From positions 3,534,001 to 3,598,000 of the forward strand of contig NZ_CP095491.1 of assembly GCF_023028105.1 (NCBI RefSeq): a DNA stretch of 64,000 nucleotides, given 5' to 3'. The notes beneath the pieces are model-generated. The model worked only from the letters and a program-made list of their open reading frames with translations. It was not told the DNA's origin and searched no databases. Below, piece after piece: positions 1 through 64,000 of this stretch; within the stretch, counting starts at the first letter, position 1, and every line of letters starts with the position of its first letter. The translations under genes and the position numbers were made by a program. The DNA is from Halosolutus gelatinilyticus. Lineage in GTDB: Archaea > Halobacteriota > Halobacteria > Halobacteriales > Natrialbaceae.

Positions 1-1744
1 CTTCCAGGTCGCGATCGGGAACCCCGTCGCCGTCCTCGTCGGCGTCGGCGACGGTCTGCGCGAACGACTCATCTTCCGCCGCGACCGACTGGATCACCGA
101 CGCCGGCGTGACGACGGTGCTCACGCCCGACCGTTCGAAGACGACGCCCCGATCGCGGGCCGTCTCCACGCCCCGATCGACCCGATCGAGCGTTCCGTCG
201 GCTGTCACGTCGCCCTCGATCAGTAGCTGCGCCCGGTCGCTCTCGTCGTCTCCCGGCGACCGGTACGTGTCCTGAACGTACTGACTCTGGTGGATGAAGT
301 CGGGATCCTCCCACGCGAGCGGTCCGGGAAGGTTCTGCTTCCACTCCGCGGTCTCCTCGGTCTGCTGCTGGAAGCTCTTCTCGTCGAGCGCGGTCCAGGC
401 CACCGCGCCCGAGGCACCCGCGACGACCGCGATCACGATGACGATCGGGGCGGCCCGGGCGGCGAGGGTCACGCCGCCGCCGAGGAGCGGCCGGAGGTAC
501 GCCCCGTGACCCAGCGGGCGTTTGCGGCGATCGAGTCCGAACCGCTCGAGCAGCCCGTCGATGCTCAGCTTCAGCGCCGGGACGAGCGTCAGGAAGATGA
601 CGAACGCGGAGCCGATGCCGAGGGTGATCCCGACGCCGAGATCGCGAATCACGGCCAGCGGGTTCACGAGGTTCGAGAGGAACCCGATCGCGGCCGTGAT
701 CGTCACGAGTCCGAGCGCGATCGCGACCGCGCGGACCGCCCGCCGCATCGGCAGCCGAACCGGCTCTCCGTCCCCGCGTTGCTCCCTGTAGCGGTTGAAC
801 ACGTGGAACCCGAAGTCGATGCTCAGCCCGGCGATCAACACCGGCCCGACGATCATCGTGATCCCCGCCGACACGCCGAGCCAGCCCATAATTCCGAACA
901 TCCAGAGGACAGAGACGATCACGCCGGTCATGCCGACGACGACGTCGACGAGATCGCGGTAACTGAAGGCCAGCACGGCGAGGATGAGCGCCAGTGCCAC
1001 GGGCAGGATCAGCTCGACCGTATCCTGGTTGATCTGCTCGTTGGCCTCGACGATGGCGTGTTCTCCCAGCGTGAAGTACTCGGGATCGTCGCGTTCCTCG
1101 GCCGCCTCGTAGAGGACCCGCGTCGCCTCGCTCGGCGCGGCGCCGTCCTCGTTGGGTTCGAGGTAGAAGAGCATCCGGTGGCCGGTGGCTGACGCCGTTC
1201 CCGGTTCGTAGTCGGTCGGAAGCAGGTGCAGCGTCGACGCACCTTCGGCGAACGTCTCGCGGACCAGTTCGGCGACCTCCTCGTCGCTCGCGCCCTCGAG
1301 AGCCGTGATCTGCTCGTCAAGCCTCGCCTCCGGATCGCCGGCCGCCCGGGCCGCGACCAGGTTGGCGGCGCCGACGATCCGCTCGCCGTCCTGCTCGGTC
1401 AGGGAACCGGCGAGCCGATCGTCGCCGACGACCGCTCGCTGATAGCGAAGCGAGTCGAGCAGCGCCGTTTTCGAAAGGACGTTGCCGTCGGGATCGCGGA
1501 CGTAGACGGCCGCCGGTACCGCGGCGTCCTCCTCGTCGCGGCCGTCGTCGTAGTGTTCGGCGATGTACTCGGCCTTCTGGGCCGGCCTCGTGTCGCCGAG
1601 CTCGTCGCCGCCCGCCTGACTGGCCGTATCGAGGTTCGTTATTCCGACCAGCATCCCCGCGGTGAGCACGAGCATCACCGCGATCACGATCCGATTGTGG
1701 TCGGTTACGAATCCGATGCAATCGTCGAGTGGCTTTTGAATCAT
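1..1744 (-). CDS. RND/MMPL-type membrane exporter (C-terminus outside window)
   Basis: Open reading frame from ATG at 1744 running off the left edge, so only about 580 N-terminal residues are present. Residues 15-40 form a first membrane helix, followed by about 200 residues of acidic extracellular domain. Then come several closely packed helices (roughly residues 250-400) containing the GLSIDFGFH motif, with Asp inside a helix as in RND/MMPL permeases, then a second extracellular domain. This is the fold of haloarchaeal HAE3/MMPL-like transporters that export hydrophobic compounds or lipids using the ion gradient. The substrate cannot be read from the sequence. It is divergent from the small gene at 1997; the 250-base gap holds promoters for both. 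The family is clear, the exact role is not. Confidence 0.85.
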   Translation of the reverse strand, partial: MIQKPLDDCIGFVTDHNRIVIAVMLVLTAGMLVGITNLDTASQAGGDELGDTRPAQKAEYIAEHYDDGRDEEDAAVPAAVYVRDPDGNVLSKTALLDSLRYQRAVVGDDRLAGSLTEQDGERIVGAANLVAARAAGDPEARLDEQITALEGASDEEVAELVRETFAEGASTLHLLPTDYEPGTASATGHRMLFYLEPNEDGAAPSEATRVLYEAAEERDDPEYFTLGEHAIVEANEQINQDTVELILPVALALILAVLAFSYRDLVDVVVGMTGVIVSVLWMFGIMGWLGVSAGITMIVGPVLIAGLSIDFGFHVFNRYREQRGDGEPVRLPMRRAVRAVAIALGLVTITAAIGFLSNLVNPLAVIRDLGVGITLGIGSAFVIFLTLVPALKLSIDGLLERFGLDRRKRPLGHGAYLRPLLGGGVTLAARAAPIVIVIAVVAGASGAVAWTALDEKSFQQQTEETAEWKQNLPGPLAWEDPDFIHQSQYVQDTYRSPGDDESDRAQLLIEGDVTADGTLDRVDRGVETARDRGVVFERSGVSTVVTPASVIQSVAAEDESFAQTVADADEDGDGVPDRDLE

Positions 1745-1996
1745 ACGTTTACTACTGAAGTCGTAACCGTGCGCGTCGCATCATAAGCATTTCTTTCCGT
1801 GACTGTACAATTATTTCTACATATTTAGATAGAGTATAATTACTGGCCCGAGAGCCATCCGTTGGCATACGGATCGATACGGGCGCGGGGTATTCGGGGC
1901 GCTGCCAGCTCTTCGTGGGATCGGGCGGGGCCGCGGTGATCGAGAGCCGACGGCCAAATCAGTCCCTTTTTACACGCAGGCGGGAAAGCACCGCCC

Positions 1997-2194
1997 ATGA
2001 GCTTCGAGGAAGACGACCGCGTCGTCCTGCACGACGAGCACAGCGAGTTCGACGGAGAGACCGGCACCATCACCCAGACGATGGAGTCGATGTTCGGCGA
2101 CGTCACCTACACGATCAGCTTCGAGGACGGCCAGGAAGCCGGCGTACCCGAGGACTCCCTCGAAGCGGCCGACGAGAACGAAGACGACGAATAA
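1997..2194 (+). CDS. Small acidic KOW/SH3-like haloarchaeal protein
   Basis: A 65-residue acidic protein. Its core (residues 7-53) reads as a short beta-rich unit with GETGTITQ and a repeated V-T-Y-T-I-S-F strand pattern, resembling KOW/SH3-barrel folds, followed by a Glu/Asp-rich tail. A T-rich TATA-like element (about 1967-1975) lies 26 bases before the ATG, which fits a leaderless mRNA starting at the start codon. The downstream hairpin at 2200-2218 suggests it is partly uncoupled from the RNA-binding protein gene at 2249. Function unknown; nucleic-acid binding is only suggested by the fold resemblance. Confidence 0.75.
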   Translation: MSFEEDDRVVLHDEHSEFDGETGTITQTMESMFGDVTYTISFEDGQEAGVPEDSLEAADENEDDE

Positions 2195-2199
2195 GCGAG

Positions 2200-2218
2200 G
2201 TACCGGCCGCGCCGGTAC
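2200..2218 (+). terminator. Perfect 8-bp hairpin between two genes
   Basis: GTACCGGC (2200-2207), three loop bases, then GCCGGTAC (2211-2218), followed by two T. It lies just after the stop of the small acidic gene. It could end or pause transcription, although archaeal termination depends mainly on T tracts and this one is short. Confidence 0.35.
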
Positions 2219-2248
2219 TTCGACCCGCGATCGATCCACAGTCCGCAG

Positions 2249-2686
2249 ATGCCCCAGATTCCGCTTCACTACGTCGACGTACGGACGTTCTGCTACGCCA
2301 CCGAGGACGAGAAACGCGTCGAGCAGGCGCTTCGCACGTTCCTCCCCGAGGAGTTCGAGATCGATCGGGTCGAGAGCGAAGGCCACTACGGCGATCGGAT
2401 TCTCGTCCTCTCGGCGCGCGTCGAGGCGGCCGACGACGTCCGACACGTCCTCTCGCGACTCGCGGACCTCGAGGAGTTAGACGCCGTCCTCGCGGAGCTC
2501 GACGATCGGGTCACCGAGAACACCGAACTCTTCTTGCGACTGGACAAGCAGGCGGCCTTCGAGGACGAAGTTCGACTGGGTGACGGAATCACGTTCCGGG
2601 CGAAAGTCGAGGCCTACCCGGCGAAGAAAGAGCGGGCGGTCGAGAACGCCCGCGAGGTTCTCGAACGGTTGCGCGACGACGACTGA
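2249..2686 (+). CDS. RNA-binding protein, COG1325 (exosome-subunit-like) family
   Basis: A 145-residue protein starting MPQIPLHYVDVRTFCYATED, matching the archaeal COG1325 RNA-binding family in length and layout. The N-terminal strand is followed by a helix with a conserved E-x-x-x-V-x-x-A-L pattern. The middle has the GHYGDRILVL strand, and the C-terminal half carries the R-L-D-K-Q-A-A and A-K-V-E-A-Y-P blocks. Family members are predicted to act near the exosome or on structured RNA; this is inference from the family. It is 55 bases downstream of the small acidic gene on the same strand. Confidence 0.85.
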   Translation: MPQIPLHYVDVRTFCYATEDEKRVEQALRTFLPEEFEIDRVESEGHYGDRILVLSARVEAADDVRHVLSRLADLEELDAVLAELDDRVTENTELFLRLDKQAAFEDEVRLGDGITFRAKVEAYPAKKERAVENAREVLERLRDDD

Positions 2687-3052
2687 CGCCGTCGCCCGGC
2701 CGAGCCGCGGCCCCGGTCCGAAGACGGGCCGGGGACGAAACGTACGAAATGCGCTCCGAAGCGGCGCGTCAGGTGTACACGTTATCTCCGTGCCGGGCGT
2801 ACGTGTAACACCTATGGATCCTATGTGCCGTCGAACTGTCGCCTACACGGGCATCGCGGATCCCGGCGACGTCGAGTCGCCGCAGTGGATCGCTGCGTTC
2901 CCGACAAGTATCGTATTCCGGAGTGCGGTCGCCGGGTGTCCGACGCCCCGCGAAGCCGACCGTCAGAAAGCGTCACACGGACGTCGTGTATCGGGTGACG
3001 TCCCGTCCGTCTCTTTCGAGTGCGAAGCGCTACCGGTGGGTCGGTAACACAG
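2687..3052. other. Intergenic, nothing recognised
   Basis: About 366 bases between the RNA-binding protein and the sensor kinase. It presumably holds the kinase promoter. I see no RNA gene, repeat or convincing short reading frame. Confidence 0.5.
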
Positions 3053-4831
3053 ATGGTCTGGTCGACGATTCACTCCGCTGCGCTTCAGTGGAATCCCCAC
3101 ACCCCGATCGTCTTCGCGTCGTTCGTGATCTGCACCGTTCTCGCGATCATCGCCTGGCGATACCGCGATCAGCCAGCTGCCGTCCCGTTCGCCGCGTTGA
3201 TGGGGAGCTGTGCGTTCTACGCCGGCACGAAGGTTCTCGAGTACTCGGTGACGACGCTCGAGTGGAGCCTCTTCTGGTGGCGGATCCAGTATTTCGGCTG
3301 GGTGCTCATTCCGCCGGCGGCGCTGCTGTTCGCGCTCGAATACACCGGACGCGATCGGTGGATAACCCGCTCCCTGATCGTCGCGCTGGCGATCATGCCG
3401 ACGATCACCCTCATACTCGCATTCACGTCCTGGTTCCCCGGGCTCATCATCCAGGATCCAACGATGGTCGCGGTCGGCGACGACGTCTACCTCGATCACG
3501 GCGTCAGACCGTGGTACCACATCGACGCCGTCTACACCTATCTGGTGCTGTGGATCGCGCTTCTGTTGTTGTTCGAAGCGTTCGTCGCGACGACGTCCGG
3601 GCAGCGCAACCAGGTCGGCCTCCTCGTCGTCGGCATCGCGCCGCTGGTCGTTCTCCCGCCGCTGTACTACTACGTCGGCCCGTCGCTGTTCGATCTGAGC
3701 GCGGCGTACGAACTCGAGCCGTACCTGTTCGTCTTCACCGGGTCCGTGTTCGCGTGGAGTCTGTTCAAGTACCAGGTACTGGATACCATCCCGGTCCCAT
3801 TCGAATCGCTGCTCGAGACCACGCCCAACGGAGTTCTCGTCGTGGACGACAAGCACCGCGTGGTCGAGGCTAACCGAAACGCGCGCGCGTTCCTGGACGT
3901 GACCGGTCCGATCGTCGGCCAGTCGCTCGCGACGCTCTCGGAGCCGGCCGAACGGATCGACGCGATCCTCGCAGAGGAGCGAGACCCCGAAATCCGGGTC
4001 GGTGGCGGGGTGTACCGCGTTTCGTGCTCGCGACTCACCGACGCGCGCGGGGTCGAGTACGGCCACCACGTGGTCATCCAGGACGTCACCAAGCGCATCC
4101 AGTACGATCAGCTCCTCGAACAGCACAACGAACAGCTCGAGACGCTAAACCAAATGTTACGTCACGACATCCGCAACGACACGATGGTCGCGCTCGGCTG
4201 GACGGAGGTGTTGACCGACACGCTCGAGGGAACGCCGTTCGATGACGAGACGGCTCCCTATCTGGAGCGTATCGACCAATCCGTCAGGCACATCGTCGAT
4301 CTCACGTTGATCGCGACGGAACTCTCGCAACCGGTCGAGACGCCGGGCGACAGCGGCCGTTCGATCTCGATCGAAACGGTCCTGGAAGAGGAGGTGGAAA
4401 AGGCGGCGAAGTCGTTCCCGGAGGCAGCGTTCGAACTCCACGAGACGCCGAATGTCGACGTCGTCGCGGACAGTGCGCTCGCGTCCGCCGTCAGCAACGT
4501 GCTTCGAAACGCCGTGGTCCACAACGACAAAGAGACGCCGCGAATCGACGTCTCGGTCGAAACGGTTGACGACCGAATCGCCGTTCACATCGCGGACAAC
4601 GGTCCCGGAATTCCGGAATCGATGCGAGACCGAATCTTCGACCGCGGCGTCAAGGGCGAACGCAGCGACGGCAGCGGACTGGGCCTTCACCTGGTCCGGA
4701 CGTTCGTCGAGTGGTACGACGGATCGATCGAGATCGACGACAACGAGCCCGAGGGGTCGATCTTCACGATCACCCTTCCGATCGTCGATCGATCGAACCG
4801 ATCCGCGAACGAAACCGAAATCGCTTCGTAG
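3053..4831 (+). CDS. Membrane histidine kinase: 7TM sensor, PAS, HisKA, HATPase
   Basis: A 592-residue sensor kinase. Residues 1-230 contain about seven hydrophobic helices of the His_kinase_N_7TM type. A PAS domain follows at about 245-355 (N-G-V-L-V-V-D-D strand). The H-box is L-R-H-D-I-R-N, with the phospho-accepting His at residue 371. The ATPase domain has the N-box (NVLRNAVVHN), G1 (DNGPGIPE) and G2 (GSGLGLHLV). I chose ATG 3053 because the hydrophobic helices begin directly after it; an in-frame upstream start at 3020 would add eleven unremarkable residues. No response regulator is adjacent, so it is an orphan kinase. The signal is unknown but is probably sensed at or in the membrane. 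Confidence 0.92.
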   Translation: MVWSTIHSAALQWNPHTPIVFASFVICTVLAIIAWRYRDQPAAVPFAALMGSCAFYAGTKVLEYSVTTLEWSLFWWRIQYFGWVLIPPAALLFALEYTGRDRWITRSLIVALAIMPTITLILAFTSWFPGLIIQDPTMVAVGDDVYLDHGVRPWYHIDAVYTYLVLWIALLLLFEAFVATTSGQRNQVGLLVVGIAPLVVLPPLYYYVGPSLFDLSAAYELEPYLFVFTGSVFAWSLFKYQVLDTIPVPFESLLETTPNGVLVVDDKHRVVEANRNARAFLDVTGPIVGQSLATLSEPAERIDAILAEERDPEIRVGGGVYRVSCSRLTDARGVEYGHHVVIQDVTKRIQYDQLLEQHNEQLETLNQMLRHDIRNDTMVALGWTEVLTDTLEGTPFDDETAPYLERIDQSVRHIVDLTLIATELSQPVETPGDSGRSISIETVLEEEVEKAAKSFPEAAFELHETPNVDVVADSALASAVSNVLRNAVVHNDKETPRIDVSVETVDDRIAVHIADNGPGIPESMRDRIFDRGVKGERSDGSGLGLHLVRTFVEWYDGSIEIDDNEPEGSIFTITLPIVDRSNRSANETEIAS

Positions 4832-4850
4832 GGTGTGATCTCCGCGGCTG

Positions 4851-5918
4851 TCAGTCCGCGTTCTCCTCGAGTCCCTTTCCGTCTTCCCGGAACTCCACGC
4901 GCGGGACGAACGGGCCGAAATCCGCAGTCCGGGAGGTGATCGAGGCGATCCGAAACGTGTAGACCAGCAGGACGACGAACGGGAGAAAGACGAACGTCAC
5001 GACGGCGCTGACGACGAGCACGAGCACCCACGGCGTGCCGACGGCGTCGATGATCCGCGTGTAGGTCATCATGAAGATCCCGCCGCCGAGCAGCGTCGGG
5101 AACCCGACCACGAGCAACACCTTCGAGAGGTGAGCGAGTTCGTACTGCATGTACAGCGTCTTGAACGTCTGGCGCGCGATCGCGAGCAGGCCGAGCAGGT
5201 CGACGAGCAGGTCGAACGTCTCGATCGCTTCGTCCGACAGCTCGTCGGCGTAGTGCGTTCGAATCCGTCGGGCCGCGTACAGGTGGGCGCCGTTGAAGTG
5301 GCCCAGCACCGACGACAGGGCATCGAAGGTGCCGAAATCCGCGTCTTCGAGCGATCGGGAGACGATCGCGCCCTCGTTCGCGACGGCGTCGACGAAGTCC
5401 TCGAGGACCGCGGCGCGGTGCGGATCGTCCGGCTGACCCGCGATCGGTCGTAACTGCTCGGTTCGGTCGACGACGGAGTCGACGACCAGTTGCAGGAAGT
5501 CGGCCGGCGCCGCCGGACTGACCGGCGTCTCGGTCGCCTCCTCGACCTCGCGCCGGAAGGCGGCCATGGATTCGAAGCGATCTTCGAGGTCTCCCGGCCA
5601 GCCGAGTTCCTGCGAGAGGACCAGCTGGTTGATCGCGAGGACGATCGTGATGAACGGAAGCGTGCCGCCGACGATCGACCCGACGAGCGTCGTCGCGGTC
5701 GTCGGATCGGTGACCGGGATGTACCCCGCGAGTCCGATCACCGCGCACGTGGCGAAGACGACGACCGAGAACAGGCCCGCGATCGCGTACCGGTTCCCGT
5801 CGAGGAGGAACCAGCGTTTGAGCGGCGACTCGCGGAGCCGCGCGTGGACGAGGTCGCTTCGACTCACCTCGTCGTCGATCCGTTCGCTCGTACCGATACT
5901 GCGCTCGTCCGCGCTCAT
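4851..5918 (-). CDS. Haloarchaeal membrane protein with paired helix hairpins
   Basis: A 355-residue protein convergent with the kinase. Two hydrophobic helices lie at about 45-70 and 80-110. A soluble, mostly helical domain of about 130 residues follows, then two more long helices at about 265-290 and 295-325 and a short charged tail. This two-plus-two arrangement around a cytoplasmic domain resembles uncharacterised bestrophin-like or DUF-type proteins, but I see no defining motif. No function assigned. Confidence 0.75.
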   Translation of the reverse strand: MSADERSIGTSERIDDEVSRSDLVHARLRESPLKRWFLLDGNRYAIAGLFSVVVFATCAVIGLAGYIPVTDPTTATTLVGSIVGGTLPFITIVLAINQLVLSQELGWPGDLEDRFESMAAFRREVEEATETPVSPAAPADFLQLVVDSVVDRTEQLRPIAGQPDDPHRAAVLEDFVDAVANEGAIVSRSLEDADFGTFDALSSVLGHFNGAHLYAARRIRTHYADELSDEAIETFDLLVDLLGLLAIARQTFKTLYMQYELAHLSKVLLVVGFPTLLGGGIFMMTYTRIIDAVGTPWVLVLVVSAVVTFVFLPFVVLLVYTFRIASITSRTADFGPFVPRVEFREDGKGLEENAD

Positions 5919-6038
5919 ATCGACACGTCAACGTCGCGGCGGAAAAGCGTGGACGCATGCGTTGCCGGCCCTCGATCCGCGGCGAAGCCCCGTCGCGCGA
6001 ACGGGGCGTTTTTGCCCGTCGCCGGTAACCGTGGCAGT

Positions 6039-7787
6039 ATGGAAGTCCACGTCGTCGGCGGCGATTCGGTCCGCGAGGCGATCGTCGCCGCCCTCGAAGA
6101 CGTCGACGTCACGGTTCGAGACGCCGATCCGACCGACCTCGACGGCGCTCGGTTCGCGATCGTCAGCGACGTCGCCGGCGCGGCGACCTTCGATCGCGCG
6201 AACGAGGCGGCTCGATCGGGATCGACGCCCTGGATCGGCGTCGAGATCGGCGGCGTCGGCGGCCACCCGATCGAGGAACTCGACGCCGCAGTCTCCGGCT
6301 TCGCGCCGGCTACAGGCTGTTTCGACTGCCTCCGAACGCGGGTCGCGTCGACGCTCGATTCGCCCGCCGAGCAGCCGCGAGCCGATCGGAGCGCGGCGCG
6401 GTTCGCCGGCGCCCTCGCGGGACGGGAGTGCGTCCGCGTCTTCAGCGGCGACGAGCGCTCGATCGTCGGCCACACGATCGAGGTTCCGCACGCCCGGCGG
6501 CGGTTTCTGCCCGTCCCGGGTTGTGACTGCGCGGCCGGCGAGCGGGACCGATCGCTCGATCGGGACGACGACGCGTTCGATCTCGAAACCGCCGTCGAGC
6601 GCGTCGAGCTGGCGATCGACGATCGGGTCGGTCTGGTGACCAGCGTCGGCGAGGCCGAGTCGTTCCCGGCGCCGTACTACCTGGCGACGACGGTAGAGAC
6701 GGCGGGATTCAGCGACGCGAGCGCGGCGAAGCAGGCCGCGGGCGTCGACGAGGACTGGAACGCCGCGTTCATGAAGGCCGTCGGCGAGGGGCTCGAACGG
6801 TACTGCGCCGGCGTCTACCGGGATGCGGAGTTCGTCCACGCGAGCGAGGACGATCTGGAGCGCGTCGTGTCGCCGACCGACCTCGCTCGCCCGGACGACA
6901 CCTCGACGTACGATCCGAGCGCGGAGCGCCGGTGGGTCGAGGGCGAAAACCTCGAAACCGGCGAGACGGTTCACCTCCCGGCCGCCGCCGTGCAGTTCCC
7001 TCAGCCCGGCGATCGGCTGGTGCCGGCGATCACGACCGGGCTCGGTCTCGGCTCGTCGACCGTCGACGCCCTGCTGTCGGGGCTGACGGAGGTGCTCGAA
7101 CGCGACGCGACGATGCTGTCGTGGTACTCGACGTTCGAGCCGCTCGGCCTCGACGTCGACGACGATCGCTTCGCCAAACTCGAGCGACGGGCTCGCAGCG
7201 AGGGGCTCGCGGTCACGGCGCTGCTGGTCACGCAGGATATCGACGTTCCCGTCGTCGCGGTCGCCGTCCACCGTGATCCCGCCGACGGAGCGGGGGAGGA
7301 TCCGGATGCGTGGCCGTCGTTCGCCGCGGGCTCCGCGGCGGCGCTCGACGCGACCGCCGCCGCGACGTCGGCGCTCGCGGAGGCGCTTCAGAACTGGACG
7401 GAACTGCGCGGTCTGGGCCCCGAGGACGCGGACGACGCCTCCGGCGCGATCGGCGAGTACGGCTCCTCCCCCGAGCCCGCGCGGACGTTCGTCGACGTCG
7501 ATCGGACGATTCCGGCGGCGAGCGTCGGTCCGGACCCCGCGCCGACGGGCCGAGACGCCCTCGAGACGCTCGTCTCACGGACGACCGAGTGCGGGCTGAC
7601 GCCCTACGCGGCACGGCTCACCACGCGCGACGTCGAACAGTTGGGATTCGAAGCCGTACGGGTCGTCGTTCCGGGCGCACAGCCGCTGTTCACCGGTGAG
7701 CCGTTCTTCGCCGATCGAGCCGGATCGGTTCCGGCCGACCTGGGATTCGAGCCGCGGCTCGATCGGCCGTTCCACCCGTACCCCTGA
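6039..7787 (+). CDS. YcaO-domain protein with N-terminal ocin-ThiF-like (TOMM) region
   Basis: A 582-residue protein. Residues 1-190 resemble the degenerate E1-like partner fused to many azoline/thioamide-forming YcaO enzymes. They carry Cys pairs at 94/97 (GCFDCLRTR) and 162/164 (PGCDCA), a likely zinc site. Residues 195-582 are the YcaO ATP-binding fold, seen in GEGLERYCAG, the GLGLGSSTVDAL...EVLERDA block and ALAEALQNWTELRG. The C-terminus ends PFHPYP, close to the proline-rich tail of azoline-forming YcaO proteins. YcaO enzymes activate backbone amides with ATP. Precursor or target protein and partner enzymes (TfuA, dehydrogenase) are not visible nearby. A T-rich element about 28 bases upstream suggests a leaderless mRNA. 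The family is confident; the substrate is unknown. Confidence 0.88.
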   Translation: MEVHVVGGDSVREAIVAALEDVDVTVRDADPTDLDGARFAIVSDVAGAATFDRANEAARSGSTPWIGVEIGGVGGHPIEELDAAVSGFAPATGCFDCLRTRVASTLDSPAEQPRADRSAARFAGALAGRECVRVFSGDERSIVGHTIEVPHARRRFLPVPGCDCAAGERDRSLDRDDDAFDLETAVERVELAIDDRVGLVTSVGEAESFPAPYYLATTVETAGFSDASAAKQAAGVDEDWNAAFMKAVGEGLERYCAGVYRDAEFVHASEDDLERVVSPTDLARPDDTSTYDPSAERRWVEGENLETGETVHLPAAAVQFPQPGDRLVPAITTGLGLGSSTVDALLSGLTEVLERDATMLSWYSTFEPLGLDVDDDRFAKLERRARSEGLAVTALLVTQDIDVPVVAVAVHRDPADGAGEDPDAWPSFAAGSAAALDATAAATSALAEALQNWTELRGLGPEDADDASGAIGEYGSSPEPARTFVDVDRTIPAASVGPDPAPTGRDALETLVSRTTECGLTPYAARLTTRDVEQLGFEAVRVVVPGAQPLFTGEPFFADRAGSVPADLGFEPRLDRPFHPYP

Positions 7788-7799
7788 CAGACGATAGAA

Positions 7800-8285
7800 T
7801 CAGCCGCCGCCGTCCGTCTCGCGGTCCGCGTCGTCGGTCGTCTCGTTCCCGCCGGCCGTCTCGTTCCCGTCACCCGTCACGTTCTCCGCCTCGTTCTCGT
7901 CGAACACGAGTTCGATCGCGATGTCGTCCGCGTAGACGGTAATCAACACGAGTTGCGTCTCGGGCGAAATCCGGGTGGTATCGACGGAACTCGACTCTTG
8001 GCCCTCGAACCGGACCGCGCGGAACCGCTGTTCGGTCTTCTTCAAGTGGGGCGGACGGACGCGTTCGTCCGCCCGGACCGAGTAGCTTTCGTCGTAGGTA
8101 TGGCGATCCGTCTCGGTCGTGTAGGCTTCGAGCCGGATGTTCTGTGCGCGATCGCTCTCGTTCGTGATTTCGATCGGGATCACGCCCTGGATTCCACCGA
8201 AGTGGCTCTGGATCCCCTCGATACAGCCTGCGAGCCCCGCCATCGCGGCGACGCCGGCGGACCGGAGTACCGTACGGCGCTTCAC
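7800..8285 (-). CDS. Tat-exported lipoprotein, unknown function
   Basis: A 161-residue protein starting with a twin-arginine signal (KRRTVLRSAG) and a lipobox L-A-G-C (Cys at about residue 21), the usual haloarchaeal route to a membrane-anchored extracellular lipoprotein. The mature part is a small beta-rich domain ending in an Asn/Glu/Thr-rich acidic tail with several N-x-T sites. Convergent with the YcaO gene, 12 bases apart. No domain recognised. Confidence 0.8.
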   Translation of the reverse strand: MKRRTVLRSAGVAAMAGLAGCIEGIQSHFGGIQGVIPIEITNESDRAQNIRLEAYTTETDRHTYDESYSVRADERVRPPHLKKTEQRFRAVRFEGQESSSVDTTRISPETQLVLITVYADDIAIELVFDENEAENVTGDGNETAGGNETTDDADRETDGGG

Positions 8286-8376
8286 GATCGGAGTTCGGGA
8301 CCGGACGTACGTAGGCGTTGCCTTTCGCCCGAGCCGATCGGCTCGATCGCGGGGCCGTCGCGCACGGGCGCTCCGG

Positions 8377-8787
8377 TTACAGTTCCTTCTCGATCACGTA
8401 GCCCCACGTCTCGTAGCCGTTGCGCTCGTAGAACTCGTGCACTCCGTCCTTCAAAGCGGGGGAGGCCAGCGCGACGTACTCGCACCCCCGGTCGGTCGCC
8501 CACGACTCGACGTCGTCGACGAGCGCCGTGCCGTGGCCCTCGCCCCGACGGGGGCCGTCGACGACCAGATCGTAGAGCCAGGCGTGCCGGACGTGGTGGA
8601 GGTGGTGCGCCTCGAGCACGCCGGCGACGCCGATCAGAGTCCTGCCGTCGAACCGGCCGAACAGGTGGTAGTCGTCGCTGCCGGTCCAGGACAGGACCGA
8701 CGCCGGGTCTGCGTCGGTCCAGAGCTGTCGAAGGATCGGAACGGCCAGCCGTCGTTCGGATTCGGTTTCGAGTACGCGAGTGTCCAT
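8377..8787 (-). CDS. GNAT family N-acetyltransferase
   Basis: A 136-residue single-domain GNAT. The acetyl-CoA loop is visible as V-D-G-P-R-R-G-E-G-H-G-T-A-L-V (R-x-x-G-x-G/A motif) after the strand A-W-L-Y-D-L-V-V. The C-terminal E-F-Y-E-R-N-G-Y-E motif closes the fold. Substrate unknown. It is divergent from the cupin gene at 8913. Confidence 0.87.
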   Translation of the reverse strand: MDTRVLETESERRLAVPILRQLWTDADPASVLSWTGSDDYHLFGRFDGRTLIGVAGVLEAHHLHHVRHAWLYDLVVDGPRRGEGHGTALVDDVESWATDRGCEYVALASPALKDGVHEFYERNGYETWGYVIEKEL

Positions 8788-8912
8788 GGGACCCCGTTCG
8801 GTCCTATCGTCACAAACGTACCGGGGCTGTGCCAGCCATTCTCATCCTCGTCCGTTCCCCCTCGTCACCTGGTCGCACGAGGGTTTTTATCACACTGTAC
8901 GAATGACCGCGC

Positions 8913-9392
8913 ATGGAGAAGATCGCGATCGACGACGTCGACGTCGAAGTAAATCCGATGGAAGTCCACTCGGTCAGGCGGCCGATCTCGGCGGCGCTCG
9001 GCTTCACGGACTTCGCGATGAACTACTTCGAACTCGAACCCGGCGAGTCGTTCTCCGGCGGGATGCACACCCACTACGATCAGGAGGAGGTGTTCTACGT
9101 GCAGGAGGGTACGGTGACCTTCGACACCGAAGACGGCGAAGTGACGGTCGAGGAGGACGAGGTCATCCGGTTCGCGCCGGGCGAATTCCAGACGGGCTAC
9201 AACGACTCCGACGATCGGGTCGTCGGGTTCGCGTTCGGCGCCCCCGGCGCGCAACACGACTGGAACGAACTCGAATCGCTGGTCTACTGTCGTCACTGCG
9301 AGGCGGAACTGGGCCACGGCCTCGAACTCACGGACGAGGGGGCGTTCCGGCTGACCTGCACCGAGTGCGAGAACTCGGTTACGCTCGGCTAA
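8913..9392 (+). CDS. Cupin protein with C-terminal zinc ribbon
   Basis: A 159-residue protein. Residues 35-110 form a cupin barrel with the metal-ligand pattern H-T-H-Y-D-Q-E-E and the later P-G-E-F-Q-T-G-Y-N segment. Residues 128-155 carry two Cys pairs (C-R-H-C and C-T-E-C), a small zinc ribbon not present in ordinary single-domain cupins. A TTTTTATC element (about 8884-8893) sits 24 bases before the ATG, consistent with a leaderless transcript. It could be a small-molecule-binding or redox-sensing protein; no enzyme activity is implied. Confidence 0.85.
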   Translation: MEKIAIDDVDVEVNPMEVHSVRRPISAALGFTDFAMNYFELEPGESFSGGMHTHYDQEEVFYVQEGTVTFDTEDGEVTVEEDEVIRFAPGEFQTGYNDSDDRVVGFAFGAPGAQHDWNELESLVYCRHCEAELGHGLELTDEGAFRLTCTECENSVTLG

Positions 9393-9457
9393 GATCCAGG
9401 ATCGCCGGACCCGGTTCGATCGGTCAGTCGGATCCGAATTCGATCGGTCGAACCCGA

Positions 9458-9871
9458 TTACCCGGTCTTGTAGACGCCGCGGGCGTTCGCGATCCGCGGC
9501 CCGTCGGGTCCGTCGCCCGTCGGGTCGGCGGCGGCGGTCGCGTAGACGTCGACGTCGACGACGCCGACGTCGCCGCCGCAGCGAACGACGTCCGCCTCGG
9601 CGTACAGGTCACCCGTCCCCGCGGACAGGTAGTCGATCCGCATGTCGATCGTCGGGACCGGCTGTTCGACGATCGAGACGAGCGCGGCGCCGCCGACCGT
9701 GTCCGCGAGCGTGAAGGTGACGCCGCCGTGGGCCATCAGTTCGTCGGCGTTCCACGACAGTTCCTCGCGCATCTCCAGTCGGCCTTCGGCGTGGCCGTCC
9801 TCGGCCGCGGTTACGTCGACGCCCAGCAGGTCGGCGAACGGCATCTCCTGGAAGAATCCTTCGATGTCCAT
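9458..9871 (-). CDS. PaaI-type hotdog thioesterase
   Basis: A 137-residue hotdog-fold protein. The hallmark is the helix and turn L-M-A-H-G-G-V-T-F-T-L-A-D, followed by V-P-T-I-D-M-R-I-D-Y-L strands, typical of acyl-CoA thioesterases of the PaaI/COG2050 group. I chose the ATG at 9871 over an upstream GTG at 9994 because the extra 41 residues are Arg/Pro-rich and look non-coding. The likely reaction is hydrolysis of (aryl)acyl-CoA; the substrate is unknown. Confidence 0.85.
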   Translation of the reverse strand: MDIEGFFQEMPFADLLGVDVTAAEDGHAEGRLEMREELSWNADELMAHGGVTFTLADTVGGAALVSIVEQPVPTIDMRIDYLSAGTGDLYAEADVVRCGGDVGVVDVDVYATAAADPTGDGPDGPRIANARGVYKTG

Positions 9872-10186
9872 GCCGCCGAGTGTGTCGGGCAGGCGCTTAA
9901 ATCTGGGGCGCCGTTCGGCCCGACCGCGATCGGTCCCGGGCGGCGGTCGACTCCCGCGTCGGTCCGCGCCGTCGAACCGGCGGGGACCGTTCACATGTCA
10001 ACATCGCTCCTTTCGTAGATGTGGTGTGTTAGACAGTACTGTGAGTGACGGTGGCACGTTTGGCGCGGTCGGCCGTTTCGACGCCGGAATCGGTTTCCGC
10101 GGGGGACGCGACGGAGATCGATCGACGGCCGCTCGCCGTCGAACGCGGCGCACCGACCGTGGACCGTGACTCGACGAAGTGAGACA
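9872..10186. other. Divergent intergenic region
   Basis: About 315 bases between the divergent thioesterase and symporter genes. It should contain both promoters. No RNA gene, repeat or good short reading frame seen. Confidence 0.5.
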
Positions 10187-10684
10187 ATGACACGAAACGG
10201 AACGATGGCCGTGATCGGCGGTCTCTCGCTGGGATCGCTGATCGCGGCGAGCATCGGATGGTACCGGGTGTTCTCGTACGTCGCAGCCGCGTTCATCGTC
10301 GCCGTGGTGGCGGCGGCTGCGATCGAACAAAACGACGGCGATTTCGACGTCGCGCCGTACGCGGGGATGGTCGCCGCGCTCGGGACGACCTTCCTGATCG
10401 GCCTCTCGGGGATCTGGCTGCTGTGGGACCCCGGCGTCACCGAGTACAGCTACGCGCTCGGCCTGCCGACGTCCACGCTGGTCTACTTCGCGTTCATCTG
10501 GCTGGCCCCGTTGGCGGTGGCGATCTACTACTCGCTGGCGTTCGATCGGATCGCCGGCGAGGAGATCGTCGACGAGATCATCGGGGACGCGCGCGAACGG
10601 CAACGGCGGGAGTCGTTCCCGCTCCAGCCGGAGGGCTCGCGACCGGAGACGGAGCCCGCCGCGACGGAGGTGACCGATGACTGA
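10187..10684 (+). CDS. Small membrane protein paired with the symporter (DUF3311-like position)
   Basis: About 165 residues with four hydrophobic helices (roughly residues 8-25, 30-48, 60-85 and 100-125) and a charged cytoplasmic tail. Its last eight bases overlap the start of the sodium:solute symporter, so the two are translationally coupled. Small membrane partners sit in the same position beside many SSS transporters, and a role in assembling or regulating the permease is inferred. An in-frame GTG at 10166 is an alternative start. Confidence 0.75.
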   Translation: MTRNGTMAVIGGLSLGSLIAASIGWYRVFSYVAAAFIVAVVAAAAIEQNDGDFDVAPYAGMVAALGTTFLIGLSGIWLLWDPGVTEYSYALGLPTSTLVYFAFIWLAPLAVAIYYSLAFDRIAGEEIVDEIIGDARERQRRESFPLQPEGSRPETEPAATEVTDD

Positions 10685-12254
10685 CCTCCCGCTGGCCCCG
10701 CTCCAGGAGGGCGGGATCCCCGTCGCCGAAGACCCGGTGATCATCGCCTTCGGCGCGGCGTACCTGTTCGTCGTCGTTCTGATCGGCGCGTGGGGGTACA
10801 TGCGGACCCACTCCACCAGCGATTTCCTGATCACCGGGAAGAGCGTGGGAACGTGGGTCCTCGCGATGACCGCCTTCTCGGTGATCCAGTCCGGCTTCGG
10901 CTTCGTCGGCGGCCCGGAACTGGTCTACGCGTTCGGAACGACCCCGCTGTGGATCTTCTTCACCGCGCCGCTTGGCTTCCTGATCACGTGGATCGTACTC
11001 GCAAAGCGGATGCGGTTGCTCGCCGACATCCGCAACGTGTTGACGCTCGCGGACGCGATGTACGTCCGGTACGAGAGCGACTGGGTCCGCGGGCTCACCG
11101 GCCTCGCCGTGGTCGTCGGGGTGATCGCGTACCTCGCGACGAATCTCGCCGCGCTCCAGTTCGTCATGCGCGCGATCTTCGGCATCCCCGTCATCTGGGG
11201 GCTGCTCGGCGGCGCGTTGATTCTGCTGCTGTACAGCATGCTCGGCGGCATGATCGCCGGCGTCTGGACGGACTTCCTGCAGGCGCTCACGATGATCGTC
11301 GGGGCCGCGTTCGTCTTCGCGTACGCGATGTCGTTCGGCGGCGGCATGGAGACGATCTCGCGGAACCTCGTGACCGCCGACCCCTCGCTCATCGGCCCGT
11401 TCGGCGCGATGGGCGGCGCGTCCGCCGCAGTACTCGTCGCGATCGCCTGGTGGATCCTGTTCTCGGTCGGCGCGGCGGGTCAGCCCCACCTCATCACGAA
11501 ATTCTACATGAGCCGCAACATGACGATCCTCAAGTGGGGCGCGCCGATCGCGGCCATCTCGTACGCGATCTCGAGTATGATCGCCTTCTCCGCGGGACTG
11601 TCGATGCGGGCGATGGTCGAGGCCGGCGAGATCTCGGAGACGTTCGACGCCTCGGAGGTCGGCCCCGTCTTCGTCCTCGAGTACACGCCGAGCGTCGTCG
11701 CCGGCCTGATCCTCGCGGCGCTGCTGGCGGCGATCATGTCGACGAGCGACTCGTTTCTCAACATCGGCGCGGCGGCCGTCTCGCGGGACATCCCGCGCGC
11801 GATGGGCCGCCCGATCGAGGACGACCGGACGGAGCTGCGGGTCACCCAGGCCGCGCTGGCGGGGCTGACGGTGCTCGCGACCGGCGTCGTCTACTTCTCG
11901 GACGCGCTCGTCGGCATCCTCGGAACGATCGGCTGGGGCTTCTTCGCCGCCGCGTTCGTCCCGATCGTCGTCTTCGGCATGAACTGGAAGGGGGCGACGA
12001 AAGAGGGGGCGATCCTGGCCGTCCTCGGCGGCCTGTTCGTGAACATCGTCTTTAGCGCCCTGCCCATGGCCCTCGACGTCGCCGGAGGCGATGACTGGGC
12101 AGAGTGGATCATGGGGTGGTACCCGTACCCGGAGGTCTTCCCCGTCGGCACCGTCGCGCTGCTGGTGGCGATCGTCCTGTTCGTGGGCGGCTCGCTCCTG
12201 ACCCAGGAGGGCGCGGAACTGCCGGCCGACCTGCACACGCTCATGGAGCGATAG
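10677..12254 (+). CDS. Sodium:solute symporter (SSS family)
   Basis: A 525-residue protein with about 13 membrane helices and the LeuT-like SSS signature: the T-H-S-T-S-D-F-L-I-T-G-K region after the first helix, G-G-M-I-A-G-V-W-T-D-F-L-Q in the middle, and L-A-A-I-M-S-T-S-D-S-F-L-N in the later helix, whose Ser/Thr residues usually help bind sodium. It probably imports an organic solute with sodium; the substrate is not deducible. It is coupled to the small membrane gene upstream and followed after four bases by a hypothetical gene. Confidence 0.92.
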   Translation: MTDLPLAPLQEGGIPVAEDPVIIAFGAAYLFVVVLIGAWGYMRTHSTSDFLITGKSVGTWVLAMTAFSVIQSGFGFVGGPELVYAFGTTPLWIFFTAPLGFLITWIVLAKRMRLLADIRNVLTLADAMYVRYESDWVRGLTGLAVVVGVIAYLATNLAALQFVMRAIFGIPVIWGLLGGALILLLYSMLGGMIAGVWTDFLQALTMIVGAAFVFAYAMSFGGGMETISRNLVTADPSLIGPFGAMGGASAAVLVAIAWWILFSVGAAGQPHLITKFYMSRNMTILKWGAPIAAISYAISSMIAFSAGLSMRAMVEAGEISETFDASEVGPVFVLEYTPSVVAGLILAALLAAIMSTSDSFLNIGAAAVSRDIPRAMGRPIEDDRTELRVTQAALAGLTVLATGVVYFSDALVGILGTIGWGFFAAAFVPIVVFGMNWKGATKEGAILAVLGGLFVNIVFSALPMALDVAGGDDWAEWIMGWYPYPEVFPVGTVALLVAIVLFVGGSLLTQEGAELPADLHTLMER

Positions 12255-12258
12255 CGCG

Positions 12259-12744
12259 ATGGGTACGATAGCGATGGCCTGTAAGGACGACGAAGTCGAA
12301 CTCGCCCGGTTCACGAAGTGGCTCCGCCGGCGTCCGAACTCGATCGAGTTCTGGGAACTGGTGGTAACCGACGAACGCCTCGTCTGGTGCTTCGTCGGCG
12401 AGTCCTACCGATCGCTGCTGTTACGTGCGGACGTGGGCGAACGCGACCGGGCGATCGTCGCCGACAGCGCGATCGGCGAGCTGGAGGACCTCGACGAACG
12501 GAACTTCTCCGCGCCGATCGAGGCCCTCGAGGCGATTCGTCACGTCGACGGAACGCGGTTTCGACGCGCCCGACTCGAACTCGAGTGGCGAGACGAGGAG
12601 GGGAGTCGGTACGGCGGGGAGATGGCGCTGGTCAGCACCGGTGCGGCCGAGTCACAGACGGCTCTCGTCGCCGCGCTCGAGGACGACCCCCGCCTCGAAC
12701 ACGTCGATATCGAACTCGAAACGCCGCGCTGGCCGTTTTTCTGA
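12259..12744 (+). CDS. Hypothetical protein downstream of the symporter
   Basis: A 161-residue soluble protein starting four bases after the symporter stop, so probably cotranscribed. It contains alternating strand-like stretches (F-W-E-L-V-V-T-D-E-R-L-V-W and A-R-L-E-L-E-W-R), as in small PH-like domains that begin with a 'sets in membrane context' strand pattern, but no motif is decisive. It ends with aromatic W-P-F-F. No function assigned. Confidence 0.7.
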   Translation: MGTIAMACKDDEVELARFTKWLRRRPNSIEFWELVVTDERLVWCFVGESYRSLLLRADVGERDRAIVADSAIGELEDLDERNFSAPIEALEAIRHVDGTRFRRARLELEWRDEEGSRYGGEMALVSTGAAESQTALVAALEDDPRLEHVDIELETPRWPFF

Positions 12745-12827
12745 GGCGGCCTTGCCGGCCTCGCCGAACGCCGATCGCGCTGCGCGGACGCCGAGCAGAT
12801 CGGACACCGGACGGCTGACGACGGTAT

Positions 12828-13607
12828 TCAGTTATCTTTACACCCCCAGCCGAACGCCGTCCAGCCGCCGTCGGCGGTGAGCACCTCTCCCGTGACGAAG
12901 TTGTCTCTCGACGCGAGGAACTCGACGCAGGTCGCGACTTCGTCCGGCGTTCCGAACCGATCGAGCGGCGTCCGATCTCTGATATCCTGCTTGTCGAATC
13001 CGGTCTCGTCTTGTGCCTGTTCGACCATCTCGGTCATGATGTACCCCGGCGCGAGCGCGTTCACCTGGATGTCGTGTTCCGCCCACTCGACGGCGAGACA
13101 CCGGGTGAGGTTGTTAACGCCGCCCTTCGTCGTGTTGTACGGCGTCCTGTCCTGTTGACCCATGCTTCCCATCATGCTCGAGATGTTGACGATGCTCCCG
13201 CCGTCTCCCTGTTCGATCATCCGGGCTCCGGCCGCCTGCGCGCAGAAGAAGGAGCCCGTCAAGTTCACGTCGACGACCTGTTGCCAATCCTCGGGCGAGA
13301 TCTCCTCCGCGGGACCGCGAATGTTGATCCCGGCGTTGTTCACCAGCACGTCGAGGCGACCGAAGCGATCGACGGTTTCGTCGATCAAGGTTTCGACGGA
13401 CGGTTTCTCGCTCACGTCCACCTCGACCGCGTGAGCCGAGCCGCCGTTCGCTTCGATCGAGTCGACGACTCGCTCGCAGTCCTCGATCGATCGCGAACAG
13501 ATCACGGCGTTATCGCCGTTCTCCGCGAACCGCGTCGCGATCCGTTTTCCTAACCCTCTGGTCGAGCCCGTTACGATCACCGTTCGCTCGTCCGGTTCGA
13601 TCGCCAT
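12828..13607 (-). CDS. Short-chain dehydrogenase/reductase (SDR)
   Basis: A 259-residue classical SDR. The nucleotide-binding motif is T-G-S-T-R-G-L-G near the N-terminus. N-N-A-G follows at about residue 88, then the catalytic Ser in I-V-N-I-S-S and Tyr-x-x-x-Lys in P-Y-N-T-T-K-G. The Lys of that motif is present and the Tyr sits four residues before it. I chose ATG 13607; an upstream in-frame start adds 21 basic residues. FabG-like or sugar/alcohol dehydrogenase activity is possible; the substrate is unknown. Confidence 0.9.
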   Translation of the reverse strand: MAIEPDERTVIVTGSTRGLGKRIATRFAENGDNAVICSRSIEDCERVVDSIEANGGSAHAVEVDVSEKPSVETLIDETVDRFGRLDVLVNNAGINIRGPAEEISPEDWQQVVDVNLTGSFFCAQAAGARMIEQGDGGSIVNISSMMGSMGQQDRTPYNTTKGGVNNLTRCLAVEWAEHDIQVNALAPGYIMTEMVEQAQDETGFDKQDIRDRTPLDRFGTPDEVATCVEFLASRDNFVTGEVLTADGGWTAFGWGCKDN

Positions 13608-13900
13608 AACGCGCCAGATTCCGTCACCCTGACGCTTAATTACTTTGGTAGTGGTTCGGATAGATGTCATCGACTTCTCGTATCAGAATCGTCACGTTCG
13701 ACTCCTGCTTCCGAAGGTCGAGCATCGACTTCGGTTTTCGATCGGGGTTCGGTACCGATGGCCAACGGACCCGTCATGCGCGCGTCAAAAACCGGGACGC
13801 GCCGTTCGAAGACCGATCGAGACGCGATCTCGGAGTCGATTTCGGGCCGCTCGAGGCATCAGACGGACGGTTTTTCACGGAGAACAACGAGGTACCACGC

Positions 13901-14512
13901 ATGTCGACACCGGATCCATCGGCGGCAGAGATCGACACGACACTGTTCATCACCGTCTCCGGTCCGCCGGGGTGTGGCGCGACGACGCTCTGCGAACGAC
14001 TCTCCGCGGCGATGGGATGTCCGTACGTCTCCGGCGGCGACATCTTCCGCGAGATCGCGGAAGAACGAGACATGAGCTTGACTCAGCTGACCGCGGAGGC
14101 CGAGTCGTCGGACGAGATCGACCGTGCGTTAGATCAGCGCCTCCAGCAGATCGCCGAGAAGTGGGGGATGGCGAACAAGCCGTTCATCCTCGAATCCCGC
14201 CTCGCGGGCTGGCTCGCCGGCGATCGAGCCGACCTCCGAATCTGGCTCGACGCACCCGAAGACGTTCGCTCGAGGCGAATCGCAGACCGCGTCGAGACCG
14301 AAGCCGAGATGCGCGTCCGCGAGGTTAGCGAGGCCGGCCGCTACCAATCGTACTACGAGATCGACATCGACGATCGGGAGTTCTACGATCTCAACGTCAA
14401 CACCGCCCGCTGGAGCAAGGAAAGCGTGTTCCAGCTCGTCCGAACGGCGCTCGACGAGTACGACCCCGACGTCGACGAAGGCGCGTTCTCGACACCGGAC
14501 ATCGACCTGTAG
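13901..14512 (+). CDS. cmk: Cytidylate kinase, archaeal type
   Basis: A 203-residue P-loop kinase with G-P-P-G-C-G-A-T-T-L as the Walker A motif, then the G-G-D-I-F-R-E-I-A block, which in archaeal CMP kinases binds the nucleotide monophosphate. The late R-x-x-x-D-R motif and the N-V-N-T helix close the fold. It phosphorylates CMP/dCMP in pyrimidine nucleotide metabolism. I used ATG 13901; the open frame upstream is Arg-rich and not protein-like. It ends 104 bases before the acyl-CoA synthetase. Confidence 0.85.
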   Translation: MSTPDPSAAEIDTTLFITVSGPPGCGATTLCERLSAAMGCPYVSGGDIFREIAEERDMSLTQLTAEAESSDEIDRALDQRLQQIAEKWGMANKPFILESRLAGWLAGDRADLRIWLDAPEDVRSRRIADRVETEAEMRVREVSEAGRYQSYYEIDIDDREFYDLNVNTARWSKESVFQLVRTALDEYDPDVDEGAFSTPDIDL

Positions 14513-14615
14513 CCCGACGTCCTCACTCGGGTCGCCCGAAGCCGCTCGCGTGCGCCGGCCGCCGCAGCGGCGTCGCGGCGAATCCTTCTTGATTCGTGTC
14601 GACAAATAGCACGGT

Positions 14616-16334
14616 ATGTCGCACTACGTCACCGTCAGCGGCGAGACGTACGAAGAGGCTCGCGAGTCGTTCTCGTGGGACGCGCCGGAGGGGTTCAACG
14701 CGGCCGACGATCTGGTCGGCAAACACGACGGCGATCGGGTCGCGCTCTACCAGTTCGACGACGACGGTCACCGCGAGGAGTACACCTTTGCCGACCTCGA
14801 CGCGCGGTCCGACGCGGTCGCGAGCGCCCTCGAGTCCCGCGGCGTCGAGCGCGGCGATCGGGTTGCCGTCGTCGTGCCGCAGAAGCCCGCGAACGTCCTC
14901 ACGCACCTCGCTTGCTGGAAGCTCGGCGCGATCTCGCTGCCGCTGTCGGTGCTGTTCGGCGACGACGCGCTGCGCTACCGGCTCACCGACAGCGAGGCCC
15001 GCGCAGCCGTCGTCGACGCCGGTCAGTGGGAGACGCTGCGCGAGGTCGCGCCGGACTGTCCGGCTCTCGAGTCCGTCCTCGTGGTCGACGGCGGACTCGC
15101 GGACGCGACTCGAACCGGCGACGCGACGGCCGAACCGTTCGACGGGGCCGTCGACCGGAACGAGACGGCGTTCGACCGCGCCGACACCGACGCCGACACG
15201 CCCGCGATCATCATCTACACCAGCGGCAGCACCGGCGAACCGAAGGGCGTCCTCCACGCCCACGGCGTTTGGCTCGGCCACTGCCCCGCCTTCCAAATGT
15301 ACTTCGAGCGTGACGTTCGCAGCGAGGACGCCGTCTACTGGACGCCGGCCGACTGGGCCTGGATCGGCGCGCTCGGCGACGTAGTCTTCCCGGCCTGGCA
15401 CTACGGCCGGCCCGTCGTGGGCCACCCGACGGGCTCGTTCGATCCCGGGCGGGCGTTCGAGATCGCGGAGACGTTCGACGTGACACACGCCTTCCTCCCG
15501 CCGACCGCGATCCGGATGCTCATGGGCGTCGACGAACCGACAGAGGAATACAACCTCTCGCTCGAGGCGATCTGCTCCGGCGGGGAACCCTTGACGCGAG
15601 AGATCCTCGAGTGGGCCGACGAGGAACTCGCGGGCGTGGTCGTCAACGAACTCTACGGCCAGACGGAGGCGAACCTGCTCGTGACCAACTGTCGGGGGTG
15701 GTTCCCCGCGAAGCCGGGCAGCATGGGGAAACCGGTTCCGGGCCACGACGTCGCCGTGCTCGATTCGGAAACCGGCGAGCGGGTCGGACCCGGTGAGATC
15801 GGCGAGATCGCGGTCCGGCGCGGCGACGATCCGGTGCTCTTCCGGGAGTACTGGAACGCCCCCGAGAAGACCACACGGGTGACGCTCGAGGACGGGCCGG
15901 GCTGCGGTGAGCAGAGCGATGCGATGCGATCCTCATCAGACGTCCCGTCTGATGGCGATACGTGGCACCTCACGGGTGACTTGGCCGAGCGTGACGAGGA
16001 CGGCTATCTCTGGTTCGCCTCGCGCGACGACGACCTCATCAACACGAGCGGCTACCGCGTCGCGCCGCGAGAGGTCGAAGAGACCGTTCTCGAGCACGAG
16101 GCCGTCGAACAGGTCGGCGTCGTCGGCGTGCCGGACGAGACGCGCGGCGAGATCATCAGGGCGGTCGTCCAGCCGGTCGACGGCGCCTCCGGGAGCGACG
16201 ACCTGCGAAGCGAGATTCAGGATCTGGTTCGCGAGAAATTAGCCGAATACGAGTATCCGCGCGAACTCGAGTTCCGCGACGAGCTGCCGACCACGACGAC
16301 CGGGAAGATCCGGCGGTCGGCGTTACGATCGTAG
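14616..16334 (+). CDS. AMP-forming acyl-CoA synthetase
   Basis: A 572-residue ANL-superfamily enzyme. The phosphate-binding loop is Y-T-S-G-S-T-G-E-P-K-G (about residue 200). Then come Y-G-Q-T-E-A-N, the W-H-L-T-G-D-L motif and the C-terminal T-T-T-G-K-I-R-R with its catalytic Lys. It activates a carboxylic acid to an acyl-adenylate and then the CoA thioester; length and motifs fit medium-chain or acetyl/propionyl-type synthetases. Odd: before the T-G-D-L motif there is an 18-residue low-complexity insertion encoded by a stretch containing a perfect inverted repeat (15934-15954), in a surface-loop position. Confidence 0.9.
   Translation: MSHYVTVSGETYEEARESFSWDAPEGFNAADDLVGKHDGDRVALYQFDDDGHREEYTFADLDARSDAVASALESRGVERGDRVAVVVPQKPANVLTHLACWKLGAISLPLSVLFGDDALRYRLTDSEARAAVVDAGQWETLREVAPDCPALESVLVVDGGLADATRTGDATAEPFDGAVDRNETAFDRADTDADTPAIIIYTSGSTGEPKGVLHAHGVWLGHCPAFQMYFERDVRSEDAVYWTPADWAWIGALGDVVFPAWHYGRPVVGHPTGSFDPGRAFEIAETFDVTHAFLPPTAIRMLMGVDEPTEEYNLSLEAICSGGEPLTREILEWADEELAGVVVNELYGQTEANLLVTNCRGWFPAKPGSMGKPVPGHDVAVLDSETGERVGPGEIGEIAVRRGDDPVLFREYWNAPEKTTRVTLEDGPGCGEQSDAMRSSSDVPSDGDTWHLTGDLAERDEDGYLWFASRDDDLINTSGYRVAPREVEETVLEHEAVEQVGVVGVPDETRGEIIRAVVQPVDGASGSDDLRSEIQDLVREKLAEYEYPRELEFRDELPTTTTGKIRRSALRS
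15934..15954. repeat. Perfect 9-bp inverted repeat inside a coding sequence
   Basis: CATCAGACG, loop TCC, CGTCTGATG. It lies in the extra loop of the acyl-CoA synthetase just after a short GCGAT repetition (15916-15930). It keeps the frame open. It may come from a small palindromic element. Confidence 0.5.
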
Positions 16335-16383
16335 CAGCAATGCGAGTTCGACGCCCGCGGCCGCATCCGGGCCGTTTGTGTCG

Positions 16384-17070
16384 TCAATTCGGGAGCGGCG
16401 GCCACGTCGTCGCCACGGTCTCTCGTATGAGTTGGGTCTGTGCGCGGCGGAGTCGTTCGGATACCGAAGAGGCGGAAACGCCCAGCTCGGAGGCGACCTC
16501 CCGCAAGGTCGTTCGACGAGGGATGTCGAAATACCCCAGTTCGTAGGCCGTTCGAAGAGCCTCGTCTTGACGGTCTGTCAGTCCGTCTCCCGGTGACTCA
16601 GACTCTCGATCACGGGTGAGACGGTGTAACTGGAATCCGCAGTTGCGTTGCCAAAACGACGAGAACGCGGTGAAGGCGTTCCGATCGGCGAACCAGCCCG
16701 TCTGTTGCCATCCGTCCGATTTCACCTCGATTCGTTCGATAACGGCATCAGCCGTGGCGAGGGCCTCGAGGCCCGCAAGATCGTCGACGTCGTCGCCGAG
16801 TTGCGCTTCCAGGCTCAACGCGGGCTCTATCTGATACCGGCGCGTCTCCTCGGCCCGCCCGATCAGCGTCCACGCCCCGACATCGTCAGCCGCAGCGAAG
16901 GCGCCCTCGATCGCAGTCCGAGATCCGCCGATGGCAGTAGCGAGAAACAACGGCCGCTCGCCGTGAGCGAACTGTAGGTCGAGCGTGATCGTCGCTTCGG
17001 CCGCTTCCTTCGCAACCTCGACGAGCGGAAGCGCATCGCAGTGAATCTCGAACTCAGCGACGAGGCTCAT
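16384..17070 (-). CDS. Bacterio-opsin activator (Bat/HTH-10) type regulator
   Basis: A 228-residue transcription regulator. The N-terminal 150 residues form the beta-rich Bat-associated ligand or partner domain. The C-terminal HTH-10 domain (about 165-220) has T-D-R-Q-D-E-A-L, the Y-E-L-G-Y-F-D-I-P-R-R core and the recognition helix S-A-S-S-V-S-E-R-L-R-R. It has no PAS or GAF sensor. It is divergent from the hydrolase at 17223, a likely target. Confidence 0.9.
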   Translation of the reverse strand: MSLVAEFEIHCDALPLVEVAKEAAEATITLDLQFAHGERPLFLATAIGGSRTAIEGAFAAADDVGAWTLIGRAEETRRYQIEPALSLEAQLGDDVDDLAGLEALATADAVIERIEVKSDGWQQTGWFADRNAFTAFSSFWQRNCGFQLHRLTRDRESESPGDGLTDRQDEALRTAYELGYFDIPRRTTLREVASELGVSASSVSERLRRAQTQLIRETVATTWPPLPN

Positions 17071-17222
17071 ACGGTATCGTTCGCGTGGATGCTAATGGGA
17101 TCGTCGAAACGTCGGTGTATTGCAACGAACGGCGTGGTCGTTTCGGCAGCCAATCACCTCTTATAAACGCCCGCATCGCTGAGAGTGCAGCTTAGTCCGA
17201 CCGCACGCGAACGCAGATAGAC

Positions 17223-18017
17223 ATGCAGACGACATACACGACGAATGGAACTGAAGTCAGTTACGAACGGCACGGCGACGGTCGGTCGTTGATCCTCCTC
17301 CATGGCGGGATGGCTCCTCGAGAGTACTGGAATCCAGTTGTTCCGCATCTCGAGGCGTATACGATCGTTATCCCTCAACGACCGGGATTTGGAACGCGTC
17401 TTGATGAACCGGCAACGGGTGCAGACGAAATACTGACGCGTGAGACCGAGTACGTGCGAGCGCTCGTCGACGACGTCGACGGCGTTCCGGTGCTCTTCGG
17501 TCACTCCTACGGCGGGCTTACCGCGATCGAGGCGGCGACCGATGCGATGGTCGAAGCGGTCGTCGCCTACGAACCAGCAGTGCTCCCCCGCGAGTTCCGA
17601 ATGCGAGTCGATCTCGCCGATCGGATGGAAGAACTCATCGCAGACGGGAAACGCCGTGAAGCGGTAAAACGATACGTAGATCTAGTTCTCCATTCCGGCG
17701 AAATCGACGACCTCGACGCGTGGTTAACGGACTGGCCCGTCTGGCCGGATTGCGTCGACCTCGCCGAGGAAGTTGCCCGGATGAATCGTGCCGTCGAGCA
17801 GTACCGGCTTCCCGACCGGTTCGATATCGACGTCCCCACGCTCGTACTGACCGGCACTCACGGACCCGACTTCCTTCGCGAAGGCGCTCGCGAAGTCCAC
17901 GAGGCGCTCTCGCACAGCCGACTGGTCGAGTTCGACGCTATCGGCCACAGCGGTCCCGTCGAGGCGCCGGAATTGATTTCAGCGGAAGTCGATATCTTCG
18001 TGAATAGCCGGTGCTAG
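17223..18017 (+). CDS. Alpha/beta hydrolase
   Basis: A 264-residue alpha/beta-hydrolase. The oxyanion segment is L-L-H-G-G, the nucleophile elbow is G-H-S-Y-G-G (Ser), and the catalytic His is probably in A-I-G-H-S-G-P near the C-terminus. The aldehyde/ester/epoxide substrate is unknown. A TATA-like CTTATAAAC lies at 17159-17167, about 55 bases before the ATG, so this mRNA probably has a leader. It is divergent from the HTH-10 regulator. Confidence 0.88.
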   Translation: MQTTYTTNGTEVSYERHGDGRSLILLHGGMAPREYWNPVVPHLEAYTIVIPQRPGFGTRLDEPATGADEILTRETEYVRALVDDVDGVPVLFGHSYGGLTAIEAATDAMVEAVVAYEPAVLPREFRMRVDLADRMEELIADGKRREAVKRYVDLVLHSGEIDDLDAWLTDWPVWPDCVDLAEEVARMNRAVEQYRLPDRFDIDVPTLVLTGTHGPDFLREGAREVHEALSHSRLVEFDAIGHSGPVEAPELISAEVDIFVNSRC

Positions 18018-18065
18018 AAACGGCACTCCGGAATACGTGTCTCGGTCGTTCAAATAGCGAACTGT

Positions 18066-19568
18066 TTAGTCGCCGTCGGGCGAGTAGTTCGGCGCCTCGT
18101 CCGTGATGACGACGTCGTGGGCGTGGCTCTCGGCCTGGCCGGCCGAGGAGATGCGGACGAACTCTGAGCGCTCCTTGAACTCGGGGATCGTCTCCGCGCC
18201 GACGTAGCCCATGCCGGACTGCATGCCGCCGGCTAGCTGGTGGAGTTCGGACTGGAGCGTGCCCTTGTACGGCGTGGCGGCTTCGACGCCCTCCGGGACG
18301 TACTCCTCCTCGTCCTCGGGATCGTCCTTGAGGTAGCGATCGCCGTCGCCGGATTTCATCGCCCCCACGGAGCCCATGCCGCGGTACTGCTTGTACTTCT
18401 TGCCGTTCATGGTGACGACGCGGCCCGGGGCCTCGTCGGTGCCGGCGAAGTACGAGCCAAGCATGACCGCGTCCGCACCCGCGGCGATCGCCTTGATCGC
18501 GTCACCGGAGTAGCGGATGCCGCCGTCGGCGATGACGGGCACGTCGTGTTCGCTCGCGACGTCGGCCACCTGCGCGACGGCCGTGATCTGGGGCATCCCG
18601 GAGCCGGAGACGACGCGGGTCGTACAGATCGAGCCGGGTCCGATGCCGACCTTGATGCCGTCGGCGAAATCGACGATGTCCGCGGCGGCTTCGCGCGTCC
18701 CGATATTCCCGACGACGACGTCCGCCTCGACGGCGTCCGCGATCTCCCGGGCGCTGTCGATCACGTTCAGATTGTGGGCGTGTGCGCAGTCGATGAACAG
18801 GACGTCGGCGCCCGCTTCGTCGGCGGCCTCGGCCCGATCGACCTCGAACGGGCCGACGGCGACGCCGACGCGGAGCCGCCCCTCTTCGTCGCGAACGGCC
18901 TCCTTGTACTCGCGGCGTTGGAGGATGCCCTGCATCGTGACGAGGCCGACCAGCAGGTTCTCGTCGTCGACGACCGGCACGCGCTCGATCTTGTGGTCGT
19001 ACATCAGATCGAACGCCTCTCGGGCGTCGACGTCCTCGGGGGCCGTGATGACCTCGTCGGTCATCGCCTCCGTGACGAGGTCGTCCTCGTTGACCTCGAG
19101 GTGGGGCCGGATGTCGGTGCTCGAAATGATCCCGAGGACTTCGCCGCGCGTGTTGACGACGGGGGCGCCGCCGACGCCCGCGCGGGCCATCATCTCGTCG
19201 ACCTCCTTGACCGTCATCTCCGGGTCCGCGGTGACGACCGAGTCGTGCGGGATGATGAGCTCGTCGGCGCTCTTGACCTGCTCGATCTCCTCGACCATCT
19301 CGTCGACATTCATGTTGCGATGGAGGACGCCCAGGCCGCCGTGGCGAGCCATCGCGATCGCCATGTCGCTCTCGGTGACGGTGTCCATCGCGGCCGAGAG
19401 GATCGGGACCGCCACCTCGACGGACTTCGAGACCCGGGAGGTGAGGTCGGCGTCGTCCGGTTCGACACGGCTCTCCTTGGGTCTGAGGAGGACGTCGTCG
19501 AACGTCAGCGCTTCCGGTACTCGCAGTTTCGAAGAATAGGGCTCGTGCTCGGGAACGTCGTTCGCCAT
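18066..19568 (-). CDS. guaB: IMP dehydrogenase
   Basis: A 500-residue IMPDH. The (beta/alpha)8 barrel starts with [10 protein letters not shown] pair of CBS domains is inserted at about 100-215. The catalytic loop is G-P-G-S-I-C-T-T-R with the active-site Cys, and the flap is [10 protein letters not shown]. An acidic stretch (about residues 405-425) extends the flap region, as expected in halophiles. It makes XMP from IMP with NAD, the committed step to GMP. Confidence 0.96.
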
Positions 19569-19955
19569 GTCAACCGTCCGGACCCGTCGGCAAAAAGCGT
19601 TGCGAGATAGAACCGGGTGTGAACGCGTGACGAAGCCGTCGACGGTCGATTTCCGTCACCGAACGTAGCGCCCGTTCGGACCGCCCGCGGGCGAGTTCGA
19701 TCGGCTGACCGCCGAGCGCCGATCGACTCGCGGGTCGTCGCTTCAGGTCGGTGTGCTGATCGAATCGCTGGGTTTTCGGAGCTCGTGCGGACGGGGCCGA
19801 CGTGTCGGCGCGCCGTCTTTCGGTTGTCGGTCGTCTACCCGAGTTGCAGATTCGTTCACCTTCGTCGGGAAATGCGTGCTATTGTGGAAATATCGCCGAG
19901 TTGTGCAACGCCATCCCACGGAAGGCTTATTGAGGCCCCGGTTCTCGTATCCTCT
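19569..19955. other. Intergenic, nothing recognised
   Basis: About 390 bases upstream of guaB and before a short reading frame. A TATA-like CTTATTG (about 19926-19932) near the end points rightwards. No RNA gene or repeat seen. Confidence 0.45.
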
Positions 19956-20159
19956 ATGTACACTGTGAGTTCCAGTGCTTCCCGGTTCGATGGCCAGACG
20001 AGTGTCGACTCGGACGCCTCCTTTAATTTCGGGAATTTTACACTGAAACTCACAGCACGAGGCCGCAAACGGACGATGAACTGGCTTCCGCGTTCGGAGT
20101 CAGGATCGCACCGTCCACCTCATCACCCGATGGCCTCGGGTCACGGCCATCGACCCTGA
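19956..20159 (+). CDS. Possible small leader protein before the DUF5794-type gene
   Basis: A 67-residue open frame starting MYTVSSSASRFDG. A TATA-like element lies about 28 bases upstream, as for a leaderless start, and the stop is three bases before the next ATG. The second half is Arg/His/Pro-rich and not very protein-like, so this may instead be a leader region without a protein product. Confidence 0.3.
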   Translation: MYTVSSSASRFDGQTSVDSDASFNFGNFTLKLTARGRKRTMNWLPRSESGSHRPPHHPMASGHGHRP

Positions 20160-20162
20160 GAG

Positions 20163-21254
20163 ATGAGTGCGTCTCGACACCCGGTCGCCCTTCGTCTCGA
20201 GCGGATAGTCGGCGGTGACGCGAGGCTGTTAGCGCTGGTGATGATGCTGCCGTTAGTCGACGGCATTTTCCCCGCATTGATCCTCGCGGGCGCGCTCGAC
20301 GGCCCGATGGGCGCGATCCAGGTCGGCCTGCTGATCTTCGGCGGGAGCGCGACCGTCGCGGTAATCCTCGCCGAGATGAGCGGCACGCCCCGCGAACAGG
20401 CGGGGATCGTCTTGCTCGTCGGCGTCCCGCTGATCCTGCTCGCGGCTGTGCAGGCGGCGCTCGCACCGGCGATCGAGAGCGTCGTCGACATCGTTATCTT
20501 CGAGCGGTTCGCCGCGCTCGTGATCGCCGCCATCGCGGCCAAGACCGCGAGCGCGACGATCGGCGACTACCTGCCCAGTCCCGTCACCATCATCGGACTC
20601 GGACTAGTTGCAAGCCTCGACCCAACCGGCGCCTCGATCGTCGTGATGGACGACCCGGTCCTCGTCGCGCACGCGACGCTCGCGGCGGCGGTCGGCGTCG
20701 CCTTCGCGCTCTCGATCGCGCTCGGCGGCCCGTACCTGCGCGAGTACATGGATATCGATCGGTTCCGCTTCGGCAGCGCGGTCGCGCTCGGCCTGCTCCC
20801 GCTGTCGCTGCTCGGGATGGCGTTCGGCCAGGCCCCGCTGGCGGCGCTGCTGGTCGCGGCCGTCTTCGCCCTCGACATCCCGTTCGGTCGAGGGTCGGAC
20901 GCCTCCGACTCTTCTGACTCTCAGAAGTCGCCGGCACCGGCCGACCCCGGCGATATGCCGTCCGTGCCGCGCGGCTCCGCCGAGTCGTCGGTCGCCGACG
21001 GCGGCTCGCGATCGCCCTCGTCGTTCGTCCCCGCCGTCGGTACCGGCCCGCTCACGGACGGCGGCGATTCCGACGGCTCGTCGACGATCGACGCGATCGA
21101 TTCGGCGATCCGATCGTCTGTCGGTGCCAGTAACGAGGACGATGCGGATGACGTCGACGCGCGCAAGGACGAGGACGCAAACGACGGCGTCGAGGAGGGG
21201 CCGTACCCCGGCGACGACAGCACGGAGACCGAAGGCCGAGCTCCGTGGCTGTGA
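20163..21254 (+). CDS. DUF5794-type haloarchaeal membrane protein
   Basis: A 363-residue protein. Residues 1-240 hold about six hydrophobic helices with a central repeat-like organisation (L-V-D-G-I-F-P-A-L-I-L and A-S-L-D-P-T-G-A-S-I-V). Residues 240-363 form a long disordered, Ser/Asp/Gly-rich acidic tail. The membrane part resembles the haloarchaeal DUF5794 family. No function is known to me. It ends 157 bases before tRNA-Trp. Confidence 0.8.
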   Translation: MSASRHPVALRLERIVGGDARLLALVMMLPLVDGIFPALILAGALDGPMGAIQVGLLIFGGSATVAVILAEMSGTPREQAGIVLLVGVPLILLAAVQAALAPAIESVVDIVIFERFAALVIAAIAAKTASATIGDYLPSPVTIIGLGLVASLDPTGASIVVMDDPVLVAHATLAAAVGVAFALSIALGGPYLREYMDIDRFRFGSAVALGLLPLSLLGMAFGQAPLAALLVAAVFALDIPFGRGSDASDSSDSQKSPAPADPGDMPSVPRGSAESSVADGGSRSPSSFVPAVGTGPLTDGGDSDGSSTIDAIDSAIRSSVGASNEDDADDVDARKDEDANDGVEEGPYPGDDSTETEGRAPWL

Positions 21255-21410
21255 CGGAGGGCGCAGTCGACTCGTTTTACAACCGCTCTGCGGTCGCGTC
21301 CTTGCGTTCCGATCGACGGACACGTACTGCTACCCCGCGTCAGTGGGACGAGACCGTTCCGTGACGCGAATCGAAACCACTTTAGGGAGCATGCCCCAAC
21401 GGAGTGACGA

Positions 21411-21585
21411 GGGGTCGTGGCCAAGCCAGGCATGGCGACTGACTCCAGAGGCACCGCGCCCGGGACGACACTCCAGACTGATATACTGATCGGACACCTG
21501 ATCAGTGTCCGTGTGATGACCCTCTGGAGTTCCGAGGCGCACCGGAGATATCAGTCGATCGGGGGTTCAAATCCCTCCGACCCCA
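21411..21585 (+). tRNA. tRNA-Trp (CCA) with 101-nt intron
   Basis: Exon 1 is 21411-21448 and exon 2 is 21550-21585. Acceptor GGGGTCG pairs perfectly with CGACCCC. The D arm is GCCA/TGGC, the anticodon stem ACTGA/TCAGT, the anticodon CCA at 21445-21447, and the T arm GGGGG TTCAAAT CCCTC. A bulge-helix-bulge supports the splice sites: CTCC (21443-21446) pairs with GGAG (21544-21547), leaving three-base bulges AGA and ATA, each cut after its second base. CCA at the 3' end is not encoded. Confidence 0.97.
21449..21549 (+). ncRNA. tRNA-Trp intron acting as C/D-box 2'-O-methylation guide
   Basis: Guide 1 is GACTGATAT (21476-21484) followed by box D CTGA (21486-21489). It pairs with 21548-21556 and places U39 (21551) opposite the base five positions upstream of box D. 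Guide 2 is CCTCTGGAGT (21521-21530) between box C TGATGA (21514-21519) and a D'-like CCGA (21532-21535). It pairs with 21442-21451 and places C34 (21445) at the same N+5 position. This matches the known haloarchaeal intron that guides Cm34 and Um39 of its own pre-tRNA. Confidence 0.93.
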
Positions 21586-21650
21586 TTCACGTCTTAAATT
21601 TACCGTGATTTTCATATAGTTCCCCCCTAGAGAACTCTCTTCTAACGGGG

Positions 21651-21794
21651 GTGGTACTTGATGCAGCGGCGGAGCCGATCCGTTCGAGGGTCACCCGGTT
21701 CAACGAGTGCTACGAGGATCTTCCGTCTCACGTCCAAGCGGTTTGCCACGGGGATTCTGACTACGTCGCGACTGACGGGGGTGAGCAGCAGTGA
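21651..21794 (+). pseudogene. 3' remnant of a gene next to tRNA-Trp
   Basis: A frame open from about 21609 and ending at TGA 21792-21794 encodes a convincing C-terminal segment (R-F-N-E-C-Y-E-D-L-P-S-H-V-Q-A, then C-H-G-D-S-D-Y-V) with no proper start or N-terminal part. I read it as the tail of a truncated gene, as often left beside tRNA genes after integration or deletion. A GTG at 21651 could start a 47-residue protein, which I think less likely. The parent family is not recognised. Confidence 0.5.
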
Positions 21795-21819
21795 GCGATC
21801 GTATCTCAAGCGGTATGAA

Positions 21820-22029
21820 TCAATCCCGATCCGTGTCGATATGGTTGAATTCGATCCAGATCCCGATCAGGATACCGACGAAGAGTACGGCTATCACCGC
21901 CATACCGATATTGTCTGACCACCCGCCGAGTGCTGGCACCACGAATCCGCCGATCCACCCCACAAGTATCCCTCCGAGCGCGACTGCTGCGATTAGTAGT
22001 ATCAGAAGGCGATCGGTAAGCTCACTCAT
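21820..22029 (-). CDS. Small two-helix membrane protein
   Basis: A 69-residue protein with two hydrophobic segments (about residues 7-30 and 38-60) joined by a short Gly-rich turn, and an Asp-rich C-terminus. ATG 22029 was chosen; an in-frame GTG four codons upstream is possible. AT-rich promoter-like sequence precedes it. Function unknown; it belongs to the low-GC patch after tRNA-Trp. Confidence 0.65.
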   Translation of the reverse strand: MSELTDRLLILLIAAVALGGILVGWIGGFVVPALGGWSDNIGMAVIAVLFVGILIGIWIEFNHIDTDRD

Positions 22030-22149
22030 ACCAAACTTCACGCTCCTAACAAAGATAAACAGGCAGCCTGAATTAGCTATACCGCTCCCAATCGGTCGGA
22101 ACGCCTCGATTCGACACGGCGATTAGTTCACTCGAGTACCGATCGATTC

Positions 22150-22243
22150 GTCTCAAATTCTGAGAACGCTACGCGAAATAACGGAATGACGGCCGGTGAG
22201 CCGTAAGCAGTTCGGCGTTACGAGTGTCGAATCACTGCGAGAG
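22150..22243 (+). repeat. Diverged direct repeat, copy A
   Basis: It shares roughly three quarters of its bases with copy B (23559-23649). The best-conserved parts are GTCTCA-ATTCTGAGAAC, ACGCGAAAT, CGGCCG, AG-GGTTCGGCGT-like and GAGAG blocks. It opens with a small hairpin TCTCA-AATTC-TGAGA (22151-22165). A GTTCACT word lies 24 bases before this copy and 28 bases before copy B, so the homology may extend further upstream. Confidence 0.6.
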
Positions 22244-22253
22244 GTGACGAGTT

Positions 22254-22715
22254 TTACAGGTATTTTGTGTTGATAGTGAACAGTCCAGCAAACCAGGCAG
22301 CCAGGCCCAATAATACGATTCCGGAGAGACCAGTCGTAAGAACAGCATCCGTCTGAGATGTTCCCAGCAGGACAACGATCGCGAACAAAACAGAGAGGAC
22401 GCCAGTCACACCGAGTGCACTGGCCACACCGAGTCGCCAATTGGCGAAGTGGACTTCAGGCATCCGTCGGCGAACAGTGCGAACGACGGCAGCACCGATC
22501 AGTCCAAGAGCGACGAGGTATACACCAAAGACCGCAGGGAAAATGATTCGTGGCCCGAAAGCGCCTCCCACGGTGCCGAATCCAATGAGGAGAATATAGC
22601 CCGGGATTCGGAGGGGATGGACCTGAACTCCGTAAGTAAGACCGGACAGGCACGCAAGAATTACTGTGGCGATGACAGCGTCCCTAACGAACGGGCTTCG
22701 GTTTGCGTAGACCAT
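22254..22715 (-). CDS. Polytopic membrane protein, unknown function
   Basis: A 153-residue protein with about four to five hydrophobic helices separated by short loops (R-R-R-M after the third helix). It starts MVYANRSPFVRDAV; a further upstream start at 22748 is less likely. Codon use is less GC-rich than in the flanking chromosome, in line with recent acquisition. It sits between the two direct repeats. No family recognised. Confidence 0.65.
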   Translation of the reverse strand: MVYANRSPFVRDAVIATVILACLSGLTYGVQVHPLRIPGYILLIGFGTVGGAFGPRIIFPAVFGVYLVALGLIGAAVVRTVRRRMPEVHFANWRLGVASALGVTGVLSVLFAIVVLLGTSQTDAVLTTGLSGIVLLGLAAWFAGLFTINTKYL

Positions 22716-22856
22716 ATTTGTAATATCGATTAGCGCTGTGAAAAGCACACTGCCTCCACTGAATAACTATCTCCTCTGTATCGCGGACGGAGGACGCACA
22801 TCAGAACCGTTTTTCCAAAGCTGTGAAATGCCGATCTGCTATCGCCTGACTAGCTA

Positions 22857-23350
22857 TCAATCACCGATACCGTCATCCTTTCTTGCCACGTTATTTCGCA
22901 ACAGGAGGAATGAAATATACCGGATTGGAGTCAGTATGATAAGGTCGACAATATGAGCTACTAAAACAATACGGAGGATCCGAGATACTGGAAAGAGAAC
23001 GCTGTAATAGCGGTTGTGCTGTCCGCCTCAGTCAGGTATTCGCCGCCGGATTGGGGTTCGTCGATCTCGAAAACCGGCGTTAACAGAGAGCCGTCGTACC
23101 TATTCTTGCGTACCTTTTTCGATTCATTGGGAAACAGCCTACCGTTTGATCGCTGGTTCTCTCGTAATCGGAGCTCAATCCCCCTCAAAATCTCAACTTC
23201 GCTCGTTGAGTCACTGCGAAGAAGGGGGTCGCCTCTCGCGCCTACATGCGAGACGGCCAATTCAATGAACGGATCAATACTAGTTCCGATGGGAACGAAT
23301 TTCGCCTCGGTTACAGTGGCAATGACCACTCGTGGCCGCATTCTGCGCAT
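22857..23350 (-). pseudogene. Membrane-protein gene broken by a one-base frameshift
   Basis: The upstream part is open from 23350 and reads sensibly as far as the Y-L-T-E segment near 23030, then runs into a nonsense tail. From about 23022-23028 a different frame continues as G-G-Q-H-N-R-Y-Y-S followed by a clear hydrophobic helix (L-R-I-V-L-V-A-H-I-V-D-L-I-I-L), ending at TGA 22857-22859. Restoring one G in the GAGGCGG run joins the two halves. The true start is uncertain because the 5' end overlaps the zinc-ribbon gene. Either a recent inactivating deletion or a sequencing error. Confidence 0.55.
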
Positions 23351-23439
23351 TCGAAATCGACAATCGTCTCTCCATCTGAGACGTATTTTTTCATTTGTTC
23401 ACCCCAGCCGTCGCTACATTCTGGACATCGCGCATTCAT
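23311..23439 (-). CDS. 42-residue zinc-ribbon microprotein
   Basis: A very short gene with two Cys pairs, C-P-E-C (residues 5-8) and C-A-E-C-G-H (31-36), spaced as in a zinc ribbon and separated by a beta-hairpin-like segment (K-Y-V-S-D-G-E-T-I-V-D-F). The stop is at 23311-23313. The same frame is open and protein-like for 12 more codons to a TTG at 23475, so the real protein may be slightly longer. It overlaps the start of the frameshifted gene. Zinc binding is inferred from the Cys pairs; partner unknown. Confidence 0.65.
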   Translation of the reverse strand: MNARCPECSDGWGEQMKKYVSDGETIVDFECAECGHEWSLPL

Positions 23440-23558
23440 CCAATTGGAAACACGTTTGGGCCCAATCTCGATCAACCTGACACCAAATCACGTTGGAAGA
23501 AGCAAAAATGTCGGTGTACTGGTTATAGTTGTTCACTAGTTTCGGACACCAATCAGCT

Positions 23559-23649
23559 GTCTCACATTCTGAGAACACAACGCGAAATGACGGGGCGGCC
23601 GATGTGCATCGAGCGGTTCGGCGTCGCGGGCGCGGAGTCAGTTCGAGAG
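23559..23649 (+). repeat. Diverged direct repeat, copy B
   Basis: GC-richer version of copy A, in the same orientation 1.4 kb away, with the hairpin TCTCA-CATTC-TGAGA (23560-23574). The pair brackets the membrane protein, the frameshifted gene and the zinc ribbon. Confidence 0.6.
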
Positions 23650-23766
23650 TACTGGTACCGATTCGGCGGCGCTGGCGACGATTCACGATCGTCGCCCGAC
23701 GTCGCCAATCGGAACGGACGACTGCGATACGTTGCGGAACGGAGCGAGCGGGTCGTTCGAAAACGG

Positions 23767-24255
23767 TTATTCGCTGTCCGCGTCCGATCTCGATTCGGAC
23801 GCGTCGACGATAGCGAGCCACAGTTCTTCGACTTCCTGGACGAACTCGAGGAAATCGTCGGCGCCCATCGGCTTCTGGACGAAGAAGTCGGCGTCGAGCC
23901 CGTTGGATTTCGCGATCTCGGTCCCCGTCTCCGACCCCGTCAACATGATGACAGGGACGTCGCGCAGAGACGGTTCCTCGTCTAATTCGGCGAGTACGTC
24001 TTCGCCGTTCTTGCCGGGAAGGCGCGGTTCGAGTAAAACCAGGTCGATTTGCGGCGCATCCGCATACTCGCCGCGTTGATGAAGAAAATCGAGGGCCTCC
24101 TCGCCGTTGGTGACGGAATAAAAGTCGTTCATGAACTTGGCGTTTCTGAGGTTTTCCTCGAAGAGGCGGGTGTCGCCCGGATTCGGTTCGATCAACAGAA
24201 TGTCGATCGGATCGCCCCGGTTCTCGTCGTCGATCCGCTCGTCCGCTGCAGTCAT
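23767..24255 (-). CDS. Receiver-only protein with Glu at the phospho-acceptor site
   Basis: A 162-residue single REC domain of the Rcp1-like type common in haloarchaea. The conserved Thr (T106 in M-L-T-G-S) and Lys (K128 in V-Q-K-P) are present. The phosphorylatable Asp is Glu76 (L-L-E-P-R-L-P-G; codon GAA checked), and the acidic pocket reads E23-P24-N-P-G-D instead of E-D-N. Normal phosphorylation is therefore unlikely, and a locked 'phospho-like' state is possible. A TTTAAA element 26 bases upstream fits a leaderless mRNA. It is a paralogue of the protein at 27422-27889, on the other side of the PAS kinase. Confidence 0.9.
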   Translation of the reverse strand: MTAADERIDDENRGDPIDILLIEPNPGDTRLFEENLRNAKFMNDFYSVTNGEEALDFLHQRGEYADAPQIDLVLLEPRLPGKNGEDVLAELDEEPSLRDVPVIMLTGSETGTEIAKSNGLDADFFVQKPMGADDFLEFVQEVEELWLAIVDASESRSDADSE

Positions 24256-24445
24256 TAGTTATCCATGTACCCGGCAGTTTAAAGCAGCAACTATATGCAT
24301 CGAAGACGTCCGTTAATTCTGATCGATACGCCCGAGATGAACCCGCGATCGACAGATCTATACGGAGGTTTCGATCGTCGGTCACGTTGAATTCGAACGA
24401 CGTACTGTCCCGTTGAATGTCGGCCGTCGGTCGACGAACTCGCTT

Positions 24446-24676
24446 TTACCCGGGCGTCTCGGACGAATCGTCGCATAATCGGTCCGGTTCGTCGGTCGAA
24501 GCGGGATTCGAGTTTGAGTCGTCCGTTACTTTGGAAAAGGTTGTCCCACCGCACGTACAGCCGTCCGGTTTCCCGATCGGAACGATGTCGCCGTCTCCGT
24601 GCTCGAGCGCCGCGTACACTGATCCACACTCCGCACACGCGGCAAGAAACCGCGCGTTCTCGTCGCTACCAGTCAT
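24446..24676 (-). CDS. Small zinc-ribbon protein
   Basis: A 76-residue protein. Residues 14-45 have C-A-E-C-G-S and, after a strand-turn segment, C-T-C-G-G, giving four Cys placed like a zinc ribbon or rubredoxin knuckle. The last 30 residues are acidic, Ser/Asp/Pro-rich and probably disordered. I chose the ATG at 24676; the longer upstream frame is not protein-like there. It lies between the first degenerate receiver and the kinase. Confidence 0.7.
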   Translation of the reverse strand: MTGSDENARFLAACAECGSVYAALEHGDGDIVPIGKPDGCTCGGTTFSKVTDDSNSNPASTDEPDRLCDDSSETPG

Positions 24677-24988
24677 CAGCGCAGCGAACGCAGGTTGTTT
24701 GAATAAGCGTGTTGTCACTCGGTGAGGAACAACAGCCGAGCCAACACCTACTCCGGAGATCGATCGACGCGGCGGCGTCCCGACCAAGCGACCCGTCTTC
24801 GGCGTCGACGATCCGACCGTGACAGAATTATGCGGTCGATCTGATCCGACTCGACGCCATCGGCCTCGATATCAGTCTCGTCGCGTACGTGTTGACGATA
24901 GTCGACGAGTTCGGGTGCCGATCGCGGCCGTACAGTCACGGATACCGAGGAGAAGTCCTTATAGCCCTGACCGCAATACGTACTGCGA
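24677..24988. other. Divergent promoter region of the PAS kinase
   Basis: About 310 bases. A CCTTATAGCC TATA-like element at 24957-24966 lies 28 bases before the kinase ATG. A weak open frame on the minus strand here lacks recognisable features. Confidence 0.55.
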
Positions 24989-27307
24989 ATGACTTCATCT
25001 CCGCGATCGGGTGTGGACTCGGGGGTCCACGAACGCATCCGTCAGCAGGAGGTCGTCGCTGAACTCGGACAGCAGGCACTCCGGACTGACGACCTCGGTC
25101 AGCTGATGCACGACGCCACCGTCGCCGTCGCCGAGACGCTCGACAGCGAATACGCAACGGTGCTCGAGTTGTGTCCCAGCGGCGACGAGGTCGTTCTCAG
25201 ACAGGGGGTCGGCTGGCGCGACGGACTCGCCGGCTCGGCGACGGTGCCGGCCGATCGGGACACGCACGCGGGATACACGCTCCGCTCCGAGCAGCCGATT
25301 ATCGTCGACGATCTCCGGACGGAGGGGCGATTTTCCGGTTCCGAACTGCTCACCAGTCGCGGCGTCGTCAGCGGGATCAGCGTCGTCATCGGCTCCGTCG
25401 AGGAACCGTGTGGGGTCCTGGAAACGCACACGACCGACCGTCGAGAGTTCGACGAACACGACGCGAACTTCGTCCAGAGCATCGCGAACGTCCTCGCATC
25501 GGCGATCGAAAACGAAGTGGCACACAGCCGACTGCGAGAGATCCACGGTCGAATCACCAACGGAATCCTGGCGCTGAACGAGAACTGGGAGTTCACCCAC
25601 GTCAATCAGCAGGCTGAGACGATCCTCGGCCGCAGTGCCGACGAGTTGCTGGGGACGAACATCTGGGAGACGTTCCCCGAGGTCACCGGCACTGAGTTCG
25701 AAGCGCGGTACCGCGAGGCGATGGCGAATCAGGAGTCCGTTTCGTTCGAAGCGTACTATCCCACGCTCGACACGTGGTTCGAGGAGCACGTCTACCCGTC
25801 CGAGACGGGTCTGTCGGTATACTTCCGGGACGTCACCGAGCAAAAGCAGATCGAGGCGGAACTCGAGGAGATTTACGGACGCATCTCGGACGCCTTCTTC
25901 GCGCTCGACGAGGAGTGGCGGTTCACTCACCTGAACGAACGCGCACACGAGTTGATCAACCCCAAGGGCCGGTCGCTGACCGGAAAGAACATGTGGACGG
26001 AGTTCCCCGACGCGGCCGAACGAAAGTTCAAATCCCAGTACGAGCGGGCGATGTACGAACAGGAAACCGTCTCCTTCGAGGAGTACTACCCTGAGCCGCT
26101 GAACACGTGGTTCGAAGTGCGAGCGTATCCCTCGGAGACCGGGCTGTCCGTCTACTTCAGGGACGTCTCCGATCGCAAGGAGCGTGAAGCCGAGCACGCG
26201 GCGATGGTCCGCGAGTTACAGGAGAGCGAAGAACGGTTGCGACTCGCGCTCAAAGCCGGCGAGATGGGCACGTGGGAACTCGATCTGCAAACCGAGAACG
26301 CGCCGATCCGGTCGCCGCAGCACGATCGGATCTTCGGGTACGAGGAGCCACTCGAGGACTGGAACTTCAAGACCTTCCTCGAGCACGTCCACCCGAACGA
26401 TCGCGAGGAGGTGACGCGGCGATTCGAGGACGCGTTCGAGGCGGGAAAGTGGGAGTTCGAGTGCCGTATCAAGCGCGTCGACGGTGAACAGCGGGTGATC
26501 GCCGCCCAGGGGGAGTTCTACTTCGACAGCGAGGGTGAGCCGGTTCGCGCGGTGGGCGTGGTGCAGGACGTCACCGATCGGCACGAACGCGAACGGAAAC
26601 TCGAACGACTCGTCGAACAGCTCGAGGAGTCCAACCAGCGCTTAGAGCAGTTCGCGTACGCCGCTTCCCACGACCTGCAGGAACCGTTGCGGATGGTTTC
26701 GAGCTACCTCCAGCTCCTGGAGCGACGGTACGCCGGCGAGCTCGACGAGGACGCTGAGGAGTTCCTCGAGTTTGCCGTCGACGGCGCCGATCGGATGCGC
26801 GAGATGATCGACGGCCTCCTCGAGTACTCGCGGGTCGACACGCAGGGCGATCCGTTCGAACCGGTCGACCTGGACGCGACGCTCGACGAGACGCTCGAAA
26901 ACCTGCAAGTGAAGATCGAGGAGAACGAGGCCGAGATCACGGTCGAAGCGCTTCCTCGCGTCCACGGCGACGAGAGCCAACTGCAACAACTGTTCCAGAA
27001 CCTCCTGTCGAACGCGCTCGAGTACAGCGGCGACGAGCCGCCTCGGATTCACGTCGAAGCCGATCGACGAGGGCCGAACTGGCGACTCTCGGTCCACGAC
27101 GAGGGGATCGGGATCGATCCCGACGATCACGACCGGGTCTTCGAGGTGTTCCAGCGGCTCCACAGTCGCGAGGAGCACTCCGGGACCGGCATCGGATTAG
27201 CGCTCTGTCAGCGGATCGTCGAACGACACGGCGGACGCATCTGGGTCGAGTCGGAACCCGACGCGGGGACGACGTTCTCGTTCACGCTGCCGGCGATCGA
27301 CTCATAG
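24989..27307 (+). CDS. Soluble multi-sensor histidine kinase (GAF-PAS-PAS-PAS-HisKA-HATPase)
   Basis: A 772-residue cytoplasmic kinase without membrane helices. GAF at about 25-175. Two closely similar PAS domains at about 180-295 and 295-410 share the Y-P-S-E-T-G-L-S-V-Y-F-R-D-V segment almost word for word, indicating an internal duplication. A PAS_3-type domain follows at about 420-530. The H-box is A-S-H-D-L-Q-E-P-L with His561, a phytochrome/HWE-unrelated 'HDLQEPL' type typical of haloarchaea. The ATPase domain has N-box, D-E-G-I-G-I and G-T-G-I-G-L-A-L motifs. Predicted leaderless. The two flanking receiver proteins are its obvious partners, but neither has the acceptor Asp. Confidence 0.93.
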   Translation: MTSSPRSGVDSGVHERIRQQEVVAELGQQALRTDDLGQLMHDATVAVAETLDSEYATVLELCPSGDEVVLRQGVGWRDGLAGSATVPADRDTHAGYTLRSEQPIIVDDLRTEGRFSGSELLTSRGVVSGISVVIGSVEEPCGVLETHTTDRREFDEHDANFVQSIANVLASAIENEVAHSRLREIHGRITNGILALNENWEFTHVNQQAETILGRSADELLGTNIWETFPEVTGTEFEARYREAMANQESVSFEAYYPTLDTWFEEHVYPSETGLSVYFRDVTEQKQIEAELEEIYGRISDAFFALDEEWRFTHLNERAHELINPKGRSLTGKNMWTEFPDAAERKFKSQYERAMYEQETVSFEEYYPEPLNTWFEVRAYPSETGLSVYFRDVSDRKEREAEHAAMVRELQESEERLRLALKAGEMGTWELDLQTENAPIRSPQHDRIFGYEEPLEDWNFKTFLEHVHPNDREEVTRRFEDAFEAGKWEFECRIKRVDGEQRVIAAQGEFYFDSEGEPVRAVGVVQDVTDRHERERKLERLVEQLEESNQRLEQFAYAASHDLQEPLRMVSSYLQLLERRYAGELDEDAEEFLEFAVDGADRMREMIDGLLEYSRVDTQGDPFEPVDLDATLDETLENLQVKIEENEAEITVEALPRVHGDESQLQQLFQNLLSNALEYSGDEPPRIHVEADRRGPNWRLSVHDEGIGIDPDDHDRVFEVFQRLHSREEHSGTGIGLALCQRIVERHGGRIWVESEPDAGTTFSFTLPAIDS

Positions 27308-27421
27308 CCCGGACGGGCACTCGAAAAACGGTCCGCCGCGAGGCACGTCAAATCGGACGCTGGCGCCGGACCGGAGCGTCTCGGCGCCTGAGATGAACTC
27401 GAGTGTGGTCCCGGCGGCCGC

Positions 27422-27889
27422 TCAGTCGGTATCCTCGGTTTTGACGATCGCGAACCAGAACTCCTCGACCTCCCGGACGAACTCGATGAACTCCGCGGTC
27501 GTTACGGGTTTCCGAAGGTACTCGTCCGCCTCGATGCCGTGGGATCGTACGATCTCTTCGCCGGTGTCGGAACTGGTGAGGACGACGACGTGAACGTCGC
27601 GTAACGCGGGTTCGTTTTTCAGCTCGGAGAGCAGCTCCATCCCAGTTGTTCCGGGAAGCTTCGGTTCCAGTAGGATGATGTCCGGCCGTGGTGCGTCTTC
27701 GTAGTCGCCGTGCTGGGAGACGAACTCGAGCGCACGCTCGCCGTCGGAGACGGTATGAACGATATTCCTGAGCTTCGCGTCTCGAAAGGTCTCGGTGAAG
27801 AGGCGGCTGTCGCCGGGATTCGGTTCGACCAGCAGGATGTCGATCTCGTCTTCGGCACCGCCTTCGGTTGCATCGCCGGCGGAAGTCAT
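27422..27889 (-). CDS. Second receiver-only protein with Glu at the phospho-acceptor site
   Basis: A 155-residue REC domain, paralogue of the protein at 23767-24255. It shares E-P-N-P-G-D, L-L-E-P-K-L-P-G, T105 (V-L-T-S-S), K127 (L-R-K-P) and the aromatic C-terminal helix V-E-E-F-W-F-A-I-V. The acceptor Asp is Glu75 (codon GAA checked) and the second pocket acid is Pro23. I chose ATG 27889, which has a TTTACG-like promoter element 25 bases upstream; an earlier in-frame start adds 18 Cys/Arg-rich residues. Convergent with the kinase gene. Confidence 0.9.
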   Translation of the reverse strand: MTSAGDATEGGAEDEIDILLVEPNPGDSRLFTETFRDAKLRNIVHTVSDGERALEFVSQHGDYEDAPRPDIILLEPKLPGTTGMELLSELKNEPALRDVHVVVLTSSDTGEEIVRSHGIEADEYLRKPVTTAEFIEFVREVEEFWFAIVKTEDTD

Positions 27890-28038
27890 ACCCGTGTATG
27901 CAGCCGCACACGTAAAGCGACAACTCTCACGGCCCCGGTACAATCGGTTTTCGGGCCCGCCGCACCCGTCAGTCTCGGGACGGATACCGGACCGAGTTTG
28001 CCATCGGCTTTTTCGTCCCCTCCGTCGAACGGGGCGTC

Positions 28039-28812
28039 ATGTCATGGGAGACAGTCCAGCTCGACTGGAACGATGCCGTTGCAACAGTGACCGTCGATCG
28101 CCCGGACGCGCTCAACGCGTTGAACGAGCCGACGCTGGAAGCGATGGCCGAGGCGATCGCTGAAGCGGAGGCAAAGGAGGCTCGCGCGCTCGTGCTTACC
28201 GGCGCGGGTGATTCGGCGTTCATCGCGGGTGCGGACATCGCCCACATGCAGGACCTGTCGGTCGCGGAGGCGCAGTCGTGGGGCGATCTCGGTCACGCGG
28301 TCGCCGACGCGCTCGAGTCGTTCCCCGCGCCGACGATCGCGGCGGTCAACGGCTACGCCTTCGGCGGCGGGTGCGAGATGGCGCTGGCCTGCGACCTTCG
28401 CGTGGCGAGCGAGTCGGCCGTGATCGGCAACACGGAGATCGACCTGGGGATCATTCCGGGCTGGGGCGCGACGCAGCGACTCCCGCGGCTCGTCGGCGCC
28501 GAGACTGCGAGGCGGATGATCTTCCTCGGCGAACGCCTCGACGCCGAGAGCGCCGCCGAGGCCGGCCTGTTCGGCGAGGTGGTTCCCGACGAGGAACTCG
28601 AGGACGTCGTCGACGAGCTAGCGTCCCGAATCGCCGCGAAGCCGTCGGTCGCGATGCGGACGGCCAAACAGTCGCTCAACTACTCGCACGAAGCGCCCCG
28701 GTCGGCCGCGCTGGAGTACGAAAAACGCGCGTTCGCCAGCCTCTTCGGGACGCACGACCAGCGCGAAGGGATGACGGCGTTCGTGGAGGATCGGGAGCCG
28801 GAATTCGAGTGA
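28039..28812 (+). CDS. Enoyl-CoA hydratase/isomerase (crotonase family)
   Basis: A 257-residue crotonase. The oxyanion-hole segments are F-I-A-G-A-D-I and Y-A-F-G-G-G-C-E-M-A-L-A-C-D. The catalytic Glu of the second segment and the later I-P-G-W-G-A-T-Q-R-L region are present, as in 3-hydroxyacyl-CoA dehydratases. It probably works in fatty-acid or amino-acid beta-oxidation. A T-rich element (about 28011) 28 bases upstream suggests a leaderless mRNA. Confidence 0.92.
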   Translation: MSWETVQLDWNDAVATVTVDRPDALNALNEPTLEAMAEAIAEAEAKEARALVLTGAGDSAFIAGADIAHMQDLSVAEAQSWGDLGHAVADALESFPAPTIAAVNGYAFGGGCEMALACDLRVASESAVIGNTEIDLGIIPGWGATQRLPRLVGAETARRMIFLGERLDAESAAEAGLFGEVVPDEELEDVVDELASRIAAKPSVAMRTAKQSLNYSHEAPRSAALEYEKRAFASLFGTHDQREGMTAFVEDREPEFE

Positions 28813-28881
28813 CGGTGGGTGCAGTTCGCGATCGATACCCGTCTTCGGGAGCCCGAGACGAGGCGCCGATCGCCAGGGACG

Positions 28882-29043
28882 TCACTCGGAGATATCTTCC
28901 TGTTCGAGGACGCTGGCCTCGGCGACGACGAATTTCGCGAGGGATTGTTTCGTGTGGTCCTCCAGAAGATGGGCTTTCAGGCCCCGTCCGTGCCCGATTC
29001 CGGCGTGGCAGAGCGGGCATTCCGGCGGTGGTCGAGTCGCCAT
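28882..29043 (-). CDS. 53-residue C2H2-type zinc-finger protein
   Basis: A small gene hidden between the crotonase and the HTH-10 regulator. Residues 9-30 give Cys9-x2-Cys12-x12-His25-x4-His30, a good C2H2 finger with hydrophobic Leu at the usual core sites, followed by a short amphipathic helix. The stop is at 28882-28884. Zinc binding is inferred from the spacing; DNA, RNA or protein may be the partner. Confidence 0.65.
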   Translation of the reverse strand: MATRPPPECPLCHAGIGHGRGLKAHLLEDHTKQSLAKFVVAEASVLEQEDISE

Positions 29044-29258
29044 ACGGACGACAGGATCCTGAACAGCAAAAGGGTACGGCCGGCATATTGGAACGCGGCG
29101 GCCGTCGGAACCGGTGATGATCCCGCCGAGGATCGGCCCGCCGCGATCCGATTTGGCACCGTAAGTGTCCCGTACCGGTGAGAGTCACGGAAAAGTGGTT
29201 GCGGGAAAGGCTACCGGAAACACAACCCGTCTATACGCCATTGTGGTGGAACCCGGTG

Positions 29259-29933
29259 ATGACAACGGTCGTCGAACTCGAAGTTCCGGCGGATCGACTC
29301 GGTGCCGCTCGGGCGTTCGATCGGGTTCCGTCGTTCGAGCTGCGGATCGGCGGCATTATCGGCACGTCGCCGCCGCTCGTCTGGACGTCGGGACCCGATC
29401 GCCTGACGATCAAACGAGCGCTCGAGTCGGATCCGTCAGTCGAGGTGCTCGCGAGTCTGACCGACGGAACCGGGAGGGAGACGGACGACGACTGTTGGTT
29501 GTTCCAGCTCGAATTCGGCGACGACATGAAATTATTCCAGCAGATCGTCTCGGAGAGCGACGGTACTATTCTCGCGGCGCACGGGCAGGACGGGCGGTGG
29601 TCGCTGAAACTGCTCTTTACCGATCACAAGCGCGTCTCCGAGTGCCACGATCGGTTCGCCCAGTACGATTTCCGGGTCACCGTGACGCGAGTCAGCGGGA
29701 CGAACGACATCACGAGCGCGCGGACGCCGCTGACGAGCACCCAGTACGAGGCGATCTACAAGGCCTACGAACTCGGCTACTTCGACGTTCCGCGGCGGAT
29801 CACGCTGGAAGAACTCGCGGACGAACTGGACGTCTCCCACCAGGCGCTGTCGGAACGGCTCCGCCGAAGTCACGCGGCGCTGGTCGATGCGGAACTCTCG
29901 GCGGGAATGACGCCGCTCCAGTCGGACCCCTGA
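29259..29933 (+). CDS. Bat/HTH-10 type regulator
   Basis: A 224-residue regulator like the one at 16384. An N-terminal beta-rich domain is followed by a C-terminal HTH-10 (about 170-215) with S-T-Q-Y-E-A-I-Y-K-A-Y, Y-E-L-G-Y-F-D-V-P-R-R and the helix S-H-Q-A-L-S-E-R-L-R-R. ATG 29259 begins M-T-T-V-V-E-L-E-V, the usual start of this family; upstream ATG 29178 would add 27 atypical residues. Target unknown. Confidence 0.88.
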   Translation: MTTVVELEVPADRLGAARAFDRVPSFELRIGGIIGTSPPLVWTSGPDRLTIKRALESDPSVEVLASLTDGTGRETDDDCWLFQLEFGDDMKLFQQIVSESDGTILAAHGQDGRWSLKLLFTDHKRVSECHDRFAQYDFRVTVTRVSGTNDITSARTPLTSTQYEAIYKAYELGYFDVPRRITLEELADELDVSHQALSERLRRSHAALVDAELSAGMTPLQSDP

Positions 29934-30278
29934 GAACGGGAGCTACGAACGAACGTCGTGCTCTCCGACGGAACTATCGCGATTACTTTGCCATTGGACG
30001 CCTCCCGCTACAAATAGTGGCCACGTGACCAGATGAACTCGCCTGTGGGCCGTATTATCACCAAGAAATAGTTTATATATACAATAGTATAGTAAATACG
30101 TCGGCTTTGCGCCGATTGTGGCGAACCTCTTCCGACCGCCCCTGTATGCCGGTGAAGCGCTCGCACCCGACTCCCGCTGACGGTCATTCGTAGCTGTGTG
30201 GCTGCTCCGTTCGGGATCGGGCCACCGTTCTATCAGCACCGTCCCGTTTCGAGAATCCCTGTAGCGGCCGCTCGATCG
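29934..30278. other. AT-rich gap with a strong unassigned promoter
   Basis: About 345 bases with an exceptional AT patch at 30060-30097. Beyond the TATA element nothing codes convincingly. A small hairpin TCGGC-TTTGC-GCCGA (30101-30115) starts where a transcript would begin. Very short frames (GTG at about 30118, ATG at 30146) exist but are 15-20 codons. Confidence 0.5.
30072..30081 (+). promoter_or_regulatory. Strong TATA box without a clear gene
   Basis: TTTATATATA preceded by a purine-rich BRE-like GAAATAG. It is nearly symmetrical, so direction is uncertain. The rightward start would be near 30101-30105. Confidence 0.45.
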
Positions 30279-30725
30279 TCAGTCGGCGCGGGGCGTCCGA
30301 TCTGTCGGCCCCGTCTCGCGATCGAGGACCCGGTGGGCGTAAAAGACCACCGAGAAGTCCTGCGGGCTCGGAATCGCACAGGCGAGCCAGCCGATCGCAG
30401 CCGCGGTGAGGACGGGCTGTGCGGTCGTTAGGTAACCGCCGACGCCGAGTCCGAGCACGGGAACTGTGAGGAGAAGCGGGGCGAGGGCGGTAACGCGGAG
30501 GACCCAGGGCGGCTCCCTGCCCGTCGGATGGGGCCGAACGACCGCCCAAGGGCAGCTGGCGAGGAGTCCGACGAAGCCGTCGGAGCGGCGAGGAAAATAC
30601 ACGATGGTGTGCTCGACGCCGGCGAGTCGCAGAAGGAGGGCGTGTGACCACTCGTGGGCCACCAGTCCCGCGACGACGGCGACGGCGAGTACGCATCCAG
30701 CAACTACCACATCCATCCCGATCAT
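30279..30725 (-). CDS. Membrane protein with HExxH metalloprotease motif
   Basis: A 148-residue polytopic protein. The first helix leads into A-H-E-W-S-H-A-L (HExxH), and two or three further hydrophobic helices follow (about residues 75-95, 100-120), giving an M50/DUF3267-like layout in miniature. The family's third ligand is not obvious; D-F-S-V-V-F-Y near the C-terminus is one candidate region. It may be a small intramembrane metalloprotease or an inactive relative. A second start at 30716 is possible. Confidence 0.7.
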   Translation of the reverse strand: MIGMDVVVAGCVLAVAVVAGLVAHEWSHALLLRLAGVEHTIVYFPRRSDGFVGLLASCPWAVVRPHPTGREPPWVLRVTALAPLLLTVPVLGLGVGGYLTTAQPVLTAAAIGWLACAIPSPQDFSVVFYAHRVLDRETGPTDRTPRAD

Positions 30726-30891
30726 CTCGCGAGGGGGACGTCCGCCCGTTCGAGACGATCACCGTCGTTCCGCTGTAGTCGAGGGCATCCCACGCACTCG
30801 ATGCGAGCGCGGCCAGCCGCAAGGTCGATCGGGTTCACTGATCATCGCATTAAGTTCGCCGCCGCGAGGTGGGCTAGAGGTTAAGTATTGT

Positions 30892-30904
30892 GGGGTGGTA
30901 CCCC
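30892..30904. promoter_or_regulatory. Short inverted repeat in front of the HTH-GNAT gene
   Basis: GGGGT-GGT-ACCCC, between a TTAAGTAT TATA-like element (about 30878-30886) and the ATG at 30910. It could be an autoregulatory operator for the winged-helix part of the encoded protein. Short, so uncertain. Confidence 0.3.
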
Positions 30905-30909
30905 GTGTC

Positions 30910-31641
30910 ATGACTTTCAGCGAATCTCTCGAGTTCGGTCACGCGGATCGCAAGGCGATCTACGAGCACGTCGAACGCCACGGCGCCGTCGACCCCAACG
31001 ACGTCCGGGATCGACTCGGAATCGATCCGAGCGGGTTCCGCCACCACGTGGCGATCCTCAAGCGCGACGGGCGGCTCGAGGAGACCGATGGACGGCTTCG
31101 CGTGACGATCGAGGCGGGAGCCGAAGAGGAGTATGTCTCGGAGGACCTCGAGTTCCACATCCGGCCGGCCAGACAGGAGGACCTCTCGGGGATCGTCGGC
31201 GCGATCCGGCAGGTCGCCGAGGAGCGAACTTACATCGAAGCGGAGAGCGTCGCCGACGAGGTCGATCACGAGGAAACGCTGCTCCGACACAACGAACTCG
31301 AGTCGCGGATGTTCTTCGTCGCGACCGTCGACGACGAGGTGGTCGGCTGGGTCCACCTCCACGCGCCCGAACTGGAGAAACTCTCGCACACCGCCGAACT
31401 CACGGTAGGCGTCGTCGAAGGCTATCGGGGTCACGGCATCGGTTCGCACCTCCTCTCGCGAGGGCTCGAGTGGGCGGGCTCGAACGGCTATGAAAAGGTC
31501 TACCAGAGCGTCCCCTCGACGAACGACGACGCGATCGCGTTCCTCGAAGCGCACGACTGGGAGACCGAAGCGGTCCGCGAGGATCACTACAAACTCAACG
31601 GCGACTACGTCGACGAAGTGATGATGGCGGTCGAACTGTAA
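30910..31641 (+). CDS. Winged-helix/GNAT acetyltransferase fusion
   Basis: A 243-residue protein. Residues 1-70 form a winged-helix DNA-binding domain (R-K-A-I-Y-E-H-V-E-R-H-G-A, then the recognition helix region S-G-F-R-H-H-V-A-I-L). Residues 85-243 are a GNAT domain with V-G-V-V-E-G-Y-R-G-H-G-I-G as the acetyl-CoA loop and E-K-V-Y-Q-S-V and L-E-A-H-D-W-E-T-E later. Such fusions may sense a ligand by acetylation or acetylate a chromatin or metabolic target; this is inference. Predicted leaderless start at 30910. Confidence 0.88.
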   Translation: MTFSESLEFGHADRKAIYEHVERHGAVDPNDVRDRLGIDPSGFRHHVAILKRDGRLEETDGRLRVTIEAGAEEEYVSEDLEFHIRPARQEDLSGIVGAIRQVAEERTYIEAESVADEVDHEETLLRHNELESRMFFVATVDDEVVGWVHLHAPELEKLSHTAELTVGVVEGYRGHGIGSHLLSRGLEWAGSNGYEKVYQSVPSTNDDAIAFLEAHDWETEAVREDHYKLNGDYVDEVMMAVEL

Positions 31642-31883
31642 ATCGCCGCGACCGGATCGCGGCCGTCGATCGACGACCGACTCGACGAGCCGGCGATCGG
31701 ACTCCGCTACTCGGCGTCGCCGGACTCGAGGCTGCACGCGCGATCGAGCGGAAGCCGTACGCCGATGCGATCGCGTGGCACCGACGCGATCGTGTGGAAC
31801 CGACGCCAGCCATGCGGTCGGCGTGAAAAGAGCGCGGGACGTCGCTGCGCTGTGCGAACCGTCCGGACCGGCCTAACCGCTCG

Positions 31884-32294
31884 TTACGTCGGGCTTTCTT
31901 CGGATTCGGCGATCTCGAACAGGTTCCCGTAGCCTTCATCGTCCGGTAGCTGATCTTTCACGTCCCGGAGGGCGCCTTCCGTGACGGCTTCCTCGACGAT
32001 GTCCATGACCGTCTGCGCGTGGAACGCGGCTTCTGCCGGGTCCTCCTCGCCGACCCTCTCGCGTTCGGCGACCCGATCGACGAACTCGTCGAAGTCGAAC
32101 CGTTCGACGTCGTCGACCTCCTCTAGGAAGCGACCGAGTTCCTCGGGGAGTTGCGCGCCGAGGTTCTCCGCCTGCCCCGGATCGATGCGTTCGGAGAGCG
32201 TCGTCAACGTCGCCCGTGAGACGCTCAAGGCGGCCTCCCGGGAGTCGAGCTGTGCGCGGTGCTGTACCTCTCCGATGAAGTCAGCGTACTCCAT
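31884..32294 (-). CDS. DUF2267 protein
   Basis: A 136-residue all-helical acidic protein. It begins M-E-Y-A-D-F-I-G-E-V and has the A-L-S-V-S-R-A-T-L-T-T-L-S-E-R-I and A-Q-L-P-E-E-L blocks that define DUF2267. ATG 32294 was chosen; in-frame upstream codons overlap a palindromic intergenic stretch. Function unknown. Confidence 0.85.
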   Translation of the reverse strand: MEYADFIGEVQHRAQLDSREAALSVSRATLTTLSERIDPGQAENLGAQLPEELGRFLEEVDDVERFDFDEFVDRVAERERVGEEDPAEAAFHAQTVMDIVEEAVTEGALRDVKDQLPDDEGYGNLFEIAESEESPT

Positions 32295-32422
32295 ATCCGC
32301 CAGTTCCGCCGCCGATGGGATGAGACTGAACCCTTCAGTTGAAGGGCTGTTCGTCGATATCAACTGATGGCGTCCCGATCGAATTGGCCTGCAAGTTACT
32401 CACTATGGCACTGCAAACATCG

Positions 32423-32590
32423 CGAAAGCCCCGAGTCGCTGGCCTCGGGAGACTCGTTGTGCGCTTCCCTCACTCCGTTCGGAAAGTGCTTACGTCGTCC
32501 GCCTTCGCCCAGCGACTCGCTCCTTCCAGTCCCACCCGCGGTGGCAAGGCCGATCGGCCGTCACGGGTGGTACTTTCGTGGTGTTCTCGA
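32423..32590. repeat. Haloarchaeal GAAAGCCC-type interspersed element, copy 1
   Basis: It begins GCGAAAGCCCC, contains CCTTCCAGTCCCACC-like and GCGGTGG words, and ends near ACTTTCGTGGTGTTC. The same ordered words occur in copy 2 (49602-49733). From memory, sequences of this type are scattered in many haloarchaeal intergenic regions. It lies between the DUF2267 and ychF genes. A separate palindrome CCCTTCA-GT-TGAAGGG sits at 32331-32346. Nothing else is visible in this 380-base gap. Confidence 0.5.
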
Positions 32591-32677
32591 TCGAATCAGT
32601 CTCGAAAACGCGTACGCAGTCCGCTTTGATACGTAGGAACCGAAAGACAATTTGATTGGACGACGCTACGAGAGGGC

Positions 32678-33856
32678 ATGCTCTCGATCGCGCTTGCCGG
32701 AAAGCCGAACGCCGGCAAGTCCACGTTTTACACGGCGACGACCATGGCGGACGTCGACGTCGCCAACTATCCGTTCACGACGATCGACGCCAACCGGGGG
32801 GTGAGCTACGTCCGGACCGAGTGCCCCTGCCTCGACCGCGACGAGCGCTGCAACGCCGACAACTGCGAGGACGGCAAGCGCTACGTCCCGATCGAACTGA
32901 TCGACGTCGCGGGACTGGTTCCCGGCGCCCACGAGGGGAAGGGCCTGGGCAACCAGTTCCTCGACGAACTGACGAACGCGGACGTGATCGTCAACGTGAT
33001 CGACGCCTCCGGCGGGACGAACGAGAAGGGCGAACCCGTCGACATCGGCGCCCACGATCCGATGGAGGACATCGACTTCGTCGAGGAGGAGATGGACCTC
33101 TGGCTCGCGGGGATCGTCGATCGCAACTGGGAGTCGATCGAACGCAAGTCCCGGTCGCCGGATTTCGACATCGACGACGCCCTCTCGGAGATGCTCTCCG
33201 GCTTCGGCGCCTCGCCGACCCAGATCGCGACCGTCCTCCGCGACCTCGACTACCCCGAGGACCCGATCCAGTGGGAGGACGAGCACCGCGAGGCGCTCGC
33301 GCGGGACGTTCGCCGGCGCACCAAACCGATCGTCGTCGCGGCGAACAAGATCGACGTCGCGCCCGCGGAGAACGTCGAACAACTGCTCGACCTCGACAAG
33401 CCCGTCATCCCGACCACTGCCGAGGGCGAACTCGCGCTCAGACGCGCGGCGGACAACGGCCTCGTCGAGTACGATCCCGGCGACGAGACGATCGAGATCG
33501 GCGACGGCGTCAGCGACGCCCAGCGCGAGGCCCTGGAGGGGCTGGCCGAGACGATGGCCGAGTACGGCGGCACGGGCGTCCAGTCGGCGCTCGATTACGC
33601 CGTCTACGACCTGCTCGATCACCTCACCGCCTACCCGGTCGAGGACGCCTCGAAGTGGTCCGACGGCAGCGGCAATATCCTGCCGGACGCGTTCCTGCTC
33701 CCGCGGGGCTCGACGCCCGTCGACCTCGCGTACTCGGTCCACTCCGACATCGGCGACGGCTACCTCCACGCGGTCGACGCCCGATCGAATCGGGAGGTCA
33801 GCGACAGCTACGAACTCGAGGAGGGAGACGTGATCAAGATCGTCTCGACGAACTAA
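32678..33856 (+). CDS. ychF: YchF/Obg-type P-loop GTPase/ATPase
   Basis: A 392-residue protein. G1 is A-G-K-P-N-A-G-K-S-T, G3 lies in D-V-A-G-L-V-P-G-A-H-E-G-K-G-L-G, and N-K-I-D is at the usual guanine-specificity site. An insertion with four Cys (residues 48-66, C-P-C...C...C) sits after the switch I region, as in archaeal YchF proteins. A C-terminal TGS-type domain follows (S-T-P-V-D-L-A-Y-S-V-H-S-D-I). It is probably ribosome-associated. Confidence 0.92.
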   Translation: MLSIALAGKPNAGKSTFYTATTMADVDVANYPFTTIDANRGVSYVRTECPCLDRDERCNADNCEDGKRYVPIELIDVAGLVPGAHEGKGLGNQFLDELTNADVIVNVIDASGGTNEKGEPVDIGAHDPMEDIDFVEEEMDLWLAGIVDRNWESIERKSRSPDFDIDDALSEMLSGFGASPTQIATVLRDLDYPEDPIQWEDEHREALARDVRRRTKPIVVAANKIDVAPAENVEQLLDLDKPVIPTTAEGELALRRAADNGLVEYDPGDETIEIGDGVSDAQREALEGLAETMAEYGGTGVQSALDYAVYDLLDHLTAYPVEDASKWSDGSGNILPDAFLLPRGSTPVDLAYSVHSDIGDGYLHAVDARSNREVSDSYELEEGDVIKIVSTN

Positions 33857-34002
33857 CATCGGTCGAAGAGGTCGAGCAGTTGGCGGCCCGTGGCGTCGGG
33901 ATCAGGGAGCACCCGATCACGAGTTCGTCGAGACGGGCGAGCCGCTTCCGGACCGTGGACGAGCCGATCGGAGACAGGTGTCGTCTCGTCCTGCGCGGGG
34001 CG

Positions 34003-34308
34003 TCACTCGCGCGTCGTGCTGACGACGAGTCTGCCGTCGGTTGCGATCGTCACACGAAGGTGCTGTACCTCGAACGAGAGTTCGATCGGCGTGGATCGGC
34101 CGCTCCCGATTATCGCGTCGAGCGCCTCGGGATCGACGTAATCGTACAGCGCGGTGCCGAGCTCGTCCCGGAGCGCCAGTAGCGTCGTGTCTTCGACGAT
34201 CGCGAGCGCCTCGAGGACGGCGTGACTCGGCGCCGTCGTCGACCAGTCGCGGCGGAACTGCACCGTTCGACGCGCGCTGTTTGATTCGCTCCGATCGGCG
34301 GTTTCCAT
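34003..34308 (-). CDS. HalOD1 output-domain protein
   Basis: A 101-residue protein with the haloarchaeal HalOD1 pattern: an initial helix (A-V-L-E-A-L-A-I-V-E-D), a short acidic linker, Y-D-Y-V-D-P-E-A-L-D-A-I-I, and the terminal strands I-E-L-S-F-E-V and L-R-V-T-I-A-T-D-G. HalOD1 occurs alone or fused to receiver domains as a presumed signalling output. It is preceded by an inverted repeat (34330-34348). Confidence 0.8.
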   Translation of the reverse strand: METADRSESNSARRTVQFRRDWSTTAPSHAVLEALAIVEDTTLLALRDELGTALYDYVDPEALDAIIGSGRSTPIELSFEVQHLRVTIATDGRLVVSTTRE

Positions 34309-34329
34309 GGCACCTCGTTACACGAACCC

Positions 34330-34348
34330 TTACAAAAGTCTGTTGTAA
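34330..34348. promoter_or_regulatory. Inverted repeat upstream of the HalOD1 gene
   Basis: TTACAA, seven bases, TTGTAA, 22-40 bases before the start at 34308 and overlapping where a TATA box is expected. It could be an operator or part of the core promoter. Confidence 0.35.
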
Positions 34349-34432
34349 TAGTTCATCCAGGATATCCGTACATTCTCGTCCGAGAACTGAACTCCGAATC
34401 GCCGATCGATCGTACAGCGCGACGATCGCCCG

Positions 34433-35293
34433 TCAGCCGATCGACGCGAGCGGTTCGAACCACACGGCGGCGACCAAGACGGCGAGAAAGACGTACGAGC
34501 CGCGAATGAGCAGCATCGTCGCGATCTCCGGTCCCGCCCGACGAGCGGCGATCGCGACCGCGCCGAACGCGAGCGCCGCGAGCACGGCCGTCGGCGGGAA
34601 CACCCTGGCGACGGCGAACGCGACGACGATCAGCAGAGCCGTCGCCATGAGCCCGTACGCGACCGAGTAGGCCCGTCCGGGACCGACGGCCACGGCGACC
34701 GTTCGTTTCCGGATCGATCGATCGTAGTCGTAATCCTGCGCGTCGTCGATCACTTTGATTCCCGAGAGGAGCACGAGGAAGACGACCGCGAACCCGAGCG
34801 GAACGGGCGCGATCGTTTCGGCCTGCACGTAGAAGCCGCCGAGCAGCGACAGCGCGATCCCGAGGGGGTAGCCGATCGTCGCGGTCACCGGGTTCGTATC
34901 GAGTTGCGGCGCGTGGAGGTAGGCGATCGCCCACGTCGGGAGCGCGAGCGCGACGGCGATCGGGCCGACGAGGACGAACAGCAGGGCGCAACAGCAGGCG
35001 AACGCGGCCGTCGAGAGCGCGAGCCCGACGCGACAGCCCCGCGCGGTCAGCGGGTGATCGTCGTCCTCGCCGCGATCGTAGAAGTCGACGTAGCCGTCCT
35101 TGAGGTGGGCCGTGTACACGGCCGCGAACATCGCGGCGACGTGGACCGTCGCGACGGTCGGATCGAACGCGTCCGCGAGAATCGCGCCGAACAGGGACGC
35201 GGCCAGCGGCGGCAGCATGAACACGGGATGGACCTGCGACCAGTACGCCAGCGCCGTCGCCCCGGCACCGGTCCCGCGTCTCGCGAGGGACAT
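34433..35293 (-). CDS. UbiA-family prenyltransferase
   Basis: A 286-residue protein with about eight membrane helices. The first Asp-rich motif is H-L-K-D-G-Y-V-D-F-Y-D (about residue 64) and the second D-D-A-Q-D-Y-D-Y-D (about 195), the two Mg-diphosphate sites of UbiA enzymes. It transfers a prenyl chain to an aromatic or lipid acceptor at the membrane, such as menaquinone, heme or geranylgeranylglyceryl phosphate substrates; I cannot choose between them. ATG 35293 is just before the first helix. Divergent from the ThDP enzyme. Confidence 0.85.
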   Translation of the reverse strand: MSLARRGTGAGATALAYWSQVHPVFMLPPLAASLFGAILADAFDPTVATVHVAAMFAAVYTAHLKDGYVDFYDRGEDDDHPLTARGCRVGLALSTAAFACCCALLFVLVGPIAVALALPTWAIAYLHAPQLDTNPVTATIGYPLGIALSLLGGFYVQAETIAPVPLGFAVVFLVLLSGIKVIDDAQDYDYDRSIRKRTVAVAVGPGRAYSVAYGLMATALLIVVAFAVARVFPPTAVLAALAFGAVAIAARRAGPEIATMLLIRGSYVFLAVLVAAVWFEPLASIG

Positions 35294-35461
35294 AGTGCGA
35301 GTGACGACGGACCGAAATATAATACCCCGGCCGCGTTCGCACCGGTCGGATCCGACGGCCGACGCGCGTCCCATCGATCGACGTCTCCGCCCCGACGATC
35401 GGCCGTCCCGCCGACTTCCGAAACACACAGTTTGATGGGGTGTGCCGTGCCACCAGCGATC

Positions 35462-37153
35462 ATGACGGGAAACTACACCGGAGCCGACCTCTTCGTCGAC
35501 GCGCTCGAATCCTACGGCATCGACTACGTGTTCGGCAATCCGGGGACCACGGAGCTTCCGATCGTGGATGCGATCGGCGAGAGCGACCTCGAGTACGTGC
35601 TCGGACTCCACGAGGACGTCGCGGTCGGGATGGCCTCAGGGTACGCCCAGACGCGGCGGTACCACGCCCACCACGACGACTCGATCACGCCCGTGGGGGT
35701 GGCGAACCTCCACATCGCGCCGGGGCTCGCGCACGGACTCGGTAACCTCTATGCGGCGTCGATCACCGGCGCGCCGGTGGTCGTTACCGCGGGCAACCAC
35801 AGCACCGACTTCCGCCACGAGGAGCCCATTCTGAGCGGGAATCTCGTCGACATGGCCGAGCGATTCTGCAAGTGGTCCGACGAGGTGCTCGACGTCGACG
35901 CGCTCCCGACGATGCTCCGGCGCGCGTTCCGGGTCGCGATGACGCCGCCGACGGGCCCCGTCTTCCTCGCGCTGCCGCTCGACGCGATGCTGGCCGAAAC
36001 CGACGCCGAACCCGAACGGCTGGGCGCGATTCCGAACGCGGGCAGCGGCGACCCCGCGCAGATCGATCGGGCCGCGGACCTGCTCGTCGAGGCCGAGAAC
36101 CCGACGATGGTCGTCGGCGACCACGTCGCCCGATCGGGCGAGGACGCGGTCGCCGCGGCGGTCGAACTCGCCGAATCGATGGGAGCCCGCGTCCACGGCG
36201 AGATCCTGGCCTGCGAGATCGACTTTCCGACCGATCACGAGCAGTGGGTCTCCTACATCCCGCCGGACGAGAACCTCGCGTCGACGCTGATGGACGCCGA
36301 TACGCTCCTGTTCGTCGGCTGTTCGACGAACACGACGCTGACCCGCCACGAGGAGGCGCTGGTCGATCCCGAGACGACCTGCATCCACGTCGGCGACGAC
36401 GCCTGGCAGGTCGGTAAGAACCAGCCGGCCGACGCGGCAGTCGTCGGGGATCCCGGGCTCGTCATGCAGGAGTTGATCGAACGCGTTCGGAAGCGACTCT
36501 CCGAGGACGTCGTCGAGGAGCGCTTGGAGTACGTGGACGCCATCAAGCAGATGGTCGAGGCGACGGTCGCGCAGATGGGCGAGGACGAGGCCCCTGACGA
36601 TCCGCGCGCCTCGAAGGCCCAGCTGGTCGACGCGATGGAGCGCGTCGCCGGTGATGCCTACATCGTCGACGAAGGGGTCACCTCGAAGTACGCGATGCTG
36701 ACCCGGTGGGAGTTCGCCCCCGAACAGTACATCTCGAACAAGGGCGGCGGACTCGGCTACGGCCTTCCGGCGGCGATCGGCGCGGCCGTCGCCGAAGGCC
36801 AGCGGGACGATCCGCGGGACGTCGTCGGCTTCGTCGGCGACGGCTCGTACCTGTACTACCCCCACGCGATCTACAGCGCGGTCCGCCACGACCTCGACCT
36901 CAGCGTCGTCGTCCCCGACAACCGCAACTACCGCATCCTGAAGGATAACACGCTGAAACTCATGGGCGGCGAGGAGGACGACTACGACTTCGTCGGAATG
37001 GACTTCGAGCCCCCGATCGACCTCGTCGCGAACGCCGAGAGCCACGGCGCCGGCGCGGAACTCGTCGAAACGCCCGACGCGATCGAGGACGCCCTCGAAC
37101 GGGCGCTCGCGACCGACGGACCGACCGTGCTAGACGTGCTGGTCCACGACTGA
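35462..37153 (+). CDS. Thiamine-diphosphate-dependent enzyme (benzoylformate decarboxylase/ALS-like)
   Basis: A 563-residue ThDP enzyme. The catalytic Glu lies in L-H-E-D-V-A-V-G-M-A. The middle domain follows, and the ThDP motif starts at G-D-G-S-Y-L-Y-Y-P and closes with P-D-N-R-N-Y. F-G-N-P-G-T-T-E-L-P at the N-terminus is typical of 2-oxoacid decarboxylases and acetolactate-synthase relatives. No acetolactate-synthase small subunit is nearby. The convergent GlcD-type oxidase, four bases away, suggests a 2-hydroxyacid to 2-oxoacid to aldehyde sequence. An upstream in-frame ATG at 35434 is less likely. Confidence 0.88.
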   Translation: MTGNYTGADLFVDALESYGIDYVFGNPGTTELPIVDAIGESDLEYVLGLHEDVAVGMASGYAQTRRYHAHHDDSITPVGVANLHIAPGLAHGLGNLYAASITGAPVVVTAGNHSTDFRHEEPILSGNLVDMAERFCKWSDEVLDVDALPTMLRRAFRVAMTPPTGPVFLALPLDAMLAETDAEPERLGAIPNAGSGDPAQIDRAADLLVEAENPTMVVGDHVARSGEDAVAAAVELAESMGARVHGEILACEIDFPTDHEQWVSYIPPDENLASTLMDADTLLFVGCSTNTTLTRHEEALVDPETTCIHVGDDAWQVGKNQPADAAVVGDPGLVMQELIERVRKRLSEDVVEERLEYVDAIKQMVEATVAQMGEDEAPDDPRASKAQLVDAMERVAGDAYIVDEGVTSKYAMLTRWEFAPEQYISNKGGGLGYGLPAAIGAAVAEGQRDDPRDVVGFVGDGSYLYYPHAIYSAVRHDLDLSVVVPDNRNYRILKDNTLKLMGGEEDDYDFVGMDFEPPIDLVANAESHGAGAELVETPDAIEDALERALATDGPTVLDVLVHD

Positions 37154-37157
37154 CGCG

Positions 37158-38588
37158 TCAGCCCTCGTCTTCGGGCGGACGAATCCGGCCGCCGCCCACC
37201 GTTTCCGGGAAGATTTTTCCGGGATTGAGCGTGTCCGTCGGGTCGAGCGCGCGCTTGACCCGGCGCATCGCCTCGACCGCGCCCTCGCCGTGTTCGGCCG
37301 CGAGGTACTCGCGTTTGCCGTGGCCGATCCCGTGTTCGCCGGTGGCCGTCCCGCCGAGGTCGATCGCCCGCTCGACGATCTCGCGGTACAGCCGCTCGCC
37401 CCGCTCGACCGTCGCCTCGTCGTCCCGATCGACGAGGACGGTGTAGTGAAGGTTGCCGTCGCCCGCGTGACCGAAGCAGGGCACGAGGAGGTCGTACTCC
37501 TCGGCGAGCCGTTTCGTCTCGTGGACGATATCGGGATACGAACTGATCGGCACCGTCACGTCGCCGGGGTGGAGCGGCTTGCGGTCGGGATCGTACGTCG
37601 CGACCGCGTACGCGAGTTCTCGACGGGCCCGCCAGAGGTCGTCCATCTCGGCGTCGTCGCTACTCATCTCGAAGCGGGTGGCGTCGTGGTCTTCGAAGAT
37701 CGTTCGACAGAGGTCGATCTCCTCCTCGATACCGTGTTCGGCGTGGAACTCGAGGAAGACCATCGGCGCGTCCGGGAGGTCGGTGTCGAGGTAGGCGTTG
37801 GCCATCCGCGCGCTCAGTCCGTCGACGAGTTCGATCCGCGCGACGTCGACGCCCGTTCGAACCGCGTCGGAGACGGCCTCGGTCGCGTCGTCGAGGGTCT
37901 CGAAAATCGCTCGCCCGCCGCGGATCTGTCGGGGTCGGCCCGCGAGTTGTAGCGTCGCCCGCGTGACGACGGCGAGCGTCCCCTCGCTGCCGACGACGAG
38001 TTCGGTCAGGTTGTACCCGCTCGAGGTTTTGATCGCCTGCGATCCCGTCTCGATCACCGTGCCGTCCGCGAGGACGGCCTCCAGGCCGAGCACCCAGTCG
38101 GCGATCTCGCCGTACTTCACGGTCTGCATCCCGCTCGCGTCCGTCGCGATCATCCCGCCGATCGTCGAGATGTCCCCCGACGACGGCAGCGGCGGGAAGA
38201 ACAGGCCGTCCCCGGCGACGTGCTCGTCCACCGCCGACCCGATAATCCCGGGGCCGACGTCGATCTGGAAGTCGTCGGGACGGTAGTCGAGCACCTCGTC
38301 CATCCGCGTGAGATCGAGACTGATCCCGCGGCGAGCGGGAACGGCGTTCCCTTCAAGTCCGGTCCCCGCGGCGTAGGGCGTGACCGGCACCCCGCGTTCG
38401 GTCGCCGCCGCGAGAATCGCCGAGACGTCGTCGGTGGACTCGGGATAGACGACGGCGTCGGGAACCACGCCGCGATCCTGCTGTTCCGCTCCCCAGTCGG
38501 CGGCGTGCGATTCCCTGTGCCCCTCCGCGAACGAGACTTGGCCGTCCGCGAGGCCGAGCGCCTCGAGAAACGAACAGTCGTGTGCCAT
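37158..38588 (-). CDS. FAD-linked 2-hydroxyacid oxidase/dehydrogenase (GlcD type)
   Basis: A 476-residue FAD_binding_4 protein. The FAD-binding segments are Y-A-A-G-T-G-L-E-G-N and P-S-S-G-D-I-S-T-I-G-G-M-I. G-S-E-G-T-L-A-V-V-T follows, then the C-terminal H-A-G-D-G-N-L-H metal site and G-E-H-G-I-G-H-G-K. It matches glycolate oxidase GlcD or D-lactate dehydrogenase. No GlcE/GlcF or Fe-S partner is visible nearby, so it may pass electrons to quinone or another acceptor alone. Convergent with the ThDP enzyme. Confidence 0.92.
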   Translation of the reverse strand: MAHDCSFLEALGLADGQVSFAEGHRESHAADWGAEQQDRGVVPDAVVYPESTDDVSAILAAATERGVPVTPYAAGTGLEGNAVPARRGISLDLTRMDEVLDYRPDDFQIDVGPGIIGSAVDEHVAGDGLFFPPLPSSGDISTIGGMIATDASGMQTVKYGEIADWVLGLEAVLADGTVIETGSQAIKTSSGYNLTELVVGSEGTLAVVTRATLQLAGRPRQIRGGRAIFETLDDATEAVSDAVRTGVDVARIELVDGLSARMANAYLDTDLPDAPMVFLEFHAEHGIEEEIDLCRTIFEDHDATRFEMSSDDAEMDDLWRARRELAYAVATYDPDRKPLHPGDVTVPISSYPDIVHETKRLAEEYDLLVPCFGHAGDGNLHYTVLVDRDDEATVERGERLYREIVERAIDLGGTATGEHGIGHGKREYLAAEHGEGAVEAMRRVKRALDPTDTLNPGKIFPETVGGGRIRPPEDEG

Positions 38589-38714
38589 ACGCGAACGTCG
38601 ATCAGGCGTCGTATCAACGTTTCCCACCGGTTCGTCGCGACACCCGGTGCCGATCGCCGCGGCGCTCGAAGGACTCGATCGGCCCGTCCCGAAACCGTCT
38701 CGGCGATCGCGTCC

Positions 38715-39026
38715 ATGGATGCAGCCGTGACCGAGACCCCGGCTGACGATCGCGACGACGCCCTCGCGCGGCGGGTCCGCGATCTCCACGAGCACCTCGC
38801 GGCCACCGCCGAGTTGCCGATCGATCGGACGACCAACCGCTGGCTGGGCGAGGCCGAGGCCGTGGCTCGCGACGCCGCGACGACCGACCTCGATCGCGAA
38901 ACGACGAAGAAACGCGTCCGGCAGATACGGCACCTGCTCGCCGAGGCCGGCGACCCGGATCACGAGGAGGCATCGAAACACGTCGAGACCGCGCGGGAAC
39001 GCTGTGCCGATATTCTCGACTCGTAG
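38715..39026 (+). CDS. Small acidic helical haloarchaeal protein
   Basis: A 103-residue protein, almost all helix (D-L-H-E-H-L-A-A-T-A-E-L-P-I, then K-R-V-R-Q-I-R-H-L-L-A-E and H-V-E-T-A-R-E-R-C-A-D-I-L). The W-L-G-E-A-E-A-V-A block looks conserved. Family not recognised. Divergent from the GlcD-type gene. Confidence 0.7.
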   Translation: MDAAVTETPADDRDDALARRVRDLHEHLAATAELPIDRTTNRWLGEAEAVARDAATTDLDRETTKKRVRQIRHLLAEAGDPDHEEASKHVETARERCADILDS

Positions 39027-39116
39027 GTGTCGAACCCTCGTCGGTGTCGAGAGCCGCCATTCGGAGCGATGACTCGATCGAGTCGAACGCCGAATGTTAA
39101 GGTGATCGATCGCGCG

Positions 39117-40175
39117 ATGACAGATGATGATGGTTTGCGACCTGAAGCCGGCGAGGAGGGGAGTCGCGTGAACGCCGAACTCGACCTGCTGGTGCGGCTC
39201 ACCGACTACGATCGACCGCAGGACGTCGCCGATCGGGCCGTCCAGGCCGAATCGCTGGGGTTCGATCGCATCTCCACGGGCGAGACGACGGGGTGGAACA
39301 TCGTCCCGCCGCTGACGCTCGCCGCCGATCGGACCGAGGAGCTCGGGATCTCGAACGACGTGCTCTCGCCGTTCGGTCGTTCGCCGGCGCTGCTCGCCCA
39401 GACCGCGCTCGCGCTGCACGATGTCTCCGGCGGCCGGTTTCGGCTCGGCCTCGGCCCGAGCTCGCCCGCGATCACCGAGCGCTGGCACGGCGAGGCGTTC
39501 GATCGGCCGCTGCGGCGCACCCGCGAGGCGATCGAGGTGATACGGGCCGTCTACGAAGAGGGGAATCCGGCGTACGAGGGCGAGATCTTCGAGATATCGG
39601 GATTGAACTACGAGCGCGAGCCGCCCGAATCGCCGCCGCCGATCGACCTCGGGACGCTCGGCCCAAAGGCGACCGAGATGGCCGGCCGGTTCGGCGACGG
39701 CTGGGCGCCGCAACTGTTCACGAAGGACGGCCTCGAAGACCGACTGGCGGATCTGGAACGCGGCACCGAACTTGCCGACAGGGACCGCTCGGATCTGCGC
39801 GTGAGTCCGATCGTCCGCGGGATCGCCTCGGAGGACCGCGACCGCGCCCGGAAGTTGGCTCGCGGAACGATCGCGTTCATGCTCGGTGCGTACGGCCCCT
39901 ACTACGGGGATTCGGTGGCCGAACAGGGTTATCCCGACGTCGTCGCCGATATCAGGGACGCTTGGGCGGATCGCGACACGGCGGAGATGGCCGCCCGACT
40001 GCCCGACGAGGTGCTCGACGAGCTGGCCCCGGCCGGGACCCCCGAGGAAGTTCGCGAGTGGGTCGCGGAGTACGCCGCGATCGAGGGCGTCGACGCAGTT
40101 CGCTTCGGCTTCGTCGACGGGATGACCGAGGCGGACAAGACCGCGACGATGGAGGCCCTGGCCGAACTGCGGTAG
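39117..40175 (+). CDS. F420-dependent (luciferase-like) oxidoreductase
   Basis: A 352-residue LLM-class TIM-barrel protein. R-I-S-T-G-E-T-T-G-W, N-D-V-L-S-P-F-G-R-S, then G-L-G-P-S-S-P-A-I-T-E-R-W-H-G and F-G-D-G-W-A-P are in the order expected for the haloarchaeal F420 NP1902A-like family. It probably uses coenzyme F420 to reduce an unknown substrate. ATG 39117 was chosen among several in-frame starts because the upstream codons are promoter-like. Confidence 0.88.
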   Translation: MTDDDGLRPEAGEEGSRVNAELDLLVRLTDYDRPQDVADRAVQAESLGFDRISTGETTGWNIVPPLTLAADRTEELGISNDVLSPFGRSPALLAQTALALHDVSGGRFRLGLGPSSPAITERWHGEAFDRPLRRTREAIEVIRAVYEEGNPAYEGEIFEISGLNYEREPPESPPPIDLGTLGPKATEMAGRFGDGWAPQLFTKDGLEDRLADLERGTELADRDRSDLRVSPIVRGIASEDRDRARKLARGTIAFMLGAYGPYYGDSVAEQGYPDVVADIRDAWADRDTAEMAARLPDEVLDELAPAGTPEEVREWVAEYAAIEGVDAVRFGFVDGMTEADKTATMEALAELR

Positions 40176-40217
40176 TTCGACGGTCGATCGCCGCGAACGC
40201 CGTTCGACCCGTTCGAC

Positions 40218-41012
40218 TCACTCCGCGAGTTCGCGTTCCTCGAGCGGACGCGCCTCGGTCCAGTAGCGTTCGTGCAGATCCTCGGCCCACGATCGGACCT
40301 GCCCGTCGTCCGTCTCGAGCGACGCCTGGAGCATCCCGTTGTCGTCCCGGACGAGCAACGCGACGACGCCGTCGGTCACGGTGATCGCGAGCGGGACGTC
40401 GCCGTCGGCGATCCGGATCTCGGCGTTTTCCGCCGCCACGAGGTCGCGAAGGCGCTTCCGAAGCACCGCGTCTTCGGCGACGGGTTCGATCGCGCTCGCC
40501 GAGAAGACCCCCTCGAACGTGCCGCCGGCCTCGACGGTCCGCTCTCGGACGACCTCCAGCGTGCGCTCGTTGAACGCGTGGGAGACGACCCGCACCCGAT
40601 CGGCCTGCCGGACGAGTTCGGTTACTCGCTGGACGGGGGCGCTTGGCCGCGTCTGGCTCGGGACGGTGATCGTGGCGCTGTGAAGGCGGCGAAGGTCGAA
40701 CGTCATCGTCTCGGTCGGCAACCACCGGACGACGCCCCGCAGTTCGAGTTCCGTCTCGACGATGTCGCGAAGGTCCGTGATCCCCTCGGCGACCAGGCGA
40801 CCCGTCGCGGTCGCCGCGTACCCGTCGGCCGTGCGTACGACCCAGTTTCGATCGGCGAAGTCTTGGAGGATCCGGCCAAGGGTCGGCTGTGACGCGCCCG
40901 TTCGCTCCTGTAAGTCCCGGCGCGTCCGCGGCTGATCGCGAACCGCGTTCAGCACCTCGATGCGATTCGCGGAGCGCGCGAGAAACTCGATCTCCTCGAG
41001 AGCACGGTCCAT
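40218..41012 (-). CDS. Winged-helix regulator with C-terminal sensor domain
   Basis: A 264-residue protein. Residues 10-85 are a winged helix (S-A-N-R-I-E-V-L-N-A-V, then R-R-D-L-Q-E-R-T-G-A-S-Q-P-T-L-G-R as recognition helix). Residues 100-255 are a mixed alpha/beta domain common in haloarchaeal regulators, probably for ligand sensing. It is divergent from the EamA transporter, and the gap contains GTGAA/TTCAC-type operators, so it may control itself and the transporter. Confidence 0.85.
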   Translation of the reverse strand: MDRALEEIEFLARSANRIEVLNAVRDQPRTRRDLQERTGASQPTLGRILQDFADRNWVVRTADGYAATATGRLVAEGITDLRDIVETELELRGVVRWLPTETMTFDLRRLHSATITVPSQTRPSAPVQRVTELVRQADRVRVVSHAFNERTLEVVRERTVEAGGTFEGVFSASAIEPVAEDAVLRKRLRDLVAAENAEIRIADGDVPLAITVTDGVVALLVRDDNGMLQASLETDDGQVRSWAEDLHERYWTEARPLEERELAE

Positions 41013-41052
41013 ACGCGTGCCTGTTCCCGAACCGAGATAGGGGTTTCGGGTT

Positions 41053-41067
41053 GTGAATAATTTTCAC
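41053..41067. promoter_or_regulatory. Candidate operator in the regulator-transporter gap
   Basis: GTGAA-TAATT-TTCAC, 41 bases upstream of the regulator start. A related half-palindromic GTGAAAATTTTAC lies at 41143-41155 nearer the transporter. Repetition of the GTGAA half-site suggests a real binding motif, possibly of the adjacent winged-helix protein. Confidence 0.4.
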
Positions 41068-41282
41068 GTCGTGAATGACCGACACCGGCGGAAAGGTCGA
41101 CGGGGCGAGAAAAGCCGACACGGCGAACAATACTTTCTTTCTGTGAAAATTTTACTGAATTATCTTATGTGGACGGGGCGCCTCTCGTCTAGTATGACCC
41201 GAGAACGATACTCGACCGTCCGTCCGCGTTCCCGGGTGGCGGTCCCGACGGGAGCACCTTCGACGCCGGAGGTGTCGGCCTG

Positions 41283-42275
41283 ATGGACCGCCGAGCGATC
41301 GCCTTCTTCGTCCTCGCCAGCCTCTTCTTCGGCGGGACGTTCGTCGCCGCGAAGGCCGGCCTGGAGTACTTCAGTCCGCTGCTGTTCGTCGCCATTCGGT
41401 TCGACGTCGCGGCGATCGTGCTCCTCGGCTACGTCCTCGTCACCCACTCGCGGGAGGAGCTCCTCCCCACCACGCGTGGCGACCTCGTCGGCATCTTCGC
41501 GACCGGCGCCCTCGTCATCGGGCTGACGAACGCGCTCCTGTTCGTCGGGCAGCAGTACGCGACCAGCGCCGTCGCTGCGATCGTCTTCAGTCTCAACCCG
41601 ATCCTGACGCCGGTGTTCGCCGCCGTCCTCCTCTCGGACGAGCGACTGTCGCTTCGTGGCGCCGTCGCGATGGGCCTCGGACTCGTCGGCGTCGCGCTCG
41701 TCGTCGGGCCCGATACCGCGACGCTGCTTGGCGGCGACGCGCTCGGCCGCGCGATCCTGTTCGCGGGTACCGTCAGCGCCTCCCTCGGCGCAGTGCTCAT
41801 TCGTCGGGCTGACGCGCCCCTCTCCAGTACGGTTCGCATCGCATGGGGGTTGCCCCTCGCGGCGATTCTCTGTCACGGGTTCGCCCGGGCCGCCGGCGAG
41901 ACGACCGCTGCGATCGCGTGGACGCCCGCGGCGCTCGTCGCCCTCGGCTACGTGAGCATCGTCGCCGGCGTGTTCGCCTACATCGCCTACTTCGCCCTCC
42001 TCGACGAGGCCGGAGCTATCCGATCGAGCCTGCTCTTCTACGTCGTCCCGGTCGTCTCGACCGTGGGCGGGTGGGCGATCCTCGGCGAGCGCATCGAACT
42101 CGTGACGGTCGCCGGATTCTTGACCATTTTCGCCGGATTCGCGGTGCTTGGGAGCGCGTCGATCGATCTCGACGACCTCGACGTTCGATCGAAACTCCCC
42201 GGCGTACCGACGACCTCGCCGGCCGCCGAGGATCGATCCGCGTGCGAGGAACCGCAGGGGTTCAGATCGGACTGA
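41283..42275 (+). CDS. EamA/DMT-superfamily transporter
   Basis: A 330-residue protein with ten hydrophobic helices in two five-helix EamA repeats (F-F-G-G-T-F-V-A-A-K-A-G in the first, G-Y-V-S-I-V-A-G-V-F-A-Y in the second) and a soluble acidic tail. It is a drug/metabolite exporter or permease of unknown substrate, divergent from the winged-helix regulator. Confidence 0.88.
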   Translation: MDRRAIAFFVLASLFFGGTFVAAKAGLEYFSPLLFVAIRFDVAAIVLLGYVLVTHSREELLPTTRGDLVGIFATGALVIGLTNALLFVGQQYATSAVAAIVFSLNPILTPVFAAVLLSDERLSLRGAVAMGLGLVGVALVVGPDTATLLGGDALGRAILFAGTVSASLGAVLIRRADAPLSSTVRIAWGLPLAAILCHGFARAAGETTAAIAWTPAALVALGYVSIVAGVFAYIAYFALLDEAGAIRSSLLFYVVPVVSTVGGWAILGERIELVTVAGFLTIFAGFAVLGSASIDLDDLDVRSKLPGVPTTSPAAEDRSACEEPQGFRSD

Positions 42276-42320
42276 ACGGCCGGTTTCCGGCGCCGGTTTC
42301 GATCGATCTCCGGCGAGATT

Positions 42321-43586
42321 TCAATCGACGTCCGCCGAGGGATCGGGCGAGTCGGCCCCGCCGTCGGCGGGGATCGGCGTCGCCACGGCGACCAGGACGA
42401 GAGCGATACTCACGAACGCACCGCCGAGGACGCCGAGTAACGCGATCGGCGACGTCAGATCCGCGAGATACCCCGCCAACGGCTTCAGCGGCGCGCGGAC
42501 GAGCGCGTACCCCATCGACGCCGTACTGAGCAGGGTCGCTCGTCCGACCGACTCGATCCGACCGTTGAGGTACTGATTCACGAGCGGCTCGTACAGGGCG
42601 CCGGCCCCTTTCATCGCGAAGAACACCGGAATCGCCACCAGCGGCGTGATCCCCGCCGCCAGAAACAGCGTCGCCGTCGCGACGGGAACCGCCAGCAGCG
42701 CCGTCCGAAGTCCGAACAGCGTTCGAATCGTCTCCGCGTGATAGCTCGCGACCGCTGCTAGCACGGCGAACCCCGCGTAGATCACCCCCAGCATCGCCGC
42801 TTCGGGGATCGCTCCGCCGATCGGAGCCGCGACGTCGATCGCGTCGAGCGCGGAAACGGTGATCGGTTGCACGTACGTGTCGGCGACGTTGACGATCGCG
42901 AAGAACAGCGCGACGAACGGGACGAACGTCCGGAGCGAGGGCCGCGAGAACTGCGTGCGGAGCAGCGCGAGCGATCCGCGAACGCCGGTCCCGGCTTCGC
43001 CGGCGATCGAGCCTTCGTATCGGCCGTTCTTCGGCATGGAGAGCACGACAACGACGCCCGCACCGTGAAGGACGGCCGAAGCGATGAACGGATACGTCGG
43101 ATGCGCCGCGTACAGGAATCCGCCCGCGATCATCGTCACCGCCGAAACCCAGTGGTGTACCGAACCGCCCCTGCCGCGGACGCGCGTGAACGACCGCTCG
43201 TCCATTCGATCTCGGAGCGTCTCGTAGAGCCACGCGTCCGACGTCCCCGACCGAACCGACAGCGCGATCGACCAGATCGCGTACAGGACGACGAAGCCGG
43301 CGAAGGAGTCGACGAAAACGAATCCGCCGATCGAAACGGCCATCGCGGTCATTCCGAGCGCGAGGGCGTTCCGGCGACCGAACCGATCCGCCACGTACCC
43401 CGTCGGCACCTCGAACGCGACGACGAGGACGGCCGAAACCGCGCCGAGCGTCCCGATCTGCGTGAACGCGAGATCGTTCCACAGCAGGAACAGTGTGAAC
43501 ACGGGCCAGATGAAGCCGACCGAATCGGTCGCCCGGTACAGATAGTAGGAGCGAACCGCCGTCGATCGAGGAGCCTGCCGGGACAT
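42321..43586 (-). CDS. Major facilitator superfamily transporter
   Basis: A 421-residue protein with about twelve helices. The MFS motif A region between helices 2 and 3 reads G-Y-V-A-D-R-F-G-R-R-N-A, and a central hydrophilic loop follows helix 6. A second D-R-like motif before helix 9 is weak. Substrate unknown; drug efflux-like members are the closest in feel. Convergent with the EamA gene. Confidence 0.88.
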   Translation of the reverse strand: MSRQAPRSTAVRSYYLYRATDSVGFIWPVFTLFLLWNDLAFTQIGTLGAVSAVLVVAFEVPTGYVADRFGRRNALALGMTAMAVSIGGFVFVDSFAGFVVLYAIWSIALSVRSGTSDAWLYETLRDRMDERSFTRVRGRGGSVHHWVSAVTMIAGGFLYAAHPTYPFIASAVLHGAGVVVVLSMPKNGRYEGSIAGEAGTGVRGSLALLRTQFSRPSLRTFVPFVALFFAIVNVADTYVQPITVSALDAIDVAAPIGGAIPEAAMLGVIYAGFAVLAAVASYHAETIRTLFGLRTALLAVPVATATLFLAAGITPLVAIPVFFAMKGAGALYEPLVNQYLNGRIESVGRATLLSTASMGYALVRAPLKPLAGYLADLTSPIALLGVLGGAFVSIALVLVAVATPIPADGGADSPDPSADVD

Positions 43587-43822
43587 CTCTCGTTTCTCTC
43601 GTCGTCGTGGCGCCTCGCGATAACGTCTCGCTGATCGTCATTTTTGTAGACGGGATGATGATTTCGGGCGGGGATGGCGGCTGTTCGGTCGATCGGCGAC
43701 CGATTCTGTGCCAATATCTCTCCTGGAATTCATCAACATTCGTGATGTATAACTACGAGATACTACTCTTGTGGGCATCGCCCACGCAAGGCATATGTGT
43801 GCTTCTATCGTTCTGCCAGGTG

Positions 43823-43936
43823 ATGACGGCAGGATACTACAACTGCATTGAGTGTGGATCAAAGATGAATTACCAGACGACGAAACATAACGGCTGCCGG
43901 AACTGTGGGTTCCTCCCCCACCACAGTGCCGACTGA
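43823..43936 (+). CDS. 37-residue double-knuckle zinc protein
   Basis: A microprotein with C-I-E-C-G (Cys8, Cys11) and C-R-N-C-G (Cys25, Cys28), a compact zinc ribbon with aromatic residues before the first knuckle. It is preceded by an AG-rich CCAGGTG close to the ATG. The same frame is open further upstream, but that sequence is AT-rich and not haloarchaeal in composition. Zinc binding is inferred; comparable haloarchaeal CPxCG microproteins affect swarming or biofilm, but nothing here says so. Confidence 0.6.
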   Translation: MTAGYYNCIECGSKMNYQTTKHNGCRNCGFLPHHSAD

Positions 43937-44053
43937 ATCGTCCCTCGAAGTCCGCCGAATCGTCGCGTGATTGCGCCGGTCAGGTCGCCCCTTCGTCGCG
44001 TACCGATCGCCACAGAGCGCCCGATCATCCGACCCAGTCTCGTCACGGGGTTC

Positions 44054-45175
44054 TTACCGAACCGCTCGCGTCGCCCCGTCGATGATCTCGAGCGCTTCTT
44101 TCAGCTCCTCGGTGCTCGTCGCGTACGAGAGCCGGGCGTACCCCTCGCCGTTCGCGCCGAAGGCGTCTCCGGGGACGACGATGACGTTCCGATCGAGCAC
44201 TTCCTCGCACCAGCCGTCGGGAACCTTCGGCATGACGTAGAACGCGCCCTGGGGAGTCGGCACGTCGAGGCCGGCGTCCTCGAGTCCGTCGAGGACGACG
44301 TCGCGGCGTCGTTCGAAGGCGTCGACCATCTCCCGGACCGGTTCCTGGGGCCCCGTCAGCGCCGCCTCGGCGGCGTACTGGGCGGGCGCGGAGGCGCAGG
44401 CCTGGGCGTACTGGTGGACCCGGAGCATGCGCTCGATCCGGCGGTTCGAGCCGACGACCCAACCGAGTCGCCAGCCGGTCATCGAGTAGGTCTTGGAACA
44501 TGCGCTCACGACGACGACGTTGTCGGTCTCGGCGAACTCCAGGGGCGAGCGGTGCTCGCCCTCGAAGACGATGTGTTCGTACACCTCGTCGGAGAGACAG
44601 AGGACGTCGTGCTCGTCGGCGATGCGGGCGAACTCGCGCACGTCGTCCTCGTGCTGGACGGCGCCGGTCGGGTTCGCGGGGCTGTTGACGACGAACAGCG
44701 CCGTGTCGTCGGTGATGGCTTCCTCGACCGTCGCGGGGTCCAGCGTCAGATCGTCGCGCAGCGGGACGGGTTTCGGCGTTCCGCCCGCGATCCGCGTCAG
44801 GGCGTCGTAGGAGACGAAGCCGGGATCGGGGAAGATCACCTCCTGGCCCGGATCGACGTGGGCCTCGATCGCCAGGTGCAGCGCTTCGCTCCCGCCCGAG
44901 GTGGCGATCACGTCCGCCGGATCGACCGCGACGCCGTAGTCGCGGTCGTACTTCGCGCTGATCGCCTCCCGAAGCGTTAGGGTCCCCTTGTTCGATGTGT
45001 AGGCGTCGGTCCGTTCGCTCTCGATCGCCTCGATCGCGCCCCGGCGGGCGTGTTGGGGCGTCGGAAAGTCGGGTTGTCCGATTCCGAGGTTGATCGCGTC
45101 CTCGTCCGCGGCTTCGAACACTTCGCGGATGCCGCTGATCGACACCTGCTCGACCCGACGTGAAAATTCCGTCAT
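44054..45175 (-). CDS. Class I/II pyridoxal-phosphate aminotransferase
   Basis: A 373-residue fold-type I aminotransferase. G-I-G-Q-P-D-F-P-T-P opens the protein, then N-S-P-A-N-P-T-G, D-E-V-Y-E-H and the PLP-binding S-A-C-S-K-T-Y-S-M-T-G-W-R-L-G with the Schiff-base Lys; an Arg for the substrate carboxylate lies in Y-A-R-L-S-Y-A. AspC/AraT-like; amino-donor specificity is not deducible. ATG 45175 is followed immediately by M-T-E-F-S-R-R-V. Confidence 0.92.
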   Translation of the reverse strand: MTEFSRRVEQVSISGIREVFEAADEDAINLGIGQPDFPTPQHARRGAIEAIESERTDAYTSNKGTLTLREAISAKYDRDYGVAVDPADVIATSGGSEALHLAIEAHVDPGQEVIFPDPGFVSYDALTRIAGGTPKPVPLRDDLTLDPATVEEAITDDTALFVVNSPANPTGAVQHEDDVREFARIADEHDVLCLSDEVYEHIVFEGEHRSPLEFAETDNVVVVSACSKTYSMTGWRLGWVVGSNRRIERMLRVHQYAQACASAPAQYAAEAALTGPQEPVREMVDAFERRRDVVLDGLEDAGLDVPTPQGAFYVMPKVPDGWCEEVLDRNVIVVPGDAFGANGEGYARLSYATSTEELKEALEIIDGATRAVR

Positions 45176-45314
45176 GCATAACAGGGTGGCGCGGATCCCG
45201 ATAACTCTTGATGTCCCGGTACCGCGATCCCCTCCGCACCGTCGGCGACTTTCGCCAACGTGTTGATCATTCTGCCAAAACGGATATACCGGTTCGCTGG
45301 CTTCTCCCTTCGTA

Positions 45315-45968
45315 ATGAGGACTTCTCGCCGATCGCTACTAGCCGCAGGGGGAACTGGGGCACTCGCACTGACTGCCGGCTGTCTGGATTTCGTGCTCGG
45401 CAACGGCCCGCTCGAGTTCGACGCCGAGCGCGCCGCACCGACGCCAGCGGCGCTCGAGGATACCGAGTACGAGGAGCGCGAGGTCGAGACCGGCGCGATC
45501 GACGAGACCGTCGAGGTCGGTGTCGAACGGGAGGTTCGGGCGAGCTACTGGGCGTCTTCGTACGCGAAGGCGATCGAATACGAGGGCGAAGCTCGCGAGG
45601 CGGGCGTGTTCGCCGCCGTGTCGCTCCCGGAGATCGCCGTCGCCGACCGCTCGTTCAATCCGATCGACGACATGTCGAACGAGGAGCTACTCACGGAGTT
45701 CTTCGACCGGGTGGACGGCGGGGCAGCGATCGAGAACGTTCGACACGACGACTCGTTCACGCTCGAGATCCTCGAGGGGACGCGCGACGTCGCCGTCTTC
45801 GTCGGCGAAACGGACTTCGCCGGCGAGCGGGTCGACGTCGAACTCCAGCTGGCGACGTTCGATCACGAGGACGACAGCATCGTGTTGCTCGGGAGCTACC
45901 CCGAACTGTTCGTCGAGGAATCGGCGGCGATCGAGGTGTTGATGGAGTCCGTCGAGCATCCGGTCTGA
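45315..45968 (+). CDS. Tat lipoprotein, DUF6517-like
   Basis: A 217-residue protein with twin arginines (T-S-R-R-S-L-L-A-A) and a T-A-G-C lipobox at about residue 23. The mature domain is beta-rich and resembles haloarchaeal DUF6517: E-V-R-A-S-Y-W-A-S-S-Y and V-F-A-A-V-S-L-P segments, then L-L-G-S-Y-P-E. Anchored outside the membrane; function unknown. Confidence 0.8.
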   Translation: MRTSRRSLLAAGGTGALALTAGCLDFVLGNGPLEFDAERAAPTPAALEDTEYEEREVETGAIDETVEVGVEREVRASYWASSYAKAIEYEGEAREAGVFAAVSLPEIAVADRSFNPIDDMSNEELLTEFFDRVDGGAAIENVRHDDSFTLEILEGTRDVAVFVGETDFAGERVDVELQLATFDHEDDSIVLLGSYPELFVEESAAIEVLMESVEHPV

Positions 45969-46100
45969 GCAGCGCGTCGATCGCCGGCGCCGAGATCGAG
46001 CGTTCGGACGCCTCCCTGTGATCGGGTTCGAATCTGACGGCCGCCGGGCCGTTCGCTATCCGGATCGAACTCGAAACCGCCGATCGAAAAACGGACCGCG

Positions 46101-46967
46101 TCAGTAGAACTCGCGAACCAGGTCCATCGCGTCCTCGGGGGCGTCCTCCGGGATGTCGGACATGTTCTCCGTGACGCCGTGGAGTTCGTGGTACGGGACC
46201 GACTCGTCGTCCTGGTACATCACGCCCTGGTACTCCTTCTCGCTGTCGAGGATGACCTTCTCGGCGGCCTTGTAGTCGTTCGGGTCGTGATCCTCGTCCT
46301 CCTGAAGGTCGACCAGGTTGTCGCGGAAGTAGTCGTAGGTGTCGACGTCGTTGAAGGTGACGCAGGGGCTGAAGACGTTGACGAAGCCGAAGCCGTCGTG
46401 TTCGATCGCCTGCTGGACGATCTCCTGGTGGCGCAGCGCGTCCGAGGCGAACGACTGGGCGATGAAGGTCGCCCCGGAGGCGAGCGCGAGCGCGAGCGGG
46501 TTGACCGGCGGCTGCTTCGGCCCTTCGGGGGTCGTCGAGGTCTCGAAGTCCGATCGCGAGGTCGGCGAGGCCTGCCCCTTGGTCAGCCCGTAGATGCGGT
46601 TGTCCATGACGACGTAGGACATGTCGACGTTGCGGCGGACGGCGTGGACGAAGTGGCCGGCGCCGATCGAGTAGCCGTCGCCGTCGCCGCCGGCGACCAT
46701 GACCTCGATGTCGGGACGGGCCATCTTGACGCCGGTGCCGACCGGGAGCGCGCGGCCGTGGACCCCGTGCAGCGCGTAGCTGTGCATGTAGGTCCCGATC
46801 TTGCCGGAACAGCCGATCCCGGCGACGACGAACGTGTTGTCGGGGTCGTTGCCGGTTTCGGCTAAGGCTTTCATCATGCCGTTCATCGTCCCGAAGTCGC
46901 CGCAGCCGGGACACCACGTCGGTTGCTTGTCGGATTTGAAGTCGGTGAATCGAACGTCTGAGCTCAT
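46101..46967 (-). CDS. korB: 2-oxoacid:ferredoxin oxidoreductase beta subunit
   Basis: A 288-residue beta subunit. W-C-P-G-C-G-D near the N-terminus and a third Cys in I-G-C-S-G-K provide Fe-S cluster ligands. The ThDP motif starts G-G-D-G-D-G-Y and ends near M-D-N-R-I-Y-G-L-T-K-G. Its ATG shares one base with the alpha-subunit stop codon. With KorA it oxidises 2-oxoglutarate or another 2-oxoacid to acyl-CoA and reduces ferredoxin; the KorAB assignment over pyruvate is from the two-subunit form typical of haloarchaea. Confidence 0.9.
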   Translation of the reverse strand: MSSDVRFTDFKSDKQPTWCPGCGDFGTMNGMMKALAETGNDPDNTFVVAGIGCSGKIGTYMHSYALHGVHGRALPVGTGVKMARPDIEVMVAGGDGDGYSIGAGHFVHAVRRNVDMSYVVMDNRIYGLTKGQASPTSRSDFETSTTPEGPKQPPVNPLALALASGATFIAQSFASDALRHQEIVQQAIEHDGFGFVNVFSPCVTFNDVDTYDYFRDNLVDLQEDEDHDPNDYKAAEKVILDSEKEYQGVMYQDDESVPYHELHGVTENMSDIPEDAPEDAMDLVREFY

Positions 46968-48721
46968 TAGGCAGGCACCTCTGCTGCGAGTTGTTCGGTG
47001 ATCTCTTCGGCGAGTTCGTCCGCCTTGAAGCGGACGCCGGTATACTTGTTGATGCGCTTGACGCGGGTAAGGGTGTCGTGCTCGAGGAGGTCCGCGAACT
47101 GACCGGTCGCGTTACACTCGACGACGATCACGTCCGCCGCGGCCTCGATCTCCTCGCTCAAGTCCGGTCGCGGGAAGATGTACGGCACCGAGATCACGCG
47201 GACGTCGACGCCCTCGTCCTCGAGGTAGCCGAGGGCTTCGACGAGCGCGCCCTCGTTCGATCCCCACGAGACGACGAGGTTCTCCGCGTCGGGATCGCCG
47301 AACTCGCGGTAGTCCCATTCCTCTCGCTCCTGGGCGGTCTCGACCTTGCGGTAGCGCTTGTCGACCTGCTGGACGCGCTCGCCCTGGTCCTCGGTCCGGC
47401 GGCCCAGTTCGTCGTGCTCGAGCCCGGTCGACATGTGCGCGCCGTCGATCGTGCCGGGGATCGCGCGCGGGCTGACCCCGTCGTCGGTGACGGCGTGGGC
47501 GCGGAATCGGCCCTGCTCGTCGAGCCACTCGTCGACCTCGTCCTGATCGACGAGTTTGCCGCGATCGATCTCGACCGCGTCCATGTCGAACTCCTCCGGC
47601 GGGAACGTCTGCTCGGTGACGGACATCGCGAGGTCGGAGACGAGGAAGACCGGCGTCTGGTACTTCTCGGCTAGGTTGAACGCCTCGATGGTCTTCCAGA
47701 AGCACTCGGTGATCGAGGTCGGAGCGACGACGAACCGCGGAACCTCGCCGTGGCCGCCGTACAGCGTTAGGTTGAGGTCGCCTTGCTCTTGCTTCGTCGG
47801 CATCCCCGTCGAGGGGCCGGAGCGCTGGACGTCGCAGATGACCAGCGGCGTCTCGCTGGTCGCGACCAGGCCGAACGTCTCGGTCATGAGGTCGATCCCC
47901 GCGCCGGACGTGGCGGTCATCGATCGAGCCCCGGCGCGTGCGGCGCCGAGGGACATGTTGATCGCCGAGAGTTCGTCTTCGGCCTGGACGACGTGGCCGC
48001 CGTAGTCCTCGAGCCGTCCGGTCAGGTACTCCATGATCGACGTCGCGGGCGTGATGGGGTAGCCGGCGTAGAACCGACAGCCCGCGGCGATCGCACCCAT
48101 GCCGATCGCCTCGTTGCCGTTCAGCAGGACGTAATCGTTATCGGTCGTCTCGAGGTTGTAGCCGAGGTGGTCGAGGTCGTAGTTCTCCTCGACGTGCTCC
48201 TGGCCGAGACGGGCGGCTTCCTTGTTGTTCTCGACGATCTTCGAGCCCTTGCCGCCGAAGCGCTTCTCCAGGGCCTCGTCCAGGTACTCGACGTCGAAGC
48301 CGGTGATCGCGCAGGCCGCGCCGAGCGCGACGATGTTGCGCATGATCGCGCCGCCGGCGTCCTCGGCGAGCGATTTCAGCGGGACGTCGACCGCCGTCAT
48401 CTCGTCAGGGATCTCGGCCTCCCAGGAGCGCTCGCCGTCGTAGATGATCGCGCTCCCCTCGTGGAGTTCGTCGAGATTTTCGTCGATCGTCCGCTGTGTC
48501 AGGGCGACGAGGATGTCCAGCCGATCGACGACGCTCTGGACGTCGTCGACCGAGGTCCGGATCTTGTATGCGGTGTACCCGCCCCTGATGCGCGATGCGA
48601 AGTCTTTCGACGTGTAGACGTGCCGTCCGGCTCGGGACAGTGCCTGAGCGAAAATCTTTCCGGTGGAGTCGATTCCGTCTCCGGCCTCGCCTCCGATCGC
48701 CCAGTTGAGATCCTCAGCCAT
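46967..48721 (-). CDS. korA: 2-oxoacid:ferredoxin oxidoreductase alpha(gamma-fused) subunit
   Basis: A 584-residue subunit. Residues 1-195 are the fused gamma domain (G-G-E-A-G-D-G-I-D-S-T-G). The alpha domain begins near N-E-A-I-G-M-G-A-I-A-A-G, with Y-P-I-T-P-A-T-S-I-M-E-Y and R-S-G-P-S-T-G-M-P-T-K-Q-E-Q. ATG 48721 chosen; an in-frame start eight codons upstream is possible. Operon with korB by one-base overlap. Divergent from the flavin reductase gene at 48873. Confidence 0.92.
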   Translation of the reverse strand: MAEDLNWAIGGEAGDGIDSTGKIFAQALSRAGRHVYTSKDFASRIRGGYTAYKIRTSVDDVQSVVDRLDILVALTQRTIDENLDELHEGSAIIYDGERSWEAEIPDEMTAVDVPLKSLAEDAGGAIMRNIVALGAACAITGFDVEYLDEALEKRFGGKGSKIVENNKEAARLGQEHVEENYDLDHLGYNLETTDNDYVLLNGNEAIGMGAIAAGCRFYAGYPITPATSIMEYLTGRLEDYGGHVVQAEDELSAINMSLGAARAGARSMTATSGAGIDLMTETFGLVATSETPLVICDVQRSGPSTGMPTKQEQGDLNLTLYGGHGEVPRFVVAPTSITECFWKTIEAFNLAEKYQTPVFLVSDLAMSVTEQTFPPEEFDMDAVEIDRGKLVDQDEVDEWLDEQGRFRAHAVTDDGVSPRAIPGTIDGAHMSTGLEHDELGRRTEDQGERVQQVDKRYRKVETAQEREEWDYREFGDPDAENLVVSWGSNEGALVEALGYLEDEGVDVRVISVPYIFPRPDLSEEIEAAADVIVVECNATGQFADLLEHDTLTRVKRINKYTGVRFKADELAEEITEQLAAEVPA

Positions 48722-48872
48722 GTTAGGGCGGAACTTGCCTTCCACGTATGAAAAGGCTTCTGAAACCCCCGCCGGACCACCGTTTCACCGGCTGAAATTG
48801 TTACTCGACGGCGAATTATTCTCCAGCGGGTAAACGGAATTCCTTTTCACGCGCGCCCCGAACCGATCCGAC

Positions 48873-49538
48873 ATGAACGGAACGCCAGTTGCCGTCGAAT
48901 CGGTCCGCGAGGTGGGGCCGGACACCATCGCACTCGAACTCGAAACGCCCGGCGATTTCGACGCGCTTCCGGGCCAGTTCGTCCTCCTGCGGGCCGCTCC
49001 CGGAGTCGACGATCAGACGGCCGCCGACGAGGACGACGTCGTCATGCGACACTACACGCTGTCGTCGCCCTCGGTCGACGAGACGTTCGAACTCACCGTC
49101 GGCATCGACCCCGACGGCGAACTCTCGCCGTGGCTCGCGGACCTGGACGGCGGCGAGACGGTCCACGTCGAGGGGCCGTTCGGCACGATCACCTACGAGC
49201 GCGATCGAGATGTCGTCGCGGTCGCCGGCGGCCCGGGCGTCGGCCCCGCCGTCGCGATCGCCGAGGCGGCCCACGACGCGGGCTACGACGCGACCGTCGT
49301 CTACCAGGACGACGACCCGGCTCACGTCGATCGACTCGAGGCGATCGAGGAAGAGGGCGTCGCGGTCGAGATTATCGGCGCGGACGCCGACGACGAACTG
49401 GCCGAGGCGATCGCCTCTCACCACGGCGAGGGACAGGTCTACGCGTTCGGCTTCGAGGACTTCGTCAGAGCCGTCGCGGACGCGATCGACGACGCCGGCG
49501 GCGACTCGGACGAAGCGCTGATCGAAAACTTCGGCTAG
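48873..49538 (+). CDS. Ferredoxin reductase-type FAD/NAD(P)-binding oxidoreductase
   Basis: A 221-residue FNR-like protein. The FAD motif is R-H-Y-T-L-S-S-P, G-P-F-G ends the flavin domain, and the nucleotide-binding domain starts G-G-P-G-V-G-P-A. The C-terminus E-N-F-G resembles the NAD(P)-side tail of such reductases. It could transfer electrons between ferredoxin, made by the divergent KorAB, and NAD(P); that link is an inference from position. Confidence 0.85.
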   Translation: MNGTPVAVESVREVGPDTIALELETPGDFDALPGQFVLLRAAPGVDDQTAADEDDVVMRHYTLSSPSVDETFELTVGIDPDGELSPWLADLDGGETVHVEGPFGTITYERDRDVVAVAGGPGVGPAVAIAEAAHDAGYDATVVYQDDDPAHVDRLEAIEEEGVAVEIIGADADDELAEAIASHHGEGQVYAFGFEDFVRAVADAIDDAGGDSDEALIENFG

Positions 49539-49601
49539 ATCACTGCGACAGGCTCGTCGAATTGGCGGGAAGACGATGAGGTTGCGGTCCTGAGTACACC
49601 A

Positions 49602-49733
49602 CGAAAGCCCCCGTCGTCGAGCGGATGCACGTTTTCGCTCAACGGTAGCCCCTTTCAGTCACCCATATCGGCTGGTCGGTCAAGCCGCCGCGGGCGGGGC
49701 TGAAAGGGGCCAAGGGCTTTCGAGGTGTTCGCG
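49602..49733. repeat. Haloarchaeal GAAAGCCC-type interspersed element, copy 2
   Basis: It begins ACGAAAGCCCC and ends AAGGGCTTTCGAGGTGTTC, giving near-inverted ends GAAAGCCC/GGGCTTTC. Inside is a perfect 11-bp inverted repeat, GCCCCTTTCAG (49648-49658) and CTGAAAGGGGC (49700-49710), around a GC-rich core. The same word order, more worn, occurs at 32423-32590. It fills much of the gap after the flavin reductase gene. Confidence 0.6.
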
Positions 49734-49834
49734 CCGTGAATCGGTGTTTTCGAACCAGATGCACTGAGGGTCCCAGGTTGCTCTGATGGTCGCAAGCACA
49801 GCACCTACGCTTGTACGCGCGCAGAAGTCACACC

Positions 49835-50206
49835 ATGGTGGAAGAAGACCTCGAATTAGAGCGGGATATGGGCGAGGCGACGATCGTCTACGACGAACCG
49901 GACGAAGGAACGGTTCGGAAGACGGTTCCGAACGAGCACATCGCGTACTTCCAGGACCACTGGATCATCAAGACCGACGAGGACGAGGAGGGCAACGACA
50001 TCGTTCGACGGATCCCCTCGAAGCGGGTTCACTACGTCGAACGTTCGGTCGAGGAGTTCCAGGAAGAAGTCGAGACGCTGGTCGATCGGGTGCAGTCGTT
50101 CGCCAGTTCGCTCCAGACGAAGATCCCCGTCGGCGGCGGGGACGAGGACGATCGCGTCGAACCCCACCGGATCGACGTCGATCGGGGCGAACCGGACGAG
50201 CGCTGA
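49835..50206 (+). CDS. Hypothetical acidic protein
   Basis: A 123-residue, very acidic soluble protein. It has a strand-rich first half (E-A-T-I-V-Y-D-E-P, then H-I-A-Y-F-Q-D-H-W-I-I-K) and a C-terminal helix S-V-E-E-F-Q-E-E-V-E-T-L-V, then a charged tail. A downstream start was preferred to one at 49811. No family recognised; convergent with the epimerase gene. Confidence 0.7.
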   Translation: MVEEDLELERDMGEATIVYDEPDEGTVRKTVPNEHIAYFQDHWIIKTDEDEEGNDIVRRIPSKRVHYVERSVEEFQEEVETLVDRVQSFASSLQTKIPVGGGDEDDRVEPHRIDVDRGEPDER

Positions 50207-50212
50207 TCGGCC

Positions 50213-50596
50213 TCAGTGTTCGACGAACTCGACGAGGATGCCGCCGGTGTCTGTGGGATGGAGGAACGCGACGGTGTGGCCCCACGCGCCGGGCCGCGGT
50301 TCCTCGTCGATCAACCGCACGTCGTGGTCGCGGGCGGTTTCGAGCGCACCCTCGACGTCGTCGGTCGCGAGCGCGAGGTGGTGGATGCCTGAGCCGTTGT
50401 TCTCGAGATACCGGGAGATGGTCCCCGTTTCGAGCGGCTCGAGCAGTTCGAAGTAGCCGTTTCCGCAGTCGAGAAAGACGACGCGCATGCCGTTGAACTC
50501 CTCCTCGTGGGCCACCTCGAGTCCGAAGAGGTCGGCGTACAGGTCGGCGAGTTCTCGCGCGTCGTCGGTCGCGATGCCGGCGTGATCGAAGTGCAT
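50213..50596 (-). CDS. mce: Methylmalonyl-CoA epimerase (VOC fold)
   Basis: A 127-residue vicinal-oxygen-chelate protein. F-D-H-A-G-I-A-T-D at the start, L-E-P-L-E-T-G-T, then I-H-H-L-A-L-A-T-D and V-E-F-V-E-H at the end supply the His/Glu metal ligands of the epimerase family. It interconverts R- and S-methylmalonyl-CoA in propionyl-CoA metabolism. A GTG one codon earlier is an alternative start. Confidence 0.88.
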   Translation of the reverse strand: MHFDHAGIATDDARELADLYADLFGLEVAHEEEFNGMRVVFLDCGNGYFELLEPLETGTISRYLENNGSGIHHLALATDDVEGALETARDHDVRLIDEEPRPGAWGHTVAFLHPTDTGGILVEFVEH

Positions 50597-50706
50597 CACG
50601 CGTGAGTCCTCGAGGGAGGGGCGTTACTGTTTTGGTCGATCGGGACGGATTCGGTCGCCGCTCCGGCGGGGCGCGATCGACGGGCGAACCCAACCGAGAC
50701 GATCGC

Positions 50707-51537
50707 TCACCGCAGTCCCAGTTTGACGGCCAGTCGATCCCAGAGGCCGCCGATATCGCCGATGTCGCGCATCTCCTCGCCCGACAGCTCGAAGTCGAAC
50801 ACGTCCGCGTTCGCCTCGATGTGCTCGCGGCTCGACGCCTTCGGGATCGCCGCGACGAACGGTTGCTGGAGGAGCCACCGCAGCGCGACCTGCGCGGCGG
50901 ACTTGCCGTGAGCGGCGCCGATCTCGGCGAGCCGATCGTCGCCCGGGACGGCGCCCGCAGCGAGCGGGCTGTACGCGGTCAGGCAGATCCCGTGCTCGAT
51001 GCAGTATTCGAGGAGGTCCGTCTGGTGGTGGTAGGGGTGGTACTTGACCTGGTTCGCGACGATCGGCGTCTCCGAGAGGGTTCGAGCCCGATGGAGCTGG
51101 TCCACCGAGAAGTTACTGACCCCGACGTGGTCGACGACGCTCTCGTCTTGTAGCTCGTTCATCGCGCGGATCGTTTCCTCGAGGGGCGTGTGCGATCGCG
51201 GCGCGTGGATCAGGAGTAGATCGACGGCGTCGAGACCCAGGCGATCGAGGCTCGCTCGGGTCGATTCGAGGGCGGCGTCGTAGGCGAGGTTGTCTGTGTC
51301 GATCTTGGTCGTGACGAACACGGCCTCGCGGGGGACGTCGCTCGTCGCGAGCGCGTCGCCGACCGCGTCCTCGTTGTCGTACATCTGAGCGGTGTCGACG
51401 TGGCGGTAACCGACCTCGAGCGCCGTCTCGACCGCGCGGCGACACTCGTCGCCGGTCATCCGGGCCGTGCCGAAGCCGAGCGCCGGAATTTCGGCGCCGT
51501 CTGTGGTCACGGTCTCCAGTTCGGGTCCGGTACTCAC
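50707..51537 (-). CDS. Aldo/keto reductase
   Basis: A 276-residue AKR. The catalytic tetrad is visible: Asp and Tyr in H-V-D-T-A-Q-M-Y, Lys in V-T-T-K-I-D, His in L-L-L-I-H-A-P. The NADPH-binding end contains I-P-K-A-S-S-R-E-H-I. I chose the GTG at 51537, which leaves the usual short lead before the first strand; the longer upstream frame to 51651 overlaps the promoter of the divergent glycosyltransferase. Confidence 0.9.
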   Translation of the reverse strand: MSTGPELETVTTDGAEIPALGFGTARMTGDECRRAVETALEVGYRHVDTAQMYDNEDAVGDALATSDVPREAVFVTTKIDTDNLAYDAALESTRASLDRLGLDAVDLLLIHAPRSHTPLEETIRAMNELQDESVVDHVGVSNFSVDQLHRARTLSETPIVANQVKYHPYHHQTDLLEYCIEHGICLTAYSPLAAGAVPGDDRLAEIGAAHGKSAAQVALRWLLQQPFVAAIPKASSREHIEANADVFDFELSGEEMRDIGDIGGLWDRLAVKLGLR

Positions 51538-51692
51538 GACCGACCCTTCGTCCTCGATCGGATTTGAGTATTGGGGGCGTTCGACGACCCCCGAGCGATC
51601 CGCTGGTGCCGTACCGGTTTCCTCGAGGTAACCACCCCGCGTAACTTTCAACTTGCTATCACTATTGCCCCGCGTCGGTGCTCCGGTCGGGT

Positions 51693-53183
51693 ATGGACAC
51701 CACCCTTCCCCGGAACGTCGCGGCCGAAGACGATGCTCCGCGTTCGTACGTCTCCCCCGACGGCGGCCTCGAGCCGACCGATATCACCGCCGACGAGTCG
51801 CCGTCGGCCGACGACCGCCGCCGACCCGCGGTCGGCATCGTGGCCGCGGGCGAGGAGCCCGAGTCGGTTTACCGGACGATCCTTCGAGCGGCCGAACAGG
51901 GGTTCGCGGTCTACCTCATCGCGGTCGATCCCGACTCCGAACCCGGTCGCCTCGCCGCCCGCCTCGGCGCCGCGGTCGTCGAACCCCGCACCGTCGCCGC
52001 GAGCCGGCTCGAGTTCGAGGCGGCCCTCTTCGCGGCGGCGTATATCGACGGCCGCTCCGGGATCATCTTCCAGCGGGAGGGGTGTCCGCGGATCGACTAC
52101 GAGCGAACCCTGGGAGCGTTCGTCCCGGGCCGGTTCGAGACCGACGCGATTCCGGAGGCGCGGCCGGTCGTCGACCGCCGCCCGCGCGTTCTCGCGGCGA
52201 TCCCCGCGTACAACGCGGCGGAGACGATCGGCTCGGTCGTCCGGGAAGCGACCACGCACGCGGATCAGGTTCTCGTCGTCGACGACGGGAGCGACGACGC
52301 CACGGCCGAGCGCGCCGAGGGGGCCGGTGCGCTCGTCGTCCGTCACGATCGCAACCGCGGCTACGGCGGCGCTCTCCAAACTATCTTCGCGGAGGGACGA
52401 ACGCTCGCGGCCGACCACCTCGTGACCCTGGACGCCGACGGGCAACACGATCCGGCGTCCATCGCGACGCTCGTCGAGGCCCAGGAGTCGAGCGGCGCCG
52501 AGATCGTCATCGGGAGCCGATTCGCGGACGATTCGAAGACGCGGATGCCGCGGGTCCGCTCGCTCGGACTCGGCGTCATTAACCTCCTCACGAACGCGAG
52601 CCTGGGACGATTCCGGCCGCGCACGTGGGTTCGGGACACCCAGAGCGGCTTCCGATCATACACGTGGGAGGCCGTCGACTCCCTCGCGACGACCGCCGAC
52701 CTGGGCAGCGGAATGGGCGCGAGCACGGACATCATTTACCACGCCCATCGCGCGGGATTCGACTTCGAGGAGATCGGAATCACCATCGACTACGACGTCG
52801 AGCACGGCAGCTCCCAGGGCGCGCTCTCCCACGGTACCGGACTCGTGTGGAACATTCTCGGCCACCTCGAGTGGACGCACCCCCTGCTCGTGCTGGGGCT
52901 TCCGGGAACGCTCCTCGCTGCACTCGGCACGTCGATCGCCGTCGGGTCGATCGAACAGCTGTCCGCCGCGCAGGTGCCGGCGATTTCGATACTCGCGCCA
53001 GCTGCGTTCGCGTTCGCCGGGGTAACGATGGTCCTATTCGCGCTGTTCGTCCACGCAATGAACACGCACCCGTCGCTTCGATCGACTCCGTATCGGGAAC
53101 GCTCGGAGCGCGTCCGAAATCGGGAGGACTCATCCGAAGGCGCTCTCGTCGGCGCGACGGTCGCGTTCGACGGGCGACCATGA
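51693..53183 (+). CDS. GT2 glycosyltransferase with extra N-terminal domain and C-terminal membrane helices
   Basis: A 496-residue protein. Residues 40-150 form an additional Rossmann-like domain (V-G-I-V-A-A-G-E-E, then F-A-V-Y-L-I-A-V-D) that resembles a degenerate second glycosyltransferase or nucleotide-binding fold. The GT2 domain starts at about 155 with L-A-A-I-P-A-Y-N-A-A-E-T-I and has V-V-D-D-G-S-D-D and L-D-A-D-G-Q-H-D, as in DPM/AglD-like enzymes. Two hydrophobic helices end the protein (about 410-435 and 450-480). It may charge dolichyl phosphate or extend a lipid-linked glycan. First gene of the surface-glycan cluster. Confidence 0.9.
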   Translation: MDTTLPRNVAAEDDAPRSYVSPDGGLEPTDITADESPSADDRRRPAVGIVAAGEEPESVYRTILRAAEQGFAVYLIAVDPDSEPGRLAARLGAAVVEPRTVAASRLEFEAALFAAAYIDGRSGIIFQREGCPRIDYERTLGAFVPGRFETDAIPEARPVVDRRPRVLAAIPAYNAAETIGSVVREATTHADQVLVVDDGSDDATAERAEGAGALVVRHDRNRGYGGALQTIFAEGRTLAADHLVTLDADGQHDPASIATLVEAQESSGAEIVIGSRFADDSKTRMPRVRSLGLGVINLLTNASLGRFRPRTWVRDTQSGFRSYTWEAVDSLATTADLGSGMGASTDIIYHAHRAGFDFEEIGITIDYDVEHGSSQGALSHGTGLVWNILGHLEWTHPLLVLGLPGTLLAALGTSIAVGSIEQLSAAQVPAISILAPAAFAFAGVTMVLFALFVHAMNTHPSLRSTPYRERSERVRNREDSSEGALVGATVAFDGRP

Positions 53184-53212
53184 GAGGGGTCGCCGCGACG
53201 GGCGAACCGCTC

Positions 53213-54058
53213 TCAGCGGTGCCCGTTCTGCAGGTCGAACATCGTCCCCGCGAGGAAGGCGCTGCAGTCGGTGAACTCCCACCGGAGCTGTTTCGGCTCG
53301 CCGGCGCCGTTGATCCGCGGGAGCAGGCACGGGTCCGACTCCGGCCCGACTCGAATTTCGTTCAGTCCCGCCACCGCGAACCGGTGAGTGTCGCGGACGA
53401 GGTCCACGGCCGTCGCCGAGTACTCGCCCTGCGGGTAGCAGAATCGGTCCACGTCGATCCCCAGTCGCTCCTCGAGTTCAAGCTTGGATTCCGCGATCTC
53501 GGTTTCCAGCTCGCCTGCGGAGAGCGTATCGAGTTTCCGGTGGGACTTCGAGTGGTTCCCGATCGTCACGAGCTCGTCGTCGGCGAGATCGACGAGCTGG
53601 GCTTCCGTCATATACTCGTAGTCGAACCACTCGTCCTGAAGGAACTCCGCGTTTCCGATGCTATCGGCGACGACGAACACGGTCGCCGGGACGTCGAACT
53701 CCTGGAGCATCGGTCGGACGGTCTCGTAAAAATCGACGGTTCCGTCGTCGAACGTCAGCGCGACCCTGGTGTCGGCGGTCTCTTCCAGCACGGCCGGCAG
53801 ATCGACGACGTCGTACTTCCGGGTGAGCTGCTCGAGCTGCCTTCGAAACCGGCCCGGGGAAACGTCGTCGTAAAACCCGCCGCCGACGGAGTGATACATC
53901 AGAATTCGGTTCCCGGAGTCCGGACACGGTGCCCACGACGAAACCTTCGCGTAGTAATCGAGGCGGGCCAGCCGGACCCACGCGCTCTTCAGTACGGTGT
54001 GCGTTACCGTCGGGCTACCGGGCCGTTCGCGCCCGCCTGCGGTGATATTTCGAAACAT
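53213..54058 (-). CDS. Polysaccharide deacetylase (NodB/CE4 family)
   Basis: A 281-residue CE4 protein. M-Y-H-S-V-G leads in, then the catalytic A-L-T-F-D-D-G-T (the second Asp is the metal ligand), and N-H-S-K-S-H-R-K supplies the two metal His. Y-P-Q-G-E-Y is the later substrate motif. It removes N-acetyl groups from a glycan. No signal peptide is obvious from ATG 54058, so it may act in the cytoplasm on lipid-linked sugar; a shorter GTG start is possible. Convergent with the first glycosyltransferase. Confidence 0.85.
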   Translation of the reverse strand: MFRNITAGGRERPGSPTVTHTVLKSAWVRLARLDYYAKVSSWAPCPDSGNRILMYHSVGGGFYDDVSPGRFRRQLEQLTRKYDVVDLPAVLEETADTRVALTFDDGTVDFYETVRPMLQEFDVPATVFVVADSIGNAEFLQDEWFDYEYMTEAQLVDLADDELVTIGNHSKSHRKLDTLSAGELETEIAESKLELEERLGIDVDRFCYPQGEYSATAVDLVRDTHRFAVAGLNEIRVGPESDPCLLPRINGAGEPKQLRWEFTDCSAFLAGTMFDLQNGHR

Positions 54059-54354
54059 TCGACCTCGTTCTGCCGTCGGATGCGGTACCGGGCGAGCCGC
54101 GCGCTCGGACCGCTCCGCGATGTCCGGACGGACGGCGCCAGGGGCGAAAAAAGGCGCGCTCGGTCCGCTCGAGTCGCCGAGGCGAGCGACTGCGATTCGT
54201 CGCACCGGGCGTCGCGGGCCGCTCCCCCTCGTTCGGACGCCCCCGGCAAGCGGAGCCTAACGCGGCAACGATACCGCTCCTCTAAGCGGCGCGTGCGCGT
54301 ACTCGTGCTCGCAAGAGCCGTCCGGTCGAATCGCCGGCCGTCGCTCGCGACGCC

Positions 54355-55179
54355 ATGAGCCCCGCGTTTTCGGTACTGATGCCGGTGTACGCAGGCGACG
54401 ATCCGTCGCACCTCGAGGCCGCCCTCCGGAGCGTCGTCGACCAGTCGGTCCGGCCGGACGAGATCGTGATCGTCGAGGACGGGCCGCTCACCGACGCGCT
54501 GAGCGACGTCCTGGACTCGTACGAGCGAGCGCAGGGGGACCACTTCTCGCGGTACCGGCTGCGCGAAAACGTCGGCATCGGGAACGCGCTTCGGGTCGGC
54601 GTACGCCGGTGCGAGCACGAACTCGTCGCGCGGATGGACGCCGACGATATCAGCGTTCCCGATCGATTCGAACGCCAGCTGGCCGTCTTCGAACGGCGCC
54701 CCGACGTCGACGTCGTCGGCGGCTACATCGCCGAGTTCGACGACGATCCGGACGACTGCTTCGCATGCCGAATCGTCCCCACGAACCACACTTCGATCGC
54801 CGCTCGAGCCCGGTTTCGAAACCCGATGAACCACATCACCGTGATGGCCCGCCGCCGCGCGATTCTCGAGGCCGGAAACTACCGGGACTTCCTCGGCATG
54901 GAGGATTACGACCTCTGGGTTCGAATGCTATCGAACGAAGCGACGTTCGCCAACGTCCCGTCCGTGCTCGCGAAGGCGCGGATCGACCGGGACTACGGCC
55001 AACGCGGCGGACTCTCGGTCACGAAGGCGGAAGTCCGTCTCCAGCGGAGCTTCTACCGGTCCGGGTTCATCGACGCGCCGATCCTCCTCTACAACCTCCT
55101 CACGCGCGCTTCGGTTCGGTTGCTGCCGAAGCGAATCCGCGGCCGGCTTATCACGCGGTACACGAGGACACCCGGCTAG
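54355..55179 (+). CDS. GT2 glycosyltransferase
   Basis: A 274-residue GT-A enzyme. M-P-V-Y-A-G-D-D opens the fold, V-E-D-G-P-L follows, the metal motif is M-D-A-D-D (DxD-like) and the acceptor-side motif is M-E-D-Y-D-L-W. No membrane helix is certain; a basic C-terminal helix may sit on the membrane. Sugar unknown. Confidence 0.9.
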   Translation: MSPAFSVLMPVYAGDDPSHLEAALRSVVDQSVRPDEIVIVEDGPLTDALSDVLDSYERAQGDHFSRYRLRENVGIGNALRVGVRRCEHELVARMDADDISVPDRFERQLAVFERRPDVDVVGGYIAEFDDDPDDCFACRIVPTNHTSIAARARFRNPMNHITVMARRRAILEAGNYRDFLGMEDYDLWVRMLSNEATFANVPSVLAKARIDRDYGQRGGLSVTKAEVRLQRSFYRSGFIDAPILLYNLLTRASVRLLPKRIRGRLITRYTRTPG

Positions 55180-55586
55180 CGCCTCGACCGGTCGGCGTCT
55201 CGAAGCTCCGGAGCAGCCGACTGACGCTCCGGGCGCCGCGCCGTAGCGGGCCGGCGTCTCGAGGAACGCGCCGGCGACTCCGAACGCCGATCTCCGAAGA
55301 ACGTCGCCTCGAGACGAGGTGCCGAACGGGGGACGTCGATCGGCACGCGGCCGCCGTGTCGTAACCTCGGCCTACTGATATGAAATGGTCATCAACGCCC
55401 GATTGTCGGTGCCGATCTCCCCACAGGTATTTGGCCCGACCGCGACTACGAATGCTAGCGAACCAAGATGACAACGTTACAATATGTGTTCTGTTTCGAG
55501 CGTCGCGGACCGACCTCGAGCCGCGGCCCCCGCGGCTCGCGCTCCGCACGGATTGGCAGCCGTGCGACTCGACGCGGGTCACCGGA
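55180..55586. other. Intergenic, nothing recognised
   Basis: About 400 bases between two glycosyltransferase genes. The second half is less GC-rich (AATATGTGTTCTG near 55480) and probably holds the next promoter. No RNA gene or repeat seen. Confidence 0.45.
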
Positions 55587-56435
55587 ATGAGCGCCGCGAC
55601 GACCGACGAACGGGCGGACGAGCGGGAAACGCTGCCGATCTCCGTCTGTATCACGACGAAGGACAACGCCGATATAATCAGGCGGTGCCTCGAGAGCGTC
55701 CAGGACTGGACGGACGAGATCGTCGTCGTGGACAGCGACAGCCAGGACGGGACGATCGAGATCTGCGAGGAGTACGGCGCCGACGTCTACCAGCACGAGT
55801 TCAAGGGGTTCGGTGACATCAAGACGAAGTCGATCGAACACGCCTCGAACGATTGGGTGCTCATTCTGGACTCGGACGAGGAGGTGCCGCCGGCCCTCCG
55901 GCGGGAGATTTTCGACGTCTTCGGCTCGCCGGGTATCGTCGGCTTCTACATCCGAAAGCGCGAGCACATCCTCGGGGCGTGGTCCCACCAGTATCACGTC
56001 AAGCAGCCGGTGCTGGCGAACAGGCGGGTGCTGTACTACCAACAGGAACACCTGTGGGAGCGGCCGACGATCAGCGACGAGTACGCCGAGCGGACGAGGG
56101 ACCTTAAGCACGCGATCAACAACTACACGGTCGAACGGGTCTCCGAGCGAGAGGCGAAGATGATGCAGTACAGCGCCCTGGAGGCGTTCCAGATCGTCGA
56201 GCTGAACAAGCCCGGCAACCCCGCCGTTTTGCTGGCGAAAGGGATCGCTGCGGCGCTCTATCGACTCGTCATCGGACGGGCCGCGCTGGACGGCTATCGC
56301 GGGTTCTACATGGCGTTTACGGATATTAATCACTACGTCTCGACGTACGCGAAAATCAAAGATATCGAACGACTGCGGAAACGACGGCCGAAAGATTGGA
56401 AGGAGATTTGGTTGGAAGAAGAATGTGGTCGATAA
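55587..56435 (+). CDS. GT2 glycosyltransferase (WaaE/KDO-like type)
   Basis: A 282-residue GT2 enzyme. I-T-T-K-D-N-A-D begins the fold, V-V-V-D-S-D-S-Q-D-G-T is the nucleotide-binding motif and I-L-D-S-D-E-E-V the DxD-type site. This layout is that of the lipopolysaccharide-core beta-glucosyltransferase (WaaE) subgroup. A C-terminal segment with A-A-L-Y-R-L-V-I-G-R may be membrane-associated. ATG 55587 was preferred to an upstream start at 55380. Confidence 0.88.
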   Translation: MSAATTDERADERETLPISVCITTKDNADIIRRCLESVQDWTDEIVVVDSDSQDGTIEICEEYGADVYQHEFKGFGDIKTKSIEHASNDWVLILDSDEEVPPALRREIFDVFGSPGIVGFYIRKREHILGAWSHQYHVKQPVLANRRVLYYQQEHLWERPTISDEYAERTRDLKHAINNYTVERVSEREAKMMQYSALEAFQIVELNKPGNPAVLLAKGIAAALYRLVIGRAALDGYRGFYMAFTDINHYVSTYAKIKDIERLRKRRPKDWKEIWLEEECGR

Positions 56436-56568
56436 CGGAGGCCGAAACGTCGATACGGTTGTCGTACGAATTCCGGTGCTCCCCGAGCGAATCCGATCCG
56501 CCAGCGAGTGTCGATATCGCGGACTCGAGTCGTACGGATCTTCGAATTTAGCGACATCGGGGGGTTGA

Positions 56569-57621
56569 CTACGACCTCAACAGCTCGAGCACCGCATCCG
56601 CAAACGCCGGGAGATTTCTCGGCTCGACCGTCCGACCGTACGATTGTACTTCCGCGTGCGGTCCGATATCGAAGGCGACCGTCGGCGTTCCACACTGTTC
56701 GGCTTCCACGATTGTGAGGTTAAATCCCTCGAGTGTAGAGCAAGTCGCGTACACGTCTGCCGCGGCGTAGTATTGTGGGAGCTCCTCCTCCGAAACTCGT
56801 CCGGTCATGATCACGGTACCGTTGCTGGTAGCCGCCAGGGCGTCCAATCGCTCCTTGTACGCTCGGTCGTCCGTTCGGCCGACGGCGAGGAGGACTGCGT
56901 CCGGAAACTCGCGGAGGACGTACTCGTAGACGGAGATCAGCTTCTCGATGTTCTTTTCGGGGGAGATCCGTCCCACGTAGAGTATCACGGGATCGTCTCC
57001 GAGCGAGTGCTTTCTGCGGACGGCGCTCCCGTCGACGTTTTCGTTGTACGATCCGCCGACGGTATTGTAAATCACCGGCCCAGTAACCCCGTATCGGTTC
57101 GCGAATCCGTCCCGGCTGTACTTGCTGACCGACACAACCGTATCCGAAAGCGACGCCAGTTCGTGCAACGGGTGGAGAAACGCACCCTCGTCGACCGGTG
57201 ATCGGTGATTGACGAAAACCACGGGCGTATCGAAGAGGTACTGGGTGAGAACGGCGGGAATGGTGAGTATCGGTTGGTGGACGATGAGCAGATCCTCGTC
57301 CTTGAGCTCGAGCGCAGAGCGCCCGATCCGCAGCGGGTTTACGAAGTATTCCGCTCTTCGCATTCGACTCGAGAGAGCGTCATTGCCCAGAGAAACGACA
57401 TCGCTGTCTACCTCGGTAACGTAATCGAACAGGTACACGCTCGTGCTAATGTTCGCCTCGTTCAACTCCGCGAGTTGCGGAATCACTACGCTGGCGACGC
57501 CCTCCGCTTCGTCGAGCGTGGAGATGAGAACGCCGACGCGTCGGACGTTCGGGTACCTGTCGAGTAATAGGTCGGAGATGCGCTCGTAATCTCCGCGGAG
57601 TTCCGGCTGTGAGGACATCAT
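56569..57621 (-). CDS. GT4 glycosyltransferase
   Basis: A 350-residue GT-B enzyme. Its C-terminal domain has the donor motifs Y-V-G-R-I-S-P-E-K-N-I and the E-x7-E pair in S-T-L-E-G-F-N-L-T-I-V-E-A-E. The N-terminal acceptor domain begins V-G-V-L-I-S-T-L-D. Retaining transfer of a hexose to a lipid-linked or peptide-linked glycan is likely. Divergent from the flippase. Confidence 0.9.
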   Translation of the reverse strand: MMSSQPELRGDYERISDLLLDRYPNVRRVGVLISTLDEAEGVASVVIPQLAELNEANISTSVYLFDYVTEVDSDVVSLGNDALSSRMRRAEYFVNPLRIGRSALELKDEDLLIVHQPILTIPAVLTQYLFDTPVVFVNHRSPVDEGAFLHPLHELASLSDTVVSVSKYSRDGFANRYGVTGPVIYNTVGGSYNENVDGSAVRRKHSLGDDPVILYVGRISPEKNIEKLISVYEYVLREFPDAVLLAVGRTDDRAYKERLDALAATSNGTVIMTGRVSEEELPQYYAAADVYATCSTLEGFNLTIVEAEQCGTPTVAFDIGPHAEVQSYGRTVEPRNLPAFADAVLELLRS

Positions 57622-57791
57622 TTCCCGAACCTCTCGCGGCCGACGACCTAAACACAGTGTGCGTTTCGCGTCGCAATAGTCGGCTGATCGATCCGAGAGT
57701 GGTTTTAAGTATCCATTGAACGTGAGCGTGGGCTACAACCAACCGCCGGCTTTGTAGTCGCGCCCGGAGTGGATTCGTCGAACACCTTCAA

Positions 57792-59225
57792 ATGGCCAAT
57801 ATAGACGTCCTCGGAGCGATCTGGCGCGTATTTAGCGCGCGAACCGCCGGATCGGTAATCATGGTTCTGGGGTACGTTACCTTCGCGAGGATTCTCGACG
57901 CGCAACTGTTCGGCGTATTCGTCCTCTTCATCGCGGTAACGAGCGTGTTCGAGGTGTTTCTCGATCTCGGTATCGATAAGGCGATGGAAAAGCGGATCAG
58001 CGAACAGCGGAACGCGGTTCCCCCGGGTGACGTGCTAACGACGGGGTTGCTGTTGAAAACCGGCTCGATGCTACTCGTCGCGACGATCCTCATCGCATCG
58101 CGCGGCTACATCGATAGCTACGTCGGCGCCGACGTAACGATGCTGCTCGTTCCGGTGCTCGTTGCTCAGCAGTTGGGGTGGCTGATTCTGGCCATTCTTC
58201 GGGGTGAACAGTCCGTTGCTACCGCCGAATACCTCACGCTGGTCCAGAACGTCGTGTTCGTCCTCCTGGGCGTTTTACTGATTCTACGCGGATTCGGCGT
58301 CGAGGGGCTGATAACCGGATACGGTCTCGGTTGGCTCGTACTGTCCGTCGTCGGCTACCGGCTGATCTCGACCGAGCTGGGGACGTTTTCGATCGATATC
58401 GTCCGATCGCTGTTCGACTTCTCGTGGTACAACTTCGTCGCATCATCCGTGATGACCGCTTCCTATCGGTGGATCGACATTCTGTTGATCGGTTTTTTTC
58501 TCACGCGCACCGACGTCGCCGCGTACGAGGTCGCCTGGCAGATTTCGGTCGTGTTCTTACTCCTGCCGCAGGCGATCGCGCTCACGCTCTTCCCGTCGGT
58601 TAGCGAACGAGCGACTCAGGGGCAGTTCGACGAGATCGAGCGACTCGTTCCAACCGTGATCACGTGGTCGATCGTAATCGTCGTTCCTGGCGTGATCGGC
58701 GGCCTGGTGCTCGGAAACGAAATCCTCTCGCTGATATTCGGTCCCGAGTTCGCGATCGCGGCCGCGGCGCTCGTCATCATTCTCTTCGGAAAGATCGCGG
58801 AATCGCTGAACTACGTCTTTGGAACGTTGCTGCTCGCGATCGATCGCCCCGGTCTGGTGGCGAAGACGGCGCTCGTTTTCGTCGCACTAAACGTCGGTCT
58901 GAACGTGGCGTTGATCCCCCGATACGGGATCGTCGGCGCCGCGGTGGCGACCACGATGGCGTACTTCCTGTTCACGGCGATGAACGCGACGTACTTATCG
59001 AAGTACGTACGCTTGACGGTGAACGTCGACGAGGTCGGAACGTCGGTTCTCTCGGCGCTAGCGATGGGATCCGTCCTGTGGGGGGTTCAGGAACTCGTGC
59101 GTATCGACTCCCTCGTCGTTCTGCTCGCAACCGTGGCATTCGGAGGCGTCGTGTACACTGCCGCGTTACTCTCGTTCGCATCGTACCGGCAGATGATCCT
59201 GGACGTGACGAGTGAGATGCTCTAG
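57792..59225 (+). CDS. Oligosaccharide flippase (Wzx/AglR-like, MATE/PST superfamily)
   Basis: A 477-residue protein with 12-14 hydrophobic helices. S-A-R-T-A-G-S-V-I-M-V-L-G and F-G-V-F-V-L-F-I open the first bundle, and F-D-F-S-W-Y-N-F-V-A and Y-G-I-V-G-A-A-V-A-T in the second half are typical of polysaccharide exporters. It probably moves the lipid-linked glycan made by the neighbouring glycosyltransferases across the membrane. Confidence 0.9.
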   Translation: MANIDVLGAIWRVFSARTAGSVIMVLGYVTFARILDAQLFGVFVLFIAVTSVFEVFLDLGIDKAMEKRISEQRNAVPPGDVLTTGLLLKTGSMLLVATILIASRGYIDSYVGADVTMLLVPVLVAQQLGWLILAILRGEQSVATAEYLTLVQNVVFVLLGVLLILRGFGVEGLITGYGLGWLVLSVVGYRLISTELGTFSIDIVRSLFDFSWYNFVASSVMTASYRWIDILLIGFFLTRTDVAAYEVAWQISVVFLLLPQAIALTLFPSVSERATQGQFDEIERLVPTVITWSIVIVVPGVIGGLVLGNEILSLIFGPEFAIAAAALVIILFGKIAESLNYVFGTLLLAIDRPGLVAKTALVFVALNVGLNVALIPRYGIVGAAVATTMAYFLFTAMNATYLSKYVRLTVNVDEVGTSVLSALAMGSVLWGVQELVRIDSLVVLLATVAFGGVVYTAALLSFASYRQMILDVTSEML

Positions 59226-59424
59226 ATCGGAGAGAGCGGACGGTCCTCGCCGCTCCGACGGCGTTGCAAGTTTCGTCGCTGGTCGCGGCGACTCGCCGCA
59301 AGGAGTCCGGACGAGGACGCCGTTGTATCTCAGTGTCTCGCCAACTCCACCGCGGTCGCGCTCTCGTCGCAACCCTAGGCGTTCACTGCGAGACGACGTT
59401 AGCTCGATCGCGCTACCGTCTCGT

Positions 59425-61590
59425 CTATTCGGCTCCGTCGCCGGTCCTGACTTCGTAAACGACCGCCTTCGAGTTGTCGAAGATTCTGTTGTCCCGCTCG
59501 GTAGCGATCGCGTCGGGATCGGGATTGCTCTCCAGCACGAAGACGTAGGAGGCGGCCCCCTGATCCTGTTGCGTTTCGTCGACCCACTCTACCCGTTCGA
59601 TTTCGGAATCCCCGTGTACTGCCGCATCGTAATCCAGTGCGAAGGGAAAGAACAGGTGGTACGTCACCTCGTCGGTGAGGATCGTTCCGTTTTCGCTCGA
59701 CTCGTAAATCCACCGGCCGGCCGAGCGCTCTCCGTCGTCGTAAACGGGGGTGTGAGCGTCGGAATCGAACGCGGCCGCCGACGGGATCGGATCGCCAGCG
59801 GCGTAGTAGAGGAACCCGGAATTGAGCAACAGGAACAGCGCGACGACGACGGCCAGCACGCTCCAAGTCGTCCCCGCGGACGGTATCGGAAGCGAGACGC
59901 CGTACAGGAGCTTCCGAATCGAAGACGCGAATACCTGATATCCGATCGGGAGGTACAGCGAGAGCACGGTCATCGAGAGGAGCCACGCTCGATCCGCTCC
60001 GTACCCGCCGCCGAAGAAGAACGAAAACCCGATGAGCGCGTAAAACGCGAGCGAGAGCGATACTAGTACGTCCGGCGTTTCGACGGGCCGACGATCGAGC
60101 CGCCGCCATACCTCCGAGAGCAATCCGACCGATATCGTCAGCAGAATAGCGGCAAACACACCGGCAGTGAGCAGATCGAGCGGCGAGCGGTGCTGACTGA
60201 GAATCCCTGCACCGGATCTCGAGGCGGTGTCCGTCTCCGAAAACATGGCGTTCCATTCCCAGAGCAGGTGTCCCGGAACGTCGAGCAGAGAGAAGAACGT
60301 CGACCCTTCCCCGACGAGGAACATCCAGCCGAGCGTTCCGACGAGCGTTCCGACACCGTATACTCCCGCGAAGGTTGGTGACACGCTGGGTTGCGTTCGG
60401 CGGTGGAAGAGCGACAGCAGGAACAGAAACGCCGCCGCGAACAGCACGCTGAACGAGAAGATAATCGCGGTTCCGTAGTGGCTAAAGATTATCGAAACGG
60501 TGAACGTCGGGACGAGAAGATACGTGAGCCGCTTCGACGAGGAGCGAGCGACGATCACGAGGAGCAAGCAGACCATGAAGAACATCGCTAGCCGCTCCTT
60601 TTCGGGGGTCTCGTGGAAGTATCGGAAGTAAAATACGAACGAGAGGGCGGCGAGCATCGCGCCCGTCTCGGCGATATACCTCCGAAATAGGGAGTACATT
60701 CCGACGGGCACGGCCGCGAAGACGATCGAAAATACGACCTTGTACGCGTAGTGAAGCGATAGTCCCAGTAATTCCGAGAAGACGACCGGAAGGATCGTGA
60801 GCACCGGAAGCGAGCCGAGGCTGGGGATCTCGGACGTCCATCTCCCCTCCGCGTACACCATTTCGGCGAAATAATAGTGTATCTGAACGTCCGCCCCGGT
60901 CACGTACTCGGTCAGTAAGACGTGATGGAAGAGGACCGAAATCGCGATCGAATACAACAGCAGCGAACGGTCCGTTCTCGAAAGCGATATCTTGGGGACG
61001 AGCACCGTGATCACCGCTACGAGAGGGACGAGGACCAGTAACAGCACGTTCGAATCGCGGACGTTAAAGAGCGTCGTTCCGGCGATCGAAAGCGCCGGAA
61101 GGAGCACCGCGATGATTATGGCCGGGGATATCGGAACGCGGATAACGTCGTCACCGGGCCGTTCTCGACTCGCGCCGAAAAAGGCTAGTGCGGCGAGGCC
61201 GAGCACCAATCCGGTGGCGACGACGTGGATCCACGGTTCGCCCAGGGGAGCAAAGACGTCGAAAAAAGGGGAGACCAGGCTGATAGCTATTCCGAACACC
61301 GAGAAGATGAACAGGCTCACTCCGACGGAGAGGATCGTCGTCTCGCCCGGGGAGAAGGTTTCCGAATCATCGAAACTGAAGAGCAGCAGACCCGGCGCAC
61401 AGACGAATAGAACGAATCCGGTGATTCCGATACCCAGACGTATCCAGACGGTGAGATACTCCGCAAACTGTGGGGAAAGGAAGTGCCAAAGATACTGGAG
61501 TAGCCAGTAAATGCACAGCGTGATTACCGTCATCCTCGCCAACGTTCTACCGTCGGTTGATGAAGGGTTCGGGAAGAAGACGGCGGTCAT
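59425..61590 (-). CDS. DUF2206-type polytopic membrane protein (glycosyltransferase-like)
   Basis: A 721-residue protein with about 16 hydrophobic helices and a final soluble domain of about 110 residues. The T-G-A-D-V-Q-I-H-Y-Y-F motif in the first large loop and the H-E-T-P-E-K-E-R motif further on are like the catalytic-side loops of GT-C enzymes, and the layout matches DUF2206. A TATA-like element (61612-61619) lies about 25 bases before the ATG. It may transfer sugar from a lipid carrier outside the membrane; this is inferred. Confidence 0.85.
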   Translation of the reverse strand: MTAVFFPNPSSTDGRTLARMTVITLCIYWLLQYLWHFLSPQFAEYLTVWIRLGIGITGFVLFVCAPGLLLFSFDDSETFSPGETTILSVGVSLFIFSVFGIAISLVSPFFDVFAPLGEPWIHVVATGLVLGLAALAFFGASRERPGDDVIRVPISPAIIIAVLLPALSIAGTTLFNVRDSNVLLLVLVPLVAVITVLVPKISLSRTDRSLLLYSIAISVLFHHVLLTEYVTGADVQIHYYFAEMVYAEGRWTSEIPSLGSLPVLTILPVVFSELLGLSLHYAYKVVFSIVFAAVPVGMYSLFRRYIAETGAMLAALSFVFYFRYFHETPEKERLAMFFMVCLLLVIVARSSSKRLTYLLVPTFTVSIIFSHYGTAIIFSFSVLFAAAFLFLLSLFHRRTQPSVSPTFAGVYGVGTLVGTLGWMFLVGEGSTFFSLLDVPGHLLWEWNAMFSETDTASRSGAGILSQHRSPLDLLTAGVFAAILLTISVGLLSEVWRRLDRRPVETPDVLVSLSLAFYALIGFSFFFGGGYGADRAWLLSMTVLSLYLPIGYQVFASSIRKLLYGVSLPIPSAGTTWSVLAVVVALFLLLNSGFLYYAAGDPIPSAAAFDSDAHTPVYDDGERSAGRWIYESSENGTILTDEVTYHLFFPFALDYDAAVHGDSEIERVEWVDETQQDQGAASYVFVLESNPDPDAIATERDNRIFDNSKAVVYEVRTGDGAE

Positions 61591-61611
61591 AGCACACGTA
61601 TGATCTCGACG

Positions 61612-61644
61612 GTATTATAGGTGGATTCAGCACATTTTATATAT
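61612..61644. promoter_or_regulatory. Back-to-back TATA boxes
   Basis: TATTATAG at 61612-61619 serves the DUF2206 gene leftwards. TTTATATAT at 61636-61644 points rightwards and is 26 bases before the ATG at 61666. Confidence 0.55.
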
Positions 61645-61665
61645 GCGGGTAGTGTCGCGTCGCTA

Positions 61666-61803
61666 ATGAGTACGCGACGGGAAGTCAGTGGGCGAGTCGA
61701 GGAGCGCTCGATCGGTTTCGCTCCGGCCGGTAACGCGCTTGCCCCTCGGATGCGAGCGACGAGGTCGCCGTTCGTCTCTCGTTGTGCAACGTTTGGTTTT
61801 TAA
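61666..61803 (+). CDS. Possible leaderless 45-residue protein
   Basis: ATG lies 26 bases after a strong TATA box, the spacing of haloarchaeal leaderless genes. The start is inside a hairpin GTCGCGT/ACGCGAC (about 61653-61677). The product is basic, with no recognisable motif, and may not be translated; an untranslated small RNA from this promoter is equally possible. Confidence 0.35.
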   Translation: MSTRREVSGRVEERSIGFAPAGNALAPRMRATRSPFVSRCATFGF

Positions 61804-61882
61804 ATATATTTGCTCATACTGCCAATAATTCACATTATATTAGGCGATCTCTTTATAAACGCACGAGTGCTTGTCGGTAGGC

Positions 61883-62083
61883 ATGCAGCGCCCTCCTCGA
61901 ACGTACCGACGACGGTCGCTTCTCGCTCTCATCGCTACCGCTCTCGTGGCCGTTGTCACGCGGGGCGATCGGTATCTGGCCGGAGACCACCGTCGGGGTG
62001 CATCCCCGAACGGAACGATATCGGACGCCGAGGCCGGAAGGACGGGACGTCTCTCTGCGTACGGCCAACACTACGGAGCGTAA
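61883..62083 (+). CDS. Small protein with Tat-like N-terminus, upstream of the beta-helix gene
   Basis: A 66-residue protein: Y-R-R-R-S-L-L-A-L-I-A-T-A-L-V at residues 8-22 reads as twin arginines plus a hydrophobic core, then a polar tail. A CTTTATAAAC TATA box (61851-61860) lies 28 bases upstream, so the mRNA should be leaderless. The stop is eight bases before the next ATG, so the two genes form an operon. Exported or membrane-anchored; role unknown. Confidence 0.55.
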   Translation: MQRPPRTYRRRSLLALIATALVAVVTRGDRYLAGDHRRGASPNGTISDAEAGRTGRLSAYGQHYGA

Positions 62084-62091
62084 TCACGCAT

Positions 62092-63480
62092 ATGCCAACT
62101 CCATCCGACAACCACGGATTCGATCTCGGCTACGAGAGCGGCGAAGAGTGGGACTACAACGACGAGTTCGAAACGCTCGAGGAGCGGGTCCCGGTCGTCG
62201 CCGACGACGCCGATCGCGACGGGTACACCCCGTACGAAAACTCGGTGTTCCTCGCCCGAGATACGGGCGACGTCTACGTCGGCACCGAGACGGACTGGGA
62301 ACACCGCGGCAACGTTACCGAACAGACGGTCCCCGTTACCGCGTACGGCGCCGTCGGAGACGGCGTCACCGACGACACGCAGGCGATCCAGGACGCGATA
62401 GACGACGTTCATTTCGGCGTCTTCTTTCCCGAACCCGAGGACGCCTACCTCGTCTCCGAACCGATCGAATTCGGCCACGGGGGGCATTCGCGGTACCTCC
62501 ACGGGAACGGCGAAGTCACCATCCGAGCCGACCCGGATGGAACGTGGCCGGACGGAAACGGCGTCCTGAACAGACCGAAACGAACCGAGTGGATCGACGG
62601 TCACAATCTGACCGTCCGCGATCTGACCGTCGACGCTAACGGCGCCGCCGATCACGCACTTCGAATCAGTGCATCGGGTGCCGACGTGAACATCGTACTC
62701 GACGTGACGAACGTCCACGGCATCCGCGCCGCGAGTCACGGCTTCGCGATCCACCGGCCGATCGTCTCGCGAATCGGCACCTGTCGCGCCCAGTACAACG
62801 GCGGGAGCGGCTTTCTCGTCACCGGCCACGGAACGTCGACCCAGTTTACCACCTGTTACTCCCTCGACAACGACGGTCACGGCTACGAGATTCACCTGAT
62901 GGATTACGCGGGTCTCGTCAACTGTGCGGCGGACAGAACCCGACGCGGCTACTCCCTTCACGGGACCGACGGCCACCGAAACATCGCGCTCGAGATCCAC
63001 CACTGCGGCGTCGAGTGGCCGGCAGCGGAAGCCTACTACCTCGAGAGCATCAACAACGCGCACATCGTCGCGCCGCACGTCCACGATCCCAGCGACGACC
63101 ATCCCATGCTCTCGTTCAACGCGTTCACCCGGATCACGGTGTCGAACTTCGTCTCGTTCGTCGAACCGCAGAACGCTCCCGTCGTCTCCGTGAACGCGGC
63201 CGGCGAGAACCAGACCCACTATCCGGATCTGTTGCACTTCGAGAACTCGCGGTTCGCCTCGATCGAGGGCGGCGACCTCGACCTCCGGTGGGTGTTGAGT
63301 TCGTACGGACTCGAGCTCGAGGACGACTCCCAGCTCGCGGAGTACAGCGTCAACGGCGACCTCTACTGCGGCGGCGACGACGGCAACGGTGTGATCGTCC
63401 GAGACCGTTCGACCGGCGCCCCTTACCGGATCACCGTCGAGGACGGGGAGGTCGTCGCCGACCCGGTGAACGAGCGATAG
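62092..63480 (+). CDS. Pectate-lyase-like right-handed beta-helix protein
   Basis: A 462-residue protein. Residues 1-75 form an acidic N-terminal module with Y-E-N-S-V-F-L-A-R-D-T-G-D-V-Y-V, a pattern like virus tail-fibre or tailspike head modules. Residues 80 onward start with V-T-A-Y-G-A-V-G-D-G-V-T-D-D-T-Q-A-I, the Pectate_lyase_3 opening, followed by about ten turns of short strands with N-G-G-S-G-F-L-V and G-H-G-Y-E-I type repeats. No signal peptide is present. It may bind or cut a surface polysaccharide. Confidence 0.85.
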   Translation: MPTPSDNHGFDLGYESGEEWDYNDEFETLEERVPVVADDADRDGYTPYENSVFLARDTGDVYVGTETDWEHRGNVTEQTVPVTAYGAVGDGVTDDTQAIQDAIDDVHFGVFFPEPEDAYLVSEPIEFGHGGHSRYLHGNGEVTIRADPDGTWPDGNGVLNRPKRTEWIDGHNLTVRDLTVDANGAADHALRISASGADVNIVLDVTNVHGIRAASHGFAIHRPIVSRIGTCRAQYNGGSGFLVTGHGTSTQFTTCYSLDNDGHGYEIHLMDYAGLVNCAADRTRRGYSLHGTDGHRNIALEIHHCGVEWPAAEAYYLESINNAHIVAPHVHDPSDDHPMLSFNAFTRITVSNFVSFVEPQNAPVVSVNAAGENQTHYPDLLHFENSRFASIEGGDLDLRWVLSSYGLELEDDSQLAEYSVNGDLYCGGDDGNGVIVRDRSTGAPYRITVEDGEVVADPVNER

Positions 63481-63604
63481 GTGAATCGCCACCGACAACG
63501 AACCGGTCCCGTCGCTCGACCGGCTCTCCCCGACTCGGTCCCCGAACGGTGCACTGCAGCGCCATGGACGACCGGACGGTCCGCCGATCGAACCGCCGGC
63601 AGCA

Positions 63605-64000
63605 TTACGCTTCGTCGTCAGTCACCTCTACCCAGAGGTCGACGTAATAGTCCGCGTTTTTGACGGACGGGTCGTCCGGCACGTCCCCATCAAGGTACAG
63701 CAGCCAGACGATTCGGACGTCCCGGCCCGTGATCGTCGGCTGGAATTCGTCCGTCCGGAGCCGCGTCTCGTCGTGTTCGAGGCGGATGTCGAACCTGTCG
63801 AGTTCGCGTTGCTCGTCGACGACTACCTCGGATTCGTTCGACTCGATATCCTGTTCCGCGACGACGACAGTGTAGTTCACTGGCCGGTGTTCGTGGTTGT
63901 CGATGCCGACGATTACCTCGCGTTCCTCGCCGAGTTCGAACTCGGTCGGGTAATCGTCGGCGACCAGCTCGCCGTCCTCGTCCTCGGTCAGGAGGTAGAT
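63605..64000 (-). CDS. DUF1616 protein (N-terminus outside window)
   Basis: The last 131 codons of a frame continuing past the right edge. Y-P-T-E-F-E-L-G-E-E and V-I-V-G-I-D-N-H-E-H-R-P-V-N-Y-T are the hallmark of DUF1616, whose members have N-terminal membrane helices and this extracellular beta domain. Often near haloarchaeal surface-glycan or S-layer genes. Confidence 0.85.
   Translation of the reverse strand: MYLLTEDEDGELVADDYPTEFELGEEREVIVGIDNHEHRPVNYTVVVAEQDIESNESEVVVDEQRELDRFDIRLEHDETRLRTDEFQPTITGRDVRIVWLLYLDGDVPDDPSVKNADYYVDLWVEVTDDEA

Follow-up and report, generated by a model that had tools for sequence, protein, structure and literature searches.

The window, that is, the whole stretch of 64,000 nucleotides of Halosolutus gelatinilyticus that was analysed, carries two genes for small receiver-only proteins, RR-A and RR-B, on either side of a histidine kinase gene (Table 1). 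We set the start of RR-B at the ATG at position 27889, while the mechanical ORF begins further 5′, at a TTG. Both proteins exceed the cut-off of Pfam Response_reg (PF00072; 30.2 bits), RR-A with 46.7 and RR-B with 56.2 bits. Direct reading of the acceptor motif, E76-P77 in RR-A and E75-P76 in RR-B, confirmed the preliminary description, in which both flanking receivers had Glu at the phospho-acceptor position and Pro in the acidic pocket, with the switch Thr (B105) and the conserved Lys (B127) kept; the first acid is retained too. The Lys-3 position is aromatic (Tyr in RR-B, Phe in RR-A). By the acceptor criterion (Glu76 and Glu75, respectively), RR-A and RR-B are aspartate-less receivers, or pseudo-receivers, and with Pro for the second acid they also miss a residue needed for phosphotransfer.

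Table 1. Genes and residues at the locus (positions within the window).
Feature	Position	Strand	Description
DUF5794 gene	20163..21254	plus	Syntenic anchor of the locus
RR-A	23767..24255	minus	Receiver-only pseudo-receiver, 162 aa, EP..EP
RR-A E76	24028..24030	minus	Glu at the phospho-acceptor position
RR-A E23-P24	24184..24189	minus	First acid retained, Pro for the second metal-binding acid
Histidine kinase	24989..27307	plus	Neighbour of RR-A and RR-B, 772 aa, GAF-PAS-PAS-PAS-HisKA-HATPase (Pfam domains)
RR-B	27422..27889	minus	Receiver-only pseudo-receiver, 155 aa, EP..EP
RR-B E75	27665..27667	minus	Glu at the phospho-acceptor position; corresponds to PhoB D53
RR-B E22-P23	27821..27826	minus	First acid retained, Pro for the second metal-binding acid; P23 corresponds to PhoB D10
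HTH_10 regulator	29178..29933	plus	In the conserved flanking block
ORF with GNAT acetyltransferase	30466..31641	plus	Conserved flanking block; C-terminal half matches GNAT

RR-A is divergent from the kinase gene, with 733 bp between them, and RR-B is convergent with it, at a distance of 114 bp; the three genes, therefore, do not constitute one operon. Near the closest homologue of the kinase (G264; 77% over the full length), phmmer with RR-A and RR-B as queries detected no receiver within about 5 kb. In the congener G386, the kinase homologue (58% over residues 287-769) is accompanied by a convergent receiver with the Pro but a normal Asp, and in G395 (54%), a canonical Asp receiver lies directly 3′ on the same strand. 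Thus, neither a shared operon nor linkage kept in the closest homologues, by which a cognate pair is recognised, was found for the kinase and RR-A or RR-B. The preliminary description had proposed a partnership with this kinase and had named a normal Asp in relatives as an observation that would speak against it. The receivers in G386 and G395 are of exactly that kind as far as the kinase link is concerned and, together with the 77% homologue that has no neighbouring receiver, they speak against the partnership. The kinase most likely signals to canonical receivers encoded elsewhere in the genome.

The best 120 matches for each query (out of 1481 and 604 with E ≤ 0.001) gave a union of 191 sequences, including RR-A and RR-B; among these listed matches, the second acid is Pro in 183 and the acceptor Glu in 173. 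Searched at the DNA level, the motif E-P-[NS]-P-G-D-x-R-L is present in 67 of 391 Halobacteria genomes, in many haloarchaeal genera, at 107 places, all but one of which (in G021) encode a receiver. These counts are lower bounds, since the motif misses variants such as the EP-E receiver L277 (G376). The reversed control pattern occurred in none of the 391 genomes, which rules out chance matches. A single-sequence scan of genome contigs returned six loci, one of them a distant bacterial match.

In a quick tree built from few columns, leaving out those of the acceptor and the second acid, and with SH-aLRT support only, we found three Pro-bearing branches: EP-E, EP-D, and L240 with L089. The EP-E clade consists of 88 rows, all with Pro at the second acid, while the acceptor is Glu in 83, Asp in four and Asn in one. 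A presumed sister clade combines Pro with Asp in 17 out of 17 rows, and in the nearest canonical family both Asp residues are present in all 120 of the matches listed. As judged from their sequences, RR-A and RR-B are old paralogues within this one haloarchaeal pseudo-receiver clade, although RR-A, on a long branch (0.73), is weakly placed inside it. Their common Glu and Pro are, therefore, inherited, and independent change in the two proteins is ruled out; what had been put forward as independent evidence, the same changes in both paralogues, is shared by descent instead. Because the sister clade has Pro with Asp, Pro most likely arose first and Glu once, later. L099, with both Pro and Glu, groups with canonical rows on a long branch, either as a second origin or by misplacement.

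Over the 88 rows, RR-A and RR-B included, 17 of 139 columns are unchanged. The Thr-Tyr/Phe-Lys network is conserved across the clade, with the Thr replaced in seven rows (Ser in three, Met in three, Leu in one). F31, G110, D122 and F137, on alpha1 and the alpha4-beta5-alpha5 side, are nearly fixed residues of the clade's own. Median dN/dS is 0.18 in close clade pairs (RR-A and RR-B themselves were not measured), a value that identifies purifying selection within the clade. In this respect the earlier reading of the Glu and Pro changes as selection, not decay, holds, with Pro in 88 and Glu in 83 of the 88 rows.

The locus in the window is syntenic in other genera. A histidine kinase gene is found within 1.5 kb in 8 of the 86 other EP-E rows versus about 3.5 expected (p = 0.025); this null is approximate, as the 34 kinases were counted by eye and number at least 34, so that the true expectation is at least this high and the true enrichment at most this strong. 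For 75 of the 86 rows, there is no kinase within about 5 kb. Seven of the eight rows with a kinase within 1.5 kb lie within 25 kb of a DUF5794 gene. Half of the window-family rows within that distance of DUF5794 have a kinase (7 of 14), as compared to one of the 72 others, which include L096, of another family, also beside DUF5794. The kinases adjoining EP-E genes do not form one clade on the kinase tree. Co-occurrence of the receiver signature with this very kinase, which had been suggested as a check, is not what these eight rows display, and the EP-E family has not conserved a position next to this kinase.

We further tabulated by hand, from aligned rows, the DUF5794 loci (60 fetched plus the window, 61 in all), counting the 58 with more than 12 kb downstream; L266, L274 and L305 fell short of this length and were left out. 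A kinase was counted if it scored above 200 bits and was on the DUF5794 strand, and both kinase and EP-E receiver had to lie within 15 kb downstream. Seven loci, including the window, have both, five the receiver only, six the kinase only and 40 neither (p = 0.0026). Scored as neither were L304 (EP-E upstream of DUF5794), G116 and G353 (EP-E receiver and kinase about 20 to 23 kb downstream) and G371 (kinase about 19 kb downstream); with the latter three counted in, the numbers become 9, 5, 7 and 37 (p = 0.0011). Amongst the 22 loci that keep the flanking block (chosen by hand, window included), the corresponding numbers are 5, 4, 5 and 8 (p = 0.67), or 6, 4, 6 and 8 (p = 0.68) when G353 and G371 are added. 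Once synteny is considered, kinase and EP-E receiver are not associated at the DUF5794 locus. A conserved kinase operon is ruled out by the surroundings of the EP-E genes, homologue neighbourhoods, the kinase tree and this table.

EP-E receivers belong to an already known kind, the aspartate-less receivers. As these are characterised in PMC4395418 and PMC12632262, they have a REC fold by Pfam and a replaced acceptor Asp, Glu being the commonest substitute, and keep the first acid and the Lys while the second acid is lost, all as in EP-E. The latter, a 2025 review, states that the second acid is commonly replaced by Asn and that archaeal aspartate-less receivers have not been studied (PMC12632262). 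We found no earlier description of the EP-E clade in the titles and abstract openings of the papers listed. In contrast to the pseudo-receivers of these two sources, the EP-E proteins form one old clade with an invariable Pro at the second acid, and are receiver-only and archaeal.

PhoB has a DNA-binding domain. The receiver double mutant D10A/D53E of this protein (PDB 2jb9), titled constitutively active, is changed at the same two positions, P23 of RR-B falling on D10 and E75 on D53; unlike the EP-E receivers, it is engineered and has Ala instead of Pro at the second acid. Natural counterparts are CmrT of Clostridioides difficile and AtvR, for which PMC12548384 gives an acceptor Glu, an altered acidic pair and inferred constitutive activity. 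CmrT is described there as a member of the OmpR family that is transcribed together with its kinase in cmrRST, whereas RR-A and RR-B are receiver-only and share no operon with a kinase. The nearest solved relatives by sequence are 5te9 (1.4e-33), RcpA (7.4e-25) and Rcp1 (5.7e-24), and the same entries are among the Foldseek top six by fold. In alignments, the phytochrome-type response regulators 1i3c, 1jlk and 1k68, Rcp1/RcpA among them, and also 5te9 share a conserved Trp near the C-terminus, but 5te9 and 1k68 carry Asp at both positions, and RR-A and RR-B are without the phospho-accepting Asp. Our search returned no literature on Rcp1 in haloarchaea.

The explanation that we favour, with moderate confidence, is that the members of the EP-E clade, including RR-A and RR-B, are permanently in an active-like shape and act by dosage and protein contact, not by phosphate from the neighbouring kinase. 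The second acid binds the metal directly in receivers (PMC12632262); with Pro there in every row, phosphotransfer would be lost. Glu75 would reach the conserved Lys127 and Thr105, mimic phospho-Asp and hold the Thr-Tyr switch active, while F31, G110, D122 and F137 may serve a clade-specific partner or dimer. Since the proteins carry neither a DNA-binding domain nor any other output domain, output would be set by the amount of protein. The role of Glu as a phospho-Asp mimic, already invoked in the preliminary description, gains plausibility by analogy with PhoB D10A/D53E. Glu is not indispensable, however, as the acceptor is Asp or Asn in five of the 88 rows while the Pro stays, and the seven rows with a replaced Thr also speak against the model. 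According to PMC12632262, the Glu hypothesis does not hold for some pseudo-receivers, in which it has been disproved, and according to PMC4395418 the constitutive DNA binding of ChxR survives replacement of its Glu by Asp or Ala. The AlphaFold2 receiver model (pLDDT 73, moderate confidence) does not separate the active from the inactive shape.

The fixed alpha1 positions, three of the four at the kinase interface, fit a kinase-binding role equally well. EP-E receivers could thus be docking competitors or adaptors that keep the HisKA-binding face, take up no phosphate and tune one or several kinases, an alternative to which we give a modest probability. G26, D27 and L30 correspond to three of the four rewired interface positions of RR468 (13, 14, 17 and 21; title of 4ja2) and are fixed in all 88 EP-E rows, as they are in 19, 20 and 20 out of 20 canonical rows; at the fourth position (34), however, EP-E rows mostly carry Ser, Asn, Gln or Lys, where canonical rows have Ala. 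At L107, two kinases enclose the EP-E receiver and a canonical receiver follows the second of them; at L123, two kinases likewise flank the EP-E receiver. The excess of kinases within 1.5 kb and their presence in 7 of the 14 rows near DUF5794 argue in the same direction, but this enrichment stems from related loci of one syntenic place, set against an approximate null, the adjacent kinases do not cluster on their tree and 75 of the 86 rows lack a kinase within about 5 kb.

A narrower proposal, that RR-A and RR-B are dedicated constitutively active partners of the kinase between them, draws on their adjacency in the window and on the seven of 58 genomes in which kinase and receiver share the DUF5794 locus. 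It is improbable given the loss of that association among the 22 block-keeping genomes, the G264, G386 and G395 neighbourhoods, the scatter of the kinases over their tree and the lack of a shared operon. We consider it just as doubtful that the proteins switch through another residue, a modification of the Glu or metal-independent chemistry: the conserved Thr-Tyr/Phe-Lys network, the four rows with Asp alongside Pro and the Glu methylation raised in PMC4395418 would suit such a mechanism, but the acid that binds the metal directly is Pro without exception. Neutral decay of a receiver with lost function would account for the missing catalytic residues, and is extremely improbable in view of the low dN/dS in close clade pairs, the 17 unchanged columns and the presence in many genera.

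More broadly, and tentatively, the EP-E clade may represent a haloarchaeal receiver-only family that is permanently on without phosphorylation. It would then reproduce the PhoB D10A/D53E lock in nature, with a single ancestral fixation and retention across many genera, and would wire histidine-kinase networks by dosage and kinase docking, not by phosphate flow. One defined clade combines a likely Pro-then-Glu order, a sister with Pro and Asp, members with Asp again and a match to an engineered double mutant, and it is because of this combination that the question whether natural Glu receivers are locked on can be put to a direct test with a few small proteins of the EP-E clade.

In both receiver-only proteins, RR-A and RR-B, the acidic pair reads E-P, and E-P recurs at the acceptor and the next position, while the switch Thr, the conserved Lys and the aromatic residue at Lys-3 are retained; the Glu at the acceptor and the Pro in the acidic pocket noted in the preliminary description are thus a direct reading of the two proteins. 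RR-A is divergent from the kinase (733 bp apart) and RR-B convergent with it (114 bp apart), so that the genes form no operon. The kinase looks intact, judging by its HisKA and HATPase_c matches.

Receiver genes, kinase gene and intervening ORF (window coordinates)
Feature	Position	Strand	Remarks
RR-A, receiver-only protein	23767-24255	minus	
Small ORF, 113 aa, several Cys, between RR-A and kinase	24446-24787	minus	without Pfam match
Histidine kinase, GAF-PAS-PAS-PAS-HisKA-HATPase	24989-27307	plus	domain matches
RR-B, receiver-only protein	27422-27889	minus	

A homologue of the small Cys-bearing ORF (57 bits) adjoins the HTH_10 gene in a congener (G371, locus L247). The Halosolutus gelatinilyticus genome has 26 REC matches, 22 above the cut-off, and only RR-A and RR-B carry the exact motif E-P-[NS]-P-G-D-x-R-L. 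A degenerate receiver of the same genome (L089, C1 3508435-3508785) has Ser at the second acid and Ala at the switch Thr, with the Asp acceptor kept.

We pooled the best 120 of 1481 and the best 120 of 604 matches to RR-A and RR-B into a set of 191 proteins, the queries included. Among these listed proteins, the second acid is replaced by Pro in 183, and the acceptor position is occupied by Glu (173 proteins), Asp (15) or Asn (three); seven have Asp at the second acid, with Asp (five) or Asn (two) as acceptor. When the query was instead the nearest Asp receiver encoded in the H. gelatinilyticus genome, all 120 listed proteins had Asp at both positions. Two related receivers (P0185 and P0186) combine a normal acidic pair with an Asn acceptor followed by Trp. 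The motif, for which a search together with the kinase had been proposed, occurs in 67 of 391 Halobacteria genomes and 22 of 86 genera (reversed control pattern: 0/391), and both other genomes of the genus lack a match to it. The sequence was read at all 107 motif places, 106 of which encode a receiver (acceptor Glu in 84, Asp in 21, Asn in one). The window's own family, which probably includes members from Natrinema, Haloterrigena, Natronorubrum, Natrialba and Natrarchaeobius, accounts for 92 places in 57 genomes; outside it, nine genomes have members, the tenth (G021) holding the one place without a receiver.

In a tree of 130 rows, inferred with the four trait columns masked and SH-aLRT support, RR-A and RR-B fall in one clade of 88 rows (support 98; hereafter EP-E) with Pro in 88, Glu in 83, Asp in four and Asn in one. 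A second clade of 17 rows (support 95) has Pro with Asp, and the canonical rows are separate (support 96), except for one Pro-and-Glu row placed among them. On the cheapest reading, Pro arose once and Glu once thereafter within the 88-row clade, where Asp was subsequently regained about three times. RR-B lies within a 12-row group (support 97) and RR-A on a long, weakly supported branch in a different part of the clade, which makes them old paralogues, each having retained the pair. The exceptional row (L099:4896-5411, G352), on a long branch, may represent an independent gain of the pair. Another receiver (L240:7091-7549, G386), which has an Asp acceptor and, in the sequence EPEPHSA, Pro in place of the second acid, groups with L089 outside EP-E, and its Pro may therefore be independent.

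The proposal of selection rather than decay is supported by the conservation of Pro and Glu in this clade and by a median dN/dS of 0.18 in 156 close pairs of Glu rows, which exclude RR-A and RR-B, their relatives being too distant. The acceptor column requires four changes over the 88 rows (median per column, nine), although Glu and Asp codons differ by one base and a switch between acids is frequent in many acidic columns, which require 8 to 24 steps. Invariant are Glu22, Pro23, Lys127 and 14 more of 139 columns. Ten columns separate EP-E from canonical receivers. They include three residues of the alpha4-beta5-alpha5 side (G110, D122 and F137) and F31 in alpha1, which is present in 88/88 EP-E rows and 17/17 rows of the Pro-with-Asp clade, and in 0/20 canonical ones.

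Proline is unable to bind metal. The second acid of receivers is described as a direct metal ligand (PMC12632262). The title of PDB entry 2jb9 names a constitutively active PhoB double mutant, D10A and D53E; P23 corresponds to D10 in the RR-B model (pLDDT 73) and E75 to D53 in its sequence, so that EP-E is altered naturally at the two positions that, when engineered, lock PhoB on. EP-E receivers may likewise be locked on, in keeping with the constitutive activity first suggested, and they resemble CmrT and AtvR, described as natural bacterial Glu receivers with an altered acidic pair (PMC12548384). Against this stand five clade rows without Glu and seven without Thr (three of these Ser), as well as a natural counterexample, ChxR, in which replacing the Glu reportedly does not abolish activity (PMC4395418). 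The conserved alpha1 face also counts against it, as it would equally suit kinase binding; either function is a prediction.

Kinase co-occurrence was found in few places: a histidine kinase lies within 1.5 kb of 8/86 other EP-E rows (about 3.5 expected, p=0.025), within about 5 kb of 11/86, and nearby in 0/17 rows of the Pro-with-Asp clade. Seven of these eight are within 25 kb of the DUF5794 gene, the syntenic anchor of the locus, where the kinase-adjoining rate is 7/14 as against 1/72 elsewhere. DUF5794 is detected (E<=1e-30) in 117/121 family genomes, in single copy except in G399 (two matches, genome 77% complete), and guaB adjoins it in most fetched loci. Of the 92 EP places, 16 fall within 25 kb of DUF5794, where 1.1 would be expected; 15 of these are downstream of the gene, and 15 are on the strand opposite to it. 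The order common to other genera is guaB, DUF5794, EP-E receiver, sometimes kinase, HTH_10, GNAT.

Among 58 DUF5794 loci with enough sequence (15 kb reach), seven have both receiver and kinase, five the receiver only, six the kinase only and 40 neither (p=0.0026), but among the 22 loci with a retained flanking block the counts are five, four, five and eight (p=0.67); wider counts agree with both tables. Receiver and kinase thus look like parts of an old neighbourhood, lost or gained separately. The kinases adjoining EP-E genes do not cluster on the kinase tree (10 changes over 12 rows, against a mean of 10.7 after shuffling). The closest homologue of the window kinase (G264, 77%) has no receiver nearby; that of G386 (58% over residues 287-769) has L240, with Pro and Asp, as convergent neighbour, and that of G395 (54%) is directly followed by a canonical receiver, so that relatives with a normal Asp do occur. 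The dedicated partnership with this kinase proposed initially is not supported.

In L191:4622-10756 (G116), two EP-E paralogues from different subclades form a tandem next to a kinase, with DUF5794 about 20 kb away. In L107:2409-7334 (G056), a kinase, an EP-E receiver (Glu, Leu), another kinase that has an archaeal 4TM region, and a canonical Asp receiver follow in a row; with its full two-component set around the pseudo-receiver, this locus is a good natural test case. Most cheaply read, the sequences place RR-A and RR-B in a selected haloarchaeal pseudo-receiver clade of single origin, and the finding is this clade, reaching beyond the two receivers in which it was first observed.
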